64,000 bases of DNA, taken from NCBI GenBank assembly GCA_944325825.1, contig CALVBP010000005.1, positions 1 through 64,000 of the forward strand. The letters run 5' to 3'. The stretch is from Candidatus Gastranaerophilales bacterium. GTDB lineage: Bacteria > Cyanobacteriota > Vampirovibrionia > Gastranaerophilales > Gastranaerophilaceae. Under the pieces are notes generated by a model. That model saw only the letters and a list, made by a program, of their open reading frames with translations, searched no databases and was not told where the DNA came from. The position numbers and the translations under genes were made by a program. Positions 1 through 64,000 of the stretch are shown one piece after another (position 1 is the stretch's first letter; every line of letters starts with the position of its first letter).

Positions 1-95
1 CCATATTTCTTTCTTTTACTTCGGGGGTAAATCAAACTTGTCGGCTTAACCAACAAACTACTCCGCCTGTTGTAAAATAAAAGAAAGAAATATGG
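1..95. repeat. Inverted repeat with 18-bp perfect arms
   Basis: Positions 1-18 are the exact reverse complement of 78-95 and are separated by 59 bases. The arms are A/T-rich and begin with CCATATTTC. No coding sequence lies inside. The element could be a miniature mobile element, a hairpin in an upstream transcript or a dispersed repeat. The left arm sits at the window edge, so its full extent cannot be judged. Confidence 0.6.
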
Positions 96-146
96 TGCGG
101 GGTACGGGACGGCATTAGCCCCGATATTTAAATTAACATTGATTGA

Positions 147-166
147 TTCCGGCTCAGGGGCCGGAA
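147..166. repeat. REP-like palindrome, copy 1
   Basis: TTCCGGC and GCCGGAA form a hairpin with a short loop. A near-identical copy, including the preceding CATTGAT and the following TGACG/TGACGT sequence, lies at 4261-4280. It looks like a small dispersed extragenic palindrome. Confidence 0.65.
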
Positions 167-181
167 TGACGATGAGCTCAT

Positions 182-210
182 AAAAAAAACTGACTCATGA
201 TGAAGCCAGT
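182..210 (-). terminator. Rho-independent terminator, minus strand
   Basis: Read on the minus strand, ACTGGCT and AGTCAGT pair over 7 bp with an 8-base loop and are followed by a run of T. It is the likely end of the transcript of the minus-strand regulator at 406-594. Confidence 0.6.
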
Positions 211-212
211 CT

Positions 213-405
213 AAGTATTTTCTCTAATAATTTTGGGAGGAGATTTGGGGATAGTTGATACATGGCATGCTACTATAAATTTTGTAATCATGGTACATGC
301 CTGACAAAAAGTTTTACAAAACTTAATACTTATTATTCAAATTAACTGGGCAGGGCAAAAGATTCCATTTATTGATTACATATAATGGCACAAAAAGACG
401 ACTAA
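213..405. other. Gene-free stretch with CATG cluster
   Basis: No credible coding frame is visible. The stretch contains four CATG tetramers in 39 bases (261-299) and, on the minus strand near 314-331, a variant of the AAGTTTTGTAAACTT palindrome seen exactly at 731-745 and 41711-41725. Its function is unknown. Confidence 0.5.
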
Positions 406-594
406 CTAACCAAGAAGCTCGGTTAACAAAGTTGCATTTTCTTCGGCTTTAAGGTTGTTAGAGATTTTGTTTCGTTTAATATATACTCTCAAAGCTTCAC
501 GAATCAATTCACTTCTTGTTCTTTGTTCGGAGTTAGCTATATTATCTACTTTAGTAAGAAAGTCGTTAGACATTGAAATCAATACACGTGCCAT
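406..594 (-). CDS. Ribbon-helix-helix (CopG/Arc-type) regulator
   Basis: This 62-residue protein has the CopG/MetJ/Arc pattern: a short N-terminal beta strand (MARVLISMS), then a helix-turn-helix-like pair with RTRSELIREALRVYI at about residues 25-39. Family members bind DNA as dimers and act as repressors or antitoxins. The ATG at 594 is chosen because GGAGGG lies just upstream; the longer upstream frame reads through the promoter. It is transcribed alone and divergently from the large gene at 824, and no toxin gene lies next to it. A solitary transcriptional regulator is therefore more likely than an antitoxin, but the target is unknown. Confidence 0.8.
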   Translation of the reverse strand: MARVLISMSNDFLTKVDNIANSEQRTRSELIREALRVYIKRNKISNNLKAEENATLLTELLG

Positions 595-616
595 ATTCCC
601 TCCATAATCACACTCT

Positions 617-644
617 ATTATATCATATAAATAGTTTATTACAA
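617..644 (-). promoter_or_regulatory. Sigma-70-type promoter for the RHH regulator
   Basis: On the minus strand TTGTAA (639-644) and a consensus TATAAT (617-622) are separated by 16 bases. The distance to the start codon at 594 leaves a short leader that contains the GGAGGG ribosome-binding site. Confidence 0.65.
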
Positions 645-690
645 GAGTATATCTGTAATATATTAATAAATTGTTACTCAATCAAAAAAA

Positions 691-770
691 CATGCTCAAA
701 CAAAGAAACGGCATGTGTTTCCATGATGTTAAGTTTTGTAAACTTCATGTTTTAAAAAAGTCAATTCATG
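691..770. promoter_or_regulatory. CATG cluster and AAGTTT-TGT-AAACTT palindrome
   Basis: Five CATG tetramers occur in 80 bases, at 691, 712, 722, 746 and 767. Between two of them lies the palindrome AAGTTTTGTAAACTT (731-745), inside a 22-base stretch (728-749) repeated exactly at 41708-41729. The position between the divergent genes at 594 and 824 suggests an operator region. This is inference. Confidence 0.4.
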
Positions 771-823
771 AAAACATAAATACTTTATATATATAACGAG
801 AACTATTAAGAGGATAAAAGAGT

Positions 824-3079
824 ATGACGTTTCCATTTATGACAACAGGATTTACAGGATGGCGCCCATCATTTATTAACTTCCAGATGTGCAGTACTAA
901 TCCTATGAATTCAATGAATATTCTTTGGAACCAGCTCAATATGAAAAGTATTGCAAGCAGCATGGTTTACAATTATCCTGTTTTCTCAATGGATAATTAT
1001 ACTCCATTCTTTAACGGTACAAACAACGATTATTTGCTCAATCCGAATCTGGCAGCAATGCAGACTTTGTGGAATAACAATTCAAACGGAAATATTTGGG
1101 GTAACTATACTAACATCAATCCGTTTGGCAACTTTGATTTTGGCAAAATGTGGGAGGGTTTACGCAGCAGCGGTAACTCTAGCGGTGTAGTCGGTGACGA
1201 AAGAACAAAAACCTCAGAACAGATTAAGTACAACAAAAAATATAATAAATTGCTTTCTCTTATGAAACAGCTTAAAAATTCTGATAAGCTCAGTGACTCA
1301 GAAAAAGAGAATATTGAAGCAGCAATTATAGCAGATAATGAAAACCCTAACGGCGAATGGAAAGATAAGTTTAACGCATTAAAGGAAGCTTATGACAAAA
1401 TTAGTGATGCTAATATTAAAAACTATATAATTAATAGTATGGATGACAGTGTAAACGGAAAAACCGGTGTTGAAAATTCATTCAAAGTTCAATTAACAGA
1501 TGCTGGTTATGAATATAAAAAAGAGGATGTCGATAAAAAGATTCGTATTCTTGCAGATAATATCAAGGACTTAACTAATGATAATCCATCTATTGTGGCA
1601 GATAATCTTATAGCTGGTATTGAAGCGGGTTCAGTCAGTATTTTGGATGTTATAAGCAGTTGGAATACCAATTATGCAGACTCAACGGATAACGATAAAA
1701 AACGTTTGATTAAATATGTTGTTGCGAAATATAATGACTTAGATGATAATGGAAAAAGTGAAATAAAAAGTCAGCTTCTCGATCCGCTGGCAAGAGCATT
1801 AGAAGATAAAGCCGAGACTTTAGAAACAGAACTTGAAAATAAAGGTATAGATGCAGCTAATCTTACCAAAGCTTTGAAAGCATTAGAAGCTGTTCGTGAA
1901 GCAGAATCTCTTGATACTGATGACCTTGTAGAAGCATTTGATAATCTTTATCTTGCAACAAGATGGGCTGCAATAAAGGTTATTACTAAGGATGCTGAAG
2001 AATATTACGGCTCAATTGACAGCATGTTCGACAATGATCTCTTTGATACAGATACCGTTGATGACTTGAAATCAGAAGGTTTTACTGACGCAGAAATTAA
2101 TGCTCAAAAAGTTGACTATACGTCAATAGAACACGATGACAATGATGATAATGACGACGGAGATAACGACGATGACTATGGTGACACACCGGAAGCACAA
2201 ATAGAATATCTTAAAGAAGAGGGTTTAGTTGAAACTCTTCAAGGTAAAACTTATATAAATGGTGAAACTATTTACAGAGAAACAACACCAACCGGTGAAA
2301 ACGGAGAAGCAAGACTCTTTATACTCAAAGACGGAACGTTATATGAACTCACCGATCCTGTATTAAATGCTAACGGTAAATATGATGCAGACGCATTGAA
2401 GGCTGTTGGTGCTGAGGATATAAAAAACTACAAAGATGAAAAATTCGCTGCTGAAGAAGCCGAAGCTAAAAAGGCAGAAGAAGAAAATAAACTCGCTGAA
2501 ATGAAAGCAAAAGCTAAAACACAAGGCGAAGAGGCAATTAAAATTCTTACTGCAAGAAAAAATGAAGTTGTAAGTAACGATTATCGTGAATTGAATGATA
2601 CTTTAGCGGCCCTTAATAAAGATAATATTTTGAGTTTTATTGAGGGGGCAATAAATGCAAGCGAAGATGGTGAATTGCATATTATTAGCGAGTTGAATGA
2701 CCAGAAAAAGTTTATTGATTGGGAAAATAAAAAACATTTGATAACTGTTTTGATTGAGAAGGTAGAATCTTTAATCGAAGATATGGATAATAAAACTTCA
2801 ATTCAGGCCGCCTGTGAAGTATTAAAGGAAATGCGAGATAACGAAAAGAGTAATAAGAAAAAGAACTATCACCGTTATCTTGTTAAAGAAACAGTAGATA
2901 CATATAATTACCAAATACATAGAAATCAAGGAGAAGATGTGATTTCTCTTGAAACAAAAACATCTTTAACTATGGGATATTCATGTAAAGTCGCATACAT
3001 TGACTGCATTATTGATGATTTAATGCAATTCTTATATAACGAAATAAAGGCGATGGAAACACCTAAAACCGAAGAATAA
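824..3079 (+). CDS. Large acidic hypothetical protein
   Basis: I do not recognise this 751-residue protein. The first 120 residues are rich in N, W, F, M and G and carry no hydrophobic signal peptide. Residues from about 120 on are highly charged and helical, with long E/K/A stretches that look like coiled coil (about 540-575). A block at about 436-452 is almost entirely Asp and Asn and could bind cations. Aggregation-prone N-rich ends joined to helical bodies suggest an exported or surface-associated structural protein, but nothing proves this. A purine-rich AAGAGGAT stretch precedes the ATG. The gene ends 9 bases from the end of the convergent gene at 3089. Confidence 0.75.
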   Translation: MTFPFMTTGFTGWRPSFINFQMCSTNPMNSMNILWNQLNMKSIASSMVYNYPVFSMDNYTPFFNGTNNDYLLNPNLAAMQTLWNNNSNGNIWGNYTNINPFGNFDFGKMWEGLRSSGNSSGVVGDERTKTSEQIKYNKKYNKLLSLMKQLKNSDKLSDSEKENIEAAIIADNENPNGEWKDKFNALKEAYDKISDANIKNYIINSMDDSVNGKTGVENSFKVQLTDAGYEYKKEDVDKKIRILADNIKDLTNDNPSIVADNLIAGIEAGSVSILDVISSWNTNYADSTDNDKKRLIKYVVAKYNDLDDNGKSEIKSQLLDPLARALEDKAETLETELENKGIDAANLTKALKALEAVREAESLDTDDLVEAFDNLYLATRWAAIKVITKDAEEYYGSIDSMFDNDLFDTDTVDDLKSEGFTDAEINAQKVDYTSIEHDDNDDNDDGDNDDDYGDTPEAQIEYLKEEGLVETLQGKTYINGETIYRETTPTGENGEARLFILKDGTLYELTDPVLNANGKYDADALKAVGAEDIKNYKDEKFAAEEAEAKKAEEENKLAEMKAKAKTQGEEAIKILTARKNEVVSNDYRELNDTLAALNKDNILSFIEGAINASEDGELHIISELNDQKKFIDWENKKHLITVLIEKVESLIEDMDNKTSIQAACEVLKEMRDNEKSNKKKNYHRYLVKETVDTYNYQIHRNQGEDVISLETKTSLTMGYSCKVAYIDCIIDDLMQFLYNEIKAMETPKTEE

Positions 3080-3088
3080 AAAGTATTC

Positions 3089-4048
3089 TTACTCTTTATC
3101 AAACCGTTCTTGGAGGCGCTCCTGCATCCATTCTCTCCAACGCTCAATATTATCTTTATTTGTATCATGCGGGTAGTAAGTTTGTCCTCCATTAGGTCCA
3201 CCATAGAAACAGGTATATGCAAATAAGTCACGAGGCGCTATTTTTTCACATATATCCTTAAAATCTTTAATTACTTCTGGATCTTGATCTATTCCTTTTT
3301 CTTTTATGTAGTTTCGAAACATTACACTATCTCCAACAAATTGGTAAAGCTCGGAGATAAAATATGGAGGAGTCATTCCATCTGCGTCCTCATGTTCAGG
3401 GAGTTCTTTTATTCTTTTTTGCAGGGCACGATGCTCTTCCACAGGCATTATGAATTTTAAAGCTTCCTTATATATAAAATGAATACCTTTTTCCAGATTG
3501 TTGTTATATATTGGGGATCTACCATTTTCATTATTGACAAGATCTTTTGCATCAAATCCTACATAATCTTTATAATCAAAAAATATTTTATCATCAGCTG
3601 TCCAAGACCAATTTACTTCATAACCATTATCTTCCAATATATCTTCAAATGCATTTTTATCCAATTCTTGTTGCATATCTGCCGCAATCATTTCCATCAT
3701 CCATATCTTATTGCTAGCACTCATTCTACCTTTAAGCTTACGTTCTGTTTCTTCATAAGTTTTACCACGAGATTGGTCGTATAAACGAATTCTTTCTGCA
3801 ACTATTTCGTCAGATGAAGGAGTTTTTTTAATAAATGCCGTACAACTATTTATGCCAACAGCGGCTCCAATGCCCATTAAGCCGAGCATCATTTTTCTCA
3901 TAAATGGAGTTTTTAGCAAGTTCTTTGTTGCAGGTTTAGTGTTTTGAGTTAATGCGGTAGTTGCTTGGCTTATCTTTATGCCTTTATGGGTGATTCCAGA
4001 TTTTGCTGTAGTAGTATACAACTTTGTACTGATTGGTTTTACATTCAT
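3089..4048 (-). CDS. Hypothetical protein with internal hydrophobic segment
   Basis: This 319-residue protein has no family that I recognise. About 50 polar residues precede a basic pair and a hydrophobic stretch (about 50-66) ending in INSC, which resembles a lipoprotein signal displaced from the true N-terminus. The rest is a soluble, charged alpha-helical domain rich in W, Y and F. The ATG at 4048 is preferred over the GTG at 4057 because AAGGAG lies 8 bases upstream of it. The opening MNVKPIS resembles the starts of the F-[KR]-[GSA]-tagged proteins elsewhere in the window, although the phenylalanine motif itself is absent. Likely membrane-attached; function unknown. Confidence 0.7.
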   Translation of the reverse strand: MNVKPISTKLYTTTAKSGITHKGIKISQATTALTQNTKPATKNLLKTPFMRKMMLGLMGIGAAVGINSCTAFIKKTPSSDEIVAERIRLYDQSRGKTYEETERKLKGRMSASNKIWMMEMIAADMQQELDKNAFEDILEDNGYEVNWSWTADDKIFFDYKDYVGFDAKDLVNNENGRSPIYNNNLEKGIHFIYKEALKFIMPVEEHRALQKRIKELPEHEDADGMTPPYFISELYQFVGDSVMFRNYIKEKGIDQDPEVIKDFKDICEKIAPRDLFAYTCFYGGPNGGQTYYPHDTNKDNIERWREWMQERLQERFDKE

Positions 4049-4362
4049 ATAATACACTCCTTAATATTTGTTGGTTTTATTTGTTGATGTTTTTATTAAA
4101 AGACATAAATAGTATATTTGCCAATATATTTAATAAAAATTTACAAAAGTTAAAGAAAATAGGTAAAGCAGGGGAACTTTTTAGAGTACACTTCAAATGA
4201 TTCGTCACCCTGAACTCGATTCAGGGTCTATCCATTCAATAAAAAACCAGCATTGATAGATTCCGGCTCGGAGGCCGGAATGACGTGGATAAATACATTA
4301 CTCAACTAAAAAATTACAATAAGCGCCCATCCTAACCTTCCCTTACAAGGGAAGGAATATTA
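4049..4362. repeat. Gene-free stretch with three hairpin repeats
   Basis: Three palindromes follow one another: CCCTGAA/TTCAGGG (4208-4226), the REP-like TTCCGGC/GCCGGAA element (4261-4280, copy 2 of the element at 147) and CCTTCCCTT/AAGGGAAGG (4336-4355). None has a strong T-tract on the gmk-proximal side, but the last could end the gmk transcript. The block looks like stacked dispersed extragenic repeats rather than genes. Confidence 0.6.
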
Positions 4363-4908
4363 TTACTCCAACAGGATTTTTTCCAAATCACTCAAAGCCT
4401 GTTCAATAGTGTTATTTACTATTTTATAATCAAACTTCTTGGAATTTTCTATTTCGAGCTTAGTTGAATTAAGCCGCTTTTGAATAGCTTCTTCGGATTC
4501 TGTATTTCTTCCTCTCAGTCTTGCTTCCAGCTCTTCCATAGAAGGCGGGAGTATAAAAATCAGCTTAGCTTCCGGCATAATTTTTTTTACATTAAGAGCG
4601 CCCTTGGTATCAATTTCCAGTATCAGATTATGTCCGGAATTAAGAGTTTCTTTAACATAATCTTTTCCGGTTCCGTACATGTTTCCGGAGAACTCCGCCC
4701 ATTCAAGAAAGTCGCCGTTTTCAATCCGTTTTTTGAATTCATCTTTGAGAAGAAAAAAATAATTTACACCATCAATTTCGCCTTCTCTTGGAGAACGTGT
4801 TGTACAGGAGACTGAGAGTTTAAACTCCGGATGTCTTTGTAAAAATTCTTTTATAACGGTACCTTTTCCGACACCTGAAGAGCCGGAGATTACAAATAAT
4901 TTTCCCAT
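4363..4908 (-). CDS. gmk: Guanylate kinase
   Basis: Guanylate kinase converts GMP and ATP to GDP and ADP in the cytoplasm, an essential step of purine nucleotide synthesis. The 181-residue length is close to the family norm. The P-loop GSSGVGKGT is at residues 9-17. The GMP-binding region follows, with TTRSPREGE and the GxxYG-type GNMYGTG segment. Its ATG directly abuts the stop codon of the upstream decarboxylase (TAA-ATG with no gap), so the two are probably translationally coupled. The function is not in doubt; the coupling to a fermentation gene is unusual. Confidence 0.97.
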   Translation of the reverse strand: MGKLFVISGSSGVGKGTVIKEFLQRHPEFKLSVSCTTRSPREGEIDGVNYFFLLKDEFKKRIENGDFLEWAEFSGNMYGTGKDYVKETLNSGHNLILEIDTKGALNVKKIMPEAKLIFILPPSMEELEARLRGRNTESEEAIQKRLNSTKLEIENSKKFDYKIVNNTIEQALSDLEKILLE

Positions 4909-6654
4909 TTATTCTTTAAATTCCTTTAGACTTTGGTGTACATGAGTTTCAAAATTCATATTAGTATTGAGTTTTTCAGCCTCTTTTTTTGTTTCGCAAT
5001 ATGTTTGAGGGATAGTCGTTGAAGATTTTTCGGCTTTTGATTTAGAATCTCCAAAGACTTCTCTGGTAAGCTGAGGCATATCCATTTTATCTGTGCAGAT
5101 TTCAATATAGCAGAGTTTATTCATAATCTGCGTAACTTTTAAAGCTTTATCAAAATCATCTTCCGTTGTAACACGTGTTGCCCATACTTCTCCTTCAAAA
5201 ACACGGGCGAATTTAGCATAATTCATTTGTATAATGTCATTAAATTTGTCATCCGGACTATCGGAAAGGACACGTTCAACTGTGTATCCGCCGTTATTTA
5301 GAACTATTATTACGGGCTTAATCCCCCGGCGGAGCATATTCCCGATTTCCATAGCAGTGAGCTGATGAGAGCCTTCTCCTGTTATTAAAATAACTCTTGA
5401 GTTAGGGTTAGCAAGGCAAACCCCAAGAGTGGCAGGAGTTGCCCAGCCTATTGAGCCCCAAAGTGTCTGGGTATGCATTTCTACATTTTTAGGAAACTTT
5501 ATCTGGCACATACCGTGCGGGATAATTCCGGTTTCTGCTATTACTATATCATTATCACTAATAAATTCTTGCAATCGGGGGTAAATGTATTCTGATGTTA
5601 ATTTACCCGAAGGAGCTGAAGGTTTATCATAACCTATAACCGGCTTTTCAAATTCATAATTTTTGTGTTCAATTCCGGCACTCAATCCTTCCAGAACATC
5701 AGACATTTTAATATTTTCGTACTTAATTCCGTTAATATAAGTATAGGTTCCGTAAATTGCCGTATGTGAATTGATTTTATACGGCAGATTAAATCCGAAT
5801 GAGTTTAAATCTCCGTAAATCGGACCGACTGCAATAAGACAATCTGTCTCTTCAAGAGCTTTTTGGGCTGCGGGGTTGCGGAATTTATGGAAATACATTC
5901 CAAGATAGTTTTCGTAATCTGAATCAATTAAATTATTTCCCATCAAAAAATTAGTAACGGGGATTCCTGATTTTTCTACAAATTCTCTGAATTCAAGTCT
6001 TGCGTCAAATCTTTTAATAAGGGCATCTCCCAAGATTACCGGTCTTTCTGACTTTTCAATTCTTTCCAAAATTTTGTTTACAACAGTATCAAGAGTATCT
6101 TTGTCGCTTATCCAGCTGTAATCAACCTCTCTTGTTGAGATTTCCATTGCGGCAATATCGAGAGGAATTGCAATGTATACAGGCCGGCGTTCTTTAACAA
6201 AAACTTTAAGAACTCTGTCAATTTCAAGTTTTGCATTATCTCTGTTTAAAAAAGCGGTAGTTGCAACTACAGGCTTATGAGCTTCTTCAAAAGCATAGGG
6301 TTTTGGGTCATAAAAGTTATGATGGACAGGAGTTTTGTTTTCAATACATTTTGTTGCAGGTGTTCCTACAATGGTTATTACCGGTACATTTTCTGCATAA
6401 CTGCCTGCTATAGCGTTAATTGCGCTCAATTCTCCTACACCGTATGTTGTTATTACGGCTCCAAACCCTCTTTGTCTGGCATAACCGTCTGCGGCATAGC
6501 CGGCATTGAGCTCGTTTGTACAGCCAATCCAGTTTGTATTAGGATTGTTTTCAACAGCATACAAAATATTAAAATTGTAATCCCCCGGAAGCCCGAAGAA
6601 ATCATTTATTCCAAGTTCTTCAAGCTTTTTTACTAAATATTCGGCAGTATTCAT
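4909..6654 (-). CDS. Pyruvate/indolepyruvate-type thiamine-diphosphate decarboxylase
   Basis: This 581-residue protein belongs to the pyruvate/indolepyruvate decarboxylase family, which converts a 2-oxoacid to an aldehyde and CO2. The catalytic set is visible: Asp25 (GLPGDYNF), Glu48 (TNELNAGYAADGYA) and the His111-His112 pair (VHHNF). The C-terminal cofactor motif starts at 426 as GEGSHQ and ends at NNGGYT; Glu427 replaces the usual Asp. A polar tail of about 40 residues follows the catalytic core. An alcohol dehydrogenase lies just upstream, so pyruvate to acetaldehyde to ethanol is the likely pathway, although indolepyruvate or branched oxoacids cannot be excluded from sequence. AGAGGG lies 8 bases before the ATG. 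Confidence 0.9.
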   Translation of the reverse strand: MNTAEYLVKKLEELGINDFFGLPGDYNFNILYAVENNPNTNWIGCTNELNAGYAADGYARQRGFGAVITTYGVGELSAINAIAGSYAENVPVITIVGTPATKCIENKTPVHHNFYDPKPYAFEEAHKPVVATTAFLNRDNAKLEIDRVLKVFVKERRPVYIAIPLDIAAMEISTREVDYSWISDKDTLDTVVNKILERIEKSERPVILGDALIKRFDARLEFREFVEKSGIPVTNFLMGNNLIDSDYENYLGMYFHKFRNPAAQKALEETDCLIAVGPIYGDLNSFGFNLPYKINSHTAIYGTYTYINGIKYENIKMSDVLEGLSAGIEHKNYEFEKPVIGYDKPSAPSGKLTSEYIYPRLQEFISDNDIVIAETGIIPHGMCQIKFPKNVEMHTQTLWGSIGWATPATLGVCLANPNSRVILITGEGSHQLTAMEIGNMLRRGIKPVIIVLNNGGYTVERVLSDSPDDKFNDIIQMNYAKFARVFEGEVWATRVTTEDDFDKALKVTQIMNKLCYIEICTDKMDMPQLTREVFGDSKSKAEKSSTTIPQTYCETKKEAEKLNTNMNFETHVHQSLKEFKE

Positions 6655-6705
6655 AATTAAAACCCTCTAGTCTGTTAAATAAATAGTACCAGAAAGATAT
6701 TATGT

Positions 6706-7863
6706 TTACAAAGCTAATTTTAAAATTTCTTCAACATCTTTTTTAGTTATCAAATCAGTTTTTCCGATAAGTTTCATTGTCTGAGAGGCGAGAAAATCTA
6801 TGTCGGGATTTTTTATTCCTGCTTCCGAAAGTGTAACCGGAACTCCGAGACGGCTAAATAAGACTTTGAATTGTATAATTGTTTTGTCTGCAAGATTTTT
6901 TTCGTTATCATCTTTAAGCCCGAATACATTTTTGCCAAACATAGCCAAACGTTTTGAGTACTTTTCTTTATAGTAAGTCATTGATGCAGGAATCAGAATT
7001 GCGAGACCATTTGCGTGAGTTATGTCATAAACAGCGCTTAGAGGGTGTTCTATAACGTGATTTACGATGATATGCGGTCCGGCTCCACAGTTTACGAGTC
7101 CGTTCCAGGCAAGGGTAGCTGTCCACATGATGTTTGCCCTGGCTTCTAAGTCCTTAGGATTTTTAACTAATCTTTCAAGAGCTTCTAAGTCCGATTTAAC
7201 CAGTCCTTCCACGAATCTATCCAGAACAAAAGAATCATTATCTGTTTTGGAAAAGTAAGCTTCCATTGAATGGGTCATAATATCAATCGCAGCTGCAATA
7301 GTGTATTCAATCGGGATAGAAAGGGTGGCTTCTGGGTCCAAAATAGAAAAAACAGGATAGTTTAGAGGAGTTCGAAATCCCCATTTATCTTTGGTTTCTT
7401 CGTTAGTGATTACTCCATTAGAATTCATCTCAGAACCTGTTGCAGGTACTGTTAAAATTACATATAAAGGAATGGATTTCTTAGGTTCAGCTTTGTGTGA
7501 ATAAAAATCCCACAAATCACCTTTATAGCAAGCACCGATTGCGATTGCCTTGCTTTCATCCACAACACTGCCGCCGCCGAGAGCCAGAATTCCGTCAACT
7601 TTTTCTTCTCTTGCTAGAGCTGCTCCTGCTTGAGCATGCTTTAAAGTCGGATTCGGCTTTATACCTGAATATTCAATGTATTCAATTCCGTGTTCTTTTA
7701 ATGATTTTACAACAGTGTCAAAAATGCCGGCTTTTTTAACACTTCCTTTCCCTGTCGTTAAAAGTACTTTTTTAGCTTTTCCTTCAAGCAGGCTTCCTAT
7801 TTCTTTAATCCTTCCGTTTCCGAAAATTATTTCTGTCGGATTTTTGTAATTAAAACTTTTCAT
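6706..7863 (-). CDS. Iron-containing alcohol dehydrogenase
   Basis: This 385-residue group III alcohol dehydrogenase resembles NADPH-dependent butanol dehydrogenases and YqhD. The nucleotide-binding GGGS is at 96-99. The four metal ligands of the family can be placed as Asp194, His198, His269 and His283, with the same 14-residue spacing between the last two as in FucO. It reduces aldehydes to alcohols in the cytoplasm. It precedes the 2-oxoacid decarboxylase in the same orientation with a 51-base gap, which supports an acetaldehyde-to-ethanol role and NAD(P)H recycling. It overlaps rsmG upstream by 4 bases. Confidence 0.93.
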   Translation of the reverse strand: MKSFNYKNPTEIIFGNGRIKEIGSLLEGKAKKVLLTTGKGSVKKAGIFDTVVKSLKEHGIEYIEYSGIKPNPTLKHAQAGAALAREEKVDGILALGGGSVVDESKAIAIGACYKGDLWDFYSHKAEPKKSIPLYVILTVPATGSEMNSNGVITNEETKDKWGFRTPLNYPVFSILDPEATLSIPIEYTIAAAIDIMTHSMEAYFSKTDNDSFVLDRFVEGLVKSDLEALERLVKNPKDLEARANIMWTATLAWNGLVNCGAGPHIIVNHVIEHPLSAVYDITHANGLAILIPASMTYYKEKYSKRLAMFGKNVFGLKDDNEKNLADKTIIQFKVLFSRLGVPVTLSEAGIKNPDIDFLASQTMKLIGKTDLITKKDVEEILKLAL

Positions 7864-8459
7864 TCCGCCTCCTTTATCACTATTAAGTATCTTTCATAAA
7901 TCTCTTTGGTAGGTAATGAATACTCTATAATATCACTAACTACTGCATTGTAGCGCTTTAAAATTTTTTTTGCACCCTCAATTTCTTCCGGTGTTTTTCG
8001 GGATTTGTAGGCGATAAAATAGCCGCCTTTCTTAAGTAACGGAAGTGCATAACTCGATATTTTTTCTAAATCTCCAACCGCTCTGCTTAAAATAATATCG
8101 AACTTTTTATCCTTAAGGTTTTCTACTCTGTCACAAATCAGGGTTAAATTATCAAGTTTGAGCTTTTCTTTTATTATATTAACAGAAGAGATTTTTTTTC
8201 TTATACTGTCAATTCCGGTTATATTAAAATCCGGATATTTCATTGCCACAGGTACACACGGAAAGCCTCCTCCGCAGCCGATGTCAAGGATTTCCCCTTT
8301 GGTAATTTTGTATTTTTCAAAAAACAGTTTTACTCCCAAAGAATCAAAGAAGTGCTTTTCATACAAGAACTTTTCATCGTTTTTAGAGATTAAGTTATGT
8401 TTGGAATTTTCTTCCAAAAAAACTTCTTTAAACTTTTCAAAATCAGACTTAATTTTCAT
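7860..8459 (-). CDS. rsmG: 16S rRNA (guanine527-N7) methyltransferase
   Basis: RsmG (GidB) uses S-adenosylmethionine to methylate N7 of G527 in 16S rRNA. The N-terminal helical part contains the family HNLIS and F-x-D-S-L elements. The SAM-binding motif DIGCGGGFP follows at about residues 59-67, and SRAV lies in the motif IV region. The ATG at 8459 (199 residues) is preferred over the in-frame TTG at 8471. It overlaps the upstream gene by 11 bases and the downstream alcohol dehydrogenase by 4, giving a tightly packed operon. Confidence 0.95.
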   Translation of the reverse strand: MKIKSDFEKFKEVFLEENSKHNLISKNDEKFLYEKHFFDSLGVKLFFEKYKITKGEILDIGCGGGFPCVPVAMKYPDFNITGIDSIRKKISSVNIIKEKLKLDNLTLICDRVENLKDKKFDIILSRAVGDLEKISSYALPLLKKGGYFIAYKSRKTPEEIEGAKKILKRYNAVVSDIIEYSLPTKEIYERYLIVIKEAE

Positions 8460-10689
8460 ATTTTTGTGCAATCTCGTTAAATTCTTCTGCGCTCATTCTC
8501 AGGCGCATATCATTAATTCTGGTTTCAATTTTATTTATATCTACCGTTCCTGAAAGGTTTTCTGCGGTCTTTTTTGCTTTAAAATACTCACGCAGAGCTT
8601 CTTTATGCATATTAGGTTCGTTATAATAGTAATCACCCATTGCCAGAGTAGATTCCAGGATATAAAAATCTTCGTTTATAAATTCCGCACTCTTTTTGGC
8701 CTCTTTTAAATATTCAAACTTTTTTTTCTCATCGAGTTTTGCCAGATGTGATGCGTTGTAATAAATTCCGTCATAGTTATTGCTTGATTTATCAAGATTA
8801 TAAGCATGCAAAAAACAATCCATAGCTTCATCATAGGTTCCATTTTCATAATAACAGGAAGCCAAATTTGAATAAGCAAGCGATTTGTATGGATTTTCTA
8901 CAGGTATTGCTATGCATTTATTATAGTACTTATACGCAGCTTCAACCTCTCCTCTGTCATCGCAGGCGAGGGCATATTTGAAATATAATTCCGCAAGGGT
9001 TTGTTGATTGACGTTTTCATCTAATGATTCAAGAGCTTTTTTATAGTAAGTATAAGCTTCATCAGGATTATTTATTGTTGAATATATATTTCCCAAAAGG
9101 GCGCAGGAGCTTACCATAAGTGATTGGGGGGTGTCTACGGAATAAATAACCTGTTTTATAGTTTCAATTGCCCTGTCGTTTTTATACATCTTAAAATACA
9201 AATCGGTCATCTCGTAATAAAGATAATTCAGGTTAATAAACTCTTTATGCTGCTTGTAATAAATTTCAACAAGCTCATAATAATGACTTGCCATCCGGTA
9301 GTCGTTAATTTCTTTATAAAGTCGTGCAAGATGAAGCCGGACATCTACAACTGTAAGTAAATCTATTCCTTCTATTTCCAGAATGTTTTTATAACTTTCT
9401 ATTGCTTCCGTGAATTTTTTATCTGCAGCAAGTTCTTCTGCTGATTTTAATTTGTCTGTTAGGGTTTGGTTAGCGGGTTTTTCTTCTTTTTCAGCAGGTT
9501 TTATCAGTTCTTGCGGATGTTGTGGTTTAGCATCTTCTTTAATACCGTTTTCTATTTCGAAAATACACTTGTTGTGATATTCTATTTCCGCTCTGAGAGC
9601 TTGTCTTGAAATAGGCATTGCCCGTTGTTTTAAAGGTTGTTTTAATTGGTCTTCATAAATCCCTATGATATATTTATGAAGTTTTATTTGCGTTTTATCC
9701 GGAATAGAAATATCTATTTTTTGCAAGAAATAATCTTGTACATAAATTGTTTCTCCGGACTGAAAAACCATTAGGTTTGATTTTAAATATTCGATAGAAA
9801 ACTCATCATACAAGTCTAGAACAGCAAGGGCATTAAGCGTAAGCCCGTGTCTTACCGTGCGTAAAAACCAGAAAAAATTCCTTATTGCAGTTGGTATGAG
9901 ATTTATATATGTTACACTCAAATATGAATCAAAGCTCATTCCTGACATTGTAAAACTATGTAGAAAATCACTTAATGTTGTTTTCATTGCCTGAATAATT
10001 TTAACGGACAGCGCTGTATAGTAATAATAACCACGGGTGTACTTATAAAAATCATCTATAGTTGTATCTGTTCCCTGGATTAAGTTAGAGGTTAAATAAT
10101 CTTTAAAAATCTCTTTTGTAAAAGCTTTCAAAAATAATCTTCTATCTTCCTGAACATTTCCGAGCAAGTTTTGTTTAAGTGCTCTTGTTGAAATAATAAG
10201 CTTGATATTAGGTTCTTTAAGAGCTTGGGTAAGCATGTCTGTGATAAGCTGCATATTTTCTTCTCTCACATCATCTAATGAGTGAAGAATAATAATAAAA
10301 GGTTTTTTGATAGAAGAAATCTGTTGTAAAAACTTAACCCCGAGAGTTGTAATTTTGACATTTAGACTTACAGCTTTTGATATTGCAAGATTTTCAATAG
10401 TATCTATAAAAGAAAGTATAATATCGTCGCAGACGGTTGCTTCTTTGCAATAATATTCGAGTTTTATTACATCATTTGCTAAAAATTCAGTTGTGTAGTT
10501 TATGAATTGTCTTTTTCCTGTGCCTAAAAAACCATGAACATAAAGAAACTTTTCATCAGTTCCGAGAAAATCTACTGCTTTTATGATTTCCGTATAATTA
10601 TTTTTTAACAAAAAAGGATTAATTTTATCGGAATCAGGTAAAATTATCTTCTCTCTGTCAATTGAGCTGTTTAAAAATTCATAATCCAT
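8449..10689 (-). CDS. P-loop ATPase with TPR repeats (STAND-like)
   Basis: This 746-residue protein has an N-terminal ATPase of the AAA/STAND type. The P-loop GFLGTGKR is at 53-60 and a Walker B strand FIIILHSLDD at 131-140. A polar linker lies at about 365-400. From about 395 to 715 come at least seven TPR-like helical hairpins, with a recurring A-x-x-Y-Y-x-K-x-L pattern. STAND ATPases with TPR sensors are signalling switches that bind a ligand or partner through the repeats. The Walker B ends in two Asp rather than Asp-Glu. It is the first gene of the run leading to rsmG, alcohol dehydrogenase and decarboxylase. Its partner is unknown. Confidence 0.8.
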   Translation of the reverse strand: MDYEFLNSSIDREKIILPDSDKINPFLLKNNYTEIIKAVDFLGTDEKFLYVHGFLGTGKRQFINYTTEFLANDVIKLEYYCKEATVCDDIILSFIDTIENLAISKAVSLNVKITTLGVKFLQQISSIKKPFIIILHSLDDVREENMQLITDMLTQALKEPNIKLIISTRALKQNLLGNVQEDRRLFLKAFTKEIFKDYLTSNLIQGTDTTIDDFYKYTRGYYYYTALSVKIIQAMKTTLSDFLHSFTMSGMSFDSYLSVTYINLIPTAIRNFFWFLRTVRHGLTLNALAVLDLYDEFSIEYLKSNLMVFQSGETIYVQDYFLQKIDISIPDKTQIKLHKYIIGIYEDQLKQPLKQRAMPISRQALRAEIEYHNKCIFEIENGIKEDAKPQHPQELIKPAEKEEKPANQTLTDKLKSAEELAADKKFTEAIESYKNILEIEGIDLLTVVDVRLHLARLYKEINDYRMASHYYELVEIYYKQHKEFINLNYLYYEMTDLYFKMYKNDRAIETIKQVIYSVDTPQSLMVSSCALLGNIYSTINNPDEAYTYYKKALESLDENVNQQTLAELYFKYALACDDRGEVEAAYKYYNKCIAIPVENPYKSLAYSNLASCYYENGTYDEAMDCFLHAYNLDKSSNNYDGIYYNASHLAKLDEKKKFEYLKEAKKSAEFINEDFYILESTLAMGDYYYNEPNMHKEALREYFKAKKTAENLSGTVDINKIETRINDMRLRMSAEEFNEIAQKYEN

Positions 10690-10729
10690 ACAACGATTTT
10701 AAATGATATTAAATCTTTTTGCAAATATT

Positions 10730-10738
10730 TGGTATAAT
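10730..10738 (+). promoter_or_regulatory. Extended -10 promoter for plsY
   Basis: TGGTATAAT is a consensus -10 with the TGn extension. It lies 21 bases before the plsY start, and the strong AAGGAGG ribosome-binding site lies between. No good -35 is visible, as is common for extended -10 promoters. Confidence 0.6.
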
Positions 10739-10759
10739 AATTACTAAAAAGGAGGAAGT

Positions 10760-11368
10760 ATGATAAGTGCAATATTCGATTTAGTCTTAACCGTAGTGAT
10801 AGCATATATTATAGGATCTATTCCAACCGGATATTTAGTAGTTAAAGCAAAAACCGGACAGGATATAAGAACAGTAGGTTCAGGTTCAACCGGGGCAACC
10901 AATGTAAAAAGAGTCCTCGGGAAAAAATGGTTTTTCACGGTTATGTTGTTAGATGCGCTTAAAGGTGCTGTTCCTGTTATCTTGGCAAAATATTTTATCA
11001 ATGTCGGAACTTCGCTCGGTATTGCGCCTGTTGCGGCAGCAATAGCCGTTATTATCGGGCACAGCAAACCTTGCTTTTTACAATTTAAAGGCGGAAAGTC
11101 TGTTGCATCCGGAGTCGGAACAATCTTAGCTTTGAATTTTACGGCAGGGCTTGTGATTGCAGCTGTTTGGGGTGTTGTAACTTATTTTACAAAATATGTT
11201 TCTGTAGGTTCAATCACAGCGCTAGTACTTTCTCCGATAATTATGTTTTTCTGTAATACTCCTATAGCGTATCCTCTGTATTGCCTTTTAGGAGCTTTAT
11301 ATATTGTCTATCTTCACAGAGAGAATATTAAACGCTTAATAAAAGGTACGGAAAATAAGGTTCGATAA
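10760..11368 (+). CDS. plsY: Acyl-phosphate:glycerol-3-phosphate acyltransferase
   Basis: PlsY is an integral membrane enzyme that transfers the acyl group of acyl-phosphate to sn-glycerol-3-phosphate, the first step of phospholipid synthesis. The 202-residue length is typical. Family motifs are clear: GSIPTGYL near residue 18, SGSTGATNVKR at about 40-50, and GHSKPCFLQFKGGKSVASG at about 100-118. Five or so transmembrane helices are apparent. AAGGAGG lies just upstream of the ATG. yidD follows after 25 bases in the same direction, so both envelope genes probably share a transcript. Confidence 0.97.
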   Translation: MISAIFDLVLTVVIAYIIGSIPTGYLVVKAKTGQDIRTVGSGSTGATNVKRVLGKKWFFTVMLLDALKGAVPVILAKYFINVGTSLGIAPVAAAIAVIIGHSKPCFLQFKGGKSVASGVGTILALNFTAGLVIAAVWGVVTYFTKYVSVGSITALVLSPIIMFFCNTPIAYPLYCLLGALYIVYLHRENIKRLIKGTENKVR

Positions 11369-11393
11369 ACTATTATCGTGATAAAATCTTATT

Positions 11394-11603
11394 ATGATAA
11401 AAAAATTCTTTTTAATTTTGATTTCAGCCTATCAAAAAATATCTGCACTGACTCCGTCCAGATGCAGGTTTTACCCGACTTGTTCCGAATACACAAAACA
11501 GGCGATAATTAAATACGGTATTTTAAAAGGAGGGTTTCTTGGTGTAAAGAGGATTTGCAGATGTCATCCGCTTAACGAAGGCGGCTATGACCCGGTCCCT
11601 TAA
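11394..11603 (+). CDS. yidD: Membrane protein insertion efficiency factor
   Basis: YidD is a small membrane-associated protein that assists YidC-dependent insertion of membrane proteins. The 69-residue sequence has the family core, with [10 protein letters not shown] at about 23-32 and the C-terminal [12 protein letters not shown]. An amphipathic N-terminal helix precedes the core. The last four bases overlap the end of rimO on the other strand. yidD often sits beside yidC and rnpA; neither is here. Confidence 0.95.
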
Positions 11604-12901
11604 ATAATACCTTCCAAATCGTATTCAGATGCTCCTGTTATCTTAACCTGCTCAATATCTCCCGGCACTACATGTTTACGGGTCTTAATATTAACTACTC
11701 CGTCAATTTCCGGTGCATCATAACGGGTTCTTGCAATAACTTCACCTTCATCAGAATAGCATTCAATAATACAGGGAAGGATTTTCCCTACAAAATTCTT
11801 ATTTCTGGCATAAGAAATCTCTTGTTGGATTTCCATTAATTCGTTATATCTCAATTTTGCAACACGTTTTGGAACCTGGTTTTTCATAGAATATGAAGGA
11901 GTCCCTTTTTCTCTTGAATAACAGAATACCCCTGCTCTATCAAATTTCATTTCACGGATAAATTCTTTTAAATGATTAAAATGTATTTCGGTTTCTCCCG
12001 GATATCCGACAATGAATGTTGTTCTTATTGAAACCTCAGGCAGAATTTCTCTAATGTGATTAATCATTTTTCTATAATCATTTGCAGGACGATTCATAAG
12101 TTTAAGGATTTCCGGATGGGAATGCTGCAGGGGAATGTCAATATATTTTACAACTTTGTCACATTCCTTTATTGTGTATAAAAGTTCATCCGTCATCATT
12201 GTCGGATAAGCATACATTATTCTTATCCAGCTTAAATTTTCAATTTTATTTAATTCTTTTAAAAGTTCGGGAAGCGCAGGTTTTTTGTAAAGGTCAATTC
12301 CGTAACTTGACGTATCCTGCGCTACGAGAATAATTTCAGTTACTCCTTTTTTTACAAGACTTTTTGCTTCTTTTACAATATCTTCAATTTTTCTTGAATG
12401 ATAGTTTCCTCTGAGGTAAGGGATTATACAGTATCCGCACCGGTAATTGCAGCCATCAGCTATTTTTATATAAGAACTTGCTCCCATTGTTATTTGCTGA
12501 CGCTTTACATTTTCCGGATATATATAAACCGGGCTGGATGAGACTTCTTTTACATAATTATTTTGTTCAACTTTTTTAAGAACATCTATAATTTTAGTAA
12601 AGTCTGTTGTTCCTATAACTGCACAGATTTCCGGAATTTCTTTTTTTAATTCTTCCGGATGTTTTTGAGAAAGACATCCGGTTACGATAATTTTCTTTCC
12701 TTTTTCTGCCATTTCTAAGATTGAATGAATGGACTCTCTTTCTGCATCACAAATAAATGAACATGTATTTATGATAACAGTGTCTGTTTCATCTTCATTC
12801 AGTGTAATTTCATAACCGTTTTGGGCTAAAATTCCCAGAATAAGTTCTGAGTCAATAAGATTTTTGGCACAGCCGTGACTTATTAATGCTATTTTTTTCA
12901 T
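11600..12901 (-). CDS. rimO: Ribosomal protein S12 methylthiotransferase
   Basis: RimO is a radical-SAM enzyme that methylthiolates the conserved aspartate of ribosomal protein S12. The 433-residue protein has the N-terminal UPF0004 cluster cysteines Cys11, Cys47 and Cys76, the radical-SAM CxxxCxxC at Cys151, Cys155 and Cys158, and a C-terminal TRAM domain. The opening [12 protein letters not shown] and the [12 protein letters not shown] segment in TRAM favour RimO over MiaB. It is transcribed alone, convergent with yidD. Confidence 0.95.
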
Positions 12902-13076
12902 AGAAAAATTTTACCATGGAAATTATCTCTGCTCAATAATTACAGCGGGTTTGATTTGAAAAATTTTTGTCAATAGAAATTTGTTGTTTTTTGAAGTAAA
13001 GATTTGTAAAAACGAATTTTACTTAGTAATCATGGGAGGCATGGTCAATTGTAAAATTTTTTTCAAAATTGTTTAC

Positions 13077-13104
13077 TTGATTAAAAGGATGGAAAGATTA
13101 TGAT
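13077..13104 (+). promoter_or_regulatory. Sigma-70-type promoter upstream of a short transcript
   Basis: TTGATT (13077-13082) and TATGAT (13099-13104) are 16 bases apart. Together with the terminator at 13251-13278 they bracket a region of about 165 bases with no conventional gene. Confidence 0.5.
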
Positions 13105-13110
13105 AAATAC

Positions 13111-13278
13111 ATAGTTGAAAGGAGTGATGGCTGCGAGACTTGGGGAGAAGTCACAAATCAAAAAAAGAAAATATTAATCACAAATTAATTTAAAAAATTT
13201 AAGAGGAGAATTAAAAAATTTTTTGGGGTAGGAGATTATTGGGTTAATGGAAAACTTGCCGGCAGGCAAGTTTTTTCT
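13111..13278 (+). ncRNA. Possible small RNA or leader-peptide transcript
   Basis: A promoter-like pair upstream and a strong terminator downstream suggest an independent transcript of about 165 bases. GACTT/AAGTC can form a small hairpin near 13136-13151. A 16-codon frame (13127-13177, MAARLGEKS...) follows GAAAGGAG, but the spacing of 2 bases is too short for normal initiation. I cannot match it to tmRNA, SRP RNA or RNase P RNA. A 6S-like or regulatory RNA is possible. The rest of 12902-13318 shows nothing recognisable. Confidence 0.35.
13251..13278 (+). terminator. Rho-independent terminator
   Basis: AAAACTTGCC and GGCAAGTTTT pair over 10 bp around a 4-base loop and run into a T-rich tract. 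It is the strongest terminator in the region and points to a plus-strand transcript. The minus-strand gene at 13319 starts on its far side and ends 41 bases away, so it may serve both strands. Confidence 0.75.
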
Positions 13279-13318
13279 TTTATTGTTATTGTGATAAAAT
13301 CGGAAACAAAAATTTAAA

Positions 13319-13723
13319 TTATATAATTGCATCAAGCTGTTTCTGCTTATCTTCCAGCTTAATTTCTTCGGCATCATGTTTTTTTAGAAGTTGTTCGTAT
13401 TTTTTTACCATAGTGTTTGCTGAAATCATTTCACTAGTGAATCCCAGTCCTACACCGCCAAGTATTCCGAGGGTTATTCTTGCAGCACCGCCGAGTTTTC
13501 TTGCCAGAATACTTATAATAGCACACCCCAGCAGTGTTGATATAACAAAGCTTGTATCAGAAAGAATAGACATTTTTTTATCTGTTTTGGTAAACTCTTT
13601 GCAAAATTCATCAGCTTTTGATTCCGGAACTTTGTAATACCTCGGTTCGGTTTTCTTAGAGGTAACATCTACCTGTACATAATTGTTATCCAGTTTTCTG
13701 GTTACATTTGCACTGACAGCCAT
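13319..13723 (-). CDS. Small membrane protein of unknown function
   Basis: This 134-residue protein is not recognised. A polar N-terminal domain of about 50 residues is followed by two hydrophobic segments (about 53-72 and 80-98, the second Gly-rich) and a charged coiled-coil tail (about 105-130). The layout suggests two membrane helices with both soluble parts on the same side. GGAG lies before the ATG. The neighbour at 13912 also encodes a membrane protein with Gly/Ala-rich helices and starts divergently, so the pair may act together. Confidence 0.7.
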   Translation of the reverse strand: MAVSANVTRKLDNNYVQVDVTSKKTEPRYYKVPESKADEFCKEFTKTDKKMSILSDTSFVISTLLGCAIISILARKLGGAARITLGILGGVGLGFTSEMISANTMVKKYEQLLKKHDAEEIKLEDKQKQLDAII

Positions 13724-13911
13724 ATCTACACTCCTTTGAATATGATAAAACCTATGAAGCTTTAGAATTGCTTCTTATGTTACAAAAATTTACCAAATAA
13801 TTATAATATAATATCAAAAATTTTTATTTTATGTTTTATATAAATCAGAAGATATGTATTAAAGATTATGAATAAAATATAATCTTGTACAAAACAAATA
13901 ATCTTAAGACT

Positions 13912-14625
13912 ATGAATACCATTCCAAGTTTTAGAAGCGCAGATGTAAAATACGTGTATCTGGAGAAAGTTGACGTTACTCCGGATTATCGTAATGAGCG
14001 GGCAAAGGCAGATGCTAAAAAATATCTTTTGAGAAGAAGCAGAAATGAGCGCAAACCTACTGTTCCGGATCATGTCAAAGCGGCAATAGGTGCGGTTGCC
14101 GGTGCAGCTTTCCCTATTGTACATATGATGAAAAAACAAAAGGTAAAAAATCCTCTTAAGGTTAAGTACGGACTTTCTGAAATGATTCTGGTTTCGGCTA
14201 CTACTGTTATAGGCTCAGTTCTTGCTGCTATGCCGGGAAATGATTCTAAAACGAATAAAAGAAAGGCGGAAGAAGGAGTTTTTCAATTTTGTAATGCTGC
14301 AATTCCTACCTGGCTTGCAGCTTCTGCCTTAAAGCTTTGTGAAACAAGTAAAAAATATAATAATGCATGGGCTAAAATTTTATCTACTGCAGGAGCAATA
14401 CTTGTCGGAATGATGGGAGCTGCGGAAGTCTCAAATTTAATCTGCGACCCTCATGACAAAAACCCAGATAGGAAATTGACTTTAAAAGACACCATAGCAA
14501 ATCTGGATGATTTATTCGGAGTTCTTATTCTTGCGAAAGTTCCGTTTGTGGATAAACTTCATCTTGAAAAAGCATTGCCATTTATTTATGCATATTGCGG
14601 CTATAGAGCCGGAAAAACCAATTAA
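13912..14625 (+). CDS. Membrane protein with N-terminal PSFRS motif
   Basis: This 237-residue protein of unknown function starts MNTIPSFRSADV, so the F-[KR]-[GSA] motif shared by several proteins of this window is at residues 5-9. A basic stretch rich in R and K follows. Then come Gly/Ala-rich hydrophobic segments at about residues 57-70, 90-105, 128-142 and 158-176, which are likely membrane helices. The ATG at 13912 is chosen over one 27 bases upstream because the shorter form matches the starts of the other tagged proteins. The ribosome-binding site is weak in either case. Confidence 0.65.
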   Translation: MNTIPSFRSADVKYVYLEKVDVTPDYRNERAKADAKKYLLRRSRNERKPTVPDHVKAAIGAVAGAAFPIVHMMKKQKVKNPLKVKYGLSEMILVSATTVIGSVLAAMPGNDSKTNKRKAEEGVFQFCNAAIPTWLAASALKLCETSKKYNNAWAKILSTAGAILVGMMGAAEVSNLICDPHDKNPDRKLTLKDTIANLDDLFGVLILAKVPFVDKLHLEKALPFIYAYCGYRAGKTN

Positions 14626-14635
14626 GAATTTTGTA

Positions 14636-14664
14636 AAAAAAGAGGGGGATTTCCCCTCTTTTTT
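14636..14664. terminator. Bidirectional terminator
   Basis: An A-run followed by GAGGGG and CCCCTC and then a T-run forms a symmetric hairpin. It ends the gene at 13912 on plus and gatA on minus. Confidence 0.85.
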
Positions 14665-16126
14665 AAATATTTGCTAATTGCTTGTAATAATCATGTTCCT
14701 GTTCAAATTTGTATGCAAAGTTGAACAAAGAAGCTTCCTTGAGCTGCGGAGTCATAATCTGCAAACCAATTGGCATACCATCAGAATCAAATCCCGCTGA
14801 AATTGAAATAGCCGGAATCCCCGCCAGGTTGGCAGAAATGGTTGCTATATCCGTTAGATACATAGCGAGCGGATCTTCTGTTTTTGCTCCCAGGTCAAAA
14901 GCTGTATTCGGGCAGGTTGGTGAAATTAATGCATCAACCTGTGAGAAAGCTCTAAGGAAATCTTCCGTAACAACCCGTCTCATCTGTTGAGCTTTTTTAT
15001 AATAAGCATCATAATATCCTGAGGATAAAGCATAGGTTCCGAGCATTATACGACGTTTAACTTCCGGACCGAAGCCCTCTGCTCTTGTTTTACAGTACAT
15101 TTCAAGTAAATTTTGAGCATCAGGAGTTCTGTAACCATATTTTACGCCGTCAAATCTTGCAAGGTTTGAGCTGCATTCAGCTGTTGCAAGAATATAATAA
15201 ATACCTATCGAGTGTTTAAGATTTGGAAGAGAGACTTCAATAACTTCAGCACCAAGTTTTTTATATGTATCAATAGCGTTTTTCATTGCTTTTTCTACAT
15301 CAGGTGCAAGACCTTCTGAAATCAGTTCTTTTACGACTCCGATTTTTTTACCCTTAATATCGTTATTTAAAGTTATTCTGTAATTTTCTACAGGCAGGTT
15401 TAAAGAAGTTGAATCATGTGTATCATAGCCTGAAATAACTTCCAGAAGTGCCGCAGCATCTTCTACTGTTCTTGCAAAAGGCCCTATCTGGTCAAGAGAG
15501 GATGCAAAAGCAATGAGTCCGTATCTGGAAACTTTCCCGTAGGTAGGTTTCATGCCTACAATTCCGCAAAAACTTGCCGGAAGACGAATACTCCCGCCGG
15601 TATCAGAACCGAGAGCAAGAGTAGCTTCACAGGATGCAACGGATGCGGCAGAACCTCCGGAAGAACCGCCCGGAACTTTGTTTAAATTCCACGGGTTGTG
15701 AACCTTTTTGAAGGCAGAGTTTTCGTTTGATGAACCCATTGCAAACTCGTCAAGATTAGCTTTACCCACAATAGGAACAAGGTTTTCCAGAAGTTTTTGA
15801 GTTACTGTTGCATTATATGGTGATACAAAATTTTCCAAAATTTTACTCGATGCTGTTGTTTTTGAACCAATGAGATTCATATTATCTTTTAAGGCTAAAG
15901 GAACACCGGCAAGAAGCGGCAATTCTTCTCCTTTTGAGATTTTTTCATCAACTTTTTTGGCTGTATTAAGAGCAGTTTCTTCTGTTAAAGAATTAAAAGC
16001 TCCGAGTTTTTCATCAATTGATTTAATTCTGTTCAAAGTTGCTGTTGTAAGTTCTACAGCTGAAACTTCTTTATTTTTAAGAGCTTTGCTTTGCTCCATT
16101 GCGCTCTTTTTCAATAGTTCTTGCAT
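14663..16126 (-). CDS. gatA: Glutamyl-tRNA(Gln) amidotransferase subunit A
   Basis: GatA is the amidase of the GatCAB complex. It releases ammonia from glutamine to convert Glu-tRNA(Gln), and often Asp-tRNA(Asn), to the amidated form. The 487-residue length is typical. The amidase Ser-cisSer-Lys triad can be placed at Lys80 (PLALKDN), Ser155 (GGSSGGSA) and Ser179 (TGGSIRLP). gatB and gatC are not in the window. AGAAAAG-type purines precede the ATG, and a bidirectional terminator lies at its 3' end. Confidence 0.97.
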   Translation of the reverse strand: MQELLKKSAMEQSKALKNKEVSAVELTTATLNRIKSIDEKLGAFNSLTEETALNTAKKVDEKISKGEELPLLAGVPLALKDNMNLIGSKTTASSKILENFVSPYNATVTQKLLENLVPIVGKANLDEFAMGSSNENSAFKKVHNPWNLNKVPGGSSGGSAASVASCEATLALGSDTGGSIRLPASFCGIVGMKPTYGKVSRYGLIAFASSLDQIGPFARTVEDAAALLEVISGYDTHDSTSLNLPVENYRITLNNDIKGKKIGVVKELISEGLAPDVEKAMKNAIDTYKKLGAEVIEVSLPNLKHSIGIYYILATAECSSNLARFDGVKYGYRTPDAQNLLEMYCKTRAEGFGPEVKRRIMLGTYALSSGYYDAYYKKAQQMRRVVTEDFLRAFSQVDALISPTCPNTAFDLGAKTEDPLAMYLTDIATISANLAGIPAISISAGFDSDGMPIGLQIMTPQLKEASLFNFAYKFEQEHDYYKQLANI

Positions 16127-16225
16127 TTCTTTTCTCCCTTGTTTACTTTATTATAACAAAAACATGAAAATAAGATGTTATTTATTATCCCAAGTCTTAA
16201 AGCTTTATTTTGAGTTATTCTTTTT

Positions 16226-16903
16226 TTAACACATTACAATCCAGAGAATTCTTCTTGCGAATCTTCCAAGATAAATTGCAATTACGCAGAAGAAAATGTC
16301 ATAAAGAATCTGAACACCGCTTTGAGAAGATATCCAGCTGGAGATAAGGTACATAGGAGCGTGCCTAAGGGTTGCAAGAAATAACATATACAAGATTCCC
16401 AGAATATGTATTGTGCCGACCCCTAATACAGACATAAGAACGATTCGGAGGAAATCGGTTTTAACTTTTAAAAGAGTTCCCGTGAAAAATATTGCCGGAA
16501 TAAATGCTAAAATATAGCCAAAACCATATTCAAAAAGGTAACTTAATCCTCCTCCAAGTGCAAAAATAGGGAAAAACATTCCGAGGATGATGTATCCGCA
16601 AATAGCTAATATTCCGAATTTTCTCCCCAATAGCGCTACAATAAAAAATATCGTAGGAATCTGGGGAATATATCTGTAAGTTTTAGTAAAGTGACATAAG
16701 ATTTCCATTGATGAGAGGTCTTTACCTAAGAAATCCAGAGCATCCATAGGGATGTACAGGTGTTTGAGAGTCACCTGAGTAAAAGTTGCAACAATAAGAA
16801 GCAGTATGCAAAGTGCTGTCAAAAGCAGGGTTCCTAAAGTAATTTTTATAGGCTCACCTTTGTATTTGAAACTGTTTAATTGTTTTGAGATTCTTTTTGT
16901 CAT
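16226..16903 (-). CDS. BioY-like biotin transporter S component
   Basis: This 225-residue integral membrane protein has about six hydrophobic segments. The central part (GRKFGILAICGYIILGMFFP, then FALGGGLSYL and FGYILAFI) follows the BioY pattern, in which a G-x-x-x-[AG] helix packs against the energy-coupling module of an ECF transporter. BioY imports biotin alone or with EcfAA'T. The match is to the family pattern and not to specific biotin-binding residues, so another vitamin is possible. It overlaps rimI by 4 bases. Confidence 0.65.
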   Translation of the reverse strand: MTKRISKQLNSFKYKGEPIKITLGTLLLTALCILLLIVATFTQVTLKHLYIPMDALDFLGKDLSSMEILCHFTKTYRYIPQIPTIFFIVALLGRKFGILAICGYIILGMFFPIFALGGGLSYLFEYGFGYILAFIPAIFFTGTLLKVKTDFLRIVLMSVLGVGTIHILGILYMLFLATLRHAPMYLISSWISSQSGVQILYDIFFCVIAIYLGRFARRILWIVMC

Positions 16904-17436
16904 TTTATTTCTATTAAAGTTTTTAAATTTTTCACATTTTGAGTGAATTTAGTTTTAAATTTATCGTAAAAAATATTTTCCGTCCACATAATAAGAGCAT
17001 CTTCGTTATTATCCTGATAATAGCCTTTTCTTGTGCCGAGAGAGGTAAATCCGTATTTTTTATACAGATTTATTGCCGGAATATTTGAAACTCTAACTTC
17101 CAGGGTCAGATACTTTATCCCTTCTTTGTAGCAGTCTTCCAGAATTTTTACTACCAGAGCCTCTCCTATATGCTGTCTTAGGTATTTATTTTTAACCGCA
17201 ATAGTTGTGATATGTCCTTCATCCAGAATATGCCATGTTCCTGCGTAACCTGCGAGTTCACCCTCCGGTGTTTTGGCACAATAATAATGAGCAAGCTTAT
17301 TTGACATTTCATCATAAAAAGAAGATTTGGACCAATGGTGTTCTCCGTAGGCTTCTTTTTCAATTTCAACAATATGTTCAATGTCTTCTGTTGACATTTT
17401 GGTTATAAATATTTGAGATATTCCAGTTAAGGACAT
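16900..17436 (-). CDS. rimI: GNAT N-acetyltransferase, RimI-like
   Basis: RimI acetylates the N-terminal alanine of ribosomal protein S18, and relatives acetylate other N-termini. The acetyl-CoA motif region with Q/RxxGxG/A is visible as LRQHIGEALV. The RimI-typical LEVRVSN-x-x-A-x-x-LYKKYGF follows at about 115-135. The ATG at 17436 (178 residues) overlaps the end of the upstream gene by 10 bases; the longer form would need a TTG. It is coupled by a 4-base overlap to the BioY-like gene. Confidence 0.85.
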   Translation of the reverse strand: MSLTGISQIFITKMSTEDIEHIVEIEKEAYGEHHWSKSSFYDEMSNKLAHYYCAKTPEGELAGYAGTWHILDEGHITTIAVKNKYLRQHIGEALVVKILEDCYKEGIKYLTLEVRVSNIPAINLYKKYGFTSLGTRKGYYQDNNEDALIMWTENIFYDKFKTKFTQNVKNLKTLIEIK

Positions 17437-17705
17437 ATACTTTCCCAATCTATATCGTCTTCGGTTTCTTCACCCGGTTCTACTATATGGTCACCGTCTT
17501 CCAGCATTAGCATAAGAGACAGCCTGAGCTGCTTTTTATAATTCTCAAGAGCTTTTTCTCTTGTTTTGGCACAAAAAGCAAAGCTTGGAATTTCTTTGAT
17601 TTCTATGTAATGGTACGGATTTCCGTTAAAATCCAAATCAGTTCCTTCAATAAGAGTCCAATTAAGATTCATATAATAATCTAAGTCTTTATTTTCACTA
17701 CTCAT
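17427..17705 (-). CDS. HicB-like domain protein
   Basis: This 92-residue protein resembles the HicB antitoxin fold: an N-terminal beta hairpin with aromatic residues, a central IKEIPSFAFCAKTREKALEN segment as in the usual LPG-C-x-T-x-G-x-T-x-E-E-A-L pattern, and a final helix. No HicA toxin is adjacent, and the protein lacks an obvious C-terminal DNA-binding domain. The ATG at 17705 has GAAAGG at 8 bases and overlaps the GerMN gene. It sits inside an operon of housekeeping and envelope genes, so an antitoxin role is doubtful. Confidence 0.6.
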   Translation of the reverse strand: MSSENKDLDYYMNLNWTLIEGTDLDFNGNPYHYIEIKEIPSFAFCAKTREKALENYKKQLRLSLMLMLEDGDHIVEPGEETEDDIDWESICP

Positions 17706-18324
17706 CAAGAGACCTTTCATTAAGAGGTTGTTTAAGCATAATTCCTTCTCCGCCGATTACGTCTGCTTGTTTACCGTTAAGATAAAGATATACAGGTATA
17801 GAGGTGTTTGAATTTGCTGTTTTAATAATCTGCTTAACTCTCATATATGTACTTTCGGCACCGCCTCCGGTTTCAAAGTTTGAGGTCAAATCAATCATTA
17901 TACTTTCTGCAGATTCCCGTATCGACAGGATTTTTGTTCCCTGCGGAATTTCTGATGTAAAACCTTTTGATTTTTCCCAGGATGACGGAGCCTTCATCAA
18001 TTCTTTTATTGCATATGCAAAACAGGATTTTTCCGTGTTCGGGTCACAGGTTCTGTTAACTGAGCGTAAGTTTCCTGATTTATCGCAGATAAATATTTTT
18101 ACTGTCACCGGGGATTTTGGAGCCGGTTTTTCCTTAGATTTATTCTCTTCGGGCTGTTGAGTTTCCAGAGCATTAAATTCATCTTCCGACTTACCTATAA
18201 TCTGATTATTCTTTTGCAGATTGAAATCCGGCATTTGAAAATCTTTGTTAAAAAATGAAAAATATACATAAGCAACAGAAATTACAATCAGAATAAATAA
18301 TCCGAGTTTTTGAGGGAAGTTCAT
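17698..18324 (-). CDS. GerMN domain protein with N-terminal membrane anchor
   Basis: This 208-residue protein has one N-terminal hydrophobic segment (about 7-25), a Pro/Glu/Lys-rich linker (about 40-72) and a C-terminal GerMN domain ending with the characteristic GGEGIMLKQPL. GerMN domains are found in spore germination, cell-wall amidase and cyanobacterial envelope proteins and probably bind cell-envelope ligands. The topology places the domain outside the membrane. It overlaps its upstream neighbour by 4 bases and the HicB-like gene by 8. Confidence 0.8.
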   Translation of the reverse strand: MNFPQKLGLFILIVISVAYVYFSFFNKDFQMPDFNLQKNNQIIGKSEDEFNALETQQPEENKSKEKPAPKSPVTVKIFICDKSGNLRSVNRTCDPNTEKSCFAYAIKELMKAPSSWEKSKGFTSEIPQGTKILSIRESAESIMIDLTSNFETGGGAESTYMRVKQIIKTANSNTSIPVYLYLNGKQADVIGGEGIMLKQPLNERSLDE

Positions 18325-19151
18325 GCTCTGTCTCCTTTTACAAATATTTTACCATTAATTTGAATTTTGTTATCAACAATGTTAACATTTTCTATTTTGC
18401 CTTTACATTTTCTTGTGTCCATAGCGGAAAGAGTGAATGCAAGAGGGTTTAAAAGGTTTACAAGGTTTGTAACTTTGTTAAGCGAAAGATTTCCGTATGC
18501 TTCGTGTACACTGACATCGTGAGCAATAATTTTTCCGTTTTCAACTTTAAAATCACTTGTCATCATAAAGGTTTTATTATTTTTAGAAGGTGAAATCGGG
18601 AAATTGTATTCTGTTACTATATACATCTTATCCTTTAAAATTCGTACTTTAACTCCTTTCATTTCAAAGAGAGGATAAGCTATATCATTAATCTTTTTGA
18701 GAGTAGTTTGATATTCTTTTGAACTAAGAGCATCATTGATTGAGTTTTCATCAAGAGTCATATCATAGTAAAAGGTCATATTGGTTTTGTATAATGGAGG
18801 TGTTTGAGAATAATCCACCCAGTTGTAGTCGGAAACAGTTTTGACCATAAGGTATGGTACATGGATATCTTCAATTTCTATATTCTTACCTTTGATTTCA
18901 AGATTTTTAAAGATACCTTTTTTCATACTGGAAAGTGTATATCCGTCAAATTTGACCTTAAAATTTGCACCTGTTTCTTTTTTGAGACTTCTTTTGATAA
19001 TTGATTGTGCAATACTTTCAGCAACCGGATTCATAATCGAAAAATGTTTTTTTGTTTGCAGATACTCTTTTGATGTGGTATCTGTTTTTGCCCATACAGG
19101 AGTGATAATAAGGGCTCCGGTAATCAGCAGCATTAATAAATTCTTTTTCAT
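18321..19151 (-). CDS. Secreted DUF2993 (LmeA-like) protein
   Basis: This 276-residue protein has an N-terminal signal peptide (MKKNLLMLLITGALIITPVWA). The body matches the DUF2993 style seen in cyanobacteria and actinobacteria: a beta-rich fold in which GTLSSM/KGIFKNLEI-type strands alternate, with a C-terminal KGKIENVNIVDNKIQINGK segment. Members bind phospholipids in the envelope. It lies between the GerMN protein and another anchored protein, suggesting an envelope-maintenance operon. Confidence 0.8.
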   Translation of the reverse strand: MKKNLLMLLITGALIITPVWAKTDTTSKEYLQTKKHFSIMNPVAESIAQSIIKRSLKKETGANFKVKFDGYTLSSMKKGIFKNLEIKGKNIEIEDIHVPYLMVKTVSDYNWVDYSQTPPLYKTNMTFYYDMTLDENSINDALSSKEYQTTLKKINDIAYPLFEMKGVKVRILKDKMYIVTEYNFPISPSKNNKTFMMTSDFKVENGKIIAHDVSVHEAYGNLSLNKVTNLVNLLNPLAFTLSAMDTRKCKGKIENVNIVDNKIQINGKIFVKGDRA

Positions 19152-19160
19152 ACTTATTCC

Positions 19161-19769
19161 TTAATTTTCTTTTACATCTTTAAAAAACTCATCTGCAATA
19201 AGCTGGGAATATTTTTTCTTTTCATTTACGGAAATAGCGAGTTTCTCAGACCCGTCAGAAGTTTGTATACTTGAAATTATTCCGGAAACTTCCGAGAACG
19301 GGAGTTTGTTTACTTTAGCTTCAAATTTCGCATATGGAACACTTTGTCCGTAAGTATTCAGAGTTCCTCTTGAGGTTATTTTCAGCTCTTCAAATGAAAC
19401 AGCCTGAAGTTTAAATTTTTTGGTAAGCTCTTTTAATTTTGTATCCAGACCGTCTCCTTTAATATCTTCTTTTGTAAGCAGAGGCTTTTTGCCCGAATCA
19501 ACTATGCACATTTTTTGTCCGGATGCTGTATGCTCTGCTATAACAGCTTTGTATCCAAGAAGGTTAACGGTATTATCTATTTGAAATTCTTCATGTAAAT
19601 TAGAAAAATTTCCCAATTTTTTAGCATTTTCTTCGGCTTTTTGCTGAATAAAGCCGGTAACATTTACTTTTATTGCTTCAACATATTTTTGTCCGCCGAT
19701 TGCATTAAAGCCGATTATTGCAAGAACAAGAATAAAGGCGTTAATTATTATTTTTATAAATCTAAACAT
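19161..19769 (-). CDS. Membrane-anchored hypothetical protein
   Basis: This 202-residue protein begins with a basic residue pair and one hydrophobic segment (about 5-24). A soluble alpha/beta domain rich in K and E follows, probably periplasmic. No family is recognised. The ATG at 19769 has AGGTG at 6 bases; a GTG lies 9 bases further out. It is the first gene of the long minus-strand run down to gatA and is divergent from mutS. Confidence 0.65.
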   Translation of the reverse strand: MFRFIKIIINAFILVLAIIGFNAIGGQKYVEAIKVNVTGFIQQKAEENAKKLGNFSNLHEEFQIDNTVNLLGYKAVIAEHTASGQKMCIVDSGKKPLLTKEDIKGDGLDTKLKELTKKFKLQAVSFEELKITSRGTLNTYGQSVPYAKFEAKVNKLPFSEVSGIISSIQTSDGSEKLAISVNEKKKYSQLIADEFFKDVKEN

Positions 19770-19808
19770 AGCTTGCACCTGAGACTTATATTATGTACAA
19801 TTATAACT

Positions 19809-22379
19809 ATGACAAAACCGGAAATCAATCATATTAATAGTGCAGACGTAATACCGGAAGAAACAACTCCTGTTATGAGACAGTATTTGGAAATAAAAAG
19901 GCAGAATCCGGGTTCGATTTTATTTTATCGTCTGGGTGATTTTTATGAAACTTTTTTTGAAGATGCGGAAACAGTTTCCCGTGAGCTGGAAATAACATTA
20001 ACGGGAAGAGATGCCGGAAATCTTGGAAGAGTGCCTCTTGCCGGAATACCGGTTAAGGCAGTTGAAGGGTATTTAGAAAAACTTGTTAACAGGGATTATA
20101 AGATTGCTATATGTGAACAATTGGAAGACCCTAAAACTACAAAAACTCTTGTAAAAAGAGGAGTCGTAAGAACTATAACTGCTGGTACTCTTGTTGAAAG
20201 CAGGTTTTTGAATCAATCCAGCAATAATTACATTTGTGCTTTGTTTAAAGAAAAAGATAAATGGGGTTTTGCGTATACGGATATTTCGACCGGCGAATTT
20301 AAAGCTGCGGAATTGAACTATGATTCAGTAAGAACAGAGCTGGCAAGGATTCAGCCGTCAGAAGTTATATCCTCGGCGAAGAAGCTCAAGCTTCAGCCTT
20401 TCCAAATTGTACCGGAAGAAACAGTTGACCTTCCCGACGAGATTATTAATCTCTATAATTGCAGTAAAGTTCCGGAGAAAGTTTTTGAATCAGATTTTGC
20501 GCAGAATAATTTAAAAAGCGTTTTTAAATTAAATAACCTTGAATCTTTGGGCTATAATAATAATCCGCTGGCATACAGAGCGGCGGCCGGTCTATTGGCT
20601 TATATCTGGGAAAATATGAAAGAGGGTTTCCCCAGATTTGAAAAAATAGAACTTTATGAGCTTACGGAATTTGTGTCAATAGATATAGCCACAAGACGGA
20701 ATCTTGAACTCACGGAGACATTAAGAGATAAGAATAAATACGGTTCTCTTCTGTGGGCAATGGATAAAACAGTTACAAATATGGGTGCAAGACTTTTAAA
20801 GTCCTGGATATGTCAGCCTCTAAAAGATATGGATGCTATTAAAAGGCGTCAGAATATTGTAAAAATCCTTGTTGAAAATTCTTCTTCAAGGTATGAAACG
20901 ATAAATCTTTTAAGAGGAATTTATGATATTCAAAGACTTTCAACCAGACTTAGCAATAATTCAATAACCCCCAGGGATTTTATAGGATTAAAATCATCCC
21001 TTGCGATTCTGCCGGAACTATACAGCGTGGTTAAATCCATGGGGATTGATTTATTTAAAGACACAGAGTCAGAGCTGGCAAGTCTTATGCAGCTGGGAGA
21101 TTTAATTGAAAAAACTATTAATGATGACCCGCCGGTTGTTATTAAAGACGGCGGTGTAATAAAGACCGGTGCTAATCACGATTTGGATTATTTAAGAGAC
21201 CTCTTGTACAATGGAGAAGATTGGCTAAGAAAATTTGAGCAAAACGAACGTGAAAAAACCGGTATAAATATACTTAAGGTAAACTATAACAGGGTTTTTG
21301 GCTATTATATCGAGGTTACAAATTCAAATCTGGATAAGGTTCCGCCCAATTATATAAGAAAACAAACTCTTTCCGGTGCCGAAAGATTTATAACGGATGA
21401 ATTAAAAAAACATGAAGATGAGGTTTTAACGGCTCAGGTTAAGGCTAATGAACTTGAATACAAAATTTATTGTGATTTTAGAGAATATGCAAAAGAATTT
21501 GTAACAATAATAAGACAGGTCTCTCAAAACATTGCGGAACTGGATGTATATTGTTCTTTTGCCTCTGTTGCGGTTGAGCAAAATTATGTTTGTCCTGAAC
21601 TTAATGACTCACAGGATTTTGTAGTTAAAAACGGAAGACATCCTGTTTTGGAAAAAATTCTCCCGCTGGGGAGTTATGTGCCAAACAATTTGGAACTTTC
21701 CTGTACGGATTTATCTAAGCCGCAGCTGATGATTCTTACGGGACCAAATATGGCGGGAAAATCAACTTATATGAGGCAAAACGCTCTGATTGCAATCTTA
21801 GCACAGATTGGCTCTTTTGTTCCTGCTGATTTTGCTTCAATAGGAATAATTGACAAAATATTTACACGGGTCGGTGCAAGTGATGATTTGACTCTCGGGC
21901 AGTCAACATTTATGGTTGAGATGACGGAAACTTCTTATATCCTCAATTCTGCAACACCTAAAAGTCTTATTTTGATTGATGAAATAGGAAGGGGAACAAG
22001 TACATATGATGGTGTTGCAATTGCTTGGTCTGTCGCAGAATATATAGCAAACACAATTAAGGCAAGATGTATTTTTGCGACTCATTATCATGAACTCAAT
22101 GTTATGACAAACACTATTCCGCAGATTAAAAATTATAGGATAACAGTAAGCGAAGAAAACGGGGAGATAGAATTTTTGCGCAAAATTGTTCCGGGAGGTG
22201 CAAGCAGAAGTTATGGAATTCAAGTGGCTAAGATGGCAGGATTACCAAAAAGTGTTGTTAAACGCTCAGAAGAGCTGATGAATAAAATGCAGAAAGATTT
22301 TGCAAAAAATCTTGCCAGCAGAAAATCTTCTACAGAAGTTGATGTAGAGAATTTGACACCGCAGCTCAACTTGTTCTAA
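19809..22379 (+). CDS. mutS: DNA mismatch repair protein MutS
   Basis: MutS recognises mismatches and recruits MutL using ATP. The protein has 856 residues from the ATG at 19809; an upstream extension is not part of the family. The mismatch-binding domain carries the FYE motif (GDFYETFFEDA) near residue 46. The P-loop GPNMAGKS is at 645-652, the Walker B ILIDEIGRGTST at about 720-731, and the H-loop ATHYHEL near 760. The size is that of a MutS1 protein active in repair. mutL is not in the window. Confidence 0.98.
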   Translation: MTKPEINHINSADVIPEETTPVMRQYLEIKRQNPGSILFYRLGDFYETFFEDAETVSRELEITLTGRDAGNLGRVPLAGIPVKAVEGYLEKLVNRDYKIAICEQLEDPKTTKTLVKRGVVRTITAGTLVESRFLNQSSNNYICALFKEKDKWGFAYTDISTGEFKAAELNYDSVRTELARIQPSEVISSAKKLKLQPFQIVPEETVDLPDEIINLYNCSKVPEKVFESDFAQNNLKSVFKLNNLESLGYNNNPLAYRAAAGLLAYIWENMKEGFPRFEKIELYELTEFVSIDIATRRNLELTETLRDKNKYGSLLWAMDKTVTNMGARLLKSWICQPLKDMDAIKRRQNIVKILVENSSSRYETINLLRGIYDIQRLSTRLSNNSITPRDFIGLKSSLAILPELYSVVKSMGIDLFKDTESELASLMQLGDLIEKTINDDPPVVIKDGGVIKTGANHDLDYLRDLLYNGEDWLRKFEQNEREKTGINILKVNYNRVFGYYIEVTNSNLDKVPPNYIRKQTLSGAERFITDELKKHEDEVLTAQVKANELEYKIYCDFREYAKEFVTIIRQVSQNIAELDVYCSFASVAVEQNYVCPELNDSQDFVVKNGRHPVLEKILPLGSYVPNNLELSCTDLSKPQLMILTGPNMAGKSTYMRQNALIAILAQIGSFVPADFASIGIIDKIFTRVGASDDLTLGQSTFMVEMTETSYILNSATPKSLILIDEIGRGTSTYDGVAIAWSVAEYIANTIKARCIFATHYHELNVMTNTIPQIKNYRITVSEENGEIEFLRKIVPGGASRSYGIQVAKMAGLPKSVVKRSEELMNKMQKDFAKNLASRKSSTEVDVENLTPQLNLF

Positions 22380-22420
22380 ACTAAATTATATATCCTATTA
22401 TTAGATAAGAAGAGGCTAAA

Positions 22421-24127
22421 ATGGTACAAGTTTCAAAGCGATTGGTTGTAAGAAAAGAAGTCCCGATTGATAATTCAAAAGATTTGGTTAATTCATTGGA
22501 TTTGGCACTTGCGGAATATTATTGTACAAATAATGATTACGATAAAGGCTTAGAAGTATATAGAGGTATAATTCCGCAGCTTTTAGACAGCGAAAGAAAT
22601 ATTGCCATAAACAAATATATGAATTTTGCAATGCAGTATGCTGCAGATAAAACAAAAGATAAAAAATGGACAGATGCAATTGAACTTTATCGGGATATTA
22701 TGAAGTTTTCGGGTTTTCCTGTAACTATCTATAAAAATATCGGTTTGTGCATGAAAGCTATCGGGAATGCCGACTTAGCCATTAAATTCCTTAAAAGATT
22801 TGAAGAAATTTCTCCTGATAAAGAAGATGTTTATGTATATCTGGCAGATATTACTTATGCTGATATTAAAGATAATATTAAGGCAATTGAATACTATGAA
22901 AAAGCCTTAGAGAAAAACAAACATAATTATTCAATCTATAATATGCTCGGACACTTATATTCAACCTGTTATCAGGATAAATATAAAGATAAACAGATTG
23001 AATATTTGACTAAAGCATTTGAACTTGCTCCAAATAACAGAATTGTTGTGAAAAACCTTGCATATGTTTACGGAAAATTTGACGAAACCCAAAAAGCGGA
23101 TGAGTTTTATCAAAAACTTATGTATCTTAATCCGACGCATTCGGATTTGCATTCATACGGTGCATATCTTGTAAGACATAAGCGTTTTGCGGAAGGATTC
23201 AAATTCCTGCAGCACCGATTCCAGAAAGAAGATATAAAAAACATAGCATTCCCGGCAATATTTGCTAACAAGAAAAAAAGATGGAATATTAAAGTGGATA
23301 TTAACAATAAGCATGTCCTTGTGCATTTTGAACAGGGTTTTGGGGATTCCATCATGTTTGTTCGTTTTGTTAAACAGTTGCAAAAACATTGTGCCAAAGT
23401 CTCTGTAGTTGTTCAAGATCAACTGGTTGAACTTTTTAATGATTCTAAACTCGGAGTTGACATCTATAAAGAGAATGAAGTTCCGAAGCTTAATTACGAT
23501 TATTATATTCCGATGATGGATTTACCTATAATTTGTGAAACGAATCCTGACGATATTCCTTTAGCAGAAGGGTATCTGCGGGTTCCGAAAACAAAGGTGA
23601 ATGCATACCGAAAAGCTCATATAAATGATAACGATAAACTTAAAATCGGTATAGCGTTTGAAGGAACTATGGCTTCAAAAGAAACAGACCGTGATATTCC
23701 TCTGGAGTATTTATATCCTTTGATGCAGCTGCCGGAAGTTGAGGTATACAGTTTTCAGGTGGATGACATTTCCCGTCAGATGGATAGAATACCTGAAGAT
23801 GTTGAACTTATTCGCCTCGGTAAAACTTTTAAAAACTGGGAGGATACGGCTGCTGCCATGATGAATATGGATTTAATGGTTACAACCGATAACGGCGTTA
23901 TGAACCTTGCTGGAGCGTTAGGCGTTAAAACGTTCGGTCTTTTCAATCGTATAACCGAATGGAGATGGTTTAAAACTGAAGGTGATGATATTGCCTGGTA
24001 TAAGAGCATAAAACCGTTCCGGAACCCGACATCCGGAGCGTGGGATGTTTCTGTAGCGAAAGTTCTGGAAGAGGTTAAAAATATTCAATGCAAAAGAATT
24101 GCCAAGAAGATTAAGAATCTGGGGTAA
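22421..24127 (+). CDS. TPR protein with glycosyltransferase-like C-terminal domain
   Basis: In this 568-residue protein residues 20-250 form TPR-like hairpins (for example AIEYYEKALEKNKHNYSIYN). Residues 285-560 have a GT-B fold signature seen in TPR-linked glycosyltransferase-like proteins: FEQGFGDSIMFVRF near 295-310 and the TTDNGVMNLAGALGVKTFGL segment near 490-510. Relatives glycosylate proteins or heptose-type acceptors; some modify flagellin. The substrate here is unknown. It follows mutS by 41 bases but has its own ribosome-binding site. Confidence 0.75.
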   Translation: MVQVSKRLVVRKEVPIDNSKDLVNSLDLALAEYYCTNNDYDKGLEVYRGIIPQLLDSERNIAINKYMNFAMQYAADKTKDKKWTDAIELYRDIMKFSGFPVTIYKNIGLCMKAIGNADLAIKFLKRFEEISPDKEDVYVYLADITYADIKDNIKAIEYYEKALEKNKHNYSIYNMLGHLYSTCYQDKYKDKQIEYLTKAFELAPNNRIVVKNLAYVYGKFDETQKADEFYQKLMYLNPTHSDLHSYGAYLVRHKRFAEGFKFLQHRFQKEDIKNIAFPAIFANKKKRWNIKVDINNKHVLVHFEQGFGDSIMFVRFVKQLQKHCAKVSVVVQDQLVELFNDSKLGVDIYKENEVPKLNYDYYIPMMDLPIICETNPDDIPLAEGYLRVPKTKVNAYRKAHINDNDKLKIGIAFEGTMASKETDRDIPLEYLYPLMQLPEVEVYSFQVDDISRQMDRIPEDVELIRLGKTFKNWEDTAAAMMNMDLMVTTDNGVMNLAGALGVKTFGLFNRITEWRWFKTEGDDIAWYKSIKPFRNPTSGAWDVSVAKVLEEVKNIQCKRIAKKIKNLG

Positions 24128-24211
24128 ATAATATACTTGAGCGGATTTTTTCATCGAGTCTTTTTACCAATCAGCTTGTTGAGATTGTTTTGCAAGAATT
24201 TCTGCTATTAT

Positions 24212-24237
24212 AAAAAGTGCGGATTTTCCGCACTTTT
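24212..24237. terminator. Bidirectional terminator
   Basis: AAAAAGTGCGGA and TCCGCACTTTT form a 10-bp stem with a 3-base loop. It ends the plus-strand gene at 22421 and the minus-strand gene at 24236. Confidence 0.85.
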
Positions 24238-25516
24238 AAGTTCTAATTGATCTTATGAGATTAAGCAAATCTGCTTCTCTATCTGTTAAGCTGGAGCCAA
24301 TATTTTCTCCGAGATTACCTGTTACAATACCTTTATTTTTCATAGCATCTTTCAGGTAGTCTATATGAATTTCTTCTGCTGTATAGTCTTTGCTGGTCGG
24401 AAGTTTTTCTCTTACACGTTTTACAGTTTCTTCAGCAAGTTTTTGTACATCCCTTTGAGAATATTTTTGTTTGTACATTTCTTCTGCTAATTGTTCTAGT
24501 TCTTTTTCATGGGTTTCTACGAATTTATGTTTTTTAGCTACTTCAGCTGTATTAAGATGGTATTTTAAAGAAGACAGAAGTTCTTTTGCTGTAGGAAGTT
24601 CAACTTCAATAGTTTTACCAAATCTTGACAACGTCGCAGCATCCAAACCTCCTTTTGCAGGGTTAATGTTTGTTGTACCGATAATTATTACGTTACTCAA
24701 ATCCTGTATTGAATCCAAGCCGTTGAGGAAAGAGGTTCTGTTTTGAATAATGTGCTGGTTGTTGTCTGTCCCTTTAACACTGCTGATTAATGAATCAATT
24801 TCATCAAAAGAGAATACATATTTCTTTTGTGGATTTTTTGTTGCTTCTTCCCGAATAGTTTTAAACACGTTTGTAATTTTTACGGAACTGCTGCCTATGT
24901 ATGGAGATGCAATATCTGAGAATTGTATTTTTGCATAATTTGCATCCAAACTCTTTGCAAGAGTTTGCCCTGCAAAAGTTTTACCTGTTCCCGGAGGACC
25001 ATGTAAAATAAACATTTTAGGCGGAACTTGACCATTTAAGCTTGCATATTTAGCCATTTCCGGAGTACAGGCAAAGTCATCTAAGATAGCTTGAAGCTGC
25101 CTTTTGAGTTTCGGGTTCATGCTTTCATTATCTTTTAATTTTTGTATAGCAGATTTAGCCATATCCTGAAATTTAATTTTAACATCATGTAAGGCTTTAT
25201 CGGCTGCATCAACTCCTCCGCCTTTCATCATTTTCATTTGCATTAATACCATGGCAATAATTGCAATTCCTGATGCGACGGAAACACCTGTTATAAGATT
25301 CTGTTTTAATTTTTGTTTTTTTTCTTTATTCCGTTGTTCCTCTATAGCTCTATATAAAGCAGCATCTTGCGGGCTCATCATCTGAGGTTGTCTGACAAAC
25401 TGGTCTCTGTTGTCATATGCTTTAAAAGAAGGAACACTATTCTTTTTATTCTTCTGAGCCTCTACCGGTACCGGTAAATTGGTATTCATTAAACCTACAC
25501 TATTTATGCTTGTCAT
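24236..25516 (-). CDS. Membrane-anchored AAA+ ATPase with PSFKA tag
   Basis: This 426-residue protein has the N-terminal tag PSFKA at 29-33, a hydrophobic segment at about 74-93 and one AAA+ domain. The Walker A GPPGTGKT lies near 178-185 and the Walker B FSFDEIDSL near 240-248. A sensor 1 Asn sits in GTTNINP and an arginine finger candidate in LSRFG. The anchor-plus-AAA arrangement resembles FtsH, but the zinc protease domain is missing. It may unfold or remodel membrane proteins. The ATG at 25516 has GGAG 5 bases upstream; an earlier Met has none. It is divergent from the sigma-28-type gene at 25676. Confidence 0.8.
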   Translation of the reverse strand: MTSINSVGLMNTNLPVPVEAQKNKKNSVPSFKAYDNRDQFVRQPQMMSPQDAALYRAIEEQRNKEKKQKLKQNLITGVSVASGIAIIAMVLMQMKMMKGGGVDAADKALHDVKIKFQDMAKSAIQKLKDNESMNPKLKRQLQAILDDFACTPEMAKYASLNGQVPPKMFILHGPPGTGKTFAGQTLAKSLDANYAKIQFSDIASPYIGSSSVKITNVFKTIREEATKNPQKKYVFSFDEIDSLISSVKGTDNNQHIIQNRTSFLNGLDSIQDLSNVIIIGTTNINPAKGGLDAATLSRFGKTIEVELPTAKELLSSLKYHLNTAEVAKKHKFVETHEKELEQLAEEMYKQKYSQRDVQKLAEETVKRVREKLPTSKDYTAEEIHIDYLKDAMKNKGIVTGNLGENIGSSLTDREADLLNLIRSIRT

Positions 25517-25615
25517 AATAACTCCTATGATACTACCTTCTATCATGTATAAAACAAAACATCATACAGAATTGCTCAAACTGTAAAGAAATGTAACAAT
25601 TTCTTTCAAATATCT

Positions 25616-25642
25616 AAAGTTTTTTGGAAAAATGCCGATATA
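25616..25642 (+). promoter_or_regulatory. Sigma-28/sigma-D-type flagellar promoter
   Basis: TAAA (25616-25619), 15 bases, then GCCGATAT (25635-25642) matches the flagellar sigma factor consensus (TAAA, 14-16 bases, [G]CCGATA[AT]). It stands 34 bases before the start at 25676. The only other partial match I found (32821-32847) has GAAA in place of TAAA. Confidence 0.65.
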
Positions 25643-25675
25643 CAAAGTATAAAAGGGAACATAAAGGAAAGACAA

Positions 25676-26668
25676 ATGGGACTAGCTTGTAACCAAATCA
25701 GATTGCTAACATTAACAGCCAGAAAAGCTGACTGTGAATATGGCATTTCTATAGGTTCTATGAAGAAGATGGCTCTTACAAGAGAGTCTTCTCAATTGTC
25801 TCAGGAATATTACAGCAGATTGCAGTCTAAAGATATTGCTTATTATGCAAACGGTAAGTATAACAAGATTAATTACAACTATTTAATGGGATATGGAACT
25901 AATTTTATACCGATTCTTGAAGGTAATCAGCCTTTAAAAACTGAAAATTCAATGATTTTGACTGATTATAAGGGGCAGGTAGTTTTATCAGATTCTTATG
26001 CAAAAGCAATTACAAGCGTATTAGGTTCATCTATTATGGATGGAAGCGGAAGAGGCGGAACTTTTTCAACTGATAAAATTGCTGAAATTTTGGCAGCTCT
26101 GTGTCCGGGGTATAAAGCCGAAGATTTTCAAAAAATCATTGATTCTGAAAACTTAGGAGCTTCTTATGATGCACATGGTGAAAATTCAATGACTCAAGAA
26201 GAGACAGGCTCTCAAGTTATAATAGACAACTCTGAAAAAAGGACAAATAATTATCAGCAGCTTGTTGACTTTTACTATCCGATTTTTGCAGCAGCAGCTT
26301 CAAACGGATGGACAACAGAATATAATCAGGCAATGGCTGCAAATGATGATTATGTATCTGATGCAATTGTATCAGGTTCTTTCCAGTTAGAGACAGTTAA
26401 TAATGATGGTGAGTATGATGAAGGCACTTCTTTAACATACTTTGTAACCGCAGGACTTGTTCAGGAAAATAATAGTTCGGAAGCAAGAGAAGAAGTCACG
26501 GCCTGGTATAATGCAGAAAAAGAGCGTATTTCCATGAAGGAAGATTACCTTGATGTGGAAATGAATGATTTGTCTACGGAATTAGAAGCTATAAATACAG
26601 AAATTCAATCTATCCAGTCATTGATAGATGATGCAATAAGTTCTGTCTTTGACTGGGGCAGCTCATAG
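25676..26668 (+). CDS. Hypothetical protein under flagellar-type promoter, axial-protein-like ends
   Basis: This 330-residue protein has no family that I recognise. The N-terminus is a helical segment without a signal peptide (MGLACNQIRLLTLTARKADC). The last 50 residues are a heptad-patterned helix (about 275-320). The middle is beta-rich and polar. Flagellin, hook-associated and other type III-exported proteins share this layout of terminal helices around a variable middle. The sigma-28-type promoter supports a late flagellar or co-exported role. That role is inference. AAGGA lies 8 bases before the ATG. Confidence 0.7.
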   Translation: MGLACNQIRLLTLTARKADCEYGISIGSMKKMALTRESSQLSQEYYSRLQSKDIAYYANGKYNKINYNYLMGYGTNFIPILEGNQPLKTENSMILTDYKGQVVLSDSYAKAITSVLGSSIMDGSGRGGTFSTDKIAEILAALCPGYKAEDFQKIIDSENLGASYDAHGENSMTQEETGSQVIIDNSEKRTNNYQQLVDFYYPIFAAAASNGWTTEYNQAMAANDDYVSDAIVSGSFQLETVNNDGEYDEGTSLTYFVTAGLVQENNSSEAREEVTAWYNAEKERISMKEDYLDVEMNDLSTELEAINTEIQSIQSLIDDAISSVFDWGSS

Positions 26669-26735
26669 AAGTTAAGTAGTTAATCCCCTTTGGGAGATAG
26701 ATTTATGTAAAATTTTCCTTTTATCCTTTTATATT

Positions 26736-26774
26736 AAAAAAGCAAGCTTGCCATTTTGGCAAGCTTTTTTTTAT
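26736..26774. terminator. Bidirectional terminator
   Basis: AAGCTTGCCA and TGGCAAGCTT pair around a 3-base loop (26744-26766), flanked by an A-run and a T-run. It separates the convergent genes at 25676 and aspS. Confidence 0.9.
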
Positions 26775-26798
26775 TATATCTAAAAAGTATCCGAAAGA

Positions 26799-28562
26799 TT
26801 AGTTCTTTGTTACGGTACTTTTAATATGTAATTCTCTCATTTGTTGAAGAGAAGCTTCTCCGGGAGCGTCGCTCATCAAATCTTTTGCACTTGCATTTTT
26901 CGGGAAAGCAATAACATCTCTTATGGAATCCGTTCTGCAAAGAAGGGCGACTAATCTATCTAAACCTATTGCCAATCCGGCATGCGGTGGGGTTCCATAT
27001 TGAAGAGCATTAACCATAAATCCGAATTTTTCGGTAGCTTCTTCTTCGGTTAGCCCGAGTGCCTTAAAGATTTTCTTTTGAACTTCGCTTGAGTGGATTC
27101 TCACAGAACCTCCGCCCAATTCTGTTCCGTTGTATACAATATCATATGCAATAGACTTAACATTGCCTAAATCACCGCTATCCAGCTTGTCTAAGTCGTT
27201 AAGGTTTGGAGATGTGAACGGGTGGTGCATTGCCATAAATCGACCTTCCTCGTCTGACCATTCAAACATTGGAAAGTCTACTACCCAGAGAAGGTTATGT
27301 TTGTTTTCATCAATAAGATTAAGAGATTTACCGAAGTGGAGTCTTAATCTTCCCATGATATCGTATACAAGACTTGGCTTGTCTGCAACAAAGAAAATAA
27401 TGTCTCCTGCTTCTGCCTGCGCTCTTTCTTGAATACGTTTTGCCTGTTCTTCGGTTACAAACTTAAGTACCGGAGATTTAGCAGTTCCGTCTTCGTTATA
27501 AATAATATTTGCAAGAGCTTTTGCACCAAATGATACTGCAAGTTTTGTAATATCATCAATATCTTTTCTGGAATACTTGGCGCCGCCGGGAATTCTGATA
27601 CCTCTAACGATTCCGCCGTTAAGGAGAGTATTTTTAACAATATCAAAGTTTGATTCAAGAATAATATCTCCGATATCAAATAATTCAAGTCCGAATCTTG
27701 TATCAGGCTTGTCGGATCCGTATCGGTCCATTGCTTCCTGCCAAGGCATTTGAATAAACGGAGGTTTGATTTCAACACCGGCAGCTTTAAACGCTTCTAC
27801 AAGTAGTCCTTCTACCATTTTTATGACATCCGGCTGTTCTACAAAAGACATTTCCATATCAATTTGAGTGAATTCAGGCTGTCTGTCAGCTCTTAAGTCT
27901 TCATCACGGAAGCATTTTGCAATTTGATAATATTTTTCAATGCCGCCAACCATCAAAAGTTGTTTAAAAATTTGAGGAGATTGAGGAAGTGCAAAGAATT
28001 TCCCCGGCTGAACTCTGGATGGAACCAGATAGTCTCTTGCGCCTTCCGGAGTTGTTTTAATTAATATAGGAGTTTCAACTTCCAGAAAATCTTGGTTATT
28101 CAAATAATTTCTTACGGCCTGTACAATATTGTGTCTTGTTTTTAAGTTGTTGAGCATTTTCTCATTTCTTATATCAAGATAACGATATTTGAGTCTTATA
28201 TCTTCAGAAACATTATCATCGCCGAGAACGAAAGGCAAAACTTTTGATTCGGAAAGAATTTCAACACTCTCAGGATACATTTCAACTTGTCCCGTAGCAT
28301 ATTTCTCGTTATATGTTTCTTCAGGACGTCTTGTTACTTTTCCCTTAACTGTTATTACATATTCGCTTCTTACTTTTTCAAAAACTTTATGTACATCAGG
28401 ATTAATCTGAGGGTTTGCAACTAATTGAAAGAATCCGCTTCTGTCACGGAGTTCTATAAACAAAATTCCGCCCAAATCTCTTACTGTAGATACCCATCCT
28501 GACAGAGTTATTTCTTCATTAATATTATTCAAATTAAGTTCACCGCAATTATTTGATTTCAT
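26799..28562 (-). CDS. aspS: Aspartyl-tRNA synthetase
   Basis: This class II synthetase charges tRNA(Asp), and in organisms with GatCAB often tRNA(Asn) too. About 587 residues carry the N-terminal OB domain (LSGWVSTVRDLGGILFIELR), the class II core with FRDEDLRADRQPEFTQID (motif 2), the GAD insertion typical of bacterial enzymes and the motif 3 GLAIGLDRLVALL near the C-terminus. The ATG at 28562 aligns with the usual MxxxxCGEL start; an in-frame TTG lies 12 bases upstream. gatA lies about 10 kb away, consistent with a transamidation pathway. Confidence 0.97.
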   Translation of the reverse strand: MKSNNCGELNLNNINEEITLSGWVSTVRDLGGILFIELRDRSGFFQLVANPQINPDVHKVFEKVRSEYVITVKGKVTRRPEETYNEKYATGQVEMYPESVEILSESKVLPFVLGDDNVSEDIRLKYRYLDIRNEKMLNNLKTRHNIVQAVRNYLNNQDFLEVETPILIKTTPEGARDYLVPSRVQPGKFFALPQSPQIFKQLLMVGGIEKYYQIAKCFRDEDLRADRQPEFTQIDMEMSFVEQPDVIKMVEGLLVEAFKAAGVEIKPPFIQMPWQEAMDRYGSDKPDTRFGLELFDIGDIILESNFDIVKNTLLNGGIVRGIRIPGGAKYSRKDIDDITKLAVSFGAKALANIIYNEDGTAKSPVLKFVTEEQAKRIQERAQAEAGDIIFFVADKPSLVYDIMGRLRLHFGKSLNLIDENKHNLLWVVDFPMFEWSDEEGRFMAMHHPFTSPNLNDLDKLDSGDLGNVKSIAYDIVYNGTELGGGSVRIHSSEVQKKIFKALGLTEEEATEKFGFMVNALQYGTPPHAGLAIGLDRLVALLCRTDSIRDVIAFPKNASAKDLMSDAPGEASLQQMRELHIKSTVTKN

Positions 28563-28695
28563 TCTGGTTTTCAATTTCTTTCATCTCCCTATAAAAACTA
28601 ATTTGCCCTAAAATCGTAACAAAAACAGGGAAAAATGTAAAGTAAGGGGTAAAGGGGTAAATTATGTCATTTTGGAATTATGTTAAACTATTGTT

Positions 28696-29355
28696 ATGTT
28701 CTATTTTGATACTTTGTACGGAAAAGAGATATTAAAAAGCGATTATCTTGAAGGTGTGAATCACTTTTTTACGACCCGTGACGGGTTTGATTTTGACAAA
28801 ATCGGAGCGGCAAGGATTCTAACACCTAATCAAACACATAGTGCTAATGTTCAGATTGTTGGCAAGAGGGCTGAATATCCGGAAACTGACGGATTAATAA
28901 TTTCTGATCCGGGAGATGCTGTCTGTTTGAGGTTTGCAGATTGTACTCCGCTGATGTTCTATGATTCTAAAAAACATGTAGCAGCTGTTTCACATGCCGG
29001 TTGGAGAGGAACTGCTTCTAAGATTGGTGTTATAACGGTAAAAAAAATGCAGGAATTTTACGGAAGTGTCCCAAAAGATATTATTGCGGTTATTGGTCCT
29101 GCAATTTCTATTTGTTGTTATGAAGTCGGAGATGATGTAAAAGAAAAACTACTCTCGACAGTTTCTGATAAAACAGATTTACTTGACGGAAACAGAGTCG
29201 ATTTAAAAGCCATAAATTCCAGGCAGCTTGAAGAAACAGGTATCAAAAAAATTGACACCTGTCCTTACTGCACTGTATGTGATAATGATATGTTCTTTTC
29301 CTATAGAAAGGAAAACGGAACAAACGAACGGCACTATGCACTTATGATGCTATAG
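28696..29355 (+). CDS. pgeF: Purine nucleoside phosphorylase/PgeF family (YfiH, DUF152)
   Basis: This 219-residue YfiH-family protein matches PgeF and human LACC1, which act on purine nucleosides or remove wrongly placed amino acids from peptidoglycan precursors. The zinc ligands are visible in QTHSANV (near 57), FADCTPLM (near 81) and SHAGWRGT (near 99), followed by GPAISICCYEVG near 138. It stands alone on plus and overlaps the minus-strand membrane gene by 14 bases. Confidence 0.9.
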   Translation: MFYFDTLYGKEILKSDYLEGVNHFFTTRDGFDFDKIGAARILTPNQTHSANVQIVGKRAEYPETDGLIISDPGDAVCLRFADCTPLMFYDSKKHVAAVSHAGWRGTASKIGVITVKKMQEFYGSVPKDIIAVIGPAISICCYEVGDDVKEKLLSTVSDKTDLLDGNRVDLKAINSRQLEETGIKKIDTCPYCTVCDNDMFFSYRKENGTNERHYALMML

Positions 29356-31000
29356 CAGTTTGTTTTTGGGCTGCGGCTTTTGCTTTTCTCTTAGCATCAA
29401 GTTTATTAGTTATGTAAATATTCAGGTTAGGTATTCCCAAACCGAGAACTAAACCGGAGAATAAATATCCCGCAAGCTGAGCTTTATTCAAAACTCCTAA
29501 TTTCTTTTTGGTGGTTTTTCTAAGTTGTTCAGGAAGCTTATTCAAATCACCCATCATTTCTTTGAAAGATTTGGCTACGAGTTTGCCGCCTTCTTCCTTA
29601 GTTGTAGAAACACCGTGTTTTGCTAGAGTTTCAATAAGGATTTCGTCTCTGGTTTTTAAGGAAGCATTAAATATACGCTTAGCTTTATTTGAGTTTTTAT
29701 CTGCTTGTCTGAAATTCAAAACTTCTTTATTAAGCCCGTTAGCGGTAATCTTGTTTACAAAATCACCGAGAACAAGCCAGCTCAAGAAGCCCAGAGTATC
29801 TTTTGTAAGGGATTCTCTTAGTTCATCTTTATCCCTTGCAGACATAATTCTTGAAATAATAGTAATTCCGTAAACTCCTTTTAGTTGGCTAATAGTAGGC
29901 CAGAAACCTTTAAATGCCATTTTGCCCATAAAACCTTTTAAGCCCGTTCCGAGAGTTCCGAGAACCATGCCGAAGAAAGCTGCGGCACTTAAACATTTTA
30001 AGCCGAAGAAGCCTGCACTTTTATCTTTACTTCTTCCTTCTACGCCGACAAAACCGTCTGAGCCGGTCTTTAATTTACTTATATACATATTTATAGGTTG
30101 AACAGATAGACCCACGGCAGAACCTATGAGAAATCCGCCAAGAGCCTTTGTTTTCAAGAATTTGTTCAAAGATTTTAAGTAAGCATTATCTTGAATTCCT
30201 TTGCCTGCTTTAATTTGTTCTTCAAAAGCTTCTTTGACTTTTTCTTTATTAAAGTTATCAGATACCTTGAAAATGTCATTTAACAGTGTTTCAAGATTTG
30301 TTCGGCTTGAAATCTTTTTGTCTGCGGATTCAAGTACATATTGAGATTGAGCTCCTGTATCGCTTGTTATAATGTTAGATATGAGCTGCCTTGAATTTGC
30401 GGTTTTTACTTTTGTCCAAGTCTCGAATTTAGATTTTTTATCTGTTGCCTTTGTTTCATTAAGAGCTTTGTCAAGAAATTCTGCAGCTTTATCAACGGTT
30501 GATTCTGAAAGTTTTACAAAACCGTCTTTATCAGCATTAGCAGAAGTTGGATTGTATGCTTTTAAATTCCTTAATGTTTCTTTCAGGTAATCAGCTTGAG
30601 TTTTTCCGTTTTTAAGTTGTCCTGCCTTATTTTCAGCAAGAATATTTAGTGTTTCGGGAGCTGCGTATATTCCGTTAACCTTTGTTCCGTATTTTTTATT
30701 GAAACCCATCAGTGAAGCTGCAAGCACACCTGCTGCCATACCATATACTCCGATTAAAGAGTCGTTAATCGTGCCCATAATTTCACGACGCAGTGTTTCA
30801 AAACCGGCAAGAGGACCTCTTCTAATCATGTCGCTGCCGGTTCTCGGTATTACCATAAAACATAGGTCAACACCGTTAGCCCCAACAGCCTGATTGGTGG
30901 CAAGATATCGTAAGAATGAATCTCCGGCTCCTTTGAATTGAGCTGGGGTGTTCTGTTGAAGGTTATTGTTTTGTTGTTGTTGAATCTTTTGTACTTTCAT
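29342..31000 (-). CDS. Multi-pass membrane protein with QFKGA tag, paralogue A
   Basis: This 552-residue protein is of unknown function. A Q/N-rich N-terminus leads to the tag QFKGA at 21-25. Hydrophobic segments lie near 80-95, 290-312, 330-360, 405-420 and 515-535, with a helical soluble domain between about 120 and 280. It shares two blocks with the next gene: IPRT...AGFETLRRE near 51-75, and FKGFWPTISQ...SRIMSARDKDELRES...LGDF near 370-420. AAAGG lies about 9 bases before the ATG. It is probably a transcript mate of its paralogue, which is 42 bases upstream. Confidence 0.7.
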   Translation of the reverse strand: MKVQKIQQQQNNNLQQNTPAQFKGAGDSFLRYLATNQAVGANGVDLCFMVIPRTGSDMIRRGPLAGFETLRREIMGTINDSLIGVYGMAAGVLAASLMGFNKKYGTKVNGIYAAPETLNILAENKAGQLKNGKTQADYLKETLRNLKAYNPTSANADKDGFVKLSESTVDKAAEFLDKALNETKATDKKSKFETWTKVKTANSRQLISNIITSDTGAQSQYVLESADKKISSRTNLETLLNDIFKVSDNFNKEKVKEAFEEQIKAGKGIQDNAYLKSLNKFLKTKALGGFLIGSAVGLSVQPINMYISKLKTGSDGFVGVEGRSKDKSAGFFGLKCLSAAAFFGMVLGTLGTGLKGFMGKMAFKGFWPTISQLKGVYGITIISRIMSARDKDELRESLTKDTLGFLSWLVLGDFVNKITANGLNKEVLNFRQADKNSNKAKRIFNASLKTRDEILIETLAKHGVSTTKEEGGKLVAKSFKEMMGDLNKLPEQLRKTTKKKLGVLNKAQLAGYLFSGLVLGLGIPNLNIYITNKLDAKRKAKAAAQKQTAIAS

Positions 31001-31042
31001 TATCTTTACCTTTGATTAAGTTCTGTCGTTAATTTATGACGC

Positions 31043-32680
31043 TTACTTGTCAACCTCTTTTGAGGTTGATGTTTTAGCGGAAGAATCCGCATTGTCCGGT
31101 TTCGACGACGATTGCTCGTGAGCTATTTTTAAAGCTTCGGCATGCTTTTTCTTAGTGTTACTCCTTGTGAAAATAGGAATAATTAATCCGAGCAATATTA
31201 ATGATACACCCAAGTTAACGGCTTGGCAAGCAGAGCGTAAATTAACACCTTTTTTGATTTCCTGTTGAATAATTTTTGCTTGTTCTGCATTGGGTTTTAT
31301 GCCTTTAGCGTTTAAGTTTTGAGCAGTTTTGCTGACGACTTCATCTGATGATTTTAAATTGATATCTTTAACCCAGTGCCAGAATTTTTTGAAGATATTT
31401 GCATTTTTATTAAGTTCTTTGGTTTCATTTAGGAGAGTAATTCCTGTTTTCTTTTGAATAATTGTTGCAGCTGCTTTTGCGGCATAATCACCAAGGAAAT
31501 ACAAGCTTGAGAATGTCGCAATATCTCTTACTGTGGCTTCAGCAAGTTCATTTTTATCGTCTGCTGCTGCCATACGGGAAGCAAAAGTCGCTGTAGAAAT
31601 TATTCTTGCCTGATCCATTGTCGGGAACATTCCTTTAAATTCAAACATGTTCCAGCTTGGTATTTTCATCATTGAGAGAAGAGAAACGCCAAGCATAGAA
31701 GAGATTGAAATAATTTTTTGTTTCAATAACCCTTCTTTTGCTTTTTCATCAACAATGGCTTCTTTTTTACCAAAGTCATCATAAATAGGAGCGCCTTTTA
31801 CACCTGAAAGTTTACCTGTTATCCATCTGTTGATATATTGCATTGATATAGCGAGCGGCAGAACTACTGCAAGACCGAGTGCGCTTTTCGTTTTAACAAG
31901 TTTTCTGCTTTTTTGTGCAAATTCACTCATTTTTACATTTTTATCAGCTTTGTTGAATTCTCTAAAGAATTTTACGGAATCTTCAAGCAGGCTGTTTACG
32001 GTAGATGCTTTTATATCTCCTTTAGAACCTTTAATCTTTATATTTTCAGCAATATGTGTTTTTTCTACTATTTCAGCAGATATTTCTTTAATACTTTTTT
32101 TGAGCTCTTTATTGGATTTGTTGTGTAGTGTCAGTTCTTTTAATTTATTTGAATAAAGTTCAAGTTCTTCCGGAGAAAGCGTATCTTTAAATATAATATT
32201 ATGACGCTTTCCTTCGCATCCTTGAATATTAGCAAGGATTTGCTTTAGAGAGTCCTTAACTTTATCCGGAGTGTTTGATGTTTCATAATATTCTGCAGCC
32301 TGCCTTATAAGGTTGCTGTCAGCCCAGCAGCTCGACATGTTGGTGTTTTTAGGCATTATGAGGTTGTTTGTTAATTTTGCAATTCCAAGGGTTATAAAAC
32401 TCGGGATGAGACAGTTTACGATTAGTCCGGAAGACTCTCTTCTGAAGGCTTCAAATCCGGCAAACCAGTTTGTCATTGATTCAACAAAAGTTCTGGGGAG
32501 AATTGCGGACAGCATATCTATAACCGCAACGTTAATCATCGGGTTTTTTTCACAAGCTTGTATGCCTTGAATTACAAGCGGAAGCACACCGCCGCTTTTA
32601 AAGCTGGGATTGTTTATATTTCGGCGGTCTGCATATGTGCTATTTAGATTTTTGTCTTCTACACCAATTTTGCTAATCAT
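31043..32680 (-). CDS. Multi-pass membrane protein with PSFKS tag, paralogue B
   Basis: This 545-residue protein is paralogous to the gene at 29342. Tag PSFKS is at 25-29. The shared blocks are LPRT...AGFEAFRRE near 62-85 and FKGMFPTMDQ...SRMAAADDKNELAEA...LGDY near 350-400. Membrane segments include one near 95-112, two in 270-340 and one near 500-520. It ends in a polar S/T/D/K-rich tail. The ATG at 32680 is preferred because AGAAG is 8 bases upstream; an earlier in-frame ATG is too close to it. Identity outside the blocks is low, so the duplication is old. Confidence 0.7.
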   Translation of the reverse strand: MISKIGVEDKNLNSTYADRRNINNPSFKSGGVLPLVIQGIQACEKNPMINVAVIDMLSAILPRTFVESMTNWFAGFEAFRRESSGLIVNCLIPSFITLGIAKLTNNLIMPKNTNMSSCWADSNLIRQAAEYYETSNTPDKVKDSLKQILANIQGCEGKRHNIIFKDTLSPEELELYSNKLKELTLHNKSNKELKKSIKEISAEIVEKTHIAENIKIKGSKGDIKASTVNSLLEDSVKFFREFNKADKNVKMSEFAQKSRKLVKTKSALGLAVVLPLAISMQYINRWITGKLSGVKGAPIYDDFGKKEAIVDEKAKEGLLKQKIISISSMLGVSLLSMMKIPSWNMFEFKGMFPTMDQARIISTATFASRMAAADDKNELAEATVRDIATFSSLYFLGDYAAKAAATIIQKKTGITLLNETKELNKNANIFKKFWHWVKDINLKSSDEVVSKTAQNLNAKGIKPNAEQAKIIQQEIKKGVNLRSACQAVNLGVSLILLGLIIPIFTRSNTKKKHAEALKIAHEQSSSKPDNADSSAKTSTSKEVDK

Positions 32681-33031
32681 ACACATATCTTCTAATGTAA
32701 TACATAGATTATATCAACATAGATATATATTTAAAAGCAGAGCAAAATCAAAATTGCTATTATGAGAATAAATGTAAAGAAAATATTAAGAAGAAATTTT
32801 GAATGTTTTTTTCGTGTAAGGAAACTTTTTTAAAAAATACCCGATATGAAATAAAAACCTCAAAATCAATATTAACCTAAACTTTAAAACTATTAAAAAC
32901 TCAGGCATGAAATATTGTAAAATTTTGTAAAGATTTTGTATGCGCTTAAAAACTCCTTGCACTATACTTTAGGTTTGAATCATGTTATTATGAAAGAAAG
33001 TGTTTGTTATTTTTTTGAAGAGGACGACTGG
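32681..33031 (+). other. A/T-rich gene-free stretch before surE
   Basis: No credible gene is visible. Features are a weak sigma-28-like GAAA-N16-CCGATAT (32821-32847), a GGCATG at 32904-32909 followed by two TTTTGTAAA-like strings, and CTTGCACTATACT near 32951-32963 that may supply a -10 for surE. The function of the rest is unknown. Confidence 0.35.
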
Positions 33032-33823
33032 ATGAAAATTCTTATTTCCAATGACGACGGAATTCTGGCTAATGGTATCCGTGCGTTAATTGAAGCATTA
33101 GCCCCATGCCACGATGTTTATGTTGTGGCACCTGACCGAGAAAGAAGTGCAGCAGGGCATTCTTTGACTTTGCATACACCATTGAGAGTTGAAGAGGTAG
33201 ACCCAAAATACGGCGCACGGCGCTGCTGGATGACAACGGGAACCCCTGGTGATTGTGTTAAACTTGCTATAAATGCAATTTTAGCTCCGGAAGAAAAACC
33301 GGATTTGGTTATTTCTGGAATTAACCATGGTCCGAACCTCGGTGCAGATATTTTGTATTCAGGTACGGTAAGTTGTGCAATGGAAGGGGCAATGATGGGT
33401 TATCCGAGTATTGCTACATCTCTTGCAAGTATGAGAAATGAGTATGAAGATTTTAAATTTACGGCAGAGTTTATAGCAGAACTTTTAAATAGACTAGACA
33501 GGTATGAAATTCCGCCTAAGACTATTTTGAATATTAATGTTCCCGGCTTGGAAAAGGACGATATTGCCGGTATTGCTGTAACAGAACTCGGAAGCAGAAT
33601 GTTTACCGATGCATATGAACGAAGGGTAGACCCGAGAGGAAAAGTTTATTATTGGATGGCCGGTGAGCTGATTAATGAACCGGAAGATGCTTCTACAGAT
33701 ATTGCAGCTGTAAGAAATAATAAAATTTCAATTACTCCGGTTACGTATGAGATGACTCGGGTAAATATTATGAATGAGCTGGAAAGAAATCTTTGTAACG
33801 AAGAATTTTGTAAATGGTTCTAA
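33032..33823 (+). CDS. surE: 5'/3'-nucleotidase SurE
   Basis: SurE is a metal-dependent survival phosphatase that hydrolyses nucleoside monophosphates. The N-terminus MKILISNDDG holds the metal-binding Asp8-Asp9. SAAGHSLTLH, GTPGDCV near 71 and SGINHGPNLG near 89 complete the active site. SurE starts at the ATG at 33032; an upstream in-frame extension is not part of the family. At 263 residues it is of normal length. It is transcribed alone and is followed by a strong terminator. Confidence 0.96.
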   Translation: MKILISNDDGILANGIRALIEALAPCHDVYVVAPDRERSAAGHSLTLHTPLRVEEVDPKYGARRCWMTTGTPGDCVKLAINAILAPEEKPDLVISGINHGPNLGADILYSGTVSCAMEGAMMGYPSIATSLASMRNEYEDFKFTAEFIAELLNRLDRYEIPPKTILNINVPGLEKDDIAGIAVTELGSRMFTDAYERRVDPRGKVYYWMAGELINEPEDASTDIAAVRNNKISITPVTYEMTRVNIMNELERNLCNEEFCKWF

Positions 33824-33840
33824 ATTTAACTTATTATAAT

Positions 33841-33874
33841 CAAGGGGCGCTGAAATTTATTTCAGCGCCCCTTG
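33841..33874 (+). terminator. Terminator after surE
   Basis: CAAGGGGCGCTGAAAT pairs perfectly with the downstream ATTTCAGCGCCCCTTG over 16 bp with a 2-base loop, followed by a T-rich stretch. Confidence 0.85.
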
Positions 33875-33915
33875 CGTTTGTTTTTATTGCTATTGTTTTA
33901 TGATGTAAATAATTT

Positions 33916-33948
33916 AAGGAGCGGGCGGTTAAAAACCGCCCGCTCCTT
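33916..33948. terminator. Strong GC-rich hairpin before the aminotransferase end
   Basis: AAGGAGCGGGCGGTT and AACCGCCCGCTCCTT form a 15-bp stem with a 3-base loop. The tail is A/T-mixed in both directions, so it may terminate the minus-strand gene at 33963 or be an extragenic repeat. It is much more GC-rich than its surroundings. Confidence 0.6.
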
Positions 33949-33962
33949 ATAAAATTATAATT

Positions 33963-35081
33963 TTAAGCAAGAGCTTTGGATTTTTCTATACAATTTATTA
34001 ATGTTGATGCAACAGTTTTTTGTTCTTCCAGTGTAAGTTCAGGGAACATTGGAAGAGAAATAACCATTTCGGTACATTTTTCAGTATTTGGAAGCATTCC
34101 TTTGTGGAATCCAAGATGTGCATGAACTTTTTGTAAATGTAATGGCACCGGATAATAAAGCATTGCTCCGATACCGGCTTCTTGCAGCATCTTATGAATA
34201 TTGTCTCTGTTAGGAATCTTAACCGTATATTGATGGTAAACACAATATGTATCGGCTAATTCTTTTGGAGTTTGGATATCAGCATGTCCGGCAAATAATT
34301 CATTATATGTTGCAGCATGAGCTCTTCTTGCTTTGTTCCATTCGTCAATATAATTAAGTTTAACTCTCAGAATTGCAGCCTGAATTTCATCAAGACGAGA
34401 GTTTACTCCGATTTCATCATGGTAATATCTTACAGCGCCGCCGTGGTTTCTAAGAGCAATAATTCTGTTTTTAAGATTTTCGCTGTTAACGGTAATCAAG
34501 CCGCCATCTCCCATTCCTCCGAGGTTTTTAGTCGGATAGAAGCTGTAACAGCCGATATCACCGAATGTACCGACTTTTTTACCTTTATATTCAGCTCCGA
34601 TGGCCTGGCAGCAATCTTCAATTACATATAGATTGTGGCGTTTTGCAATATCCATAATAGCATCCATATCGCAAGGCTGGCCGTAAAGGTGAACAGGAAT
34701 AATTGCTTTTGTTTTTGGAGTGATTAATTCTTCAATCTTTGCCGGGTCAATATTGAATGTATCAGGATTGATATCTGCAAAAACAGGAGTTGCTCCTACG
34801 ATACCTATAGCTTCTGTTGTTGCAACAAATGTAAATGCTGTTGTAATAACTTCATCGCTTTTTCCTATATCAAGAGCTCTTAGTGCAAGATGAAGAGCAT
34901 CTGTTCCTGAATTCAGAGATACTGTGTAATTGCATCCGATGTATTTTGCAAGTTCAACTTCCAATGCTTTGACATTAGGCCCTAAAATATAAGAACCGGA
35001 GCGAAGAACCTCGCATACAACTTTTTCAATCTCATTTCCGATTTTTGCGTATTGTCTTTTTGAATCTAAAATAGGTATCAT
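33963..35081 (-). CDS. DegT/DnrJ/EryC1 family sugar aminotransferase
   Basis: This 372-residue PLP-dependent aminotransferase belongs to the family that converts keto-sugars attached to nucleotides into amino-sugars for surface glycans. The PLP lysine is Lys185 in FYPTKNLGGMGDGG. The phosphate/PLP pocket residues NSGTDALHLAL (58-68) and EDCCQAIGAEY (155-165) match the family. The ATG at 35081 has GGAGAGG upstream and gives the standard MIPILDSKRQ start. A TPR/glycosyltransferase-like gene sits at 22421, but no sugar cluster is adjacent, so the sugar is unknown. Confidence 0.92.
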   Translation of the reverse strand: MIPILDSKRQYAKIGNEIEKVVCEVLRSGSYILGPNVKALEVELAKYIGCNYTVSLNSGTDALHLALRALDIGKSDEVITTAFTFVATTEAIGIVGATPVFADINPDTFNIDPAKIEELITPKTKAIIPVHLYGQPCDMDAIMDIAKRHNLYVIEDCCQAIGAEYKGKKVGTFGDIGCYSFYPTKNLGGMGDGGLITVNSENLKNRIIALRNHGGAVRYYHDEIGVNSRLDEIQAAILRVKLNYIDEWNKARRAHAATYNELFAGHADIQTPKELADTYCVYHQYTVKIPNRDNIHKMLQEAGIGAMLYYPVPLHLQKVHAHLGFHKGMLPNTEKCTEMVISLPMFPELTLEEQKTVASTLINCIEKSKALA

Positions 35082-35189
35082 AATTTTTCCTCTCCTATAA
35101 CTAACCGCCATCTTAATATAATTTAAGTTTAGCACACATTTTTAAGACCTTTATATATTCTTAACTTGAGTATTAGGTATTTAAAAATG

Positions 35190-36176
35190 CTAAAGCCCCA
35201 GAGAAAGAAGAATACTTATTACAAATAATAACGAAAAATAAATCATCAGATTTCTTGCCTGATAGATTCTAATCATAAAGCAGGCTTCACCGCTTTTTTC
35301 AAACCGTTCTCTGTATTCCATAGGAAAATGGTACCATTTTTTTGCAGGTACGGATTCCGGATTCGTTGAGAACTCTTTTAATGATTTATACAAATCTATC
35401 GCCAGCGGTACTGTTAAAAATACGATAAATACTTGCCAATCAAGTATATCTAAGATGCACAATAATATTAAGGAGAAATATGCTGCAATATAAAGGATTT
35501 TTAAAACGACAAGAGATTTTTCCATTGAGGAAAACGTATTTGCCAGAGTCTTTTTCCCTTCGTATTTATCATAATTGTAGTCCATAACCGTATGAGCGTA
35601 TAAAAGCACAACCGTCATAAACATGGAAGGAAGAGAGAGCCAAAAGGCTTCCGGTTCATAAGTTCCTGTCATAACATAATAAACTCCTCCGAATAGAGCC
35701 GGACCATATGCGGTTGCCACAAGAACTTCCGATAACCGAATTCTGGACAAAAAGGGGTAAAGTAATGCGATAATCCCTCCAATAAAGGCAAAATATATTA
35801 CACCAATTCCGCATTTTAAATAAAGGAACACTCCGATAGCCAGAGCAAGTAGTAAATATACTCCGCCAAGTAATAAAAGGTCTTTGGGTTTAATAACTCC
35901 GGCTACAAGGTAGCGGCATTTTGTTTTCTGCGAATTTTTAAGATATTCGGATTTATCAAAACCCACCTGCTTAATTAAAGATTTATAGTCAAAATAATCA
36001 TCAAGCACATTTGCTCCTAAATGCGCAAAGCAAAGACCGATAAGAGAAATTAATCCCAAGAATGAATTCCCTGAATCTAAAAATGAAAATACAAAGACTA
36101 CAAGCCATGACAAGACCGTCATTGGCAAAGCAAAAACTCTTGAGCATTCCATTATTCTGACAGTTTTATTCAGCAT
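35190..36176 (-). CDS. UbiA family prenyltransferase
   Basis: This 328-residue integral membrane protein has about eight or nine helices. The two Asp-rich prenyl-diphosphate-binding motifs are visible: NVLDDYFDY near residue 59 and DYNYDKYEGKKT near 205. Family members attach polyprenyl chains to quinone, heme or sugar acceptors. The pattern is closer to MenA-type than to heme A synthases, but the acceptor is not clear and no other quinone gene is in the window. pheT lies 35 bases upstream in the same direction. Confidence 0.85.
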   Translation of the reverse strand: MLNKTVRIMECSRVFALPMTVLSWLVVFVFSFLDSGNSFLGLISLIGLCFAHLGANVLDDYFDYKSLIKQVGFDKSEYLKNSQKTKCRYLVAGVIKPKDLLLLGGVYLLLALAIGVFLYLKCGIGVIYFAFIGGIIALLYPFLSRIRLSEVLVATAYGPALFGGVYYVMTGTYEPEAFWLSLPSMFMTVVLLYAHTVMDYNYDKYEGKKTLANTFSSMEKSLVVLKILYIAAYFSLILLCILDILDWQVFIVFLTVPLAIDLYKSLKEFSTNPESVPAKKWYHFPMEYRERFEKSGEACFMIRIYQARNLMIYFSLLFVISILLSLGL

Positions 36177-36211
36177 AATTAGATATTAACAAAAATTTTA
36201 GTCTTTGTACA

Positions 36212-38686
36212 TTATTCTCTGAAAGATAAGTCGGGCATGTTTTTCTTAAGCACCGCTCTTACGTTTGCCATCTGTGACTCAATAGCTTCGTCAGTCATTG
36301 TGGAATTAGGATCCTGCATTCTGATTCTGAACGCAACAGACTTGAATCCTTCTCTGACATGCTCGCCTTCATATACGTCAAATACGTCACAACCGTTAAA
36401 GAGCTTGTTATCTACGCCTTTTTTAACAACTTTTTCCAAATCATCCCAGGAAGTTGTTTTAGGGACAATTACCGCTAAATCACGTTGTACTTCGGGGAAT
36501 TGAGGAAGTTTTTTGTATCTCGGAACATTTTCATTAACACAGGAAATTAGCAAATCCAAATCAAGCTTGAACAAATACACATCTTGGTTCATTTTTAATT
36601 TGCCCTTAAGTTCCGGATGCATTTCGCCGTAATAACCGATAATTTGGGGTTGTTTACCAAGAAGGGTTAAGACGGCTGTTTTATACGGGTGGAAACATTT
36701 ATGTGATTCTGCAATAGAGGAATCTGCAAGGAGAACCGCTTTTATTCTTCTTGTGAGTCCGAATTCTTCCAGAACCTTATCTACGATTCCTTTAACCGTA
36801 TAAAAATCCACATCTCCGGTTTGCTGCCAGAGAGAGTTTTGTATGTTTCCGGTAATTACACCTGCCAGCGTTTGAGTCTCTTTAACTCCGGCACTTTTAA
36901 TATCAGGTTCCGCAACTCTTATATAGCTTCTTCCGATTTCATATCCCCAGAAATCTTTTTGTCCGTTATCATAATTGTATTTAACGCAATTGAGCAGGCT
37001 TGCCATAAGAGTTTGCCTCAACATAGTATAATCTTCTGATGCAGGCTTTTCTACGTAGATTGCATGTTCTTTATCATATGAAATATTAAACTGTTTTAAT
37101 AACGGTTCTCCTATAAGAGAAGATGTTGCAAGTTCATTTAACCCGCATCCCATCATAAGATTATGAACTTTTGATATGACTCTTTCAGTTAATGAAATAT
37201 CTGCCGAGTTTGATTTATTGGGAAGAGTCGGAGCAATTTTATCATAACCGTTTATTCTTGCAATTTCTTCTATTAAATCTGTCTCTCTTGTAACATCATT
37301 TGCTCTGAAAGAAGGAACTTCTATTCTGGCTGCAGCTTCATTTTTCCCGAGCACAGTAAAGCCCAAGTTCTCCAGAATAGAAAGACATCTTTCAGATTCT
37401 ATTTCACAACCCAGTAATCTTTTTATCTGGGCAAATCTTAATGTTATATTAATCGGTTCAAGTTTGTTCTCTCCGGCTTCTGAAATACCTAAAAATTCAG
37501 CATCGGCATATTTTTCCAACAGTTCAACAGCTCTAAATAACCCCGGTTTGACAGCCTCTATATCAACTCCTCGTTCATATCTTGCACAGGCTTCAGAACG
37601 ATATCCGACACTTCTGGCACTTTTTCTGTTGGAAGCAGGAGTGAAGTAAGCGGCCTCAAGAGCAAGATTTTTTGAATTTTCATCAATTTCCGAGTTAGCA
37701 CCGCCAAATACACCTCCAAGACATACGGGCTTATCTTCAGTTGCAATTACAACAGTATCCGTAGTGAGTTTTCTTTCCACTTCATCAAGTGTTACAAGAG
37801 TTTCTCCCTCAACAGCACGTCTTACACAGAGATATCCGTTAAGTTTATCTCTGTCAAAAGCGTGAAGCGGGGTTCCGTATTCCAGAAGAACATAGTTTGT
37901 AATATCTACAACGTTATTAATAGCTCTAATACCTGATGAAAGGAGCCTTTTTTGCATCCAATCCGGTGAAGGCTTGATTTTTACATTATTTAAAATTCCG
38001 AGAGAGTAGTATTTACAAACATCAAAATCTTTTATTTCTACTTTAAAATCTGATTTTTGAGCATCTCTTTGAGCATATTTAAATTTCATAGGTCTGTTAA
38101 AGAGTGCGGAAAGTTCTCTTGCTATTCCGATAACAGACATCTGGTCACCTCTGTTTGCAGTTGGTGCAGTATGAAGTATGTAATCTTTTTCAAACCCTAA
38201 AACATTTTCAACATCAAGTCCGATTCCTACATTCGGATAAATTCTGTTGAGAATCAGGATGCCGTCTTCTTCTTGATAGTTTCTGTCGGCAACACCCAGT
38301 TCATCATCTGAACAAAGCATTCCTTGAGATTCTACTCCTCTAATTACCGCAGGAGTAAGTTCAAATTGTTCTCCGGATTTTCTGTCAAGAACTTTGCTCC
38401 CGACAGAAGCGTACGGTATAATCTGCCCGACCTCAATGTTTTGGGCTCCGCAAACGACGGTTTTTAATGCTGAGCCTATATTTACGGTTACAAGATGAAG
38501 GTGATCAGAATTAGGATGATTGTCAATTTTTTCAATTCTTGCTGTTATTATATTAGTAAATTTGGGTCTTACTTCTTCAATTTCTTCGACTTCCAAACCG
38601 CTCATTGTAAGCTCATGAGCAATACGTTCAACTTCAATATCCTTAATATCCACTAACTCATTTAACCAGTTTAATGAAACTTGCAT
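36212..38686 (-). CDS. pheT: Phenylalanyl-tRNA synthetase beta subunit
   Basis: PheT is the large subunit of the heterotetrameric enzyme that charges tRNA(Phe). The 824-residue length is typical. Domains in order are an N-terminal EMAP/tRNA-binding domain (about 40-150, with HPNSDHLHL), B3/B4 editing (about 215-380), B5 (about 405-475) and the C-terminal anticodon-binding FDX-ACB domain (about 730-824) containing FPEVQRDLAVIV. pheS is not in the window. Confidence 0.97.
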   Translation of the reverse strand: MQVSLNWLNELVDIKDIEVERIAHELTMSGLEVEEIEEVRPKFTNIITARIEKIDNHPNSDHLHLVTVNIGSALKTVVCGAQNIEVGQIIPYASVGSKVLDRKSGEQFELTPAVIRGVESQGMLCSDDELGVADRNYQEEDGILILNRIYPNVGIGLDVENVLGFEKDYILHTAPTANRGDQMSVIGIARELSALFNRPMKFKYAQRDAQKSDFKVEIKDFDVCKYYSLGILNNVKIKPSPDWMQKRLLSSGIRAINNVVDITNYVLLEYGTPLHAFDRDKLNGYLCVRRAVEGETLVTLDEVERKLTTDTVVIATEDKPVCLGGVFGGANSEIDENSKNLALEAAYFTPASNRKSARSVGYRSEACARYERGVDIEAVKPGLFRAVELLEKYADAEFLGISEAGENKLEPINITLRFAQIKRLLGCEIESERCLSILENLGFTVLGKNEAAARIEVPSFRANDVTRETDLIEEIARINGYDKIAPTLPNKSNSADISLTERVISKVHNLMMGCGLNELATSSLIGEPLLKQFNISYDKEHAIYVEKPASEDYTMLRQTLMASLLNCVKYNYDNGQKDFWGYEIGRSYIRVAEPDIKSAGVKETQTLAGVITGNIQNSLWQQTGDVDFYTVKGIVDKVLEEFGLTRRIKAVLLADSSIAESHKCFHPYKTAVLTLLGKQPQIIGYYGEMHPELKGKLKMNQDVYLFKLDLDLLISCVNENVPRYKKLPQFPEVQRDLAVIVPKTTSWDDLEKVVKKGVDNKLFNGCDVFDVYEGEHVREGFKSVAFRIRMQDPNSTMTDEAIESQMANVRAVLKKNMPDLSFRE

Positions 38687-38746
38687 AATCTTCCTACCTC
38701 TCTGTTTGAGTTAATTATAATACAAATAAAGATTATACGGCAAGAA

Positions 38747-39520
38747 TTAAACATCCGTATCATAAAGAGAAGCATATTTCATAAGGGCTTCATAAACAGC
38801 AGGATGAACCTTTCCTTCCCTTACTTCTTTATAAAGAATCAACAAAGCTTCCAGCCTGGAGAGTTTTCTTCTGTAGACACGGGCCTCTCTTAAGGCGCTG
38901 TACTTATCTGCAATAGAAACTATCTGCATACCGAGAGGAAGATTTTGCGGCAGCTCTTCTTCAAATTCCGGATAACCGGATTTATTTAGATTTTGATGGT
39001 GATACTTGACAAGCTCTAAAATTTCTTCTTTAACCCCCTGGCTTTTCAAAAGCTCATATCCTAAAGTCGAGTGAATATTCATAATCTCTCTTTCTTTGGA
39101 ATTTAGTCTGGCGGGTTTATTCAATATTTTTGAAGGTATAAGGATTTTTCCTAAATCATGAAGCATAGAAGCTTCTTTTACAATTGACTGGTCTATTTCA
39201 GGATTAAGATTTTCTGCCAGAATAGAATACACACCTTTTGCAATATTGCAAGTCTCATTCATATGCCCGCCAGTAAGTTCTTTTAAGGTTTTTGTATTAA
39301 TTGAAAGTTTAATTTTGTACTTGTCGAGGAGCTTTTTGACAGCCGGATTTCTTAAAAGCATATTTTTTACTGCTTTTTTTTGGAGTTTTTCTTCTTTTCC
39401 GGTTTTTAGTTCGACTTTTCCCTGTGAATTTTTATAAACCAAAAATGCCGTATTACTAATTTGAACAGCACCATACAGATTTATATCAGTCTTATTTTTT
39501 TCGGGGTGTACTAAAAACAT
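38747..39520 (-). CDS. HD-GYP-like phosphohydrolase domain protein
   Basis: This 257-residue protein has an N-terminal half of unclear fold and an HD domain from about 85. HMNETCN, the metal-binding MLHDLGKILIP near 118 and HHQNLNKSGYPE near 165 match the HD-GYP order (HD, then HHxxxxxxGYP). HD-GYP enzymes hydrolyse cyclic di-GMP. The GYP signature is intact, so activity is plausible. No GGDEF partner is in the window. It could influence the motility genes nearby, but that is inference. Confidence 0.8.
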   Translation of the reverse strand: MFLVHPEKNKTDINLYGAVQISNTAFLVYKNSQGKVELKTGKEEKLQKKAVKNMLLRNPAVKKLLDKYKIKLSINTKTLKELTGGHMNETCNIAKGVYSILAENLNPEIDQSIVKEASMLHDLGKILIPSKILNKPARLNSKEREIMNIHSTLGYELLKSQGVKEEILELVKYHHQNLNKSGYPEFEEELPQNLPLGMQIVSIADKYSALREARVYRRKLSRLEALLILYKEVREGKVHPAVYEALMKYASLYDTDV

Positions 39521-39658
39521 CTCTTCATTTCGGGTTTTAAATCACACAACTTAACATAACTTTACAATAAATTTAAAAAATTAGCAAGTGGATATTAGAC
39601 TCTAGTGGAATTAAAAAAAGCATTAAGGATTTATTCTTGTAAAAAAGGAGAATTTAAC

Positions 39659-40195
39659 ATGACCGAAAAAAAATTTCTAAGCTTTATACTTACGGAAGGG
39701 ATTCTTTTAACACTTCTCGGACTCGGAATGCTTATGCTTCCGAAGCTAACGTCATTAACTTTCGGAATAATGGTTTGTATAGGTTTTTTTGTATATGGAA
39801 TTTATAAAACAATCAATGCTTTTTTTGCCAGAAATTACACCAGGCACTTTATTCTAAATGTGGTTTTAGGAATTTTGCTTGCAGTTATCGGAGTGTTGTT
39901 ATTTTTTGCTCCGAGGTTTAATCTTATATTGATTACATCAGCTATAGGAATTTATTTTCTTCTGGAAAGCATATCCACTACTGCTTTTGCAATTCAGACA
40001 AGAAAAACACTCTATCTGTGGTGGGCAAACCTTTTTGTATCTCTGCTGCAGTTTTTAATAGGATTTATTATTATAATGGGACTTCCGGGAACTGCATTCT
40101 GGGTTGTCGGAATACTTACGGGGATAAATTTTCTGATTGCAGGAATGATAATGATTAGCTTATTTATTTCAAACAAATATGTTTATAATATTTAA
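39659..40195 (+). CDS. HdeD family (DUF308) membrane protein
   Basis: This 178-residue protein has six regularly spaced hydrophobic helices and no long loops, the pattern of HdeD/DUF308 proteins, which in E. coli are linked to acid resistance. Gly-rich helix patterns such as GILLTLLGLGMLMLP and GIYFLLES recur. The ATG at 39659 has AAGGAG 8 bases upstream; an upstream in-frame start lacks this. Its physiological role here is unknown. Confidence 0.8.
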   Translation: MTEKKFLSFILTEGILLTLLGLGMLMLPKLTSLTFGIMVCIGFFVYGIYKTINAFFARNYTRHFILNVVLGILLAVIGVLLFFAPRFNLILITSAIGIYFLLESISTTAFAIQTRKTLYLWWANLFVSLLQFLIGFIIIMGLPGTAFWVVGILTGINFLIAGMIMISLFISNKYVYNI

Positions 40196-40222
40196 TCATT
40201 TATTCCAGACTTTCAAAAAAGA

Positions 40223-40240
40223 AGGGTGCAAAAGCACCCT
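40223..40240 (-). terminator. Terminator between DUF308 gene and sepF
   Basis: AGGGTGC and GCACCCT pair over 7 bp with a 4-base loop. A T-rich tract follows on the minus strand, so it best serves sepF; on plus only GAAAATC follows. Confidence 0.7.
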
Positions 40241-40298
40241 GAAAATCCAACTATCACAAATCAATATATTATTTATTAAAAATCTTTTTATAACCTGT

Positions 40299-40805
40299 TT
40301 ATAGAGGTTTGTTCCACAGAGATTCAGCAAATTTGCTCTGAACAGCACCGTTTTCAACAGAAAGAGAAACGTTGCTCGGAGTAAAGATAAATACCATATC
40401 ACTGATTTTTTGCGGTGTACCATTCAACGCATGTGCTGCGCCGCAAACAAAGTCAATTGTTCTTTGAGATTGTTCTTTATCTAACAAATCAAGATGAAGA
40501 ATAACTGTTTTCTTGTCAATTAATTTTTTAACAATTTGAGCAGATTCACTGAATGAACGAGGTTCAATAACAGTTACTTCACCTGTTTTGTAATTATTTG
40601 GATGAGAAACAACTTTTGAATCTCTTTCAAAAGAGCGTTCAGGTTTAACTCTTGTTTCATACATAGTATCTAAAGCCAGATTTCTGTCTGTAATATAATC
40701 ATTATCATTTTCTACTAAATCCATGAAAGCATCGTCTTCGCTTCCGTCATTGAAACTCTTAGTGAAAAAATTCACAAACCCTTTTAACCCTTCTGATAGT
40801 GCCAT
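40299..40805 (-). CDS. sepF: Cell division protein SepF
   Basis: SepF anchors FtsZ to the membrane and supports septum formation in Gram-positives and cyanobacteria. The 168-residue protein has an amphipathic N-terminal helix (MALSEGLKGFVNFFTKSF), an acidic linker and the C-terminal SepF domain (about 75-155) with KKTVILHLDLLDKEQSQRTI and the VCGAAHALNG turn. It follows yggS by 17 bases, the usual yggS-sepF pairing. Confidence 0.96.
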   Translation of the reverse strand: MALSEGLKGFVNFFTKSFNDGSEDDAFMDLVENDNDYITDRNLALDTMYETRVKPERSFERDSKVVSHPNNYKTGEVTVIEPRSFSESAQIVKKLIDKKTVILHLDLLDKEQSQRTIDFVCGAAHALNGTPQKISDMVFIFTPSNVSLSVENGAVQSKFAESLWNKPL

Positions 40806-40822
40806 TATTCCTCCAATATATC

Positions 40823-41575
40823 TTACTTAGTAAACAATTTTCTACCTAATCTAATCATCGTCGCACCTTCTTTAACTGCGAATTTATAATCGTTTGTCAT
40901 ACCCATAGAAAGTTCCGGCAATTTTATTTCGAACTCATTTTCCAACTCATCCCTAAACTTTCTTACATCGGCGAACAAAGCTGATAGTTCTTCTCCCGAT
41001 GCATCAATCGGTGCCATATTCATAAGCCCGCAAATTTCAATAGAGTCAAGCTTAAGAATTTCCGGAAAATCTTCTCTCAGCTGTTGTTTTGAGTATCCGG
41101 ATTTCTGCTCTTCGCCGGCATTATTAACCTGCAATAAAATTCTCTCACTCTTGTTTAAACGGCAGGCTGACTTGGATATTTCACGAGCAAGCTTGAGAGA
41201 ATCGACAGAGTCAATATAATCAAAATATTTGACAACTTTCTCAACCTTATTCGTTTGCAAATGCCCGATGAAGTGGAATGTGGAGTTTTTCTTAATCTCA
41301 TCCGGCAGTTCTTGAATCTTTTTAACAGCTTCCTGAGCTCTGGATTCGCCAAACTCTCTTAGTCCTGCTTCATATCCGGTTATTATTGCATGTAACCCGT
41401 AATACTTTGTAACTGCGATTATTCTTGGTTTATAAGGTACGATATCATTTTGAATGTTGAGAATACTCTGCTCTATGAGGTTTTTATCAAACAAGACATC
41501 TTCGCCCCAGTGATTTGAAGGAATCAAACCTTCTGCGGTTTTGTGATTGTCTGTATATTCTCCTGTCTGAGACAT
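40823..41575 (-). CDS. yggS: PLP homeostasis protein (YggS/PLPBP family)
   Basis: YggS binds pyridoxal phosphate without a classical catalytic reaction and buffers vitamin B6 and amino-acid levels. The PLP lysine is Lys57 (IIAVTKYYG). GYEAGLREFGESRAQEA and FIGHLQTNKV follow the family pattern, with the C-terminal SMGMTNDYKFAVKEGATMIR. GGGAGG lies before the ATG. The first gene of a yggS-sepF operon, preceded by a sigma-70-like promoter at 41596-41625. Confidence 0.95.
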   Translation of the reverse strand: MSQTGEYTDNHKTAEGLIPSNHWGEDVLFDKNLIEQSILNIQNDIVPYKPRIIAVTKYYGLHAIITGYEAGLREFGESRAQEAVKKIQELPDEIKKNSTFHFIGHLQTNKVEKVVKYFDYIDSVDSLKLAREISKSACRLNKSERILLQVNNAGEEQKSGYSKQQLREDFPEILKLDSIEICGLMNMAPIDASGEELSALFADVRKFRDELENEFEIKLPELSMGMTNDYKFAVKEGATMIRLGRKLFTK

Positions 41576-41595
41576 TTCCTCCCGACCTCATTTGT

Positions 41596-41625
41596 ATTAT
41601 ATACTACATCTCATGCCCTGTACAA
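41596..41625 (-). promoter_or_regulatory. Sigma-70-type promoter for yggS-sepF
   Basis: On the minus strand TTGTAC (41620-41625) and TATAAT (41596-41601) are separated by 18 bases. The spacer contains GGCATGAG, one of the many CATG motifs of this region. Confidence 0.6.
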
Positions 41626-41661
41626 GTAGCATATTGTAACAGTTTTTTTGATTTTGGCTCT

Positions 41662-41797
41662 CATGCTGAAACCCATGATTCACATGGATTTCAACCATGT
41701 TTAAATTGTTAAGTTTTGTAAACTTCATGACTTTTGTTAAGAACTTGACAAGATTTTTCCATGTTTTTTTAAAAAATTGGCATGCCCTTATGTCATG
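41662..41797. promoter_or_regulatory. CATG-rich intergenic array
   Basis: Eight CATG tetramers occur in 136 bases. They include an imperfect inverted repeat (41667-41677 against 41683-41693, 10 of 11 pairs matching), the palindrome AAGTTTTGTAAACTT (41711-41725) and GGCATGCC (41779-41786). The array lies upstream of yggS on minus and downstream of the flgE terminator. It probably contains protein-binding sites. The bound factor is unknown. Confidence 0.45.
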
Positions 41798-41810
41798 TAT
41801 GGATTTTAAG

Positions 41811-41838
41811 ACAGCAGCTGCCTTAGAACAGCTGCTGT
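41811..41838 (-). terminator. Hairpin at the 3' end of flgE
   Basis: ACAGCAGCTG and CAGCTGCTGT form a 10-bp stem with an 8-base loop just beyond the flgE stop codon. On minus the following bases are moderately T-rich, so it is likely the operon terminator. Confidence 0.65.
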
Positions 41839-41844
41839 TAAAGA

Positions 41845-43212
41845 TTATTGACCGAGATAAGCAAGTGTTTCCATTACGCTGCTTGCGGTTGCGAATACTC
41901 GTGAATTCATTTGAATCATACGTTGTGCTGTAATCATATTTGATAATTCAAAAGCAATATCAACGTTTGAACCTTCATAACCGCCGGATTCAATTGTTCC
42001 GAATGCCATTTCGCCGGCCATGCCGTAATATACTTCACCGACGTCAGGTCCCCATTCCCAGAGGTTATTATTTATAGAAACAAGACCTTCCTGATTAACC
42101 ATTGTAGCAAGTTCCAGCACAAAGTTTGTATCAGCAAGGACGGAACCTGTTGTTGTTACGTCATCCCCGGTTATTTCCACGCCTTCTTTTGTTATGTATT
42201 TCCATTCAATTGAATCATTTTCATCAACATATTTTGTTAATCTTGAGCCGTCTGTATAGATAGCTGTAACAATGCCGTTTTCATCCACGGTAACGTCTTC
42301 CAGCCCGGTTGCCTCTCTATCGTTGTTAAAGAGCATGTCCTGTATTGTGACACTCTGGTTTAATACATCTGATGTTGTATTCTGGTCAGACATACCAAAA
42401 GCTGACAGGAAGTTACTTGTGGTTGTTTCCTGATTAAAGGAAATGGTATTATCTCCTTCCATATTAAAAGATATTGTACCGTCACCGTTAACCTGTGCAC
42501 TCAGGCCGAGGTCAACAGTGTGGTCTTGTTCATACTGGGCGATTTGAGCGTTAAAATCTGCAACCATATCACCGACTGTTTGATTTAAATCATCTATAGT
42601 AAGAACAAGGTCACCTGCTGTGGTTCCATCCGGACCCAGAACCTTGACTCCGACATTACCGGCTTTTAAAGCATTCGTTAAATTATTTAACTCATTGAGA
42701 TTTTTATTTTGCAGGTCAGGGGAACCTTCAACAGAAACTTTAATATTTTTAGGCACCTTAACTGTTGTACTTGAGCCGGCATTTGAATATAGTCCTTCCG
42801 CTCCGACAACTTTCATACCGGAGTTGTTAACCAGGTTGCCTTCGCTATCAAGAGAGAAGATACCGTCTCTTGTAAAGTATTGTTTTCCGTCAGCATCCTG
42901 AACAACAAAGAAGCCGGTGCCTGAAATCATCAAATCTGTATCACGACCTGTTTGAACGAAAGTTCCGGTATTAAAATTACGGGTAATACCGCCGATTTTA
43001 GTACCTAAACCGATTTGTTTCGGATTTGTACCGCCACCGTCGCTTGTTGCTGCACTACCGTAAGATAATGTATTTGAAAATAGAGTTTCAAAAGTAACAT
43101 TAGCGGCTTTGAAAGCTGTTGTGTTAATGTTTGCAACGTTATTGGCGATTACGTTGATTTGAGATTGTCCGGCATTTATACCGGTACTGGATGTGTGTAG
43201 CGCCTGTGTCAT
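41845..43212 (-). CDS. flgE: Flagellar hook protein FlgE
   Basis: FlgE polymerises outside the cell to make the hook. The 455-residue protein has the terminal helices of hook/rod proteins: N-terminal ANNVANINTTAFKA near 27-40, and C-terminal VDIAFELSNMITAQRMIQMN near 412-431. The D1 region contains FVVQDADGKQYFTRDGIFSL. A Thr/Asn/Asp-rich middle is surface exposed. GGAGG precedes the ATG. It is the last gene of the fliJ-fliK-flgD-flgE run; a second hook/rod-type gene lies at 49840. Confidence 0.96.
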   Translation of the reverse strand: MTQALHTSSTGINAGQSQINVIANNVANINTTAFKAANVTFETLFSNTLSYGSAATSDGGGTNPKQIGLGTKIGGITRNFNTGTFVQTGRDTDLMISGTGFFVVQDADGKQYFTRDGIFSLDSEGNLVNNSGMKVVGAEGLYSNAGSSTTVKVPKNIKVSVEGSPDLQNKNLNELNNLTNALKAGNVGVKVLGPDGTTAGDLVLTIDDLNQTVGDMVADFNAQIAQYEQDHTVDLGLSAQVNGDGTISFNMEGDNTISFNQETTTSNFLSAFGMSDQNTTSDVLNQSVTIQDMLFNNDREATGLEDVTVDENGIVTAIYTDGSRLTKYVDENDSIEWKYITKEGVEITGDDVTTTGSVLADTNFVLELATMVNQEGLVSINNNLWEWGPDVGEVYYGMAGEMAFGTIESGGYEGSNVDIAFELSNMITAQRMIQMNSRVFATASSVMETLAYLGQ

Positions 43213-43266
43213 TTTTCCTCCTGCCCTGTCTTGGGTTATATTTCATTACTTTATTTTTATTTTTAT

Positions 43267-43337
43267 CCCTCTGTTTAGGAAGAGGGTTGGTGTGAGAGAA
43301 TCTCTCTTACCTTTTTATCGGATATATTTGTCCGATA
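43267..43337. repeat. Three hairpins between flgD and flgE
   Basis: CCCTCT/AGAGGG (43267-43286), GAGAGA/TCTCTC (43294-43306) and TATCGGA/TCCGATA (43316-43337) lie in a row in the flgD-flgE gap. The first resembles a common bacterial dispersed palindrome. The block could reduce or separate flgE expression within the operon. Confidence 0.55.
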
Positions 43338-43340
43338 CGC

Positions 43341-43940
43341 TTACTTATCTATACCGAACTTGCTCTTTAGAGCATCAGTAACGGCATCTTTTATTTTCTC
43401 TCCGCTGCTTCCGGCACTGGCTGTAACAGTGAGATTTGATGCGGCTGGTGAATTTTCGGATTCTCTTATTGATACAATATTAGCAATTGAATAATATTCA
43501 TCGCCAATTTTAACTTTGCCTGAGCCGTCTTCAAAACTTGCTTCGGTTACTATTCCTGAGACTTCTTTTTCTTCTTTTGTTTCAGGATCTGTATAGTTAA
43601 CAGTAACTTCTTTTCCGATAAGAGAGAGAGTTTGAGTAATTTCTGCATTTGCAGCCAAATCTGAGTAAAGTGCGGACAAATAATTCATACAATTATCCAG
43701 ACCTTGATTCATCTGAGTCATTTGTTCAAGGGTTGAATATTGAGCTAATTGAGCAAGCCATTCTGTATTATCAGTTGGCTGTGTAGGGTCTTGATTTTGA
43801 AGCTGCTGGAGCATCAAAGTCAGAAACATATTACTATCTTCCGTTGAAGATTTTTGAACATTTCCGCTTAAAGTATTTTCTGCTTGATTATATGCACTCT
43901 GGTTTTGCATACTTACAATTTCACTACCTACTAAAGACAT
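43341..43940 (-). CDS. flgD: Flagellar hook assembly protein FlgD
   Basis: FlgD is the cap that guides FlgE subunits into the growing hook. In this 199-residue protein the N-terminal FLTLMLQQLQNQDPTQPTDNTEW block near residues 40-62 is the family hallmark. A Tudor/FnIII-like middle with LIGKEVTVNYT follows. The C-terminal part is shorter than in enteric FlgD (about 230 residues). GGGAGG lies before the ATG. The position between fliK and flgE matches known flagellar clusters. Confidence 0.95.
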   Translation of the reverse strand: MSLVGSEIVSMQNQSAYNQAENTLSGNVQKSSTEDSNMFLTLMLQQLQNQDPTQPTDNTEWLAQLAQYSTLEQMTQMNQGLDNCMNYLSALYSDLAANAEITQTLSLIGKEVTVNYTDPETKEEKEVSGIVTEASFEDGSGKVKIGDEYYSIANIVSIRESENSPAASNLTVTASAGSSGEKIKDAVTDALKSKFGIDK

Positions 43941-43952
43941 AAAGCCTCCCCT

Positions 43953-45353
43953 CTATACATTACCATTTTTAAACTCCTCATCCGTTTGAGCCATCATTTT
44001 TTCAAACAATCCCTTTTCTTTTTCTTCTCTATCAGGCTGGCTCTGACCTTTATTCCCGCCTCTTGAACCCTCTTGCTCTGTCCAGTCTGGAGTATCCGCT
44101 TCTTTTTGTGTATTGCTGACTTTTACGGAAACGTTATCTACCCCGACCCCGTGTGATGCAAGAGTATCCTTTAAACCGTCTAAACCTTTCATTAGAAGGT
44201 CTTTAACCTCATTGCTTCCAACGGTGAAGTGCGCTGATAATCCATCTGAAGAATTAACAAGCTGAATCTGGACTCTGCCGAGTGATTCAGGATTTAAAAC
44301 AATATTGACTTTTGAATTATTAAACAAACCTTCCATTTGTTTTGTAATTTGTTCAATTATTTTGCTGGGCGTAATGTCTGTTGTTTTTGCCTGCACAGTT
44401 TGAGTTTGTGCCGGTTGATTTGTTTTTGTAACACTTAAATCAAAATGCTCTCCGTCGGAATGAAGCATTGCTTTTACTGCTTGTTCCTGCGGAGATTGAT
44501 TGTCCATTAAAGAACTTCCTTCATCAGATGCGGTTTTCGAATCTGCTTCTATTGATTCAATATTAAGCTCTTTGAGCTTATCGTCTTCAAGAATATTTTC
44601 AAAATCACTTTCTGATGAATTTGTTTTATCAGCAGTTTGATTGCCAGTGCTTGTTTCTGTTTCAAAAATATCAAAATCCATTGATGATTCAAAAGAATTT
44701 GTGTCAGTTTCGGCAGAAACGGTTTTATTGTTAAGTGTAATCGTATCTTCGTTTAAAATATCCTCATCTCCGGAATTGTCTTTTACTTGAGAATAGGTGA
44801 CCGGCTCTGTGCCTGCCGGCATTAAAGCCTCCAAATCTTTTATTTCCATATTTTCGGCATCTTCACTTTCTATGGTTTCAGATTCGGTATTGGAAGCAAG
44901 TTCCTCCCCTTCCGGATTTTCAGATTCTTCTGCCTCTTCTTCAGCCGGCATTCCAGTAGCTTCTTTTAGTTCGGAGATTATTTCATTTATATCACGTGCC
45001 AGTGTCAAATCTAAAGCAGATTCTGCACTTGATTCATCAACAGCTTGAGAAATAATTTCAGTAAAAGCTTCTCCTTCCTCGGCAGCGGCAGCTCCGATTC
45101 TATTGAAAGATTCTTCCACTTTACCCGAAGCTTTATCTGTCTGTGGAGCTTGAGGTGTTTGTGAAGATTGAATGCTATTCTCTTCTTTCAAACTATTTGT
45201 TTTTTGGGTGTATACCTTTTCGAAACCATCTTTTATAAAACTACTACTATGTTTATTGTCCATATATGAGACAGAGGTGTTTTCTCCGCCAGAAACAGAC
45301 GGAGTCTTTATATTTTGTAAATTATTTAAGGTATCGACTATTGAATTTATCAT
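43953..45353 (-). CDS. fliK: Flagellar hook-length control protein FliK
   Basis: FliK measures hook length and switches export specificity. The 466-residue protein has a long disordered N-terminal part rich in S, E, T and D. The conserved C-terminal FliK domain is at about 335-430, with LNPESLGRVQIQLVNSSDG and ARLLM/LMKGLDGLKDTLASHG. The tail is charged (GSRGGNKGQSQPDREEKEKG). It overlaps fliJ upstream by 4 bases. A second FliK-like gene lies at 48675. Confidence 0.92.
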   Translation of the reverse strand: MINSIVDTLNNLQNIKTPSVSGGENTSVSYMDNKHSSSFIKDGFEKVYTQKTNSLKEENSIQSSQTPQAPQTDKASGKVEESFNRIGAAAAEEGEAFTEIISQAVDESSAESALDLTLARDINEIISELKEATGMPAEEEAEESENPEGEELASNTESETIESEDAENMEIKDLEALMPAGTEPVTYSQVKDNSGDEDILNEDTITLNNKTVSAETDTNSFESSMDFDIFETETSTGNQTADKTNSSESDFENILEDDKLKELNIESIEADSKTASDEGSSLMDNQSPQEQAVKAMLHSDGEHFDLSVTKTNQPAQTQTVQAKTTDITPSKIIEQITKQMEGLFNNSKVNIVLNPESLGRVQIQLVNSSDGLSAHFTVGSNEVKDLLMKGLDGLKDTLASHGVGVDNVSVKVSNTQKEADTPDWTEQEGSRGGNKGQSQPDREEKEKGLFEKMMAQTDEEFKNGNV

Positions 45354-45793
45354 CCTACATTAAACCTGGCTGATGTTATGTCATCAATTTCTTTTACTTC
45401 AAGTCTTAGAAACTCTTTGTAATATTCTTCTTCCTGCTTTTCTTTAAGTTTTCTTAAAATTTCTGCTTTTTTGTGAGCTTCTCTGACTTCTTCCTGCTTC
45501 TTTTCAAGAATAGCTTTTGTATTAGTAATAACTCTTTCTTGATTTTTTATATCTGTTGTAAGTTTCAGCCCGTAGTCTCTGTGAGCTTCTATTTGCTGAA
45601 TATCCAGAGATTCCGAGTTGAAAAGAGCATCCATTTCTTTGTTGTTAACGGCTTGAGAATTGATAATATCATTAAGTTTTTTCTCCTGCTGTCTGAGTGC
45701 AGCAAGAATCTTTGCGGCTTCCATCTGGCGTTGTTCCAGCTCGTTTTCCCGCATATCAAGTACGACTTGTAATCGAAACTTGAACTTTTTCAA
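45350..45793 (-). CDS. fliJ: Flagellar export chaperone FliJ
   Basis: FliJ is a coiled-coil protein of the flagellar export ATPase complex. The 147-residue protein starts FKFRLQVVLDMRENELEQ, the typical FliJ opening, and is one long helix rich in E, K and Q with no membrane segment. The start is a TTG at 45793; GAGGT lies about 9 bases upstream and no ATG fits better. First gene of fliJ-fliK-flgD-flgE. A second FliJ-like gene sits at 48173. Confidence 0.88.
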   Translation of the reverse strand: MKKFKFRLQVVLDMRENELEQRQMEAAKILAALRQQEKKLNDIINSQAVNNKEMDALFNSESLDIQQIEAHRDYGLKLTTDIKNQERVITNTKAILEKKQEEVREAHKKAEILRKLKEKQEEEYYKEFLRLEVKEIDDITSARFNVG

Positions 45794-45979
45794 TTTTATC
45801 TACCTCGTCTCCGCCAAGCATACAAAGAAGTACACTTAGTACCTCTAATACTTTAACTGATTACGGCATGCCTAAAATCATATAGATGGTGTAATATTTC
45901 TTTACAAACATGGAAAAATCAGGCAATTTTTTTGTATCATAAGCTTTATTAATAATATAAAGTGTGAAAAGGGTGTATT

Positions 45980-47077
45980 ATGACAAATTCTGTAAACTAT
46001 CCGAATCAGCCGTTGCCTGCAAATTATTCAGGTGTAACAATCTATATAACAAATCCTACGGTAAATACTAATCCTAACGGAACAACTGTATCCGGAGGGT
46101 ATATCCCTTCACAGTGTCCAACTTCGGGCAGCGGATATATTTCAGCCTTGAGTACTCAACAGACCGGTTATCAAACTCCGCAAATATATATTCCGTCTCA
46201 GCCGGCATCTCAGCAGACAATCCCTCAGGAGTATGTCAAATATTCAGAAATAAACCAAACTTCTGATATTAATAGGGCAGTTCAAACTCAAATGCCCGCC
46301 GGAACTTTAAATGCAGCTTCTGCGGCACAACAGCCTTACGTATACAATCAGACATGGAATACTTCCCCTGTTAGTTCATACCCGCCGCAATATTATATGA
46401 ATAATTATACATACAATACTCTCCCTCAAGGAAATATTCCTGCTGACCGGACAGAACCGCAAAAAGATGTTCAAAAAAATGCGGATAATAATACGGAATT
46501 AGATACAAAAACAGTTCCTGAAGAAGATAAATTAAATAAAACAGGACAAGATTTAAATGCTTCCGGTATAAATGAAGATAACTTAAATACTTCAAGAGAA
46601 ATAATTAATAATCTTGACACAATATCTGAAGAAGAAAAAGAAATAAGAAAAAACAGTGAACAAAAGAAAATAGTCGCACTTACTAATGAATATATAATGT
46701 CGCTTGAAAATTACTTAAATGATTCTAATCTTGACATTAGATTAATGGCGGCAAAAGAGGTGCTAACAAGACTGGATGAAGACAAAAACAGATACGATGA
46801 TGCTGCATTAAATGCCCTGTTGAATAAAATGCTGCAGGATCCGGATGACTTAATCAGAATTGCAGCTTTGAGCGCATTCAATTCAGAGCTTGCCAGCGGA
46901 AATAATTATACGGTAACCCTGTTAACAAAGATTCAACAAAATCCTGAAGCAAATAAAGACGATGTGCTTCAAGCTTCAGAAATTCTGCTCAAGATGACAG
47001 CAGATACAGATACAAAATACATGCCTGCTCAAACAAGTACGGTAGAAATCAAAACAACAAAAACAGAAGGTGAATAA
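45980..47077 (+). CDS. HEAT-repeat-like protein with low-complexity N-terminus
   Basis: In this 365-residue protein residues 1-160 are rich in P, Q, N, Y, S and T and are probably disordered. Residues 160-215 are acidic. About 225-345 form paired helices of HEAT type, with the pattern IRLMAAKEVLTRLD and LIRIAALSAFNSEL, so this part probably binds another protein. No membrane segment or signal peptide. It is divergent from the fliJ operon and overlaps the next gene by one base (TAATG), so the two are coupled. The location between two flagellar clusters is suggestive but not proof. Confidence 0.65.
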   Translation: MTNSVNYPNQPLPANYSGVTIYITNPTVNTNPNGTTVSGGYIPSQCPTSGSGYISALSTQQTGYQTPQIYIPSQPASQQTIPQEYVKYSEINQTSDINRAVQTQMPAGTLNAASAAQQPYVYNQTWNTSPVSSYPPQYYMNNYTYNTLPQGNIPADRTEPQKDVQKNADNNTELDTKTVPEEDKLNKTGQDLNASGINEDNLNTSREIINNLDTISEEEKEIRKNSEQKKIVALTNEYIMSLENYLNDSNLDIRLMAAKEVLTRLDEDKNRYDDAALNALLNKMLQDPDDLIRIAALSAFNSELASGNNYTVTLLTKIQQNPEANKDDVLQASEILLKMTADTDTKYMPAQTSTVEIKTTKTEGE

Positions 47078-47514
47078 TGGTAACCATAGCGCCAATATTA
47101 TGTAAAACAATAGGCGCAGCCGGAATCGGAGCTGCTCTTTATGATACTGCAAAGGTAAGCAAACATTTTGCCAAAGCAGGAAAAGAAGAAGCTACTGCCG
47201 AATATTACCAAAAAGTATACTCAAGTACACGAACTTTAGATAATTTAAGCTATGTATCAAATGCGATACAAAGAAAATCCGCAGATTTAAGAGAAAAAAA
47301 TCCTCTTCCGACATTGTGGGGCAGCATAAAAGGAGGCACACGAGGTGCACTCTACACGCTTTGCAACTGGCTTCCTGCCGCCGGCTGCGCCTCTCTGGCT
47401 CTTCTTACTAAGGGATTTCTTTCAAAACTAGGCGCAGCCGGAGTAGTTTTATGCACTATTTTTAACATTGCACATAACGGATTCGGTGTTGCCAAGAACA
47501 GCCCGATGGATTAA
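47077..47514 (+). CDS. Small membrane protein, coupled to the HEAT-like gene
   Basis: In this 145-residue protein an N-terminal Gly/Ala-rich hydrophobic stretch (about 5-22) is followed by a basic soluble part and a second hydrophobic region (about 95-130) containing Cys residues and ending in a Gly-rich tail. No family is recognised. Its start overlaps the stop of the previous gene, so it depends on that transcript. It converges with the tagged gene at 47511. Confidence 0.6.
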   Translation: MVTIAPILCKTIGAAGIGAALYDTAKVSKHFAKAGKEEATAEYYQKVYSSTRTLDNLSYVSNAIQRKSADLREKNPLPTLWGSIKGGTRGALYTLCNWLPAAGCASLALLTKGFLSKLGAAGVVLCTIFNIAHNGFGVAKNSPMD

Positions 47515-47900
47515 GACTGCTGGCGGAACTGAATCATTTTTCTAACAGGTCTCAAGTGCTCTTTTACTGTTGTCGAGGTAATTTTTTGGGATTCTTGATT
47601 GACAACAGACTCTGCTTTTTTAGCTTTACCCGAGTTTGTCAGACCCATCTTTTGAATCAATCCCGGTGTTAGGAAGAACATTGTCAAACCGGCACCGCAT
47701 AGACCAAGAATTCCTGCATGAGACCACGATGACGTATAGCTTCTTGAAACAGCCATTGTCAAAGCTCCGACTGCAGCAGAAACTCCGCCGGCATTCAATG
47801 CCGCAATTTTGGGATCTGATAGTCTAGCTGGATTCCTGTAAGCTTCGGTTTTCCCTCTAAATACCACCCGAGGGCTGTAGGCATTAATCGGTTCAATCAT
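47511..47900 (-). CDS. Small membrane protein with VVFRG tag
   Basis: This 129-residue protein starts MIEPINAY, and the tag VVFRG is at residues 12-16. Two Ala/Gly-rich hydrophobic segments lie near 37-52 and 61-80, followed by a basic tail. The layout (tag, two helices, charged tail) recalls the tagged proteins at 13912 and 31043. The ATG at 47900 is used rather than a GTG 6 bases upstream. Function unknown. It overlaps the plus-strand gene by 4 bases. Confidence 0.6.
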   Translation of the reverse strand: MIEPINAYSPRVVFRGKTEAYRNPARLSDPKIAALNAGGVSAAVGALTMAVSRSYTSSWSHAGILGLCGAGLTMFFLTPGLIQKMGLTNSGKAKKAESVVNQESQKITSTTVKEHLRPVRKMIQFRQQS

Positions 47901-47998
47901 AAGCACACACTTTCTCTTTTTATACGTGTATATTTTAGCGCAAAAATTATTCCCTGTAAAGCCCCTGAAGATAATACTTTCGGGTGATTTTTTAAATG

Positions 47999-48030
47999 TA
48001 TAATTTACACTAAATGAGGTGTAAATTATA
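47999..48030. repeat. Perfect inverted repeat upstream of the FliJ-like gene
   Basis: TATAATTTACAC (47999-48010) and GTGTAAATTATA (48019-48030) are perfect 12-bp arms around an 8-base loop. It lies 143 bases before the second fliJ-like gene and just upstream of the minus-strand gene at 47900. It may be an operator or a weak A/T-rich terminator. Confidence 0.6.
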
Positions 48031-48172
48031 TATTTTTGCTATACAAAATTCAAATGTTTTCTGCAACGCTGTACTTACCATTCTTGACCTTTTATTTTTC
48101 ATCATTAATCATACAAATAGATGTATCGGCATCAGCAAAAATCTGTAATAATACAAAATGTGAGAATGTATT

Positions 48173-48685
48173 ATGCCCTTCAGATATAGATTGCAGAAAA
48201 TTCTGGATTTCCGTATAAGGAAAAAAGAGGAACAGCTTTTAGTTGTACAAAAAGCTCAACAGGCAGTATTTATAGCTGAAGAAAACATCAGAGCAAATAA
48301 TGCTGAAATCCAACAAACAATAGAAAATCGAAAAACAGCAGATTTTAAAATGATGGAATATTACGACAAATATCTTCATCATCTCTGGGATAAGGCAGAT
48401 GCATTGGAACAGGAAAGGAAACGCTTACAAGCTATTCTCGATGAAGAAAAAATGAAACTCGTCAAACTTGAACAGGCGGTTAAGGTTCTTGAAAAACACA
48501 AGGAAAAACAAAAAGATGCTTATTTAGAAGAAGAAAAAGCTCAAGAACTTAAACAGTTTTCCGAAATCGGTGTCCAAAGATTCTTTATCCATCACAGAGA
48601 AATGGAAGAAGAGGAAGAAGACGAACTAAAAAAATTACTTGAAGAAGAAGAATTAAATATGGTGGACCAAGAAAATGAATATTGA
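48173..48685 (+). CDS. FliJ-like coiled-coil protein (second copy)
   Basis: This 170-residue protein opens MPFRYRLQKILDFRIRKKEE, the FliJ signature, followed by a long coiled coil of E/K/Q. Residues 145-165 are almost pure Glu/Asp. It is divergent from the copy at 45350 and somewhat longer. It overlaps the next gene by 11 bases, giving a FliJ-FliK-hook/rod order that mirrors the other cluster. It may serve a different export substrate or be the main copy. Confidence 0.85.
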   Translation: MPFRYRLQKILDFRIRKKEEQLLVVQKAQQAVFIAEENIRANNAEIQQTIENRKTADFKMMEYYDKYLHHLWDKADALEQERKRLQAILDEEKMKLVKLEQAVKVLEKHKEKQKDAYLEEEKAQELKQFSEIGVQRFFIHHREMEEEEEDELKKLLEEEELNMVDQENEY

Positions 48686-49847
48686 ATCTCCTAATATTTC
48701 GCAAACAAATTCAACAAAAAATAATTCTCAGAACCAAAATGTAAAAAGTTCATCCGTCAAGTTTTCTGATGAATTAAAAGAACTTGAAAAAAACACGAAA
48801 GACAAACCCGTTGAAGAAAAAAATGAAGTTGAAAAAGAAACAAAAGAAGAAGATGTTGTAAATTCAGAAATAAAAGAAGAAACAGTTGTAAAAACAGAAG
48901 AAACTACTGAAGAAAATACTGAATCAACCACAGGGCTTGATAATGAAGATGAAAGTGTCAACAAGGCACTTGACGGGATTAATTCCATTGTAAATGAACT
49001 TAATACAAAAGTAGACCAACCGGAGGATAAAAGATTCGACCCGCTAAAGAAAGATTCTGATAAGACCGATAATATAAATAATAATAATAAGGATACTAAT
49101 ACATTGATTAACAATGAGTTTAATATTCAGGATAATAAAGACCTCCTGCCCCAGATGAATCCGAATATGAATTTTTCGGGAGACGGGCAGCCATTTTCGT
49201 CTTTTATGAACAACAATATGCAAAATAATGCAGAGCACTCGCTCTCTATGTCAGAAAAAGATCTTGCAGAAGAAGCCGCAATACTTTCAACAATGGCTGA
49301 AAATATTGCACTTGCAAACAGAAATAAAATGGTACAAACTACGGACACTAAACAAAATGAAAATACTACAAAAACCGTAACGGATGAACAAGGAATAAGA
49401 AAGGTCGACAAACAAACAAATATAACAGTCGAAAATGTAGTCAAATTTGACTCTGTAATAATGAATCAGGCTGATGTGGAAGTTTTTGCTAATCTTGTTG
49501 AAAAAGGTGAAGCAGATATGACTAAACTTGCGCCGGAAGCCGCTCAAAAAGCAGTAAAAGTTTCAAAAACACTTGCAGACATGCTTGCAAAATCAATGGA
49601 AAATAATCAACCTGTCAGAATTGATTTTGACAATAATATTTCTGTCATTATAAGAGTAAGCAGGAACGGAAAAATATCGGCAGATTTTTTACCGAGCTCT
49701 CAGGTAGCAGAAGCGTATCTGAAAGAAAATTTACCGCTCCTGAGACAGCGGTTTGATGATAACAATATTGAGTATGATGAATTAAACCAGCGCAATTCAA
49801 GAGAGCAGGAAAGACAGAATAAAAAGAAGGAACGTGACAATGAATGA
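48675..49847 (+). CDS. FliK-like hook-length control protein (second copy)
   Basis: In this 390-residue protein the first 230 residues are disordered and very rich in N, E, K and T, with several VVKTEE-type repeats. The C-terminal 80 residues resemble the FliK C-terminal domain, with VRIDFDNNISVIIRVSRNG and LKENLPLLRQRFDDNNI. It lies between the FliJ-like and FlgF/G-like genes. The FliK assignment rests on position and on the C-terminal pattern, so it is less certain than for the copy at 43953. Confidence 0.7.
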   Translation: MNIESPNISQTNSTKNNSQNQNVKSSSVKFSDELKELEKNTKDKPVEEKNEVEKETKEEDVVNSEIKEETVVKTEETTEENTESTTGLDNEDESVNKALDGINSIVNELNTKVDQPEDKRFDPLKKDSDKTDNINNNNKDTNTLINNEFNIQDNKDLLPQMNPNMNFSGDGQPFSSFMNNNMQNNAEHSLSMSEKDLAEEAAILSTMAENIALANRNKMVQTTDTKQNENTTKTVTDEQGIRKVDKQTNITVENVVKFDSVIMNQADVEVFANLVEKGEADMTKLAPEAAQKAVKVSKTLADMLAKSMENNQPVRIDFDNNISVIIRVSRNGKISADFLPSSQVAEAYLKENLPLLRQRFDDNNIEYDELNQRNSREQERQNKKKERDNE

Positions 49848-50676
49848 TATGTACACAACAGCGATTAACACCCAAAAAGCCACTGTTCAGTGGATGGATG
49901 TACTCGCAGATAACCTGACAAACATTTATACCCCGGGATTCAGAGAAAGTAAGGTAAACTTTAAAACTTTCCTGAGCGGAGCTGTAATTGATAACGCGGT
50001 GAAAAACTTCGGTCAAGGTAAATCAACCCCGGGAACTTCTAATGAAAATCTGTTCTTTGAAGGTACAGGGTTCTTCGTTCTCAGAAATCCCGAAGGAAAA
50101 GTCTCTTACACCCGACTCGGAGAATTCACTTTCGACGGAGAAGGTGTATATCGTGCAACGGACGGTTCAACTGTACAAGGCTATATCCTTAATGATAAAG
50201 GTGAAATAATGTCCGGTACTAAATCCATTAATGCCGACCTGTTCCAGGAAACAGCACTCAAAGGCGGTGCTATGAGTATTCCGACAACTAATATTAAGCT
50301 CTGGATTGACCCTAACAACGGTAAATTCCTCGGAAAGTACGATGAATACGAGATTAAAAACGACGGAACAATCTACGGTAAAGCTGACGGCGGAAACCGC
50401 TCAGTTCCCCTTTATAAAATAGCAACCGCTAATTTCCACAATCCGGAAGGTTTGTACGAGATAAAAGACGGCAGATTCGTTGAAACAGAAGAATCCGGTA
50501 AACCCGTGGTCGGAAGAGGCGAAATTCGCTCCGGACTCCTGGAACAGGCTAATACTGATTTCAAAAACAATGCTGCAGACTACCAAATGGCAAAGGTACA
50601 AATGGAACTCGTAAATGCACTTATTAAAACAAACAAAGACTTGCTGCAATCAGCAATGGAAATGGCAACTCAATAG
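49840..50676 (+). CDS. Flagellar hook/basal-body rod protein (FlgF/FlgG type)
   Basis: This 278-residue protein has the hook-rod N-terminal helix (ADNLTNIYTPGFRESKVNFK near 25-44), the central EGTGFFVLRNPEGKVSYTRLGEF motif and a C-terminal helix ending KTNKDLLQSAMEMATQ. Length and motifs fit FlgF/FlgG rod proteins rather than a full FlgE. The ATG at 49840 has AAGG 9 bases upstream; the GTG at 49834 is less likely. It overlaps the FliK-like gene by 8 bases. Whether it is the distal or the proximal rod cannot be told. Confidence 0.85.
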   Translation: MNDMYTTAINTQKATVQWMDVLADNLTNIYTPGFRESKVNFKTFLSGAVIDNAVKNFGQGKSTPGTSNENLFFEGTGFFVLRNPEGKVSYTRLGEFTFDGEGVYRATDGSTVQGYILNDKGEIMSGTKSINADLFQETALKGGAMSIPTTNIKLWIDPNNGKFLGKYDEYEIKNDGTIYGKADGGNRSVPLYKIATANFHNPEGLYEIKDGRFVETEESGKPVVGRGEIRSGLLEQANTDFKNNAADYQMAKVQMELVNALIKTNKDLLQSAMEMATQ

Positions 50677-51120
50677 GTACTACGTACGTAGATAATTTGC
50701 CCGCTGCTATGTAAAACTACAAGAAAAAATCAGACGCCAAGACCGCTGGGAGGTGAATACTACAAGCAGAAAGTAAATAACACGCACGTAGATAAACAGC
50801 CAGTTGCTATATGAATATTTTTTCGATTCACAACTCACGGCTCACAATTCACGATTAACCATTTAGTCACAAAAAAAAATTAGTTAAACTCCGTTTTATA
50901 AGGGAATTAGGGATTACTTAATTCCTTTTATTTTTTATAACGTCACTCTATTCCCCCTTCATTTATCCCCCTTTTATTTACCCCCCCTTTCATTTACCCC
51001 TCCCCCTCTAAATGGTTGATATTTATTAAAAATAATTAAAGATTTGAAAAGCTTTGACCGATAGAAATATTGACTTATGAAAATATATCATTAAAACCCT
51101 TTTAGAAAGGTTTAACTAAT
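50677..51120. other. Gene-free stretch with imperfect repeats and C-rich tract
   Basis: No gene is visible. An imperfect direct repeat (ACG[TC]ACGTAGATAA, near 50684-50699 and again near 50790-50805) is followed by a run of CACAA[CT]TCACG-type microrepeats (50825-50860). From 50953 to 51006 lie five C-runs separated by A/T spacers. AGAAAGG stands 12 bases before the gene at 51121. Confidence 0.5.
50953..51006 (-). repeat. G-quadruplex-prone tract on the minus strand
   Basis: Five C-runs of 4-7 bases (50953-50957, 50967-50971, 50981-50987, 50997-51000, 51002-51006) are separated by 1-9 bases, the longer spacers being CATTTA-like. Read on minus these are G-runs close enough to form a quadruplex. 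The unit CCCCCTT(T)[CT]ATTTA is repeated, which suggests slipped-strand expansion. Confidence 0.55.
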
Positions 51121-51369
51121 ATGTCAGAAATTTCTAATTTTTTAAAGATTTTAACTTCCGCTCCTGCCGTTCAAACCGGCGGAATTAAAAGAGCTGCTGA
51201 GCGCAGAAGCTCTAATCCGTTTGCATCATCAAATCCTTTTGTACACTCAAGCGGTGAAAACCCGTTTGCTACATATGGTCAAAACAGACCGGTCGCAGGC
51301 GGATACTTTGCCGGATATTATAACAACCAGCCTAATATAGTCGGAAGACGGCTTTTTATTGAGGTATAG
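51121..51369 (+). CDS. Small protein with three NPF motifs
   Basis: In this 82-residue protein of unknown function three NPF tripeptides, in contexts SSNPFASSNPFV and GENPFATYG, occur within about 25 residues (near 31-52). The rest is basic near residues 20-30 and G/Y-rich near 60-75. There is no signal peptide or membrane segment. NPF is an EH-domain ligand in eukaryotes; whether this means anything here is unknown. AGAAAGG precedes the ATG and a terminator follows, so it looks like a real monocistronic gene. Confidence 0.7.
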   Translation: MSEISNFLKILTSAPAVQTGGIKRAAERRSSNPFASSNPFVHSSGENPFATYGQNRPVAGGYFAGYYNNQPNIVGRRLFIEV

Positions 51370-51406
51370 ACTCAAAAATATACCATTTATTACATTACCC
51401 CGGATA

Positions 51407-51437
51407 AAAACCTGATTACTTATTAGTAATCGGGTTT
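51407..51437 (+). terminator. Terminator after the NPF-motif gene
   Basis: AAACC-GATTACT and AGTAATC-GGTTTT pair over 11 bp with a mismatch and a 4-base loop, followed by a T-containing tail. It ends the transcript of the gene at 51121. Confidence 0.7.
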
Positions 51438-51502
51438 TATTAGTAGCTGAAATATTTTTTCAAATATTCTTCATGATATAATACTCACGGGGAGACTCAT
51501 TT

Positions 51503-53551
51503 ATGAAGAAAAAACTGCTATCACTTTTTATATTAACAGCTTTTGCTGTTTCGAATTCTTGTATTTTTGCAGAAGACCTTACCTCCGGGCAAGAAATACA
51601 AGCTGCAAATGAAGAAACTCTGATTATTCCAAAAAAGATTGAGACAGAAATTAATAACTGTATAGTTCAGATATACGGAGAAAAAAGAGCCAAAGAAATT
51701 TATGATAAAGTAATGGACATTGCTCAAAAATCCATAGCTTCACGTTCTGCGGAATTGAAAGAAGAGGATTTAAAACGAGCTGATGACTGGTATAAAGATG
51801 AAATTATTTACATGTTTTATGTAGATCAATTTGGTGTTACAACACCGGAAAAACCAAATACCTTTAAAGATACTGAAGAAATGCTGGACTATCTTAAAGA
51901 TTTGGGAGTAACAACTCTTCATTTCCTTCCTATAACGGAATCTCCGATGAGTGATGCGGGTTTTGATGTTAAAAACCCGCAAAATATACGTCAGGATTTG
52001 GGAGGCACGCCGCAATTCCTTGATTTTGTAAAAAAAGCAAAATCGGATGGCTTTAAAATTAAATCAGATCTTGTATTAAATCATTTTTCTGACCAGCATG
52101 AATGGTTTCAATCCTTATTAAAGGGGGACTTATCTAAGAGGGATTATTTTATTGTAAGAGATGAAATGCCTCAATATATTAAGTACGTAGATGAAAAAAT
52201 CGGAACAATTGTTGAGTATGAAGAACCTGACGGAAAAATTTCCAAAAGAAGATTAATTTTTCCTGAAATAACAGAAAATCATTGGAGAAAAATAACAGTC
52301 AACGGTCAAAACTTATATGTTTACCACACCTTTTATCCCTTCCAGCCTGATATAAACTGGGAAAACCCGGAAGTCCTTTATTATTGTCTTGATACAATTA
52401 ATTTTTGGACAAATTTGGGTATAGATATATTCAGGCTCGATGCAATACCTTATCTTTCCAAAGAAAGCGGAACAAATGCCGAAAATTTGCCTAAAACACA
52501 TGCTATTATCAGGTTAATCAGCAATTATATTCAAATGACTGCACCGAGAACCGTTATTCAGGCAGAAGCATGTCAGTACCCCAAAGACATATTGCCTTAT
52601 TTTGGCAAAGAAAGAAAATTTAAAACCACTATTAACAATCAGGAAAAAGTTATAAAAAGAACCGATGAATTTCAGATTGCATATCATTTCCCATATATGC
52701 CGGCAATTTGGGCAGCTCTTGTTACCGGTGATAAACAGCACTTTATAAATGCATATAAAGATACTCCGCAGATTCCTTCAACTGCAGCTTGGGGAATATT
52801 TTTGAGAGTTCATGATGAACTTACGCTCGAAATGATTGATCCGCAGACACGTGAAATTATATATAATGCGCTTATTACCAAAGGAGCAGAATTCAGAAAA
52901 GGTCTGGGCGTGAGCGGAAGAATGGCAAACTTCCTGGACAACAATCCGGATAGAATAGAAATGGCTTTTTCAATTCTTCTTTCCCTGCCGGGTATTCCGA
53001 TTATTTATTACGGAGATGAAATCGGAGCAAGGAACAATTTTGAGAATGCAAAAAAATCTGCAAACGACCGTTTTGAAAAAAGCAAACTAAACAAATTCAA
53101 ACTATTAAGTTACTTTGATAGCCGTGATATACACAGGGGGGCGATACCTGCAAAATTGCTTTATGGCTCATCAAAAGATTATTATGAATTTAACAGTAAA
53201 GTTTATAAAAAAGTTAAAAATCTTATAGCTGTGAGAAAAACGCTGCCTTCTATATCGAAAGGTGATTTTACCCTGCTTAAAACAAAAGCTCCGGCAAATT
53301 TTGCATATATAAGAAGTTTCGGAGATGAAAAAATCCTTGTAATAAATAATCTTTCGGATGAAAAACTTATAGCAGAAATTACCCTCCCTGTTAATATTGT
53401 TCTAAAAGGAGTAAAAGGCGGTGAAGAAAAAACAATTACAAGTTATAAAAATCTTGTAAACGGAGATGATGTGAGGGTAAATATTTCCCTTAAGAACAGA
53501 ACAATGCATTTGAGAATTGCACCATATGGTGTTGTCTGGCTCAAATTGTAA
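51503..53551 (+). CDS. Secreted GH13 enzyme, trehalose-synthase-like
   Basis: This 682-residue protein has an N-terminal signal peptide (MKKKLLSLFILTAFAVSNS). The GH13 barrel begins near residue 90 with WYKDEIIYMFYVDQFG. The conserved regions are DLVLNHFSDQH (region I), the nucleophile Asp313 in FRLDAIPYL, the acid/base Glu355 in QAEACQ and Asp438 in LRVHDELTLEM. The last, with the DELTLEM context, resembles trehalose synthase. Known trehalose synthases are cytoplasmic, so a signal peptide is unusual; maltose or other alpha-glucans could be the substrate. It is transcribed alone. Confidence 0.82.
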   Translation: MKKKLLSLFILTAFAVSNSCIFAEDLTSGQEIQAANEETLIIPKKIETEINNCIVQIYGEKRAKEIYDKVMDIAQKSIASRSAELKEEDLKRADDWYKDEIIYMFYVDQFGVTTPEKPNTFKDTEEMLDYLKDLGVTTLHFLPITESPMSDAGFDVKNPQNIRQDLGGTPQFLDFVKKAKSDGFKIKSDLVLNHFSDQHEWFQSLLKGDLSKRDYFIVRDEMPQYIKYVDEKIGTIVEYEEPDGKISKRRLIFPEITENHWRKITVNGQNLYVYHTFYPFQPDINWENPEVLYYCLDTINFWTNLGIDIFRLDAIPYLSKESGTNAENLPKTHAIIRLISNYIQMTAPRTVIQAEACQYPKDILPYFGKERKFKTTINNQEKVIKRTDEFQIAYHFPYMPAIWAALVTGDKQHFINAYKDTPQIPSTAAWGIFLRVHDELTLEMIDPQTREIIYNALITKGAEFRKGLGVSGRMANFLDNNPDRIEMAFSILLSLPGIPIIYYGDEIGARNNFENAKKSANDRFEKSKLNKFKLLSYFDSRDIHRGAIPAKLLYGSSKDYYEFNSKVYKKVKNLIAVRKTLPSISKGDFTLLKTKAPANFAYIRSFGDEKILVINNLSDEKLIAEITLPVNIVLKGVKGGEEKTITSYKNLVNGDDVRVNISLKNRTMHLRIAPYGVVWLKL

Positions 53552-53556
53552 ACAGT

Positions 53557-53588
53557 TTGACATGCCTGAAATTTTCGTGTCTAATAAT
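53557..53588 (+). promoter_or_regulatory. Sigma-70-type promoter for smc
   Basis: TTGACA (53557-53562), 17 bases, then TCTAAT (53580-53585) with TAATAAT overlapping. The -35 contains CATG (53561-53564), as in several other promoters of the window. Confidence 0.6.
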
Positions 53589-53640
53589 GTAAGAAGTATA
53601 CTTTTTTTATTTGACTGGGAAGGGATATATTTAAATACCA

Positions 53641-56600
53641 ATGTACATCAAGCAGCTCGAAATCGACAATTTTAAGTCGTTTGCGAACAAAGTCGAAATA
53701 CCAATGCTCAAAGGTTTTACTACAATATCAGGACCTAACGGTTCAGGTAAAAGTAATATTATTGACAGTATCCTTTTTGCTCTCGGGCTTTCAACTTCCA
53801 GAACCCTTCGTGCCGAAAAACTTTTCCATTTAATATCAACCTATAACAAGAGAAATGAAGCTTATGTTAAAGTAATATTCGCAGAAGCCGGCGAGAATGG
53901 CGAAAATGCAGAGTTCTCCGTTGCAAGGAGAATTAGAAAGTCTTCTCAAGGGTTTAACAGTATTTATTATCTTGATGATAAAATAGTTACCCTTTCTGAT
54001 ATACATTCAAAGCTTGAAAAATACAATATTACACCTAACAGCTATAACGTCATGATGCAAGGCGATGTTATGTCGATAACCAACTGTACACCGAATGAGC
54101 GCCGTAAAATTATTGATGAAATAGCAGGTGTTGCAGATTTTGACAGAAGGATAGAACAGGCGACAAATGAGCTGGAAACCGTAGAAAAACGTGTTGTAAA
54201 TTCTACCTTGATTTTAAATGAAGTTAATACCAGACTGGAGCAGCTTAAAGAAGAAAGAGAAGTTGCTCTTAAGTATCAGAAACTTAAAGACGAAAAAATC
54301 GGTCTGGAAAGCCAGATTAATACGGTTAAATTTTTCGACATCAGACGCAATCTTGAAAAAGCTCATGAAAATATTTTAGAATTCACTAAAAAGAAAAAAG
54401 AAGAAGAGGTTAAATCAAAAGATTTAGACGAAAGATTAAAGCTTATTCGTGAAAAATACGAAGAAATCTCTAACACAATAAAAGAAAAAGGTGAAACCCA
54501 CCAGATTGAGCTTAAGCAGCAAGCTGAAGAAATTAAAGGCGCAATCGCACGAAAAAATTCTTCTATAGTTTTTGCAGATAAACAAATTCAGGATAACTTA
54601 AAAACTATTGAAAATACCAAAAATGGTATTGAAACGCAGCAGGGGAAAATTAAAGAAGCGGAATTAAAGATTTCACTGACTCAAGAAAATATTAAAGGTA
54701 TTGAAGCTAATATTGAAGAACAGAAAAAAATCTTGCATAAGATTCTTGAGGACATGTCCGGTCTCAACGAAACCGCCGAAAAGCATATAGAAAAAAGAAA
54801 CAATTTAAGAAAATCTCTTGAAGATGAACAGGATAAAGAAACTAAACTTATTCAAAAGCAAGCTCCTCTGGAAGCGGAACTTTCGGCAAAGAGAAAACAG
54901 CTTGAAGAAGCAAGGGGAAAATTAGAGGAGTTAGAAGCTTTTAAGGCTAATTTTTCTGAAACAAAATCTTCAAAAGAGCTGCTTATTGAACAATTAACTA
55001 AAGAACTTGACGATTTTAAACTCATCCTTAAAAACACATTGAATGAGTATGATAAGACTAAAAATGAAATTACAGACATGGACTATGACCTTCAAGCGGC
55101 ACGCAAAAAAATATACCAGCTTGAAGCAGCTAAGCAGGCAAACGAGGAAGCTAACCTCGGACGTGCGGTTGATACCGTTGTAAATGCCAATATAAGAGGT
55201 GTCCATGCTCCGTTAATGAAACTCGGACAAGTTGACGAAGAATATTCCACTGCACTTGAGATTGCAGTGGGAGGCAGGATGGCACATATAGTTGTTGACG
55301 ATGAACACGTTGCATCAACTTGTATTGAACTTCTGAAATCATCAAATGCAGGCAGGGCAACATTTATCCCGCTTAATAAAATTGTTAAATGCCCAAAAAG
55401 TTTGACCCTGCCTAAAGAAAAAGGGGTTATTGATTTTGCTATAAATCTTATTGATTTTGATGATGACTATTTAAATGCTTTTTATTATGCAGTAGGAGAA
55501 ACACTTGTAGTTGAAGATCGCTCTGTTGCGAACAAACTTATCGGTAAATATAGAATGGTGACTCTTTCCGGCGACCTCTTTGAAAAATCCGGTTCAATTA
55601 CCGGCGGTGCCGTCAGAAAAACAGGACTTAAATTCTCTCAAAATTCCGATAGCGAAATTGATACCTTTAAATCAAGACTTAAAGAGATGGAATCTAAATA
55701 CGCTTCTCTTATTTCCAAACGCTCTTCATTAGAAGAAAAAATGGAAGATGTGAGGGGTAAGTACTCAAATTCAACAACCGAGTTAAGTAAAGCAAAACTT
55801 GAACTTTCAGGGCTTGTTTCAAACTTTGAAAATACCCAAAAAAATATTGATGAAAGACTGGAGTTTATAAAAACCACTGAACCTGAAATAGCAAATATTG
55901 AAAAAATTCTGGATAAAATGGAATCTGAGCATATTGAAATTTCGGAAAAAATGACAAATCTGCAAACAGAAATTGCTGAAGTTGAAAAGCTCATGAACGA
56001 TGCAGATTTAAAAGATCTTAAAGAAAAGACATCAGGCGTGGAAGCCGAAATTAAACGTTATGAAAAGAATATGGCAGATGCTAATAATGAAATTGAAGGC
56101 TTACATCAGAGAATTGATTTTATTAATACAACAATAAAAACTCACAACGATACCATAGAGCGCTCAATCCAGACAAACAAAGAACTCGAGCTAGATAAAG
56201 CAAAATTTGCAGAGGAAATCAAAGGGCTTGAGTCGCAGCTGGAAGTTTTAGACGAGCAAATAAAGGAAATAACAGAAAAACTCGGTGAACTTCTTAACCA
56301 GAGAGACAGTATCAACAAAGATTTAGTAGACTTAGAAACGCAAAAGAACCTTAAGCTTTCAGATATTGAAAAAATCGGAGAACAAATAGAATCTTTCAAA
56401 GCACGCCGTCGTGAGCTGGAACCGCAGCTTGAAGAAACAAAAAATATTCTGGAAGAAGCCGGAGTAAATATTAATGATTTAACTCCCGTTGAAATGTCGA
56501 TTGAAGAAATTACTTCAAAAATTCAGCGTCTCCAAAAAAGAATGGATGAGCTTGGCGCAGTTAATATGAGAGCTCTTGAAGACTACGAAAGAGTTTCCGC

Positions 56601-57144
56601 TCGTCAGCAGGAACTCCATAGTCAGATTGAAACACTTAGCAGCGAAAGAGCTCAAATATTAGACAGAATGAAAGGGTATGAAGACCTTAAAAAAGAAACT
56701 TTTTTAAAGACATACAATGCAATAAACGAGAACTTTAAAGATATTTTCCACAAGCTCTCTGACGGGGAAGGAACTCTACTGCTTGAGAATGAAGAAAATC
56801 CGTTCGCTGCAGGTCTTGATATAGAAGCACAGCCCAGAGACAAGAAAAAACAGCGGCTTGCTGGTATGTCAGGCGGGGAAAAAGCGTTGACGGCCTTGTC
56901 TTTTGTGTTTGCTATTCAAAAATACATGCCGGCACCGTTCTATGCATTTGATGAAGTCGATGCCAGCTTAGACGGAATTAATGTTGAAAAACTTGCGCAT
57001 ATAGTACAGACCCAAGCTTCAACAACCCAATTTATTGTAGTCAGCCACCGCAAACCGATGATTGAATCAGCTAACCGAACGATTGGTGTAACTCAAAAAG
57101 AAAAAGGTATCTCTAAAGTTACCGGTGTTAAATTGAGAGATTAG
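53641..57144 (+). CDS. smc: Chromosome partition protein SMC
   Basis: SMC is the ATPase of the SMC-ScpA-ScpB condensin, which compacts and segregates the chromosome. The 1167-residue protein has Walker A GPNGSGKS at 31-38, long coiled coils (about 170-500 and 680-1000), a hinge near 505-660 with GAVRKTG just after it, the ABC signature LAGMSGGEK at 1073-1081 and Walker B FYAFDEVDASLDG near 1100. The domain order is complete. Two ORF6N genes separate it from scpA. Confidence 0.98.
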   Translation: MYIKQLEIDNFKSFANKVEIPMLKGFTTISGPNGSGKSNIIDSILFALGLSTSRTLRAEKLFHLISTYNKRNEAYVKVIFAEAGENGENAEFSVARRIRKSSQGFNSIYYLDDKIVTLSDIHSKLEKYNITPNSYNVMMQGDVMSITNCTPNERRKIIDEIAGVADFDRRIEQATNELETVEKRVVNSTLILNEVNTRLEQLKEEREVALKYQKLKDEKIGLESQINTVKFFDIRRNLEKAHENILEFTKKKKEEEVKSKDLDERLKLIREKYEEISNTIKEKGETHQIELKQQAEEIKGAIARKNSSIVFADKQIQDNLKTIENTKNGIETQQGKIKEAELKISLTQENIKGIEANIEEQKKILHKILEDMSGLNETAEKHIEKRNNLRKSLEDEQDKETKLIQKQAPLEAELSAKRKQLEEARGKLEELEAFKANFSETKSSKELLIEQLTKELDDFKLILKNTLNEYDKTKNEITDMDYDLQAARKKIYQLEAAKQANEEANLGRAVDTVVNANIRGVHAPLMKLGQVDEEYSTALEIAVGGRMAHIVVDDEHVASTCIELLKSSNAGRATFIPLNKIVKCPKSLTLPKEKGVIDFAINLIDFDDDYLNAFYYAVGETLVVEDRSVANKLIGKYRMVTLSGDLFEKSGSITGGAVRKTGLKFSQNSDSEIDTFKSRLKEMESKYASLISKRSSLEEKMEDVRGKYSNSTTELSKAKLELSGLVSNFENTQKNIDERLEFIKTTEPEIANIEKILDKMESEHIEISEKMTNLQTEIAEVEKLMNDADLKDLKEKTSGVEAEIKRYEKNMADANNEIEGLHQRIDFINTTIKTHNDTIERSIQTNKELELDKAKFAEEIKGLESQLEVLDEQIKEITEKLGELLNQRDSINKDLVDLETQKNLKLSDIEKIGEQIESFKARRRELEPQLEETKNILEEAGVNINDLTPVEMSIEEITSKIQRLQKRMDELGAVNMRALEDYERVSARQQELHSQIETLSSERAQILDRMKGYEDLKKETFLKTYNAINENFKDIFHKLSDGEGTLLLENEENPFAAGLDIEAQPRDKKKQRLAGMSGGEKALTALSFVFAIQKYMPAPFYAFDEVDASLDGINVEKLAHIVQTQASTTQFIVVSHRKPMIESANRTIGVTQKEKGISKVTGVKLRD

Positions 57145-57224
57145 AAGCAAGGGTAAAGAGATAAAAAGGTGAATAGACAGTGGTGGAAGAAGAGTCCCAG
57201 GGAACAAAAGGATAAATATAAATA

Positions 57225-57740
57225 GTGAACAACGTCGTACAGGTTCAAAATTTAATATACGAAATTAGAGGCATTAAGGTTATGCTTGACAGCGATCTTG
57301 CAAAACTGTACGGGGTTGAAACCAGAGTATTAAATCAAGCTGTTAAACGTAATATAGAACGTTTTCCGACACATTATATGTTTCAGTTAACAAAAGATGA
57401 ATTCAAAAACTTGATGTCACAAAATGTGATATCAAGCTGGGGCGGTGCTAGAAAATTGCCTTATGTTTTTACAGAACAAGGAGTGGCTATGCTCTCAAGT
57501 ATTCTCAAATCTAAACAAGCTATTCAAGTTAATATCCAAATAATTGATACTTTCGTAAAAATGCGGCAATGGGCTATTGAAAACAAAGACCTTGCAAGAC
57601 GAGTAAGTGAGCTGGAACATTATTTTATAGAACATTCTAAAGACTATAAAGAAGATATGATGGAAATTCATCGGGCTATTGATTTGCTAATGGACAGGAC
57701 TAAACCAACTAAGATTGGATTTAATACAAAAAATGAATAA
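57225..57740 (+). CDS. ORF6N domain protein, first of tandem pair
   Basis: This 171-residue ORF6N (KilA-N-related, phage antirepressor-like) protein has the core IRGIKVMLDSDLAKLYGVET near 14-33, RFPTHYMFQLTKDEF near 45-60, a basic tip and PYVFTEQGVAMLSS near 81-94. A C-terminal coiled coil (about 120-155) probably dimerises it. ORF6N proteins occur in phages and as small families in bacterial chromosomes and bind DNA. The start GTG at 57225 gives the shortest clear form. The gene lies between smc and scpA. DNA blocks are nearly identical to the next gene. Confidence 0.82.
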   Translation: MNNVVQVQNLIYEIRGIKVMLDSDLAKLYGVETRVLNQAVKRNIERFPTHYMFQLTKDEFKNLMSQNVISSWGGARKLPYVFTEQGVAMLSSILKSKQAIQVNIQIIDTFVKMRQWAIENKDLARRVSELEHYFIEHSKDYKEDMMEIHRAIDLLMDRTKPTKIGFNTKNE

Positions 57741-58263
57741 TTTAATTCAGGTTCAAAATTTAATATACGAAATTAGAGGCATTAAGGTTATGCTTGACAG
57801 CGACCTTGCGAAGTTGTATGAAATTCCTACCTACAGGCTTAACGAAGCTGTGAAACGCAACATCAGCAGATTTCCATCAAACTTTATGTTTCAGCTTGGT
57901 AAAGATGAATACGAAAGTTTGATATCGCAATTTGCGATATCAAAAAAAGGTCGGGGCGGAAGAAGAACAATGCCATATGTCTTTACCGAACAGGGCGTTG
58001 CAATGCTCTCAAGCGTCCTGAATAGTGAAACCGCAATACAAATAAATATACAAATTATGAATACATTTGTTCAAATGCGGCACTGGGCACTTGAAAACAA
58101 AGACCTCGCAAGACGGGTAAGTGAGCTGGAACATTATTTTATAGAACATTCTAAAGACTACAAAGAAGATATGAAGAAAATTAATCAAGCTATTGATTTA
58201 CTAATGGACAGAACTAAACCGGCAAAATTAGGTTTCATAAAAACAGAGGATAAAAAGAAATAA
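57733..58263 (+). CDS. ORF6N domain protein, second of tandem pair
   Basis: This 176-residue paralogue overlaps the previous gene by 8 bases. About 60 bases at the start (57748-57810) are almost identical to 57239-57301, and the block encoding LARRVSELEHYFIEHSKDYK is also nearly identical. The DNA-contacting middle differs strongly (NRFPSNFMFQL, then SKKGRGGRRTMPYV), so duplication was followed by divergence or gene conversion of the ends. An ATG at 57733 is preferred over an upstream TTG. Confidence 0.82.
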   Translation: MNNLIQVQNLIYEIRGIKVMLDSDLAKLYEIPTYRLNEAVKRNISRFPSNFMFQLGKDEYESLISQFAISKKGRGGRRTMPYVFTEQGVAMLSSVLNSETAIQINIQIMNTFVQMRHWALENKDLARRVSELEHYFIEHSKDYKEDMKKINQAIDLLMDRTKPAKLGFIKTEDKKK

Positions 58264-58341
58264 AATTTAAAGTAAAATAATAATGGGGTATGATAATACT
58301 TCAACCAAACCTGTCTTACAGGACGGGAATGAAGGAAAGAT

Positions 58342-59298
58342 ATGGCAGTAAATAATATAGGACATTTGAATAAGGATTCTATCGGGCTGACACCTCACCA
58401 TAACCTTGTCACTTCGGGGTCTGTGCACGAAGATAAGGAAAAGGAATATGTCCGTGAGGCGGAGGTTGATGGTATAGAAATCCTTGTTAATATGGCAAAA
58501 CAAGGAAAAATTGACCCTTGGAATGTTGACATTGTTGAAGTTACAGATAAGTACCTGACTCATCTTTTTCAATCAAAAGCCCGCAACCTGAAGCTTACCG
58601 GAAGAACTCTTCTTTTTGCGGCCATCCTTTTAAAATTAAAATCAAACGTACTTGAAGGAATTGACGTTCTTGATTTTGAACCGCAGCATGAAATGGATGA
58701 GTTTAATTATGATGACGACTCGCAGCTTGATTACGGCGAAGATTATATCCCGACAAACAACGTAATCTCTATTGATGAAGTATTGCAAAGAAGAACCAGT
58801 GTAAGGTTAAATCATAATCGTGTTGTAACACTGAGGGACTTGATTCGTCAGTTAGAATTTTACGAAATGCTGGATAAAAAACAATCTCTTAAAAATGCCC
58901 ATGAAAGAGCTAAGAGAAGAGTCCAGAACTACGCAAGATTATCTCCGGAAGATATTGTAAATCTTGCGCATGATGAATATATAGAAAACGGGGTTCAAAG
59001 ACTCCGGGCAAACCTTGAAGAAATACTCAATCGTCAGGACAGGATTGAACTTAATGAACTTACTCTTCTTGGAATGGACAGAATTAGTGCTTATGTATCA
59101 TTGTTATTTCTTACCGTAGATAGTGATTATGATTTGGTACAAGAGGAATTTTACTCGGATTTATATGTAGTAAAATGCCCGCATAAAGAATCTCGCCCGG
59201 AAGAAGAACTTTCGGAGGAAGATAATATCTTTGATGCGGTGAATAATGTACAAAGCGTATTAGGAGATAAGGATGCAGGAATTAAAATCCAGAATTGA
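58342..59298 (+). CDS. scpA: Segregation and condensation protein A
   Basis: ScpA is the kleisin that bridges SMC heads. The N-terminal EILVNMAKQGKIDPWNVDIVEV near 48-70 is the kleisin signature. The C-terminal winged helix ends with SLLFLTVDSDYDLVQEEFYSDLYV near 255-280. The 318-residue protein is longer than the usual 250 because of a basic/acidic N-terminal extension and an acidic tail. AAGGAAAG precedes the ATG. scpB overlaps its end by 26 bases. Confidence 0.95.
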   Translation: MAVNNIGHLNKDSIGLTPHHNLVTSGSVHEDKEKEYVREAEVDGIEILVNMAKQGKIDPWNVDIVEVTDKYLTHLFQSKARNLKLTGRTLLFAAILLKLKSNVLEGIDVLDFEPQHEMDEFNYDDDSQLDYGEDYIPTNNVISIDEVLQRRTSVRLNHNRVVTLRDLIRQLEFYEMLDKKQSLKNAHERAKRRVQNYARLSPEDIVNLAHDEYIENGVQRLRANLEEILNRQDRIELNELTLLGMDRISAYVSLLFLTVDSDYDLVQEEFYSDLYVVKCPHKESRPEEELSEEDNIFDAVNNVQSVLGDKDAGIKIQN

Positions 59299-59782
59299 GG
59301 CTGTTTTGTTTGTAACCGCAAAGGTGCTTCAAATAAATGATATTGCTCAAATTCTTGAAGAAGAGCCGGAAAAAGTCGAAGAAGCTCTTCTGGAATTAAT
59401 TATGGATTATTCTTCCCGTGAAGGAGCCTTGGAAATTGATGATGAAGACGGATATATTCTTCAAGTTAAAGCAGAACACCTTGATATTGTTGAGAAACTG
59501 TGCCCTGTAGAACTCAAACCGCCGGTATTAAAAACTTTGACGGTGATTGCCCTGAAAGAGCCTATAAGACAATCGCTTTTAAAAGAATTAAGAGGGTCAA
59601 ATGCTTATGAACATGTGCAGGAACTTCTGGAAAAAGGGCTGATTTCGAGACATAAAGATAAAAACGGACGTTCATTTAACATAAAAACGACCCCGAAATT
59701 TGCAGAATATTTTAAACTTAAAGGAGATATAAGAACCCTTGTCAAAACTCTAAATATTGATAAAGGTGTTAAAGATGATTAG
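59273..59782 (+). CDS. scpB: Segregation and condensation protein B
   Basis: ScpB dimerises and binds ScpA in the condensin. The 169-residue protein has two winged helices with KSRIEAVLFVTAKVLQINDIA at the start and LKTLTVIALKEPIRQSLLKELRG near 82-104, then LLEKGLISRHKDKNGRSF near 113-130. It overlaps scpA by 26 bases and the metalloprotease gene by 8, so the three are probably one transcript. Confidence 0.93.
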   Translation: MQELKSRIEAVLFVTAKVLQINDIAQILEEEPEKVEEALLELIMDYSSREGALEIDDEDGYILQVKAEHLDIVEKLCPVELKPPVLKTLTVIALKEPIRQSLLKELRGSNAYEHVQELLEKGLISRHKDKNGRSFNIKTTPKFAEYFKLKGDIRTLVKTLNIDKGVKDD

Positions 59783-61238
59783 AAAAAACCTTTTTCTGCT
59801 TTGTCTTTTGGGATTACTGTGCAGTATTTTATATGTTAATAATCACAAGGATATTATATCTTCCAAACTTGGTGATTATTATTTTAAACAAAACGATATG
59901 GCAAAGGCACAACAGTATTTTGAAAAAGCTTTTGCTCTCGGTATAAATGACACGAAACAGCGAGACTTATACGTAAGTTCAATAATTAATTCACCTCTTG
60001 ATACTAAATCTCAAGAAAAACTGGTGAAATTTATTCAACTTCCCGTGGATGACGGAGCAAAGCTTAAAGCGGAATACTTTTTATATGATTTCAAACGGGA
60101 AATTCACAAAAAATATTCCGATAATTATATCAGTCAAGCTCCGTTTAATCAAAAAATAATCAGATGGAGTAATCTTCCTATAACGTATAACTTTATAAAA
60201 AACGGGGAAGTTCCCGATTATTTTATAAGAGAAGTGGAAAATGCTTTTACGGAATGGGAAAAAGCCACTGACCATATGTTACTATTTTCACAAGATGAAA
60301 AAAATCCCAATATACTTATTTCTTTTAATGAAAATAATCCTGCAGGCGGAAGCGGGAAAAAATATGTTGTAGCATATACGATTCCTTCTCTTGAAGGGAA
60401 TAAGCTTCAGCAAATGGAAATAAAATTTTATCTTAAAGAACCTAATGATGAATATTATTCACCAAATCAAGTTTATAATACAGCGTTGCATGAAATCGCA
60501 CATGCAATAGGTTTTATGGGGCATAGTTACGACCGAGATAATATAATGTATCTGACCAAAGATTCAATTTCTGTTTTAAATGATGCGAGAGAGACATTAA
60601 CTCCGGCCGATATTAATACTATTGAACTTCTGTATAAAATCAAACCCGATATAACTAATTCCGGGGCGGCTGATGGGGAATATATCCCTTATTTAGTTCT
60701 TGGCGGAAAGGAAGATGTTAATGAAGCAAAAACCAAAGAAGCTAAAAATTATATAAGAAAAGCGCCGTCTCTCCCAATCGGATATATAGATTTGGCGGAA
60801 AGTTTTGCAGCTAAAAAAGAATTCGCAAAAGCTATTAGAGCTCTTGAACACGCTGAAAGGCTGGCTGATACAAATGATGTAAAGTACATTGTATATTATA
60901 ATCTCGCTGTTATATATTATTATATAGATAATCCGGAGATGTCTGAAACCTATGTTAACAAAGCATCCGAATACCAGAATACAGAAGAGTTGAGCTTTCT
61001 GCTGGCAGAAATTTATGCAAAAGACAAAGATTACGATAAGGCAATTGCGGAGTACAAAAAATTAATTCTGCGGAACCCAAATAACATTGATTACACAATA
61101 AATCTAACTAACATATATATAAACAACCGAAACTATTTAAAAGCCCGTGAAGTACTCAGAAATTATATAAAAAATAATCCTCAAGATAAAAATAATCCGA
61201 GATTTCAAGCATATGGTATTATTAAAGCATTTCTATGA
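59775..61238 (+). CDS. Matrixin-like metalloprotease with TPR repeats
   Basis: This 487-residue protein begins with one hydrophobic segment (about 4-21), a signal anchor or signal peptide. A short TPR-like pair near 30-60 is followed by a metzincin domain with the zinc motif HEIAHAIGFMGH at 239-250 and the Met-turn IMYL near 256-259. C-terminal TPR hairpins (about 320-480) follow. The HExxHxxGxxGH motif is intact, so proteolysis outside the cytoplasm is plausible. The ATG at 59775 is used rather than an upstream TTG. It is coupled to scpB, an unusual neighbour. Confidence 0.82.
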   Translation: MIRKNLFLLCLLGLLCSILYVNNHKDIISSKLGDYYFKQNDMAKAQQYFEKAFALGINDTKQRDLYVSSIINSPLDTKSQEKLVKFIQLPVDDGAKLKAEYFLYDFKREIHKKYSDNYISQAPFNQKIIRWSNLPITYNFIKNGEVPDYFIREVENAFTEWEKATDHMLLFSQDEKNPNILISFNENNPAGGSGKKYVVAYTIPSLEGNKLQQMEIKFYLKEPNDEYYSPNQVYNTALHEIAHAIGFMGHSYDRDNIMYLTKDSISVLNDARETLTPADINTIELLYKIKPDITNSGAADGEYIPYLVLGGKEDVNEAKTKEAKNYIRKAPSLPIGYIDLAESFAAKKEFAKAIRALEHAERLADTNDVKYIVYYNLAVIYYYIDNPEMSETYVNKASEYQNTEELSFLLAEIYAKDKDYDKAIAEYKKLILRNPNNIDYTINLTNIYINNRNYLKAREVLRNYIKNNPQDKNNPRFQAYGIIKAFL

Positions 61239-62525
61239 AATTATTTTTGTTGTAGACACATTTTTCAAGTCATCCGGGTTTATTAGTGCTTTCTGAATAT
61301 AAATAAATCCTTTTACCATTTTCAAGTTTTTAATATTCGTAATTTTGGAATCCGAAAAAAATGCACTCCCCTCAATTGTTTCCAGCTTACCTAAATCTCG
61401 CACTTGAGAATCTGCAAAATTTACGTCTCCTAAAATTTTATTAAGACTACCCAGATTTGTAACTCCGGTTTTCCTAAAATATGCGTGTCCTCTAATTTCG
61501 GATATTTTTTTGAACAAATCATTTTCATTGATTCCCAAATCTTCAAATAAAAAATAATTTAAAGTATGATAATTCGCTATGCTTATACTTCCATTGGGAA
61601 GCAGGATTGGTTTAAACCCAAAATAGTCAAGAATTTTAAAGGTATCTTTATTTTTTATAGCTTCTCCTAAATCAGATTTTATCTGTCTAATTTTTTCCCT
61701 TAAAGCTTCTGCCGATTCAAGTTGGCAATTTGCTTCAAAACCGATTTTATAATTATTTTCTTGAATATGATTCTTCACTATATCAAAGTATTCAAGAGGA
61801 ATTTTCCCGTCATTTTTTACTCCGGATATATCTTCAAGACGCTCTCCTCTAAATCTTATTCCTATTTTGGGATTATTATTTTCAAAATAAATATGAACAT
61901 CACCCTCTTTTAAATAATCTTCCGCTTTAATGTTTTTAGTACACCAGGTTCGATATGAACAGGATTTCAACTTCTCAAGATTCTTTTCATAATTCTTTTC
62001 ATCATTCTTTTGGGAAGGAATAATAAGCCAGTATCCGGATTTTTTTTCTCCCAGAAAACTCTCTGCGAGATTTTTTCTGTATATTTTATCTAAATCAAAC
62101 TTGTAATTTTTATCTTTTTCTAAATCAGCCTCCAAGTTATCGACAGTTTTAACAAAAATATCTTGGTTCAGCTCCGGCGGAATGTTTTCATTATCAGGCT
62201 TTAAGTTCTTAAGAATAGAATTGTATGCCAGAAGGACAAGAGAGGGGGAAAACAGGTTATTATTTTCGGATAAAAATTTTGTCCAAATTGCAAGAATTTT
62301 TTCCCGTTCCTTGGTTATAATACTATTTCTTCCTTCTATCTTGGAAGAAGCAAGCTTATAAAAATTCTTTTCTGCCCACATATAGAAATCACTGATTGAA
62401 TTGAATTTTTCAATAGGAGCTTTAAATTTTCGCATACAAGCATAATCAACTCCGGTAAAAGCGGAGGATTTCATTGCGGTAAATGATGGATTATATTGAT
62501 TATTATTAAATTTTTGTATAAACAT
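61233..62525 (-). CDS. Tagged protein with C-terminal 20-residue solenoid repeats
   Basis: This 430-residue protein of unknown function starts MFIQKFNNNQYNPSFTAM; the tag PSFTA is at 13-17, with a second F-T-G at 23-25. A helical domain (about 40-180) is followed by SCSYRTWCTKN and a beta-rich region (about 190-260). The last about 85 residues form four units of 20 residues with the pattern F-x-x-[ST]-x-[VI]-x-[ND]-[LI]-x-x-L-x-x-[IV]-x-G, like an LRR solenoid. No signal peptide. It converges with the metalloprotease gene with a 6-base overlap. Confidence 0.72.
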   Translation of the reverse strand: MFIQKFNNNQYNPSFTAMKSSAFTGVDYACMRKFKAPIEKFNSISDFYMWAEKNFYKLASSKIEGRNSIITKEREKILAIWTKFLSENNNLFSPSLVLLAYNSILKNLKPDNENIPPELNQDIFVKTVDNLEADLEKDKNYKFDLDKIYRKNLAESFLGEKKSGYWLIIPSQKNDEKNYEKNLEKLKSCSYRTWCTKNIKAEDYLKEGDVHIYFENNNPKIGIRFRGERLEDISGVKNDGKIPLEYFDIVKNHIQENNYKIGFEANCQLESAEALREKIRQIKSDLGEAIKNKDTFKILDYFGFKPILLPNGSISIANYHTLNYFLFEDLGINENDLFKKISEIRGHAYFRKTGVTNLGSLNKILGDVNFADSQVRDLGKLETIEGSAFFSDSKITNIKNLKMVKGFIYIQKALINPDDLKNVSTTKIIS

Positions 62526-62577
62526 AACAAAACTACTAAGTCATAAACAAGAATATTTTTGCTATTTTGAATATATC

Positions 62578-62606
62578 TTGACTGAAAAAAATGTTTATTA
62601 TAAACT
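62578..62606 (+). promoter_or_regulatory. Sigma-70-type promoter for rpmI-rplT
   Basis: TTGACT (62578-62583) and TAAACT (62601-62606) are 17 bases apart. Transcription would start near 62612 and give a leader of about 115 bases. Confidence 0.6.
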
Positions 62607-62611
62607 TCAAA

Positions 62612-62729
62612 CATGCCGAAGTATAGTGCTATGGTATGCCTTGCTCGGATATGTAGTAAAGCGGGTGTAACGTGATATTTGGTGTTTTACCGCCAAACAA
62701 ATCATTTACCCCACGAAAGGAGACACAAA
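62612..62729 (+). promoter_or_regulatory. Long 5' leader of rpmI-rplT, possible L20 autoregulation
   Basis: The leader is about 118 bases long. Imperfect stems are possible, including GCGG...CCGC around 62660-62690 and TTTGG...CCAAA at 62679-62698. In many bacteria L20 represses infC-rpmI-rplT by binding such leaders; here infC is absent from the operon. The pairing is tentative. Confidence 0.35.
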
Positions 62730-62939
62730 ATGCCAAAATTAAAAACTCACCGTGCAGCAGCTAAAAGATACAAAGTTACTGCTACAGGTAAAATCACAAG
62801 AAGACATGCAGGTATCGGCCACTTGCTTCAACACAAGTCAGAATCCAGAAAACGTAAGATTTTTGGAGATGTTGTTATCTCTGAAACTCACGAAAAACTG
62901 GTTTCTAAAGAGTTACCTTACAAAAAGTATTCAAGATAG
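62730..62939 (+). CDS. rpmI: 50S ribosomal protein L35
   Basis: L35 is a small basic protein of the large subunit. The 69 residues start MPKLKTHRAAAKRYK, with KITRRHAGIGHLLQHKS in the middle, as in all L35. GAAAGGAG lies 5 bases before the ATG at 62730; upstream in-frame codons belong to the leader. rplT follows after 12 bases. infC, normally the first gene of this operon, is missing. Confidence 0.98.
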   Translation: MPKLKTHRAAAKRYKVTATGKITRRHAGIGHLLQHKSESRKRKIFGDVVISETHEKLVSKELPYKKYSR

Positions 62940-62951
62940 GAGTGTTGAACA

Positions 62952-63302
62952 ATGAGAATTAGACGTGGAAATGTATGTCGTAACAGACACAAAAAAATAT
63001 TAAAGCTTGCTAAAGGTTTCAAAGGCGCAAGAAGCAGAATCTTCAAGGTGGCTAATATTGCTGTAATGAAGGCTCTTAAATATGCTTACAGAGACAGACG
63101 TGCTACAAAACGCAATATGCGTCGTTTATGGATTGTAAGAATTAATGCAGCTGTAAGAGCTCAAGGTATGAGTTATTCAAGATTCGTTAATGCTTGCAAA
63201 AAAGCTAACATTCAAGTTAACAGAAAAATGCTTGCAGATCTTGCAGTTAATGACAAAGAAGCTTTTGAAATGGTTGTTGAAACAGCTAAAGCTGCTTTAT
63301 AA
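62952..63302 (+). CDS. rplT: 50S ribosomal protein L20
   Basis: L20 binds 23S rRNA early in assembly of the large subunit and often represses its own operon. The 116-residue protein has the family segments [19 protein letters not shown] near 10-28 and [20 protein letters not shown] near 50-70. AGGAGTG precedes the ATG. It ends the operon; a terminator follows at 63323-63357. Confidence 0.98.
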
Positions 63303-63322
63303 TTTGGAAACATTTAAAATAT

Positions 63323-63357
63323 AAAAGCTCGTACTTTATTTATATGTGCGGGCTTTT
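63323..63357 (+). terminator. Terminator after rplT
   Basis: AAAAGC-CG-AC and GT-CG-GCTTTT pair with mismatches around an 11-base A/T-rich loop, followed by A/T-rich bases. It ends the rpmI-rplT transcript. Confidence 0.65.
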
Positions 63358-63473
63358 ATATTTAACTTTAATCTTCTGCATCATAATTATGAAAATTCAT
63401 ATATAAACAGATATCTAAATGGCAGCAGTATAGGCTTCACAAACTTTTCGTTGTAATGTATCTTAATAATTTG

Positions 63474-63503
63474 TTGACTATTTAGGTATATACACTCTAA
63501 TAT
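63474..63503 (+). promoter_or_regulatory. Sigma-70-type promoter for the pentapeptide-repeat gene
   Basis: TTGACT (63474-63479) with CTAATA (17-base spacing) or TAATAT (18-base spacing) at 63497-63503. The leader to the ATG at 63533 is short and contains AAAGGGG. Confidence 0.6.
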
Positions 63504-63532
63504 ATACATGGATATGTGGAAAGGGGTTTATA

Positions 63533-64000
63533 ATGCATATCAACCAAGTAACAGGTTCAACTATGACAAATCGTTTCGTAAGAAACAACAGAAAAACACA
63601 ACAATCACAAACAGTTCCGTCAACAGTTAACCAACCAGCAGGTGACAATGTTGCGTTTAGAGGAGGTATTACTCACGGAATTAATTCTTCAAGAAAATGG
63701 ATAAATTATGGAGATATCTTTAAACCGGGAGTTAATCTTGTAAATGAAGAGTTGATAAAAGCAAAAGCTGATTTGGCAAAGCTGATGAATGCAAATCTTT
63801 CATATGCCAAAATGATGAAAAGCACTTTTCATTGTGCTAATTTTACCGGTGCTAATTTAACAGGCACTAATTTTGAAAACTCTACTCTGGATGGAAGCTG
63901 GTTTAAAGATGTTATTACAAATGATACAAATTTGAAAATGACATATCTGAATGGTGCAATTTTCAAAGGTGACTTCGGACCTAAAACATCATTAGAAAAA
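63533..64000 (+). CDS. Pentapeptide-repeat protein with VAFRG tag (cut by window end)
   Basis: The frame is open to the window end (156 residues visible). It starts MHINQVTGSTM, a Q/N/T/R-rich linker follows and the tag VAFRG is at 40-44. From about 100 the five-residue pattern of A[ND]LXX type appears (CANFTGANLTGTNFENSTL), which folds as a right-handed beta helix. No signal peptide is visible. AAAGGGG lies 6 bases before the ATG and a promoter lies further upstream. It is the seventh clearly tagged protein of the window. Confidence 0.75.
   Translation, partial: MHINQVTGSTMTNRFVRNNRKTQQSQTVPSTVNQPAGDNVAFRGGITHGINSSRKWINYGDIFKPGVNLVNEELIKAKADLAKLMNANLSYAKMMKSTFHCANFTGANLTGTNFENSTLDGSWFKDVITNDTNLKMTYLNGAIFKGDFGPKTSLEK

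Follow-up and report, generated by a model that had tools for sequence, protein, structure and literature searches.

Conserved CATG arrays at a few Gastranaerophilales promoters as putative multi-site operators

Ribbon-helix-helix (RHH) repressors such as MetJ, CopG and Arc bind operator arrays in which short palindromic cores follow one another at about one helical turn or less and are occupied by several small dimers. Another RHH protein, the cell-cycle regulator aCcr1 of the Sulfolobales, represses a cell-division gene (PMC12796447 and references there). The HLR1 element of the cyanobacterial regulator RpaB has the consensus (G/T)TTACA(T/A)(T/A)NN(G/T)TTACA(T/A)(T/A) (PMC11633204), and the cyanobacterial small RNA Yfr1 has two stem-loops separated by an unpaired stretch that contains ACUCCUCACAC (PMC2190773).

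The Gastranaerophilales are non-photosynthetic gut relatives of cyanobacteria whose gene regulation is little known; our literature searches returned no paper on regulators of this order or on CATG arrays such as those described here. We analysed the first 64,000 nucleotides of contig CALVBP010000005.1 of a Candidatus Gastranaerophilales bacterium (assembly GCA_944325825.1), hereafter the window, together with the remainder of the genome and its relatives.

Distribution of CATG in the window and the genome

An earlier note on the window had pointed to dense clusters of CATG in intergenic DNA, and its positions and counts were exact: nine copies lie within 41612-41797 (41612, 41662, 41674, 41683, 41696, 41726, 41760, 41781 and 41794), five within 691-770 (691, 712, 722, 746 and 767) and four within 261-299 (261, 266, 289 and 296). 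The clustering is genuine and stronger than chance would produce. Markov models of order 1 and of order 2 were used to simulate the window 300 times each. In none of these 600 simulations did a 186-base stretch contain more than six copies, against nine observed, or a 136-base stretch more than six, against eight, so that the density at 41612-41797 was above that of every simulation. By density alone the other two clusters are only events of about 1%, and their support must therefore come from conservation. Over the whole window CATG is scarce, with 122 copies against 194 in dinucleotide shuffles; coding DNA holds 91 against 148 expected and intergenic DNA 31 against 15.

The genome comprises 1.85 Mb in 57 contigs, of which about 828 kb (about 45%) were sampled as stretches and annotated with a crude home-made gene caller. 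In this sample coding DNA contained 1175 CATG against 1761 expected, and intergenic DNA outside the arrays contained 114 against 95, which implies that the intergenic excess lies almost wholly inside the arrays. Single sites are enriched slightly at most, close to the lack of genome-wide intergenic enrichment that the note had named as a ground for refutation. Intergenic arrays were found at four places in the sample: array A upstream of yggS-sepF, array B at a gene for a 71-aa protein next to the ribosome-hibernation gene HPF, array C at a predicted small RNA and array D at 691-770 (Table 1). The three clusters in the window belong to different kinds of locus, array C marking a small-RNA promoter and array D a clade-specific divergent promoter region.

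Other dense spots were set aside, as three of them (C6, C9 and C28) fell inside called genes, one (C12) lay beside a recombinase-like fragment, and an apparent array in L302 was within an open frame. A whole-genome scan for CATG triplets added several short groups to the four arrays. Near-identical triplets were seen near two contig ends (G000:C7:63-80 and G000:C15:41746-41763), perhaps copies of one repeat. Inspection by eye revealed no DnaA-box or parS-like sequence that would suggest a replication origin or partition site. Two further observations concern the genome at large: GATC, CGCG, GGCC and CTAG are strongly depleted, with coding ratios of 0.15, 0.10, 0.33 and 0.30 in the window plus a 464-kb sample, and contig G000:C3 (96915 bases) received only 21 gene calls, so it would contain very long open frames.

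It had also been proposed that single GGCATG or CATGCC sites mark the promoters of smc, rpmI, surE and other genes. As a class this was not borne out: intergenic GGCATG outside arrays numbered 8 against 5.4 expected in the 828-kb sample, and a scan of offsets to -10 boxes found no excess of GGCATG at any distance. For single CATG the same scan gave one notable excess only, 11 cases in which CATG, one base and the -10 hexamer follow each other, an arrangement that fits the extended -10 (TGn). The part of the proposal that stood is the CATG in the spacer of the yggS promoter, whose alignment columns are 0.97-1.00 identical.

Table 1. Features of the four array loci; coordinates are those of the window unless a contig is named.
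Feature	Coordinates	Strand	Basis or remark
Predicted small RNA, about 85 nt	182..266	-	C-rich unpaired 5' half, terminator at 3' end
Array C, four CATG across the small-RNA promoter	261..299	-	sequence and conservation
HLR1-like repeat TTTACAAAACTTAATA beside array C	313..328	+	sequence
62-aa RHH protein, candidate CATG binder	406..594	-	PF01402
Array D, five CATG, between RHH gene and 751-aa gene	691..770	.	near relatives only
HLR1-like repeat in array D	727-742	-	sequence
751-aa protein gene flanking array D	824..3079	+	in 12/37 relatives
sepF (cell division), gene following yggS	40299..40805	-	PF04472
yggS-like gene, alanine racemase N-terminal domain	40823..41575	-	PF01168
Predicted yggS promoter TTGTAC-N18-TATAAT, spacer CATG at 41612-41615	41596..41625	-	sequence
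Array A, eight CATG	41662..41797	.	upstream of yggS-sepF (both minus), downstream of flgE; conserved in genus
Array A core CATGGTTGAAATCCATGTGAATCATGGGTTTCAGCATG	41662..41699	-	conserved in genus
HLR1-like direct repeat TTTACAAAACTTAACAAT in array A	41705..41722	-	one mismatch to published HLR1 consensus (PMC11633204)
Another repeat-like element TTGTCAAGTTCTTAACAAA	41733..41751	-	conserved in alignment
71-aa Cys-rich protein gene	L108 (contig C17) 5682-5897	-	CxC-x2-C motif plus a fourth conserved cysteine
Array B	contig C17:6092-6194		between murF and 71-aa gene, HPF next after that gene

Conservation of the arrays and their neighbourhoods

Conservation in relatives, whose absence the note had named as a further ground for refutation, was clearly found for arrays A, B and C, each of them across the genus. 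In array A, the core (CATGGGTTTYRGCATG, at most one mismatch) occurs in 52 of the 58 genus genomes, mostly as a single copy each, and its two central CATGs are 100% identical in the alignment of 32 sequences. Around it, the minus strand is fixed in the genus in several blocks, namely GGCATGCC, TTGTCAAGTTCTTAACAAAA, ACTTTACAAAACTTAACA, CATGGTCGAAATCCATG-N5-CATGGGTTTCRGCATG and GTTGTTACAAA, followed by the promoter block TTGTAC...CATG...TATATAAT. Among the arrays, species differ by the gain or loss of entire CATG units, for example with nine to eleven copies in L029 and L034 and ten in L211. In most other families array A is weak or absent (0 to 4 CATG).

In array B, CATGCCAACATCTTTACAAAACTTAA precedes a group of four CATG spread over about 33 bases and at least two further copies; between relatives its spacers vary while the CATGs persist. 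The 420 bases upstream of orthologues of the 71-aa gene hold five to seven CATG in families f4, f5, f6 and f7; for f2 and f3 the number is one to three. Judged from these sequences, the conservation of array B reaches four other Gastranaerophilales families beyond its own family, f1.

The prediction of a minus-strand small RNA at array C is based on a -10 box at 272-277 and on a terminator whose end lies near 182. Its C-rich 5' half (AUCCCC, UCUCCUCCC) forms a near-invariant core in 51 sequences and is complementary to Shine-Dalgarno sequences. The helix of the terminator is kept through changes on both sides in the same sequences, and the consensus fold comprises this 3' stem only. An exact 26-base core was found on 55 contigs, many of them from Candidatus Gastranaerophilales and the rest mostly from gut bacteria; the RNA had no Rfam match above threshold. 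The relatives L172 and L186 lack an ATG that is otherwise present near the 5' end, yet the bases downstream of it are fixed, which makes a protein-coding role unlikely.

Array D is conserved only in near relatives, namely L046 and, in part, L047 and L048. The 751-aa protein at its side matched no Pfam family at E 0.001. On the other side, between arrays C and D, lies the gene of a small RHH protein with matches in 58/58 genus genomes and 15/15 genomes of other families; its predicted structure has the helices expected of the fold, and it resembles solved RHH regulators and antitoxins.

HLR1-like direct repeats, for example TTTACAAAACTTAACA, lie beside or within all four arrays. In the 828-kb sample a relaxed pattern with period 10 matched 31 intergenic and 0 coding places, and strict matches elsewhere than array A numbered 11 intergenic and 0 coding; control patterns with period 9 or 11 gave near zero. 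Examples in the window lie at 32914, 39551 and 41705. A response regulator encoded on contig C2 has as its best NCBIfam model the cyanobacterial RpaB, with 209 bits, below the cut-off of 330. Several genes also share a promoter-like ACTTTATATATATAA box in their upstream DNA (at 784-800 in the window and in L083, L088, L095 and L100), often beside HLR1-like repeats.

A putative composite operator and its alternatives

At three loci no tetramer is as over-represented as CATG, which exceeds expectation 11.7-fold in array A (32 sequences), 13.2-fold in array B (29) and 12.6-fold in array C (75), and its columns are better conserved than the others, with mean identities of 0.95 against 0.72 in A, 0.88 against 0.66 in B and 0.86 against 0.72 in C. 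In 11 of 12 genus genomes tight CATG triplets outnumbered a reversed-pattern control. Together with the gain and loss of whole units, and with conservation that is genus-wide and in part order-wide, these results favour the suggestion of the earlier note that a regulator recognising a CATG core uses the clusters as operators. We consider it probable (about 0.7) that the clustered CATGs form a multi-site operator for a CATG-recognising regulator which acts with an RpaB-like response regulator.

Such a regulator would be a sequence-specific protein that recognises the palindrome CATG, probably as a dimer with one CATG per dimer. Neighbouring copies, which are most often 8-13 bases apart in A and B (5, 7, 10 and 23 in C), would be bound cooperatively, and at each of a few sigma-70-type promoters the protein would occupy some four to eleven CATG copies. 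An RpaB/WalR-like response regulator of the OmpR/PhoB type may provide a second input, acting on the HLR1-like repeats within or next to every array. The array is located upstream of the promoter for yggS-sepF and for the Cys-rich gene, and spans the core promoter for the small RNA; the sign of regulation may therefore differ between targets. It is conceivable, and we put it forward tentatively, that the two proteins, the second of a kind shared with photosynthetic cyanobacteria, couple division through yggS-sepF with the HPF neighbourhood and the C-rich small RNA.

As to the protein itself, the RHH protein encoded between arrays C and D is the most plausible candidate CATG binder seen, and even so its candidacy is doubtful. 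Its gene adjoins the small RNA on only about 35 of the 55 contigs, the presence of an array in its own promoter is confined to the closest relatives, and the protein is also present in f2 and f3, families without array B. Less likely still is the 71-aa Cys-rich protein as regulator of its own gene, of yggS-sepF and of the small RNA. This gene carries the most deeply conserved array (f1 and f4-f7), and the protein was found in 58/58 genus genomes and in 14/15 genomes of other families; however, f2 and f3 have orthologues without arrays, no Pfam or NCBIfam match was obtained, and the structural model is of low confidence (mean pLDDT 66), with no structural match with E below 4.

Three explanations dispense with an operator. 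CATG is a known target word of methyltransferases (NlaIII-type enzymes), and the earlier note had offered as an alternative that the clusters are sites for an epigenetic methyltransferase. The enzyme would be a DNA adenine methyltransferase, and its modification of the arrays would form an epigenetic promoter switch. The deficit of CATG in coding DNA is what avoidance would give, but other palindromes are far more depleted there (GATC and CGCG above all). Moreover, a D12-family methyltransferase occurs in 26 of the 58 genus genomes and was not found in this one, while the arrays are near-universal, and we regard this explanation as quite improbable. Called genes of the 45% sample showed no amino-methyltransferase motif, a weak result because only that share of the genome was read and the search also missed universal methyltransferases. 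That the stretch of array A is part of an RNA (a hairpin leader or a small RNA), with CATG recurring through self-pairing, is very unlikely: in several species the RNA form of GAAATCCATG-N5-CATGGGTTTC could form a helix, one of its pairs being G-U, yet this pairing is broken in relatives such as L028, L035 and L036 while the CATGs persist, the array lies upstream of the predicted promoter, and no Rfam match rose above threshold. Least credible of all are chance clusters in AT-rich intergenic DNA whose apparent conservation reflects short evolutionary distance. The modest density of arrays C and D and the restriction of D to near relatives speak for it; nevertheless, array A surpassed all simulations, the spacers of A and B have diverged around conserved CATGs, and the persistence of array B across families already contradicts this explanation.

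Present at the same small set of promoters, the conserved composite element provides a defined bait for the isolation of a lineage-specific regulator, and it links a division operon, the HPF neighbourhood and an undescribed small RNA. The repeats in turn suggest that regulation of the HLR1 type extends beyond photosynthetic cyanobacteria.

Comparison with described systems

The predicted RNA at array C resembles Yfr1 in being short, with an ultraconserved unpaired stretch containing CUCCUC and a terminator (PMC2190773). It does not, however, fit the description of Yfr1: in place of the undecamer it has CUCCUCCC, and no 5' stem-loop is predicted. It appears to be an undescribed small RNA that recalls Yfr1 in design.

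With the HLR1/RpaB system the locus shares direct repeats of the TTTACA/TTAACA type with period 10, which accompany the arrays and recur at about 30 further intergenic positions of the 828-kb sample, and the presence of an RpaB-like regulator. It differs in that one half-site is often TTAACA, the lineage is non-photosynthetic, the regulator scores below the RpaB cut-off, and a CATG array is absent from descriptions of HLR1 in the literature searched. These features suggest an RpaB-like regulon in a non-photosynthetic lineage.

The RHH protein, like aCcr1, is small and of the same fold, and it matches the aCcr1 model (NF053762) weakly, with 31 bits against a cut-off of 60; it is therefore not a member of that family.

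As in the arrays of MetJ, CopG and Arc, a short palindromic core is repeated at the loci described here. The core is in this case CATG, there are more copies per promoter, and the spacing of 4 to 13 bases, at times longer, is non-uniform, unlike that of well-studied tandem operators. While the recognition word CATG, its regulator and its targets appear to be undescribed in the literature searched, the operator array as such would be of a known kind.
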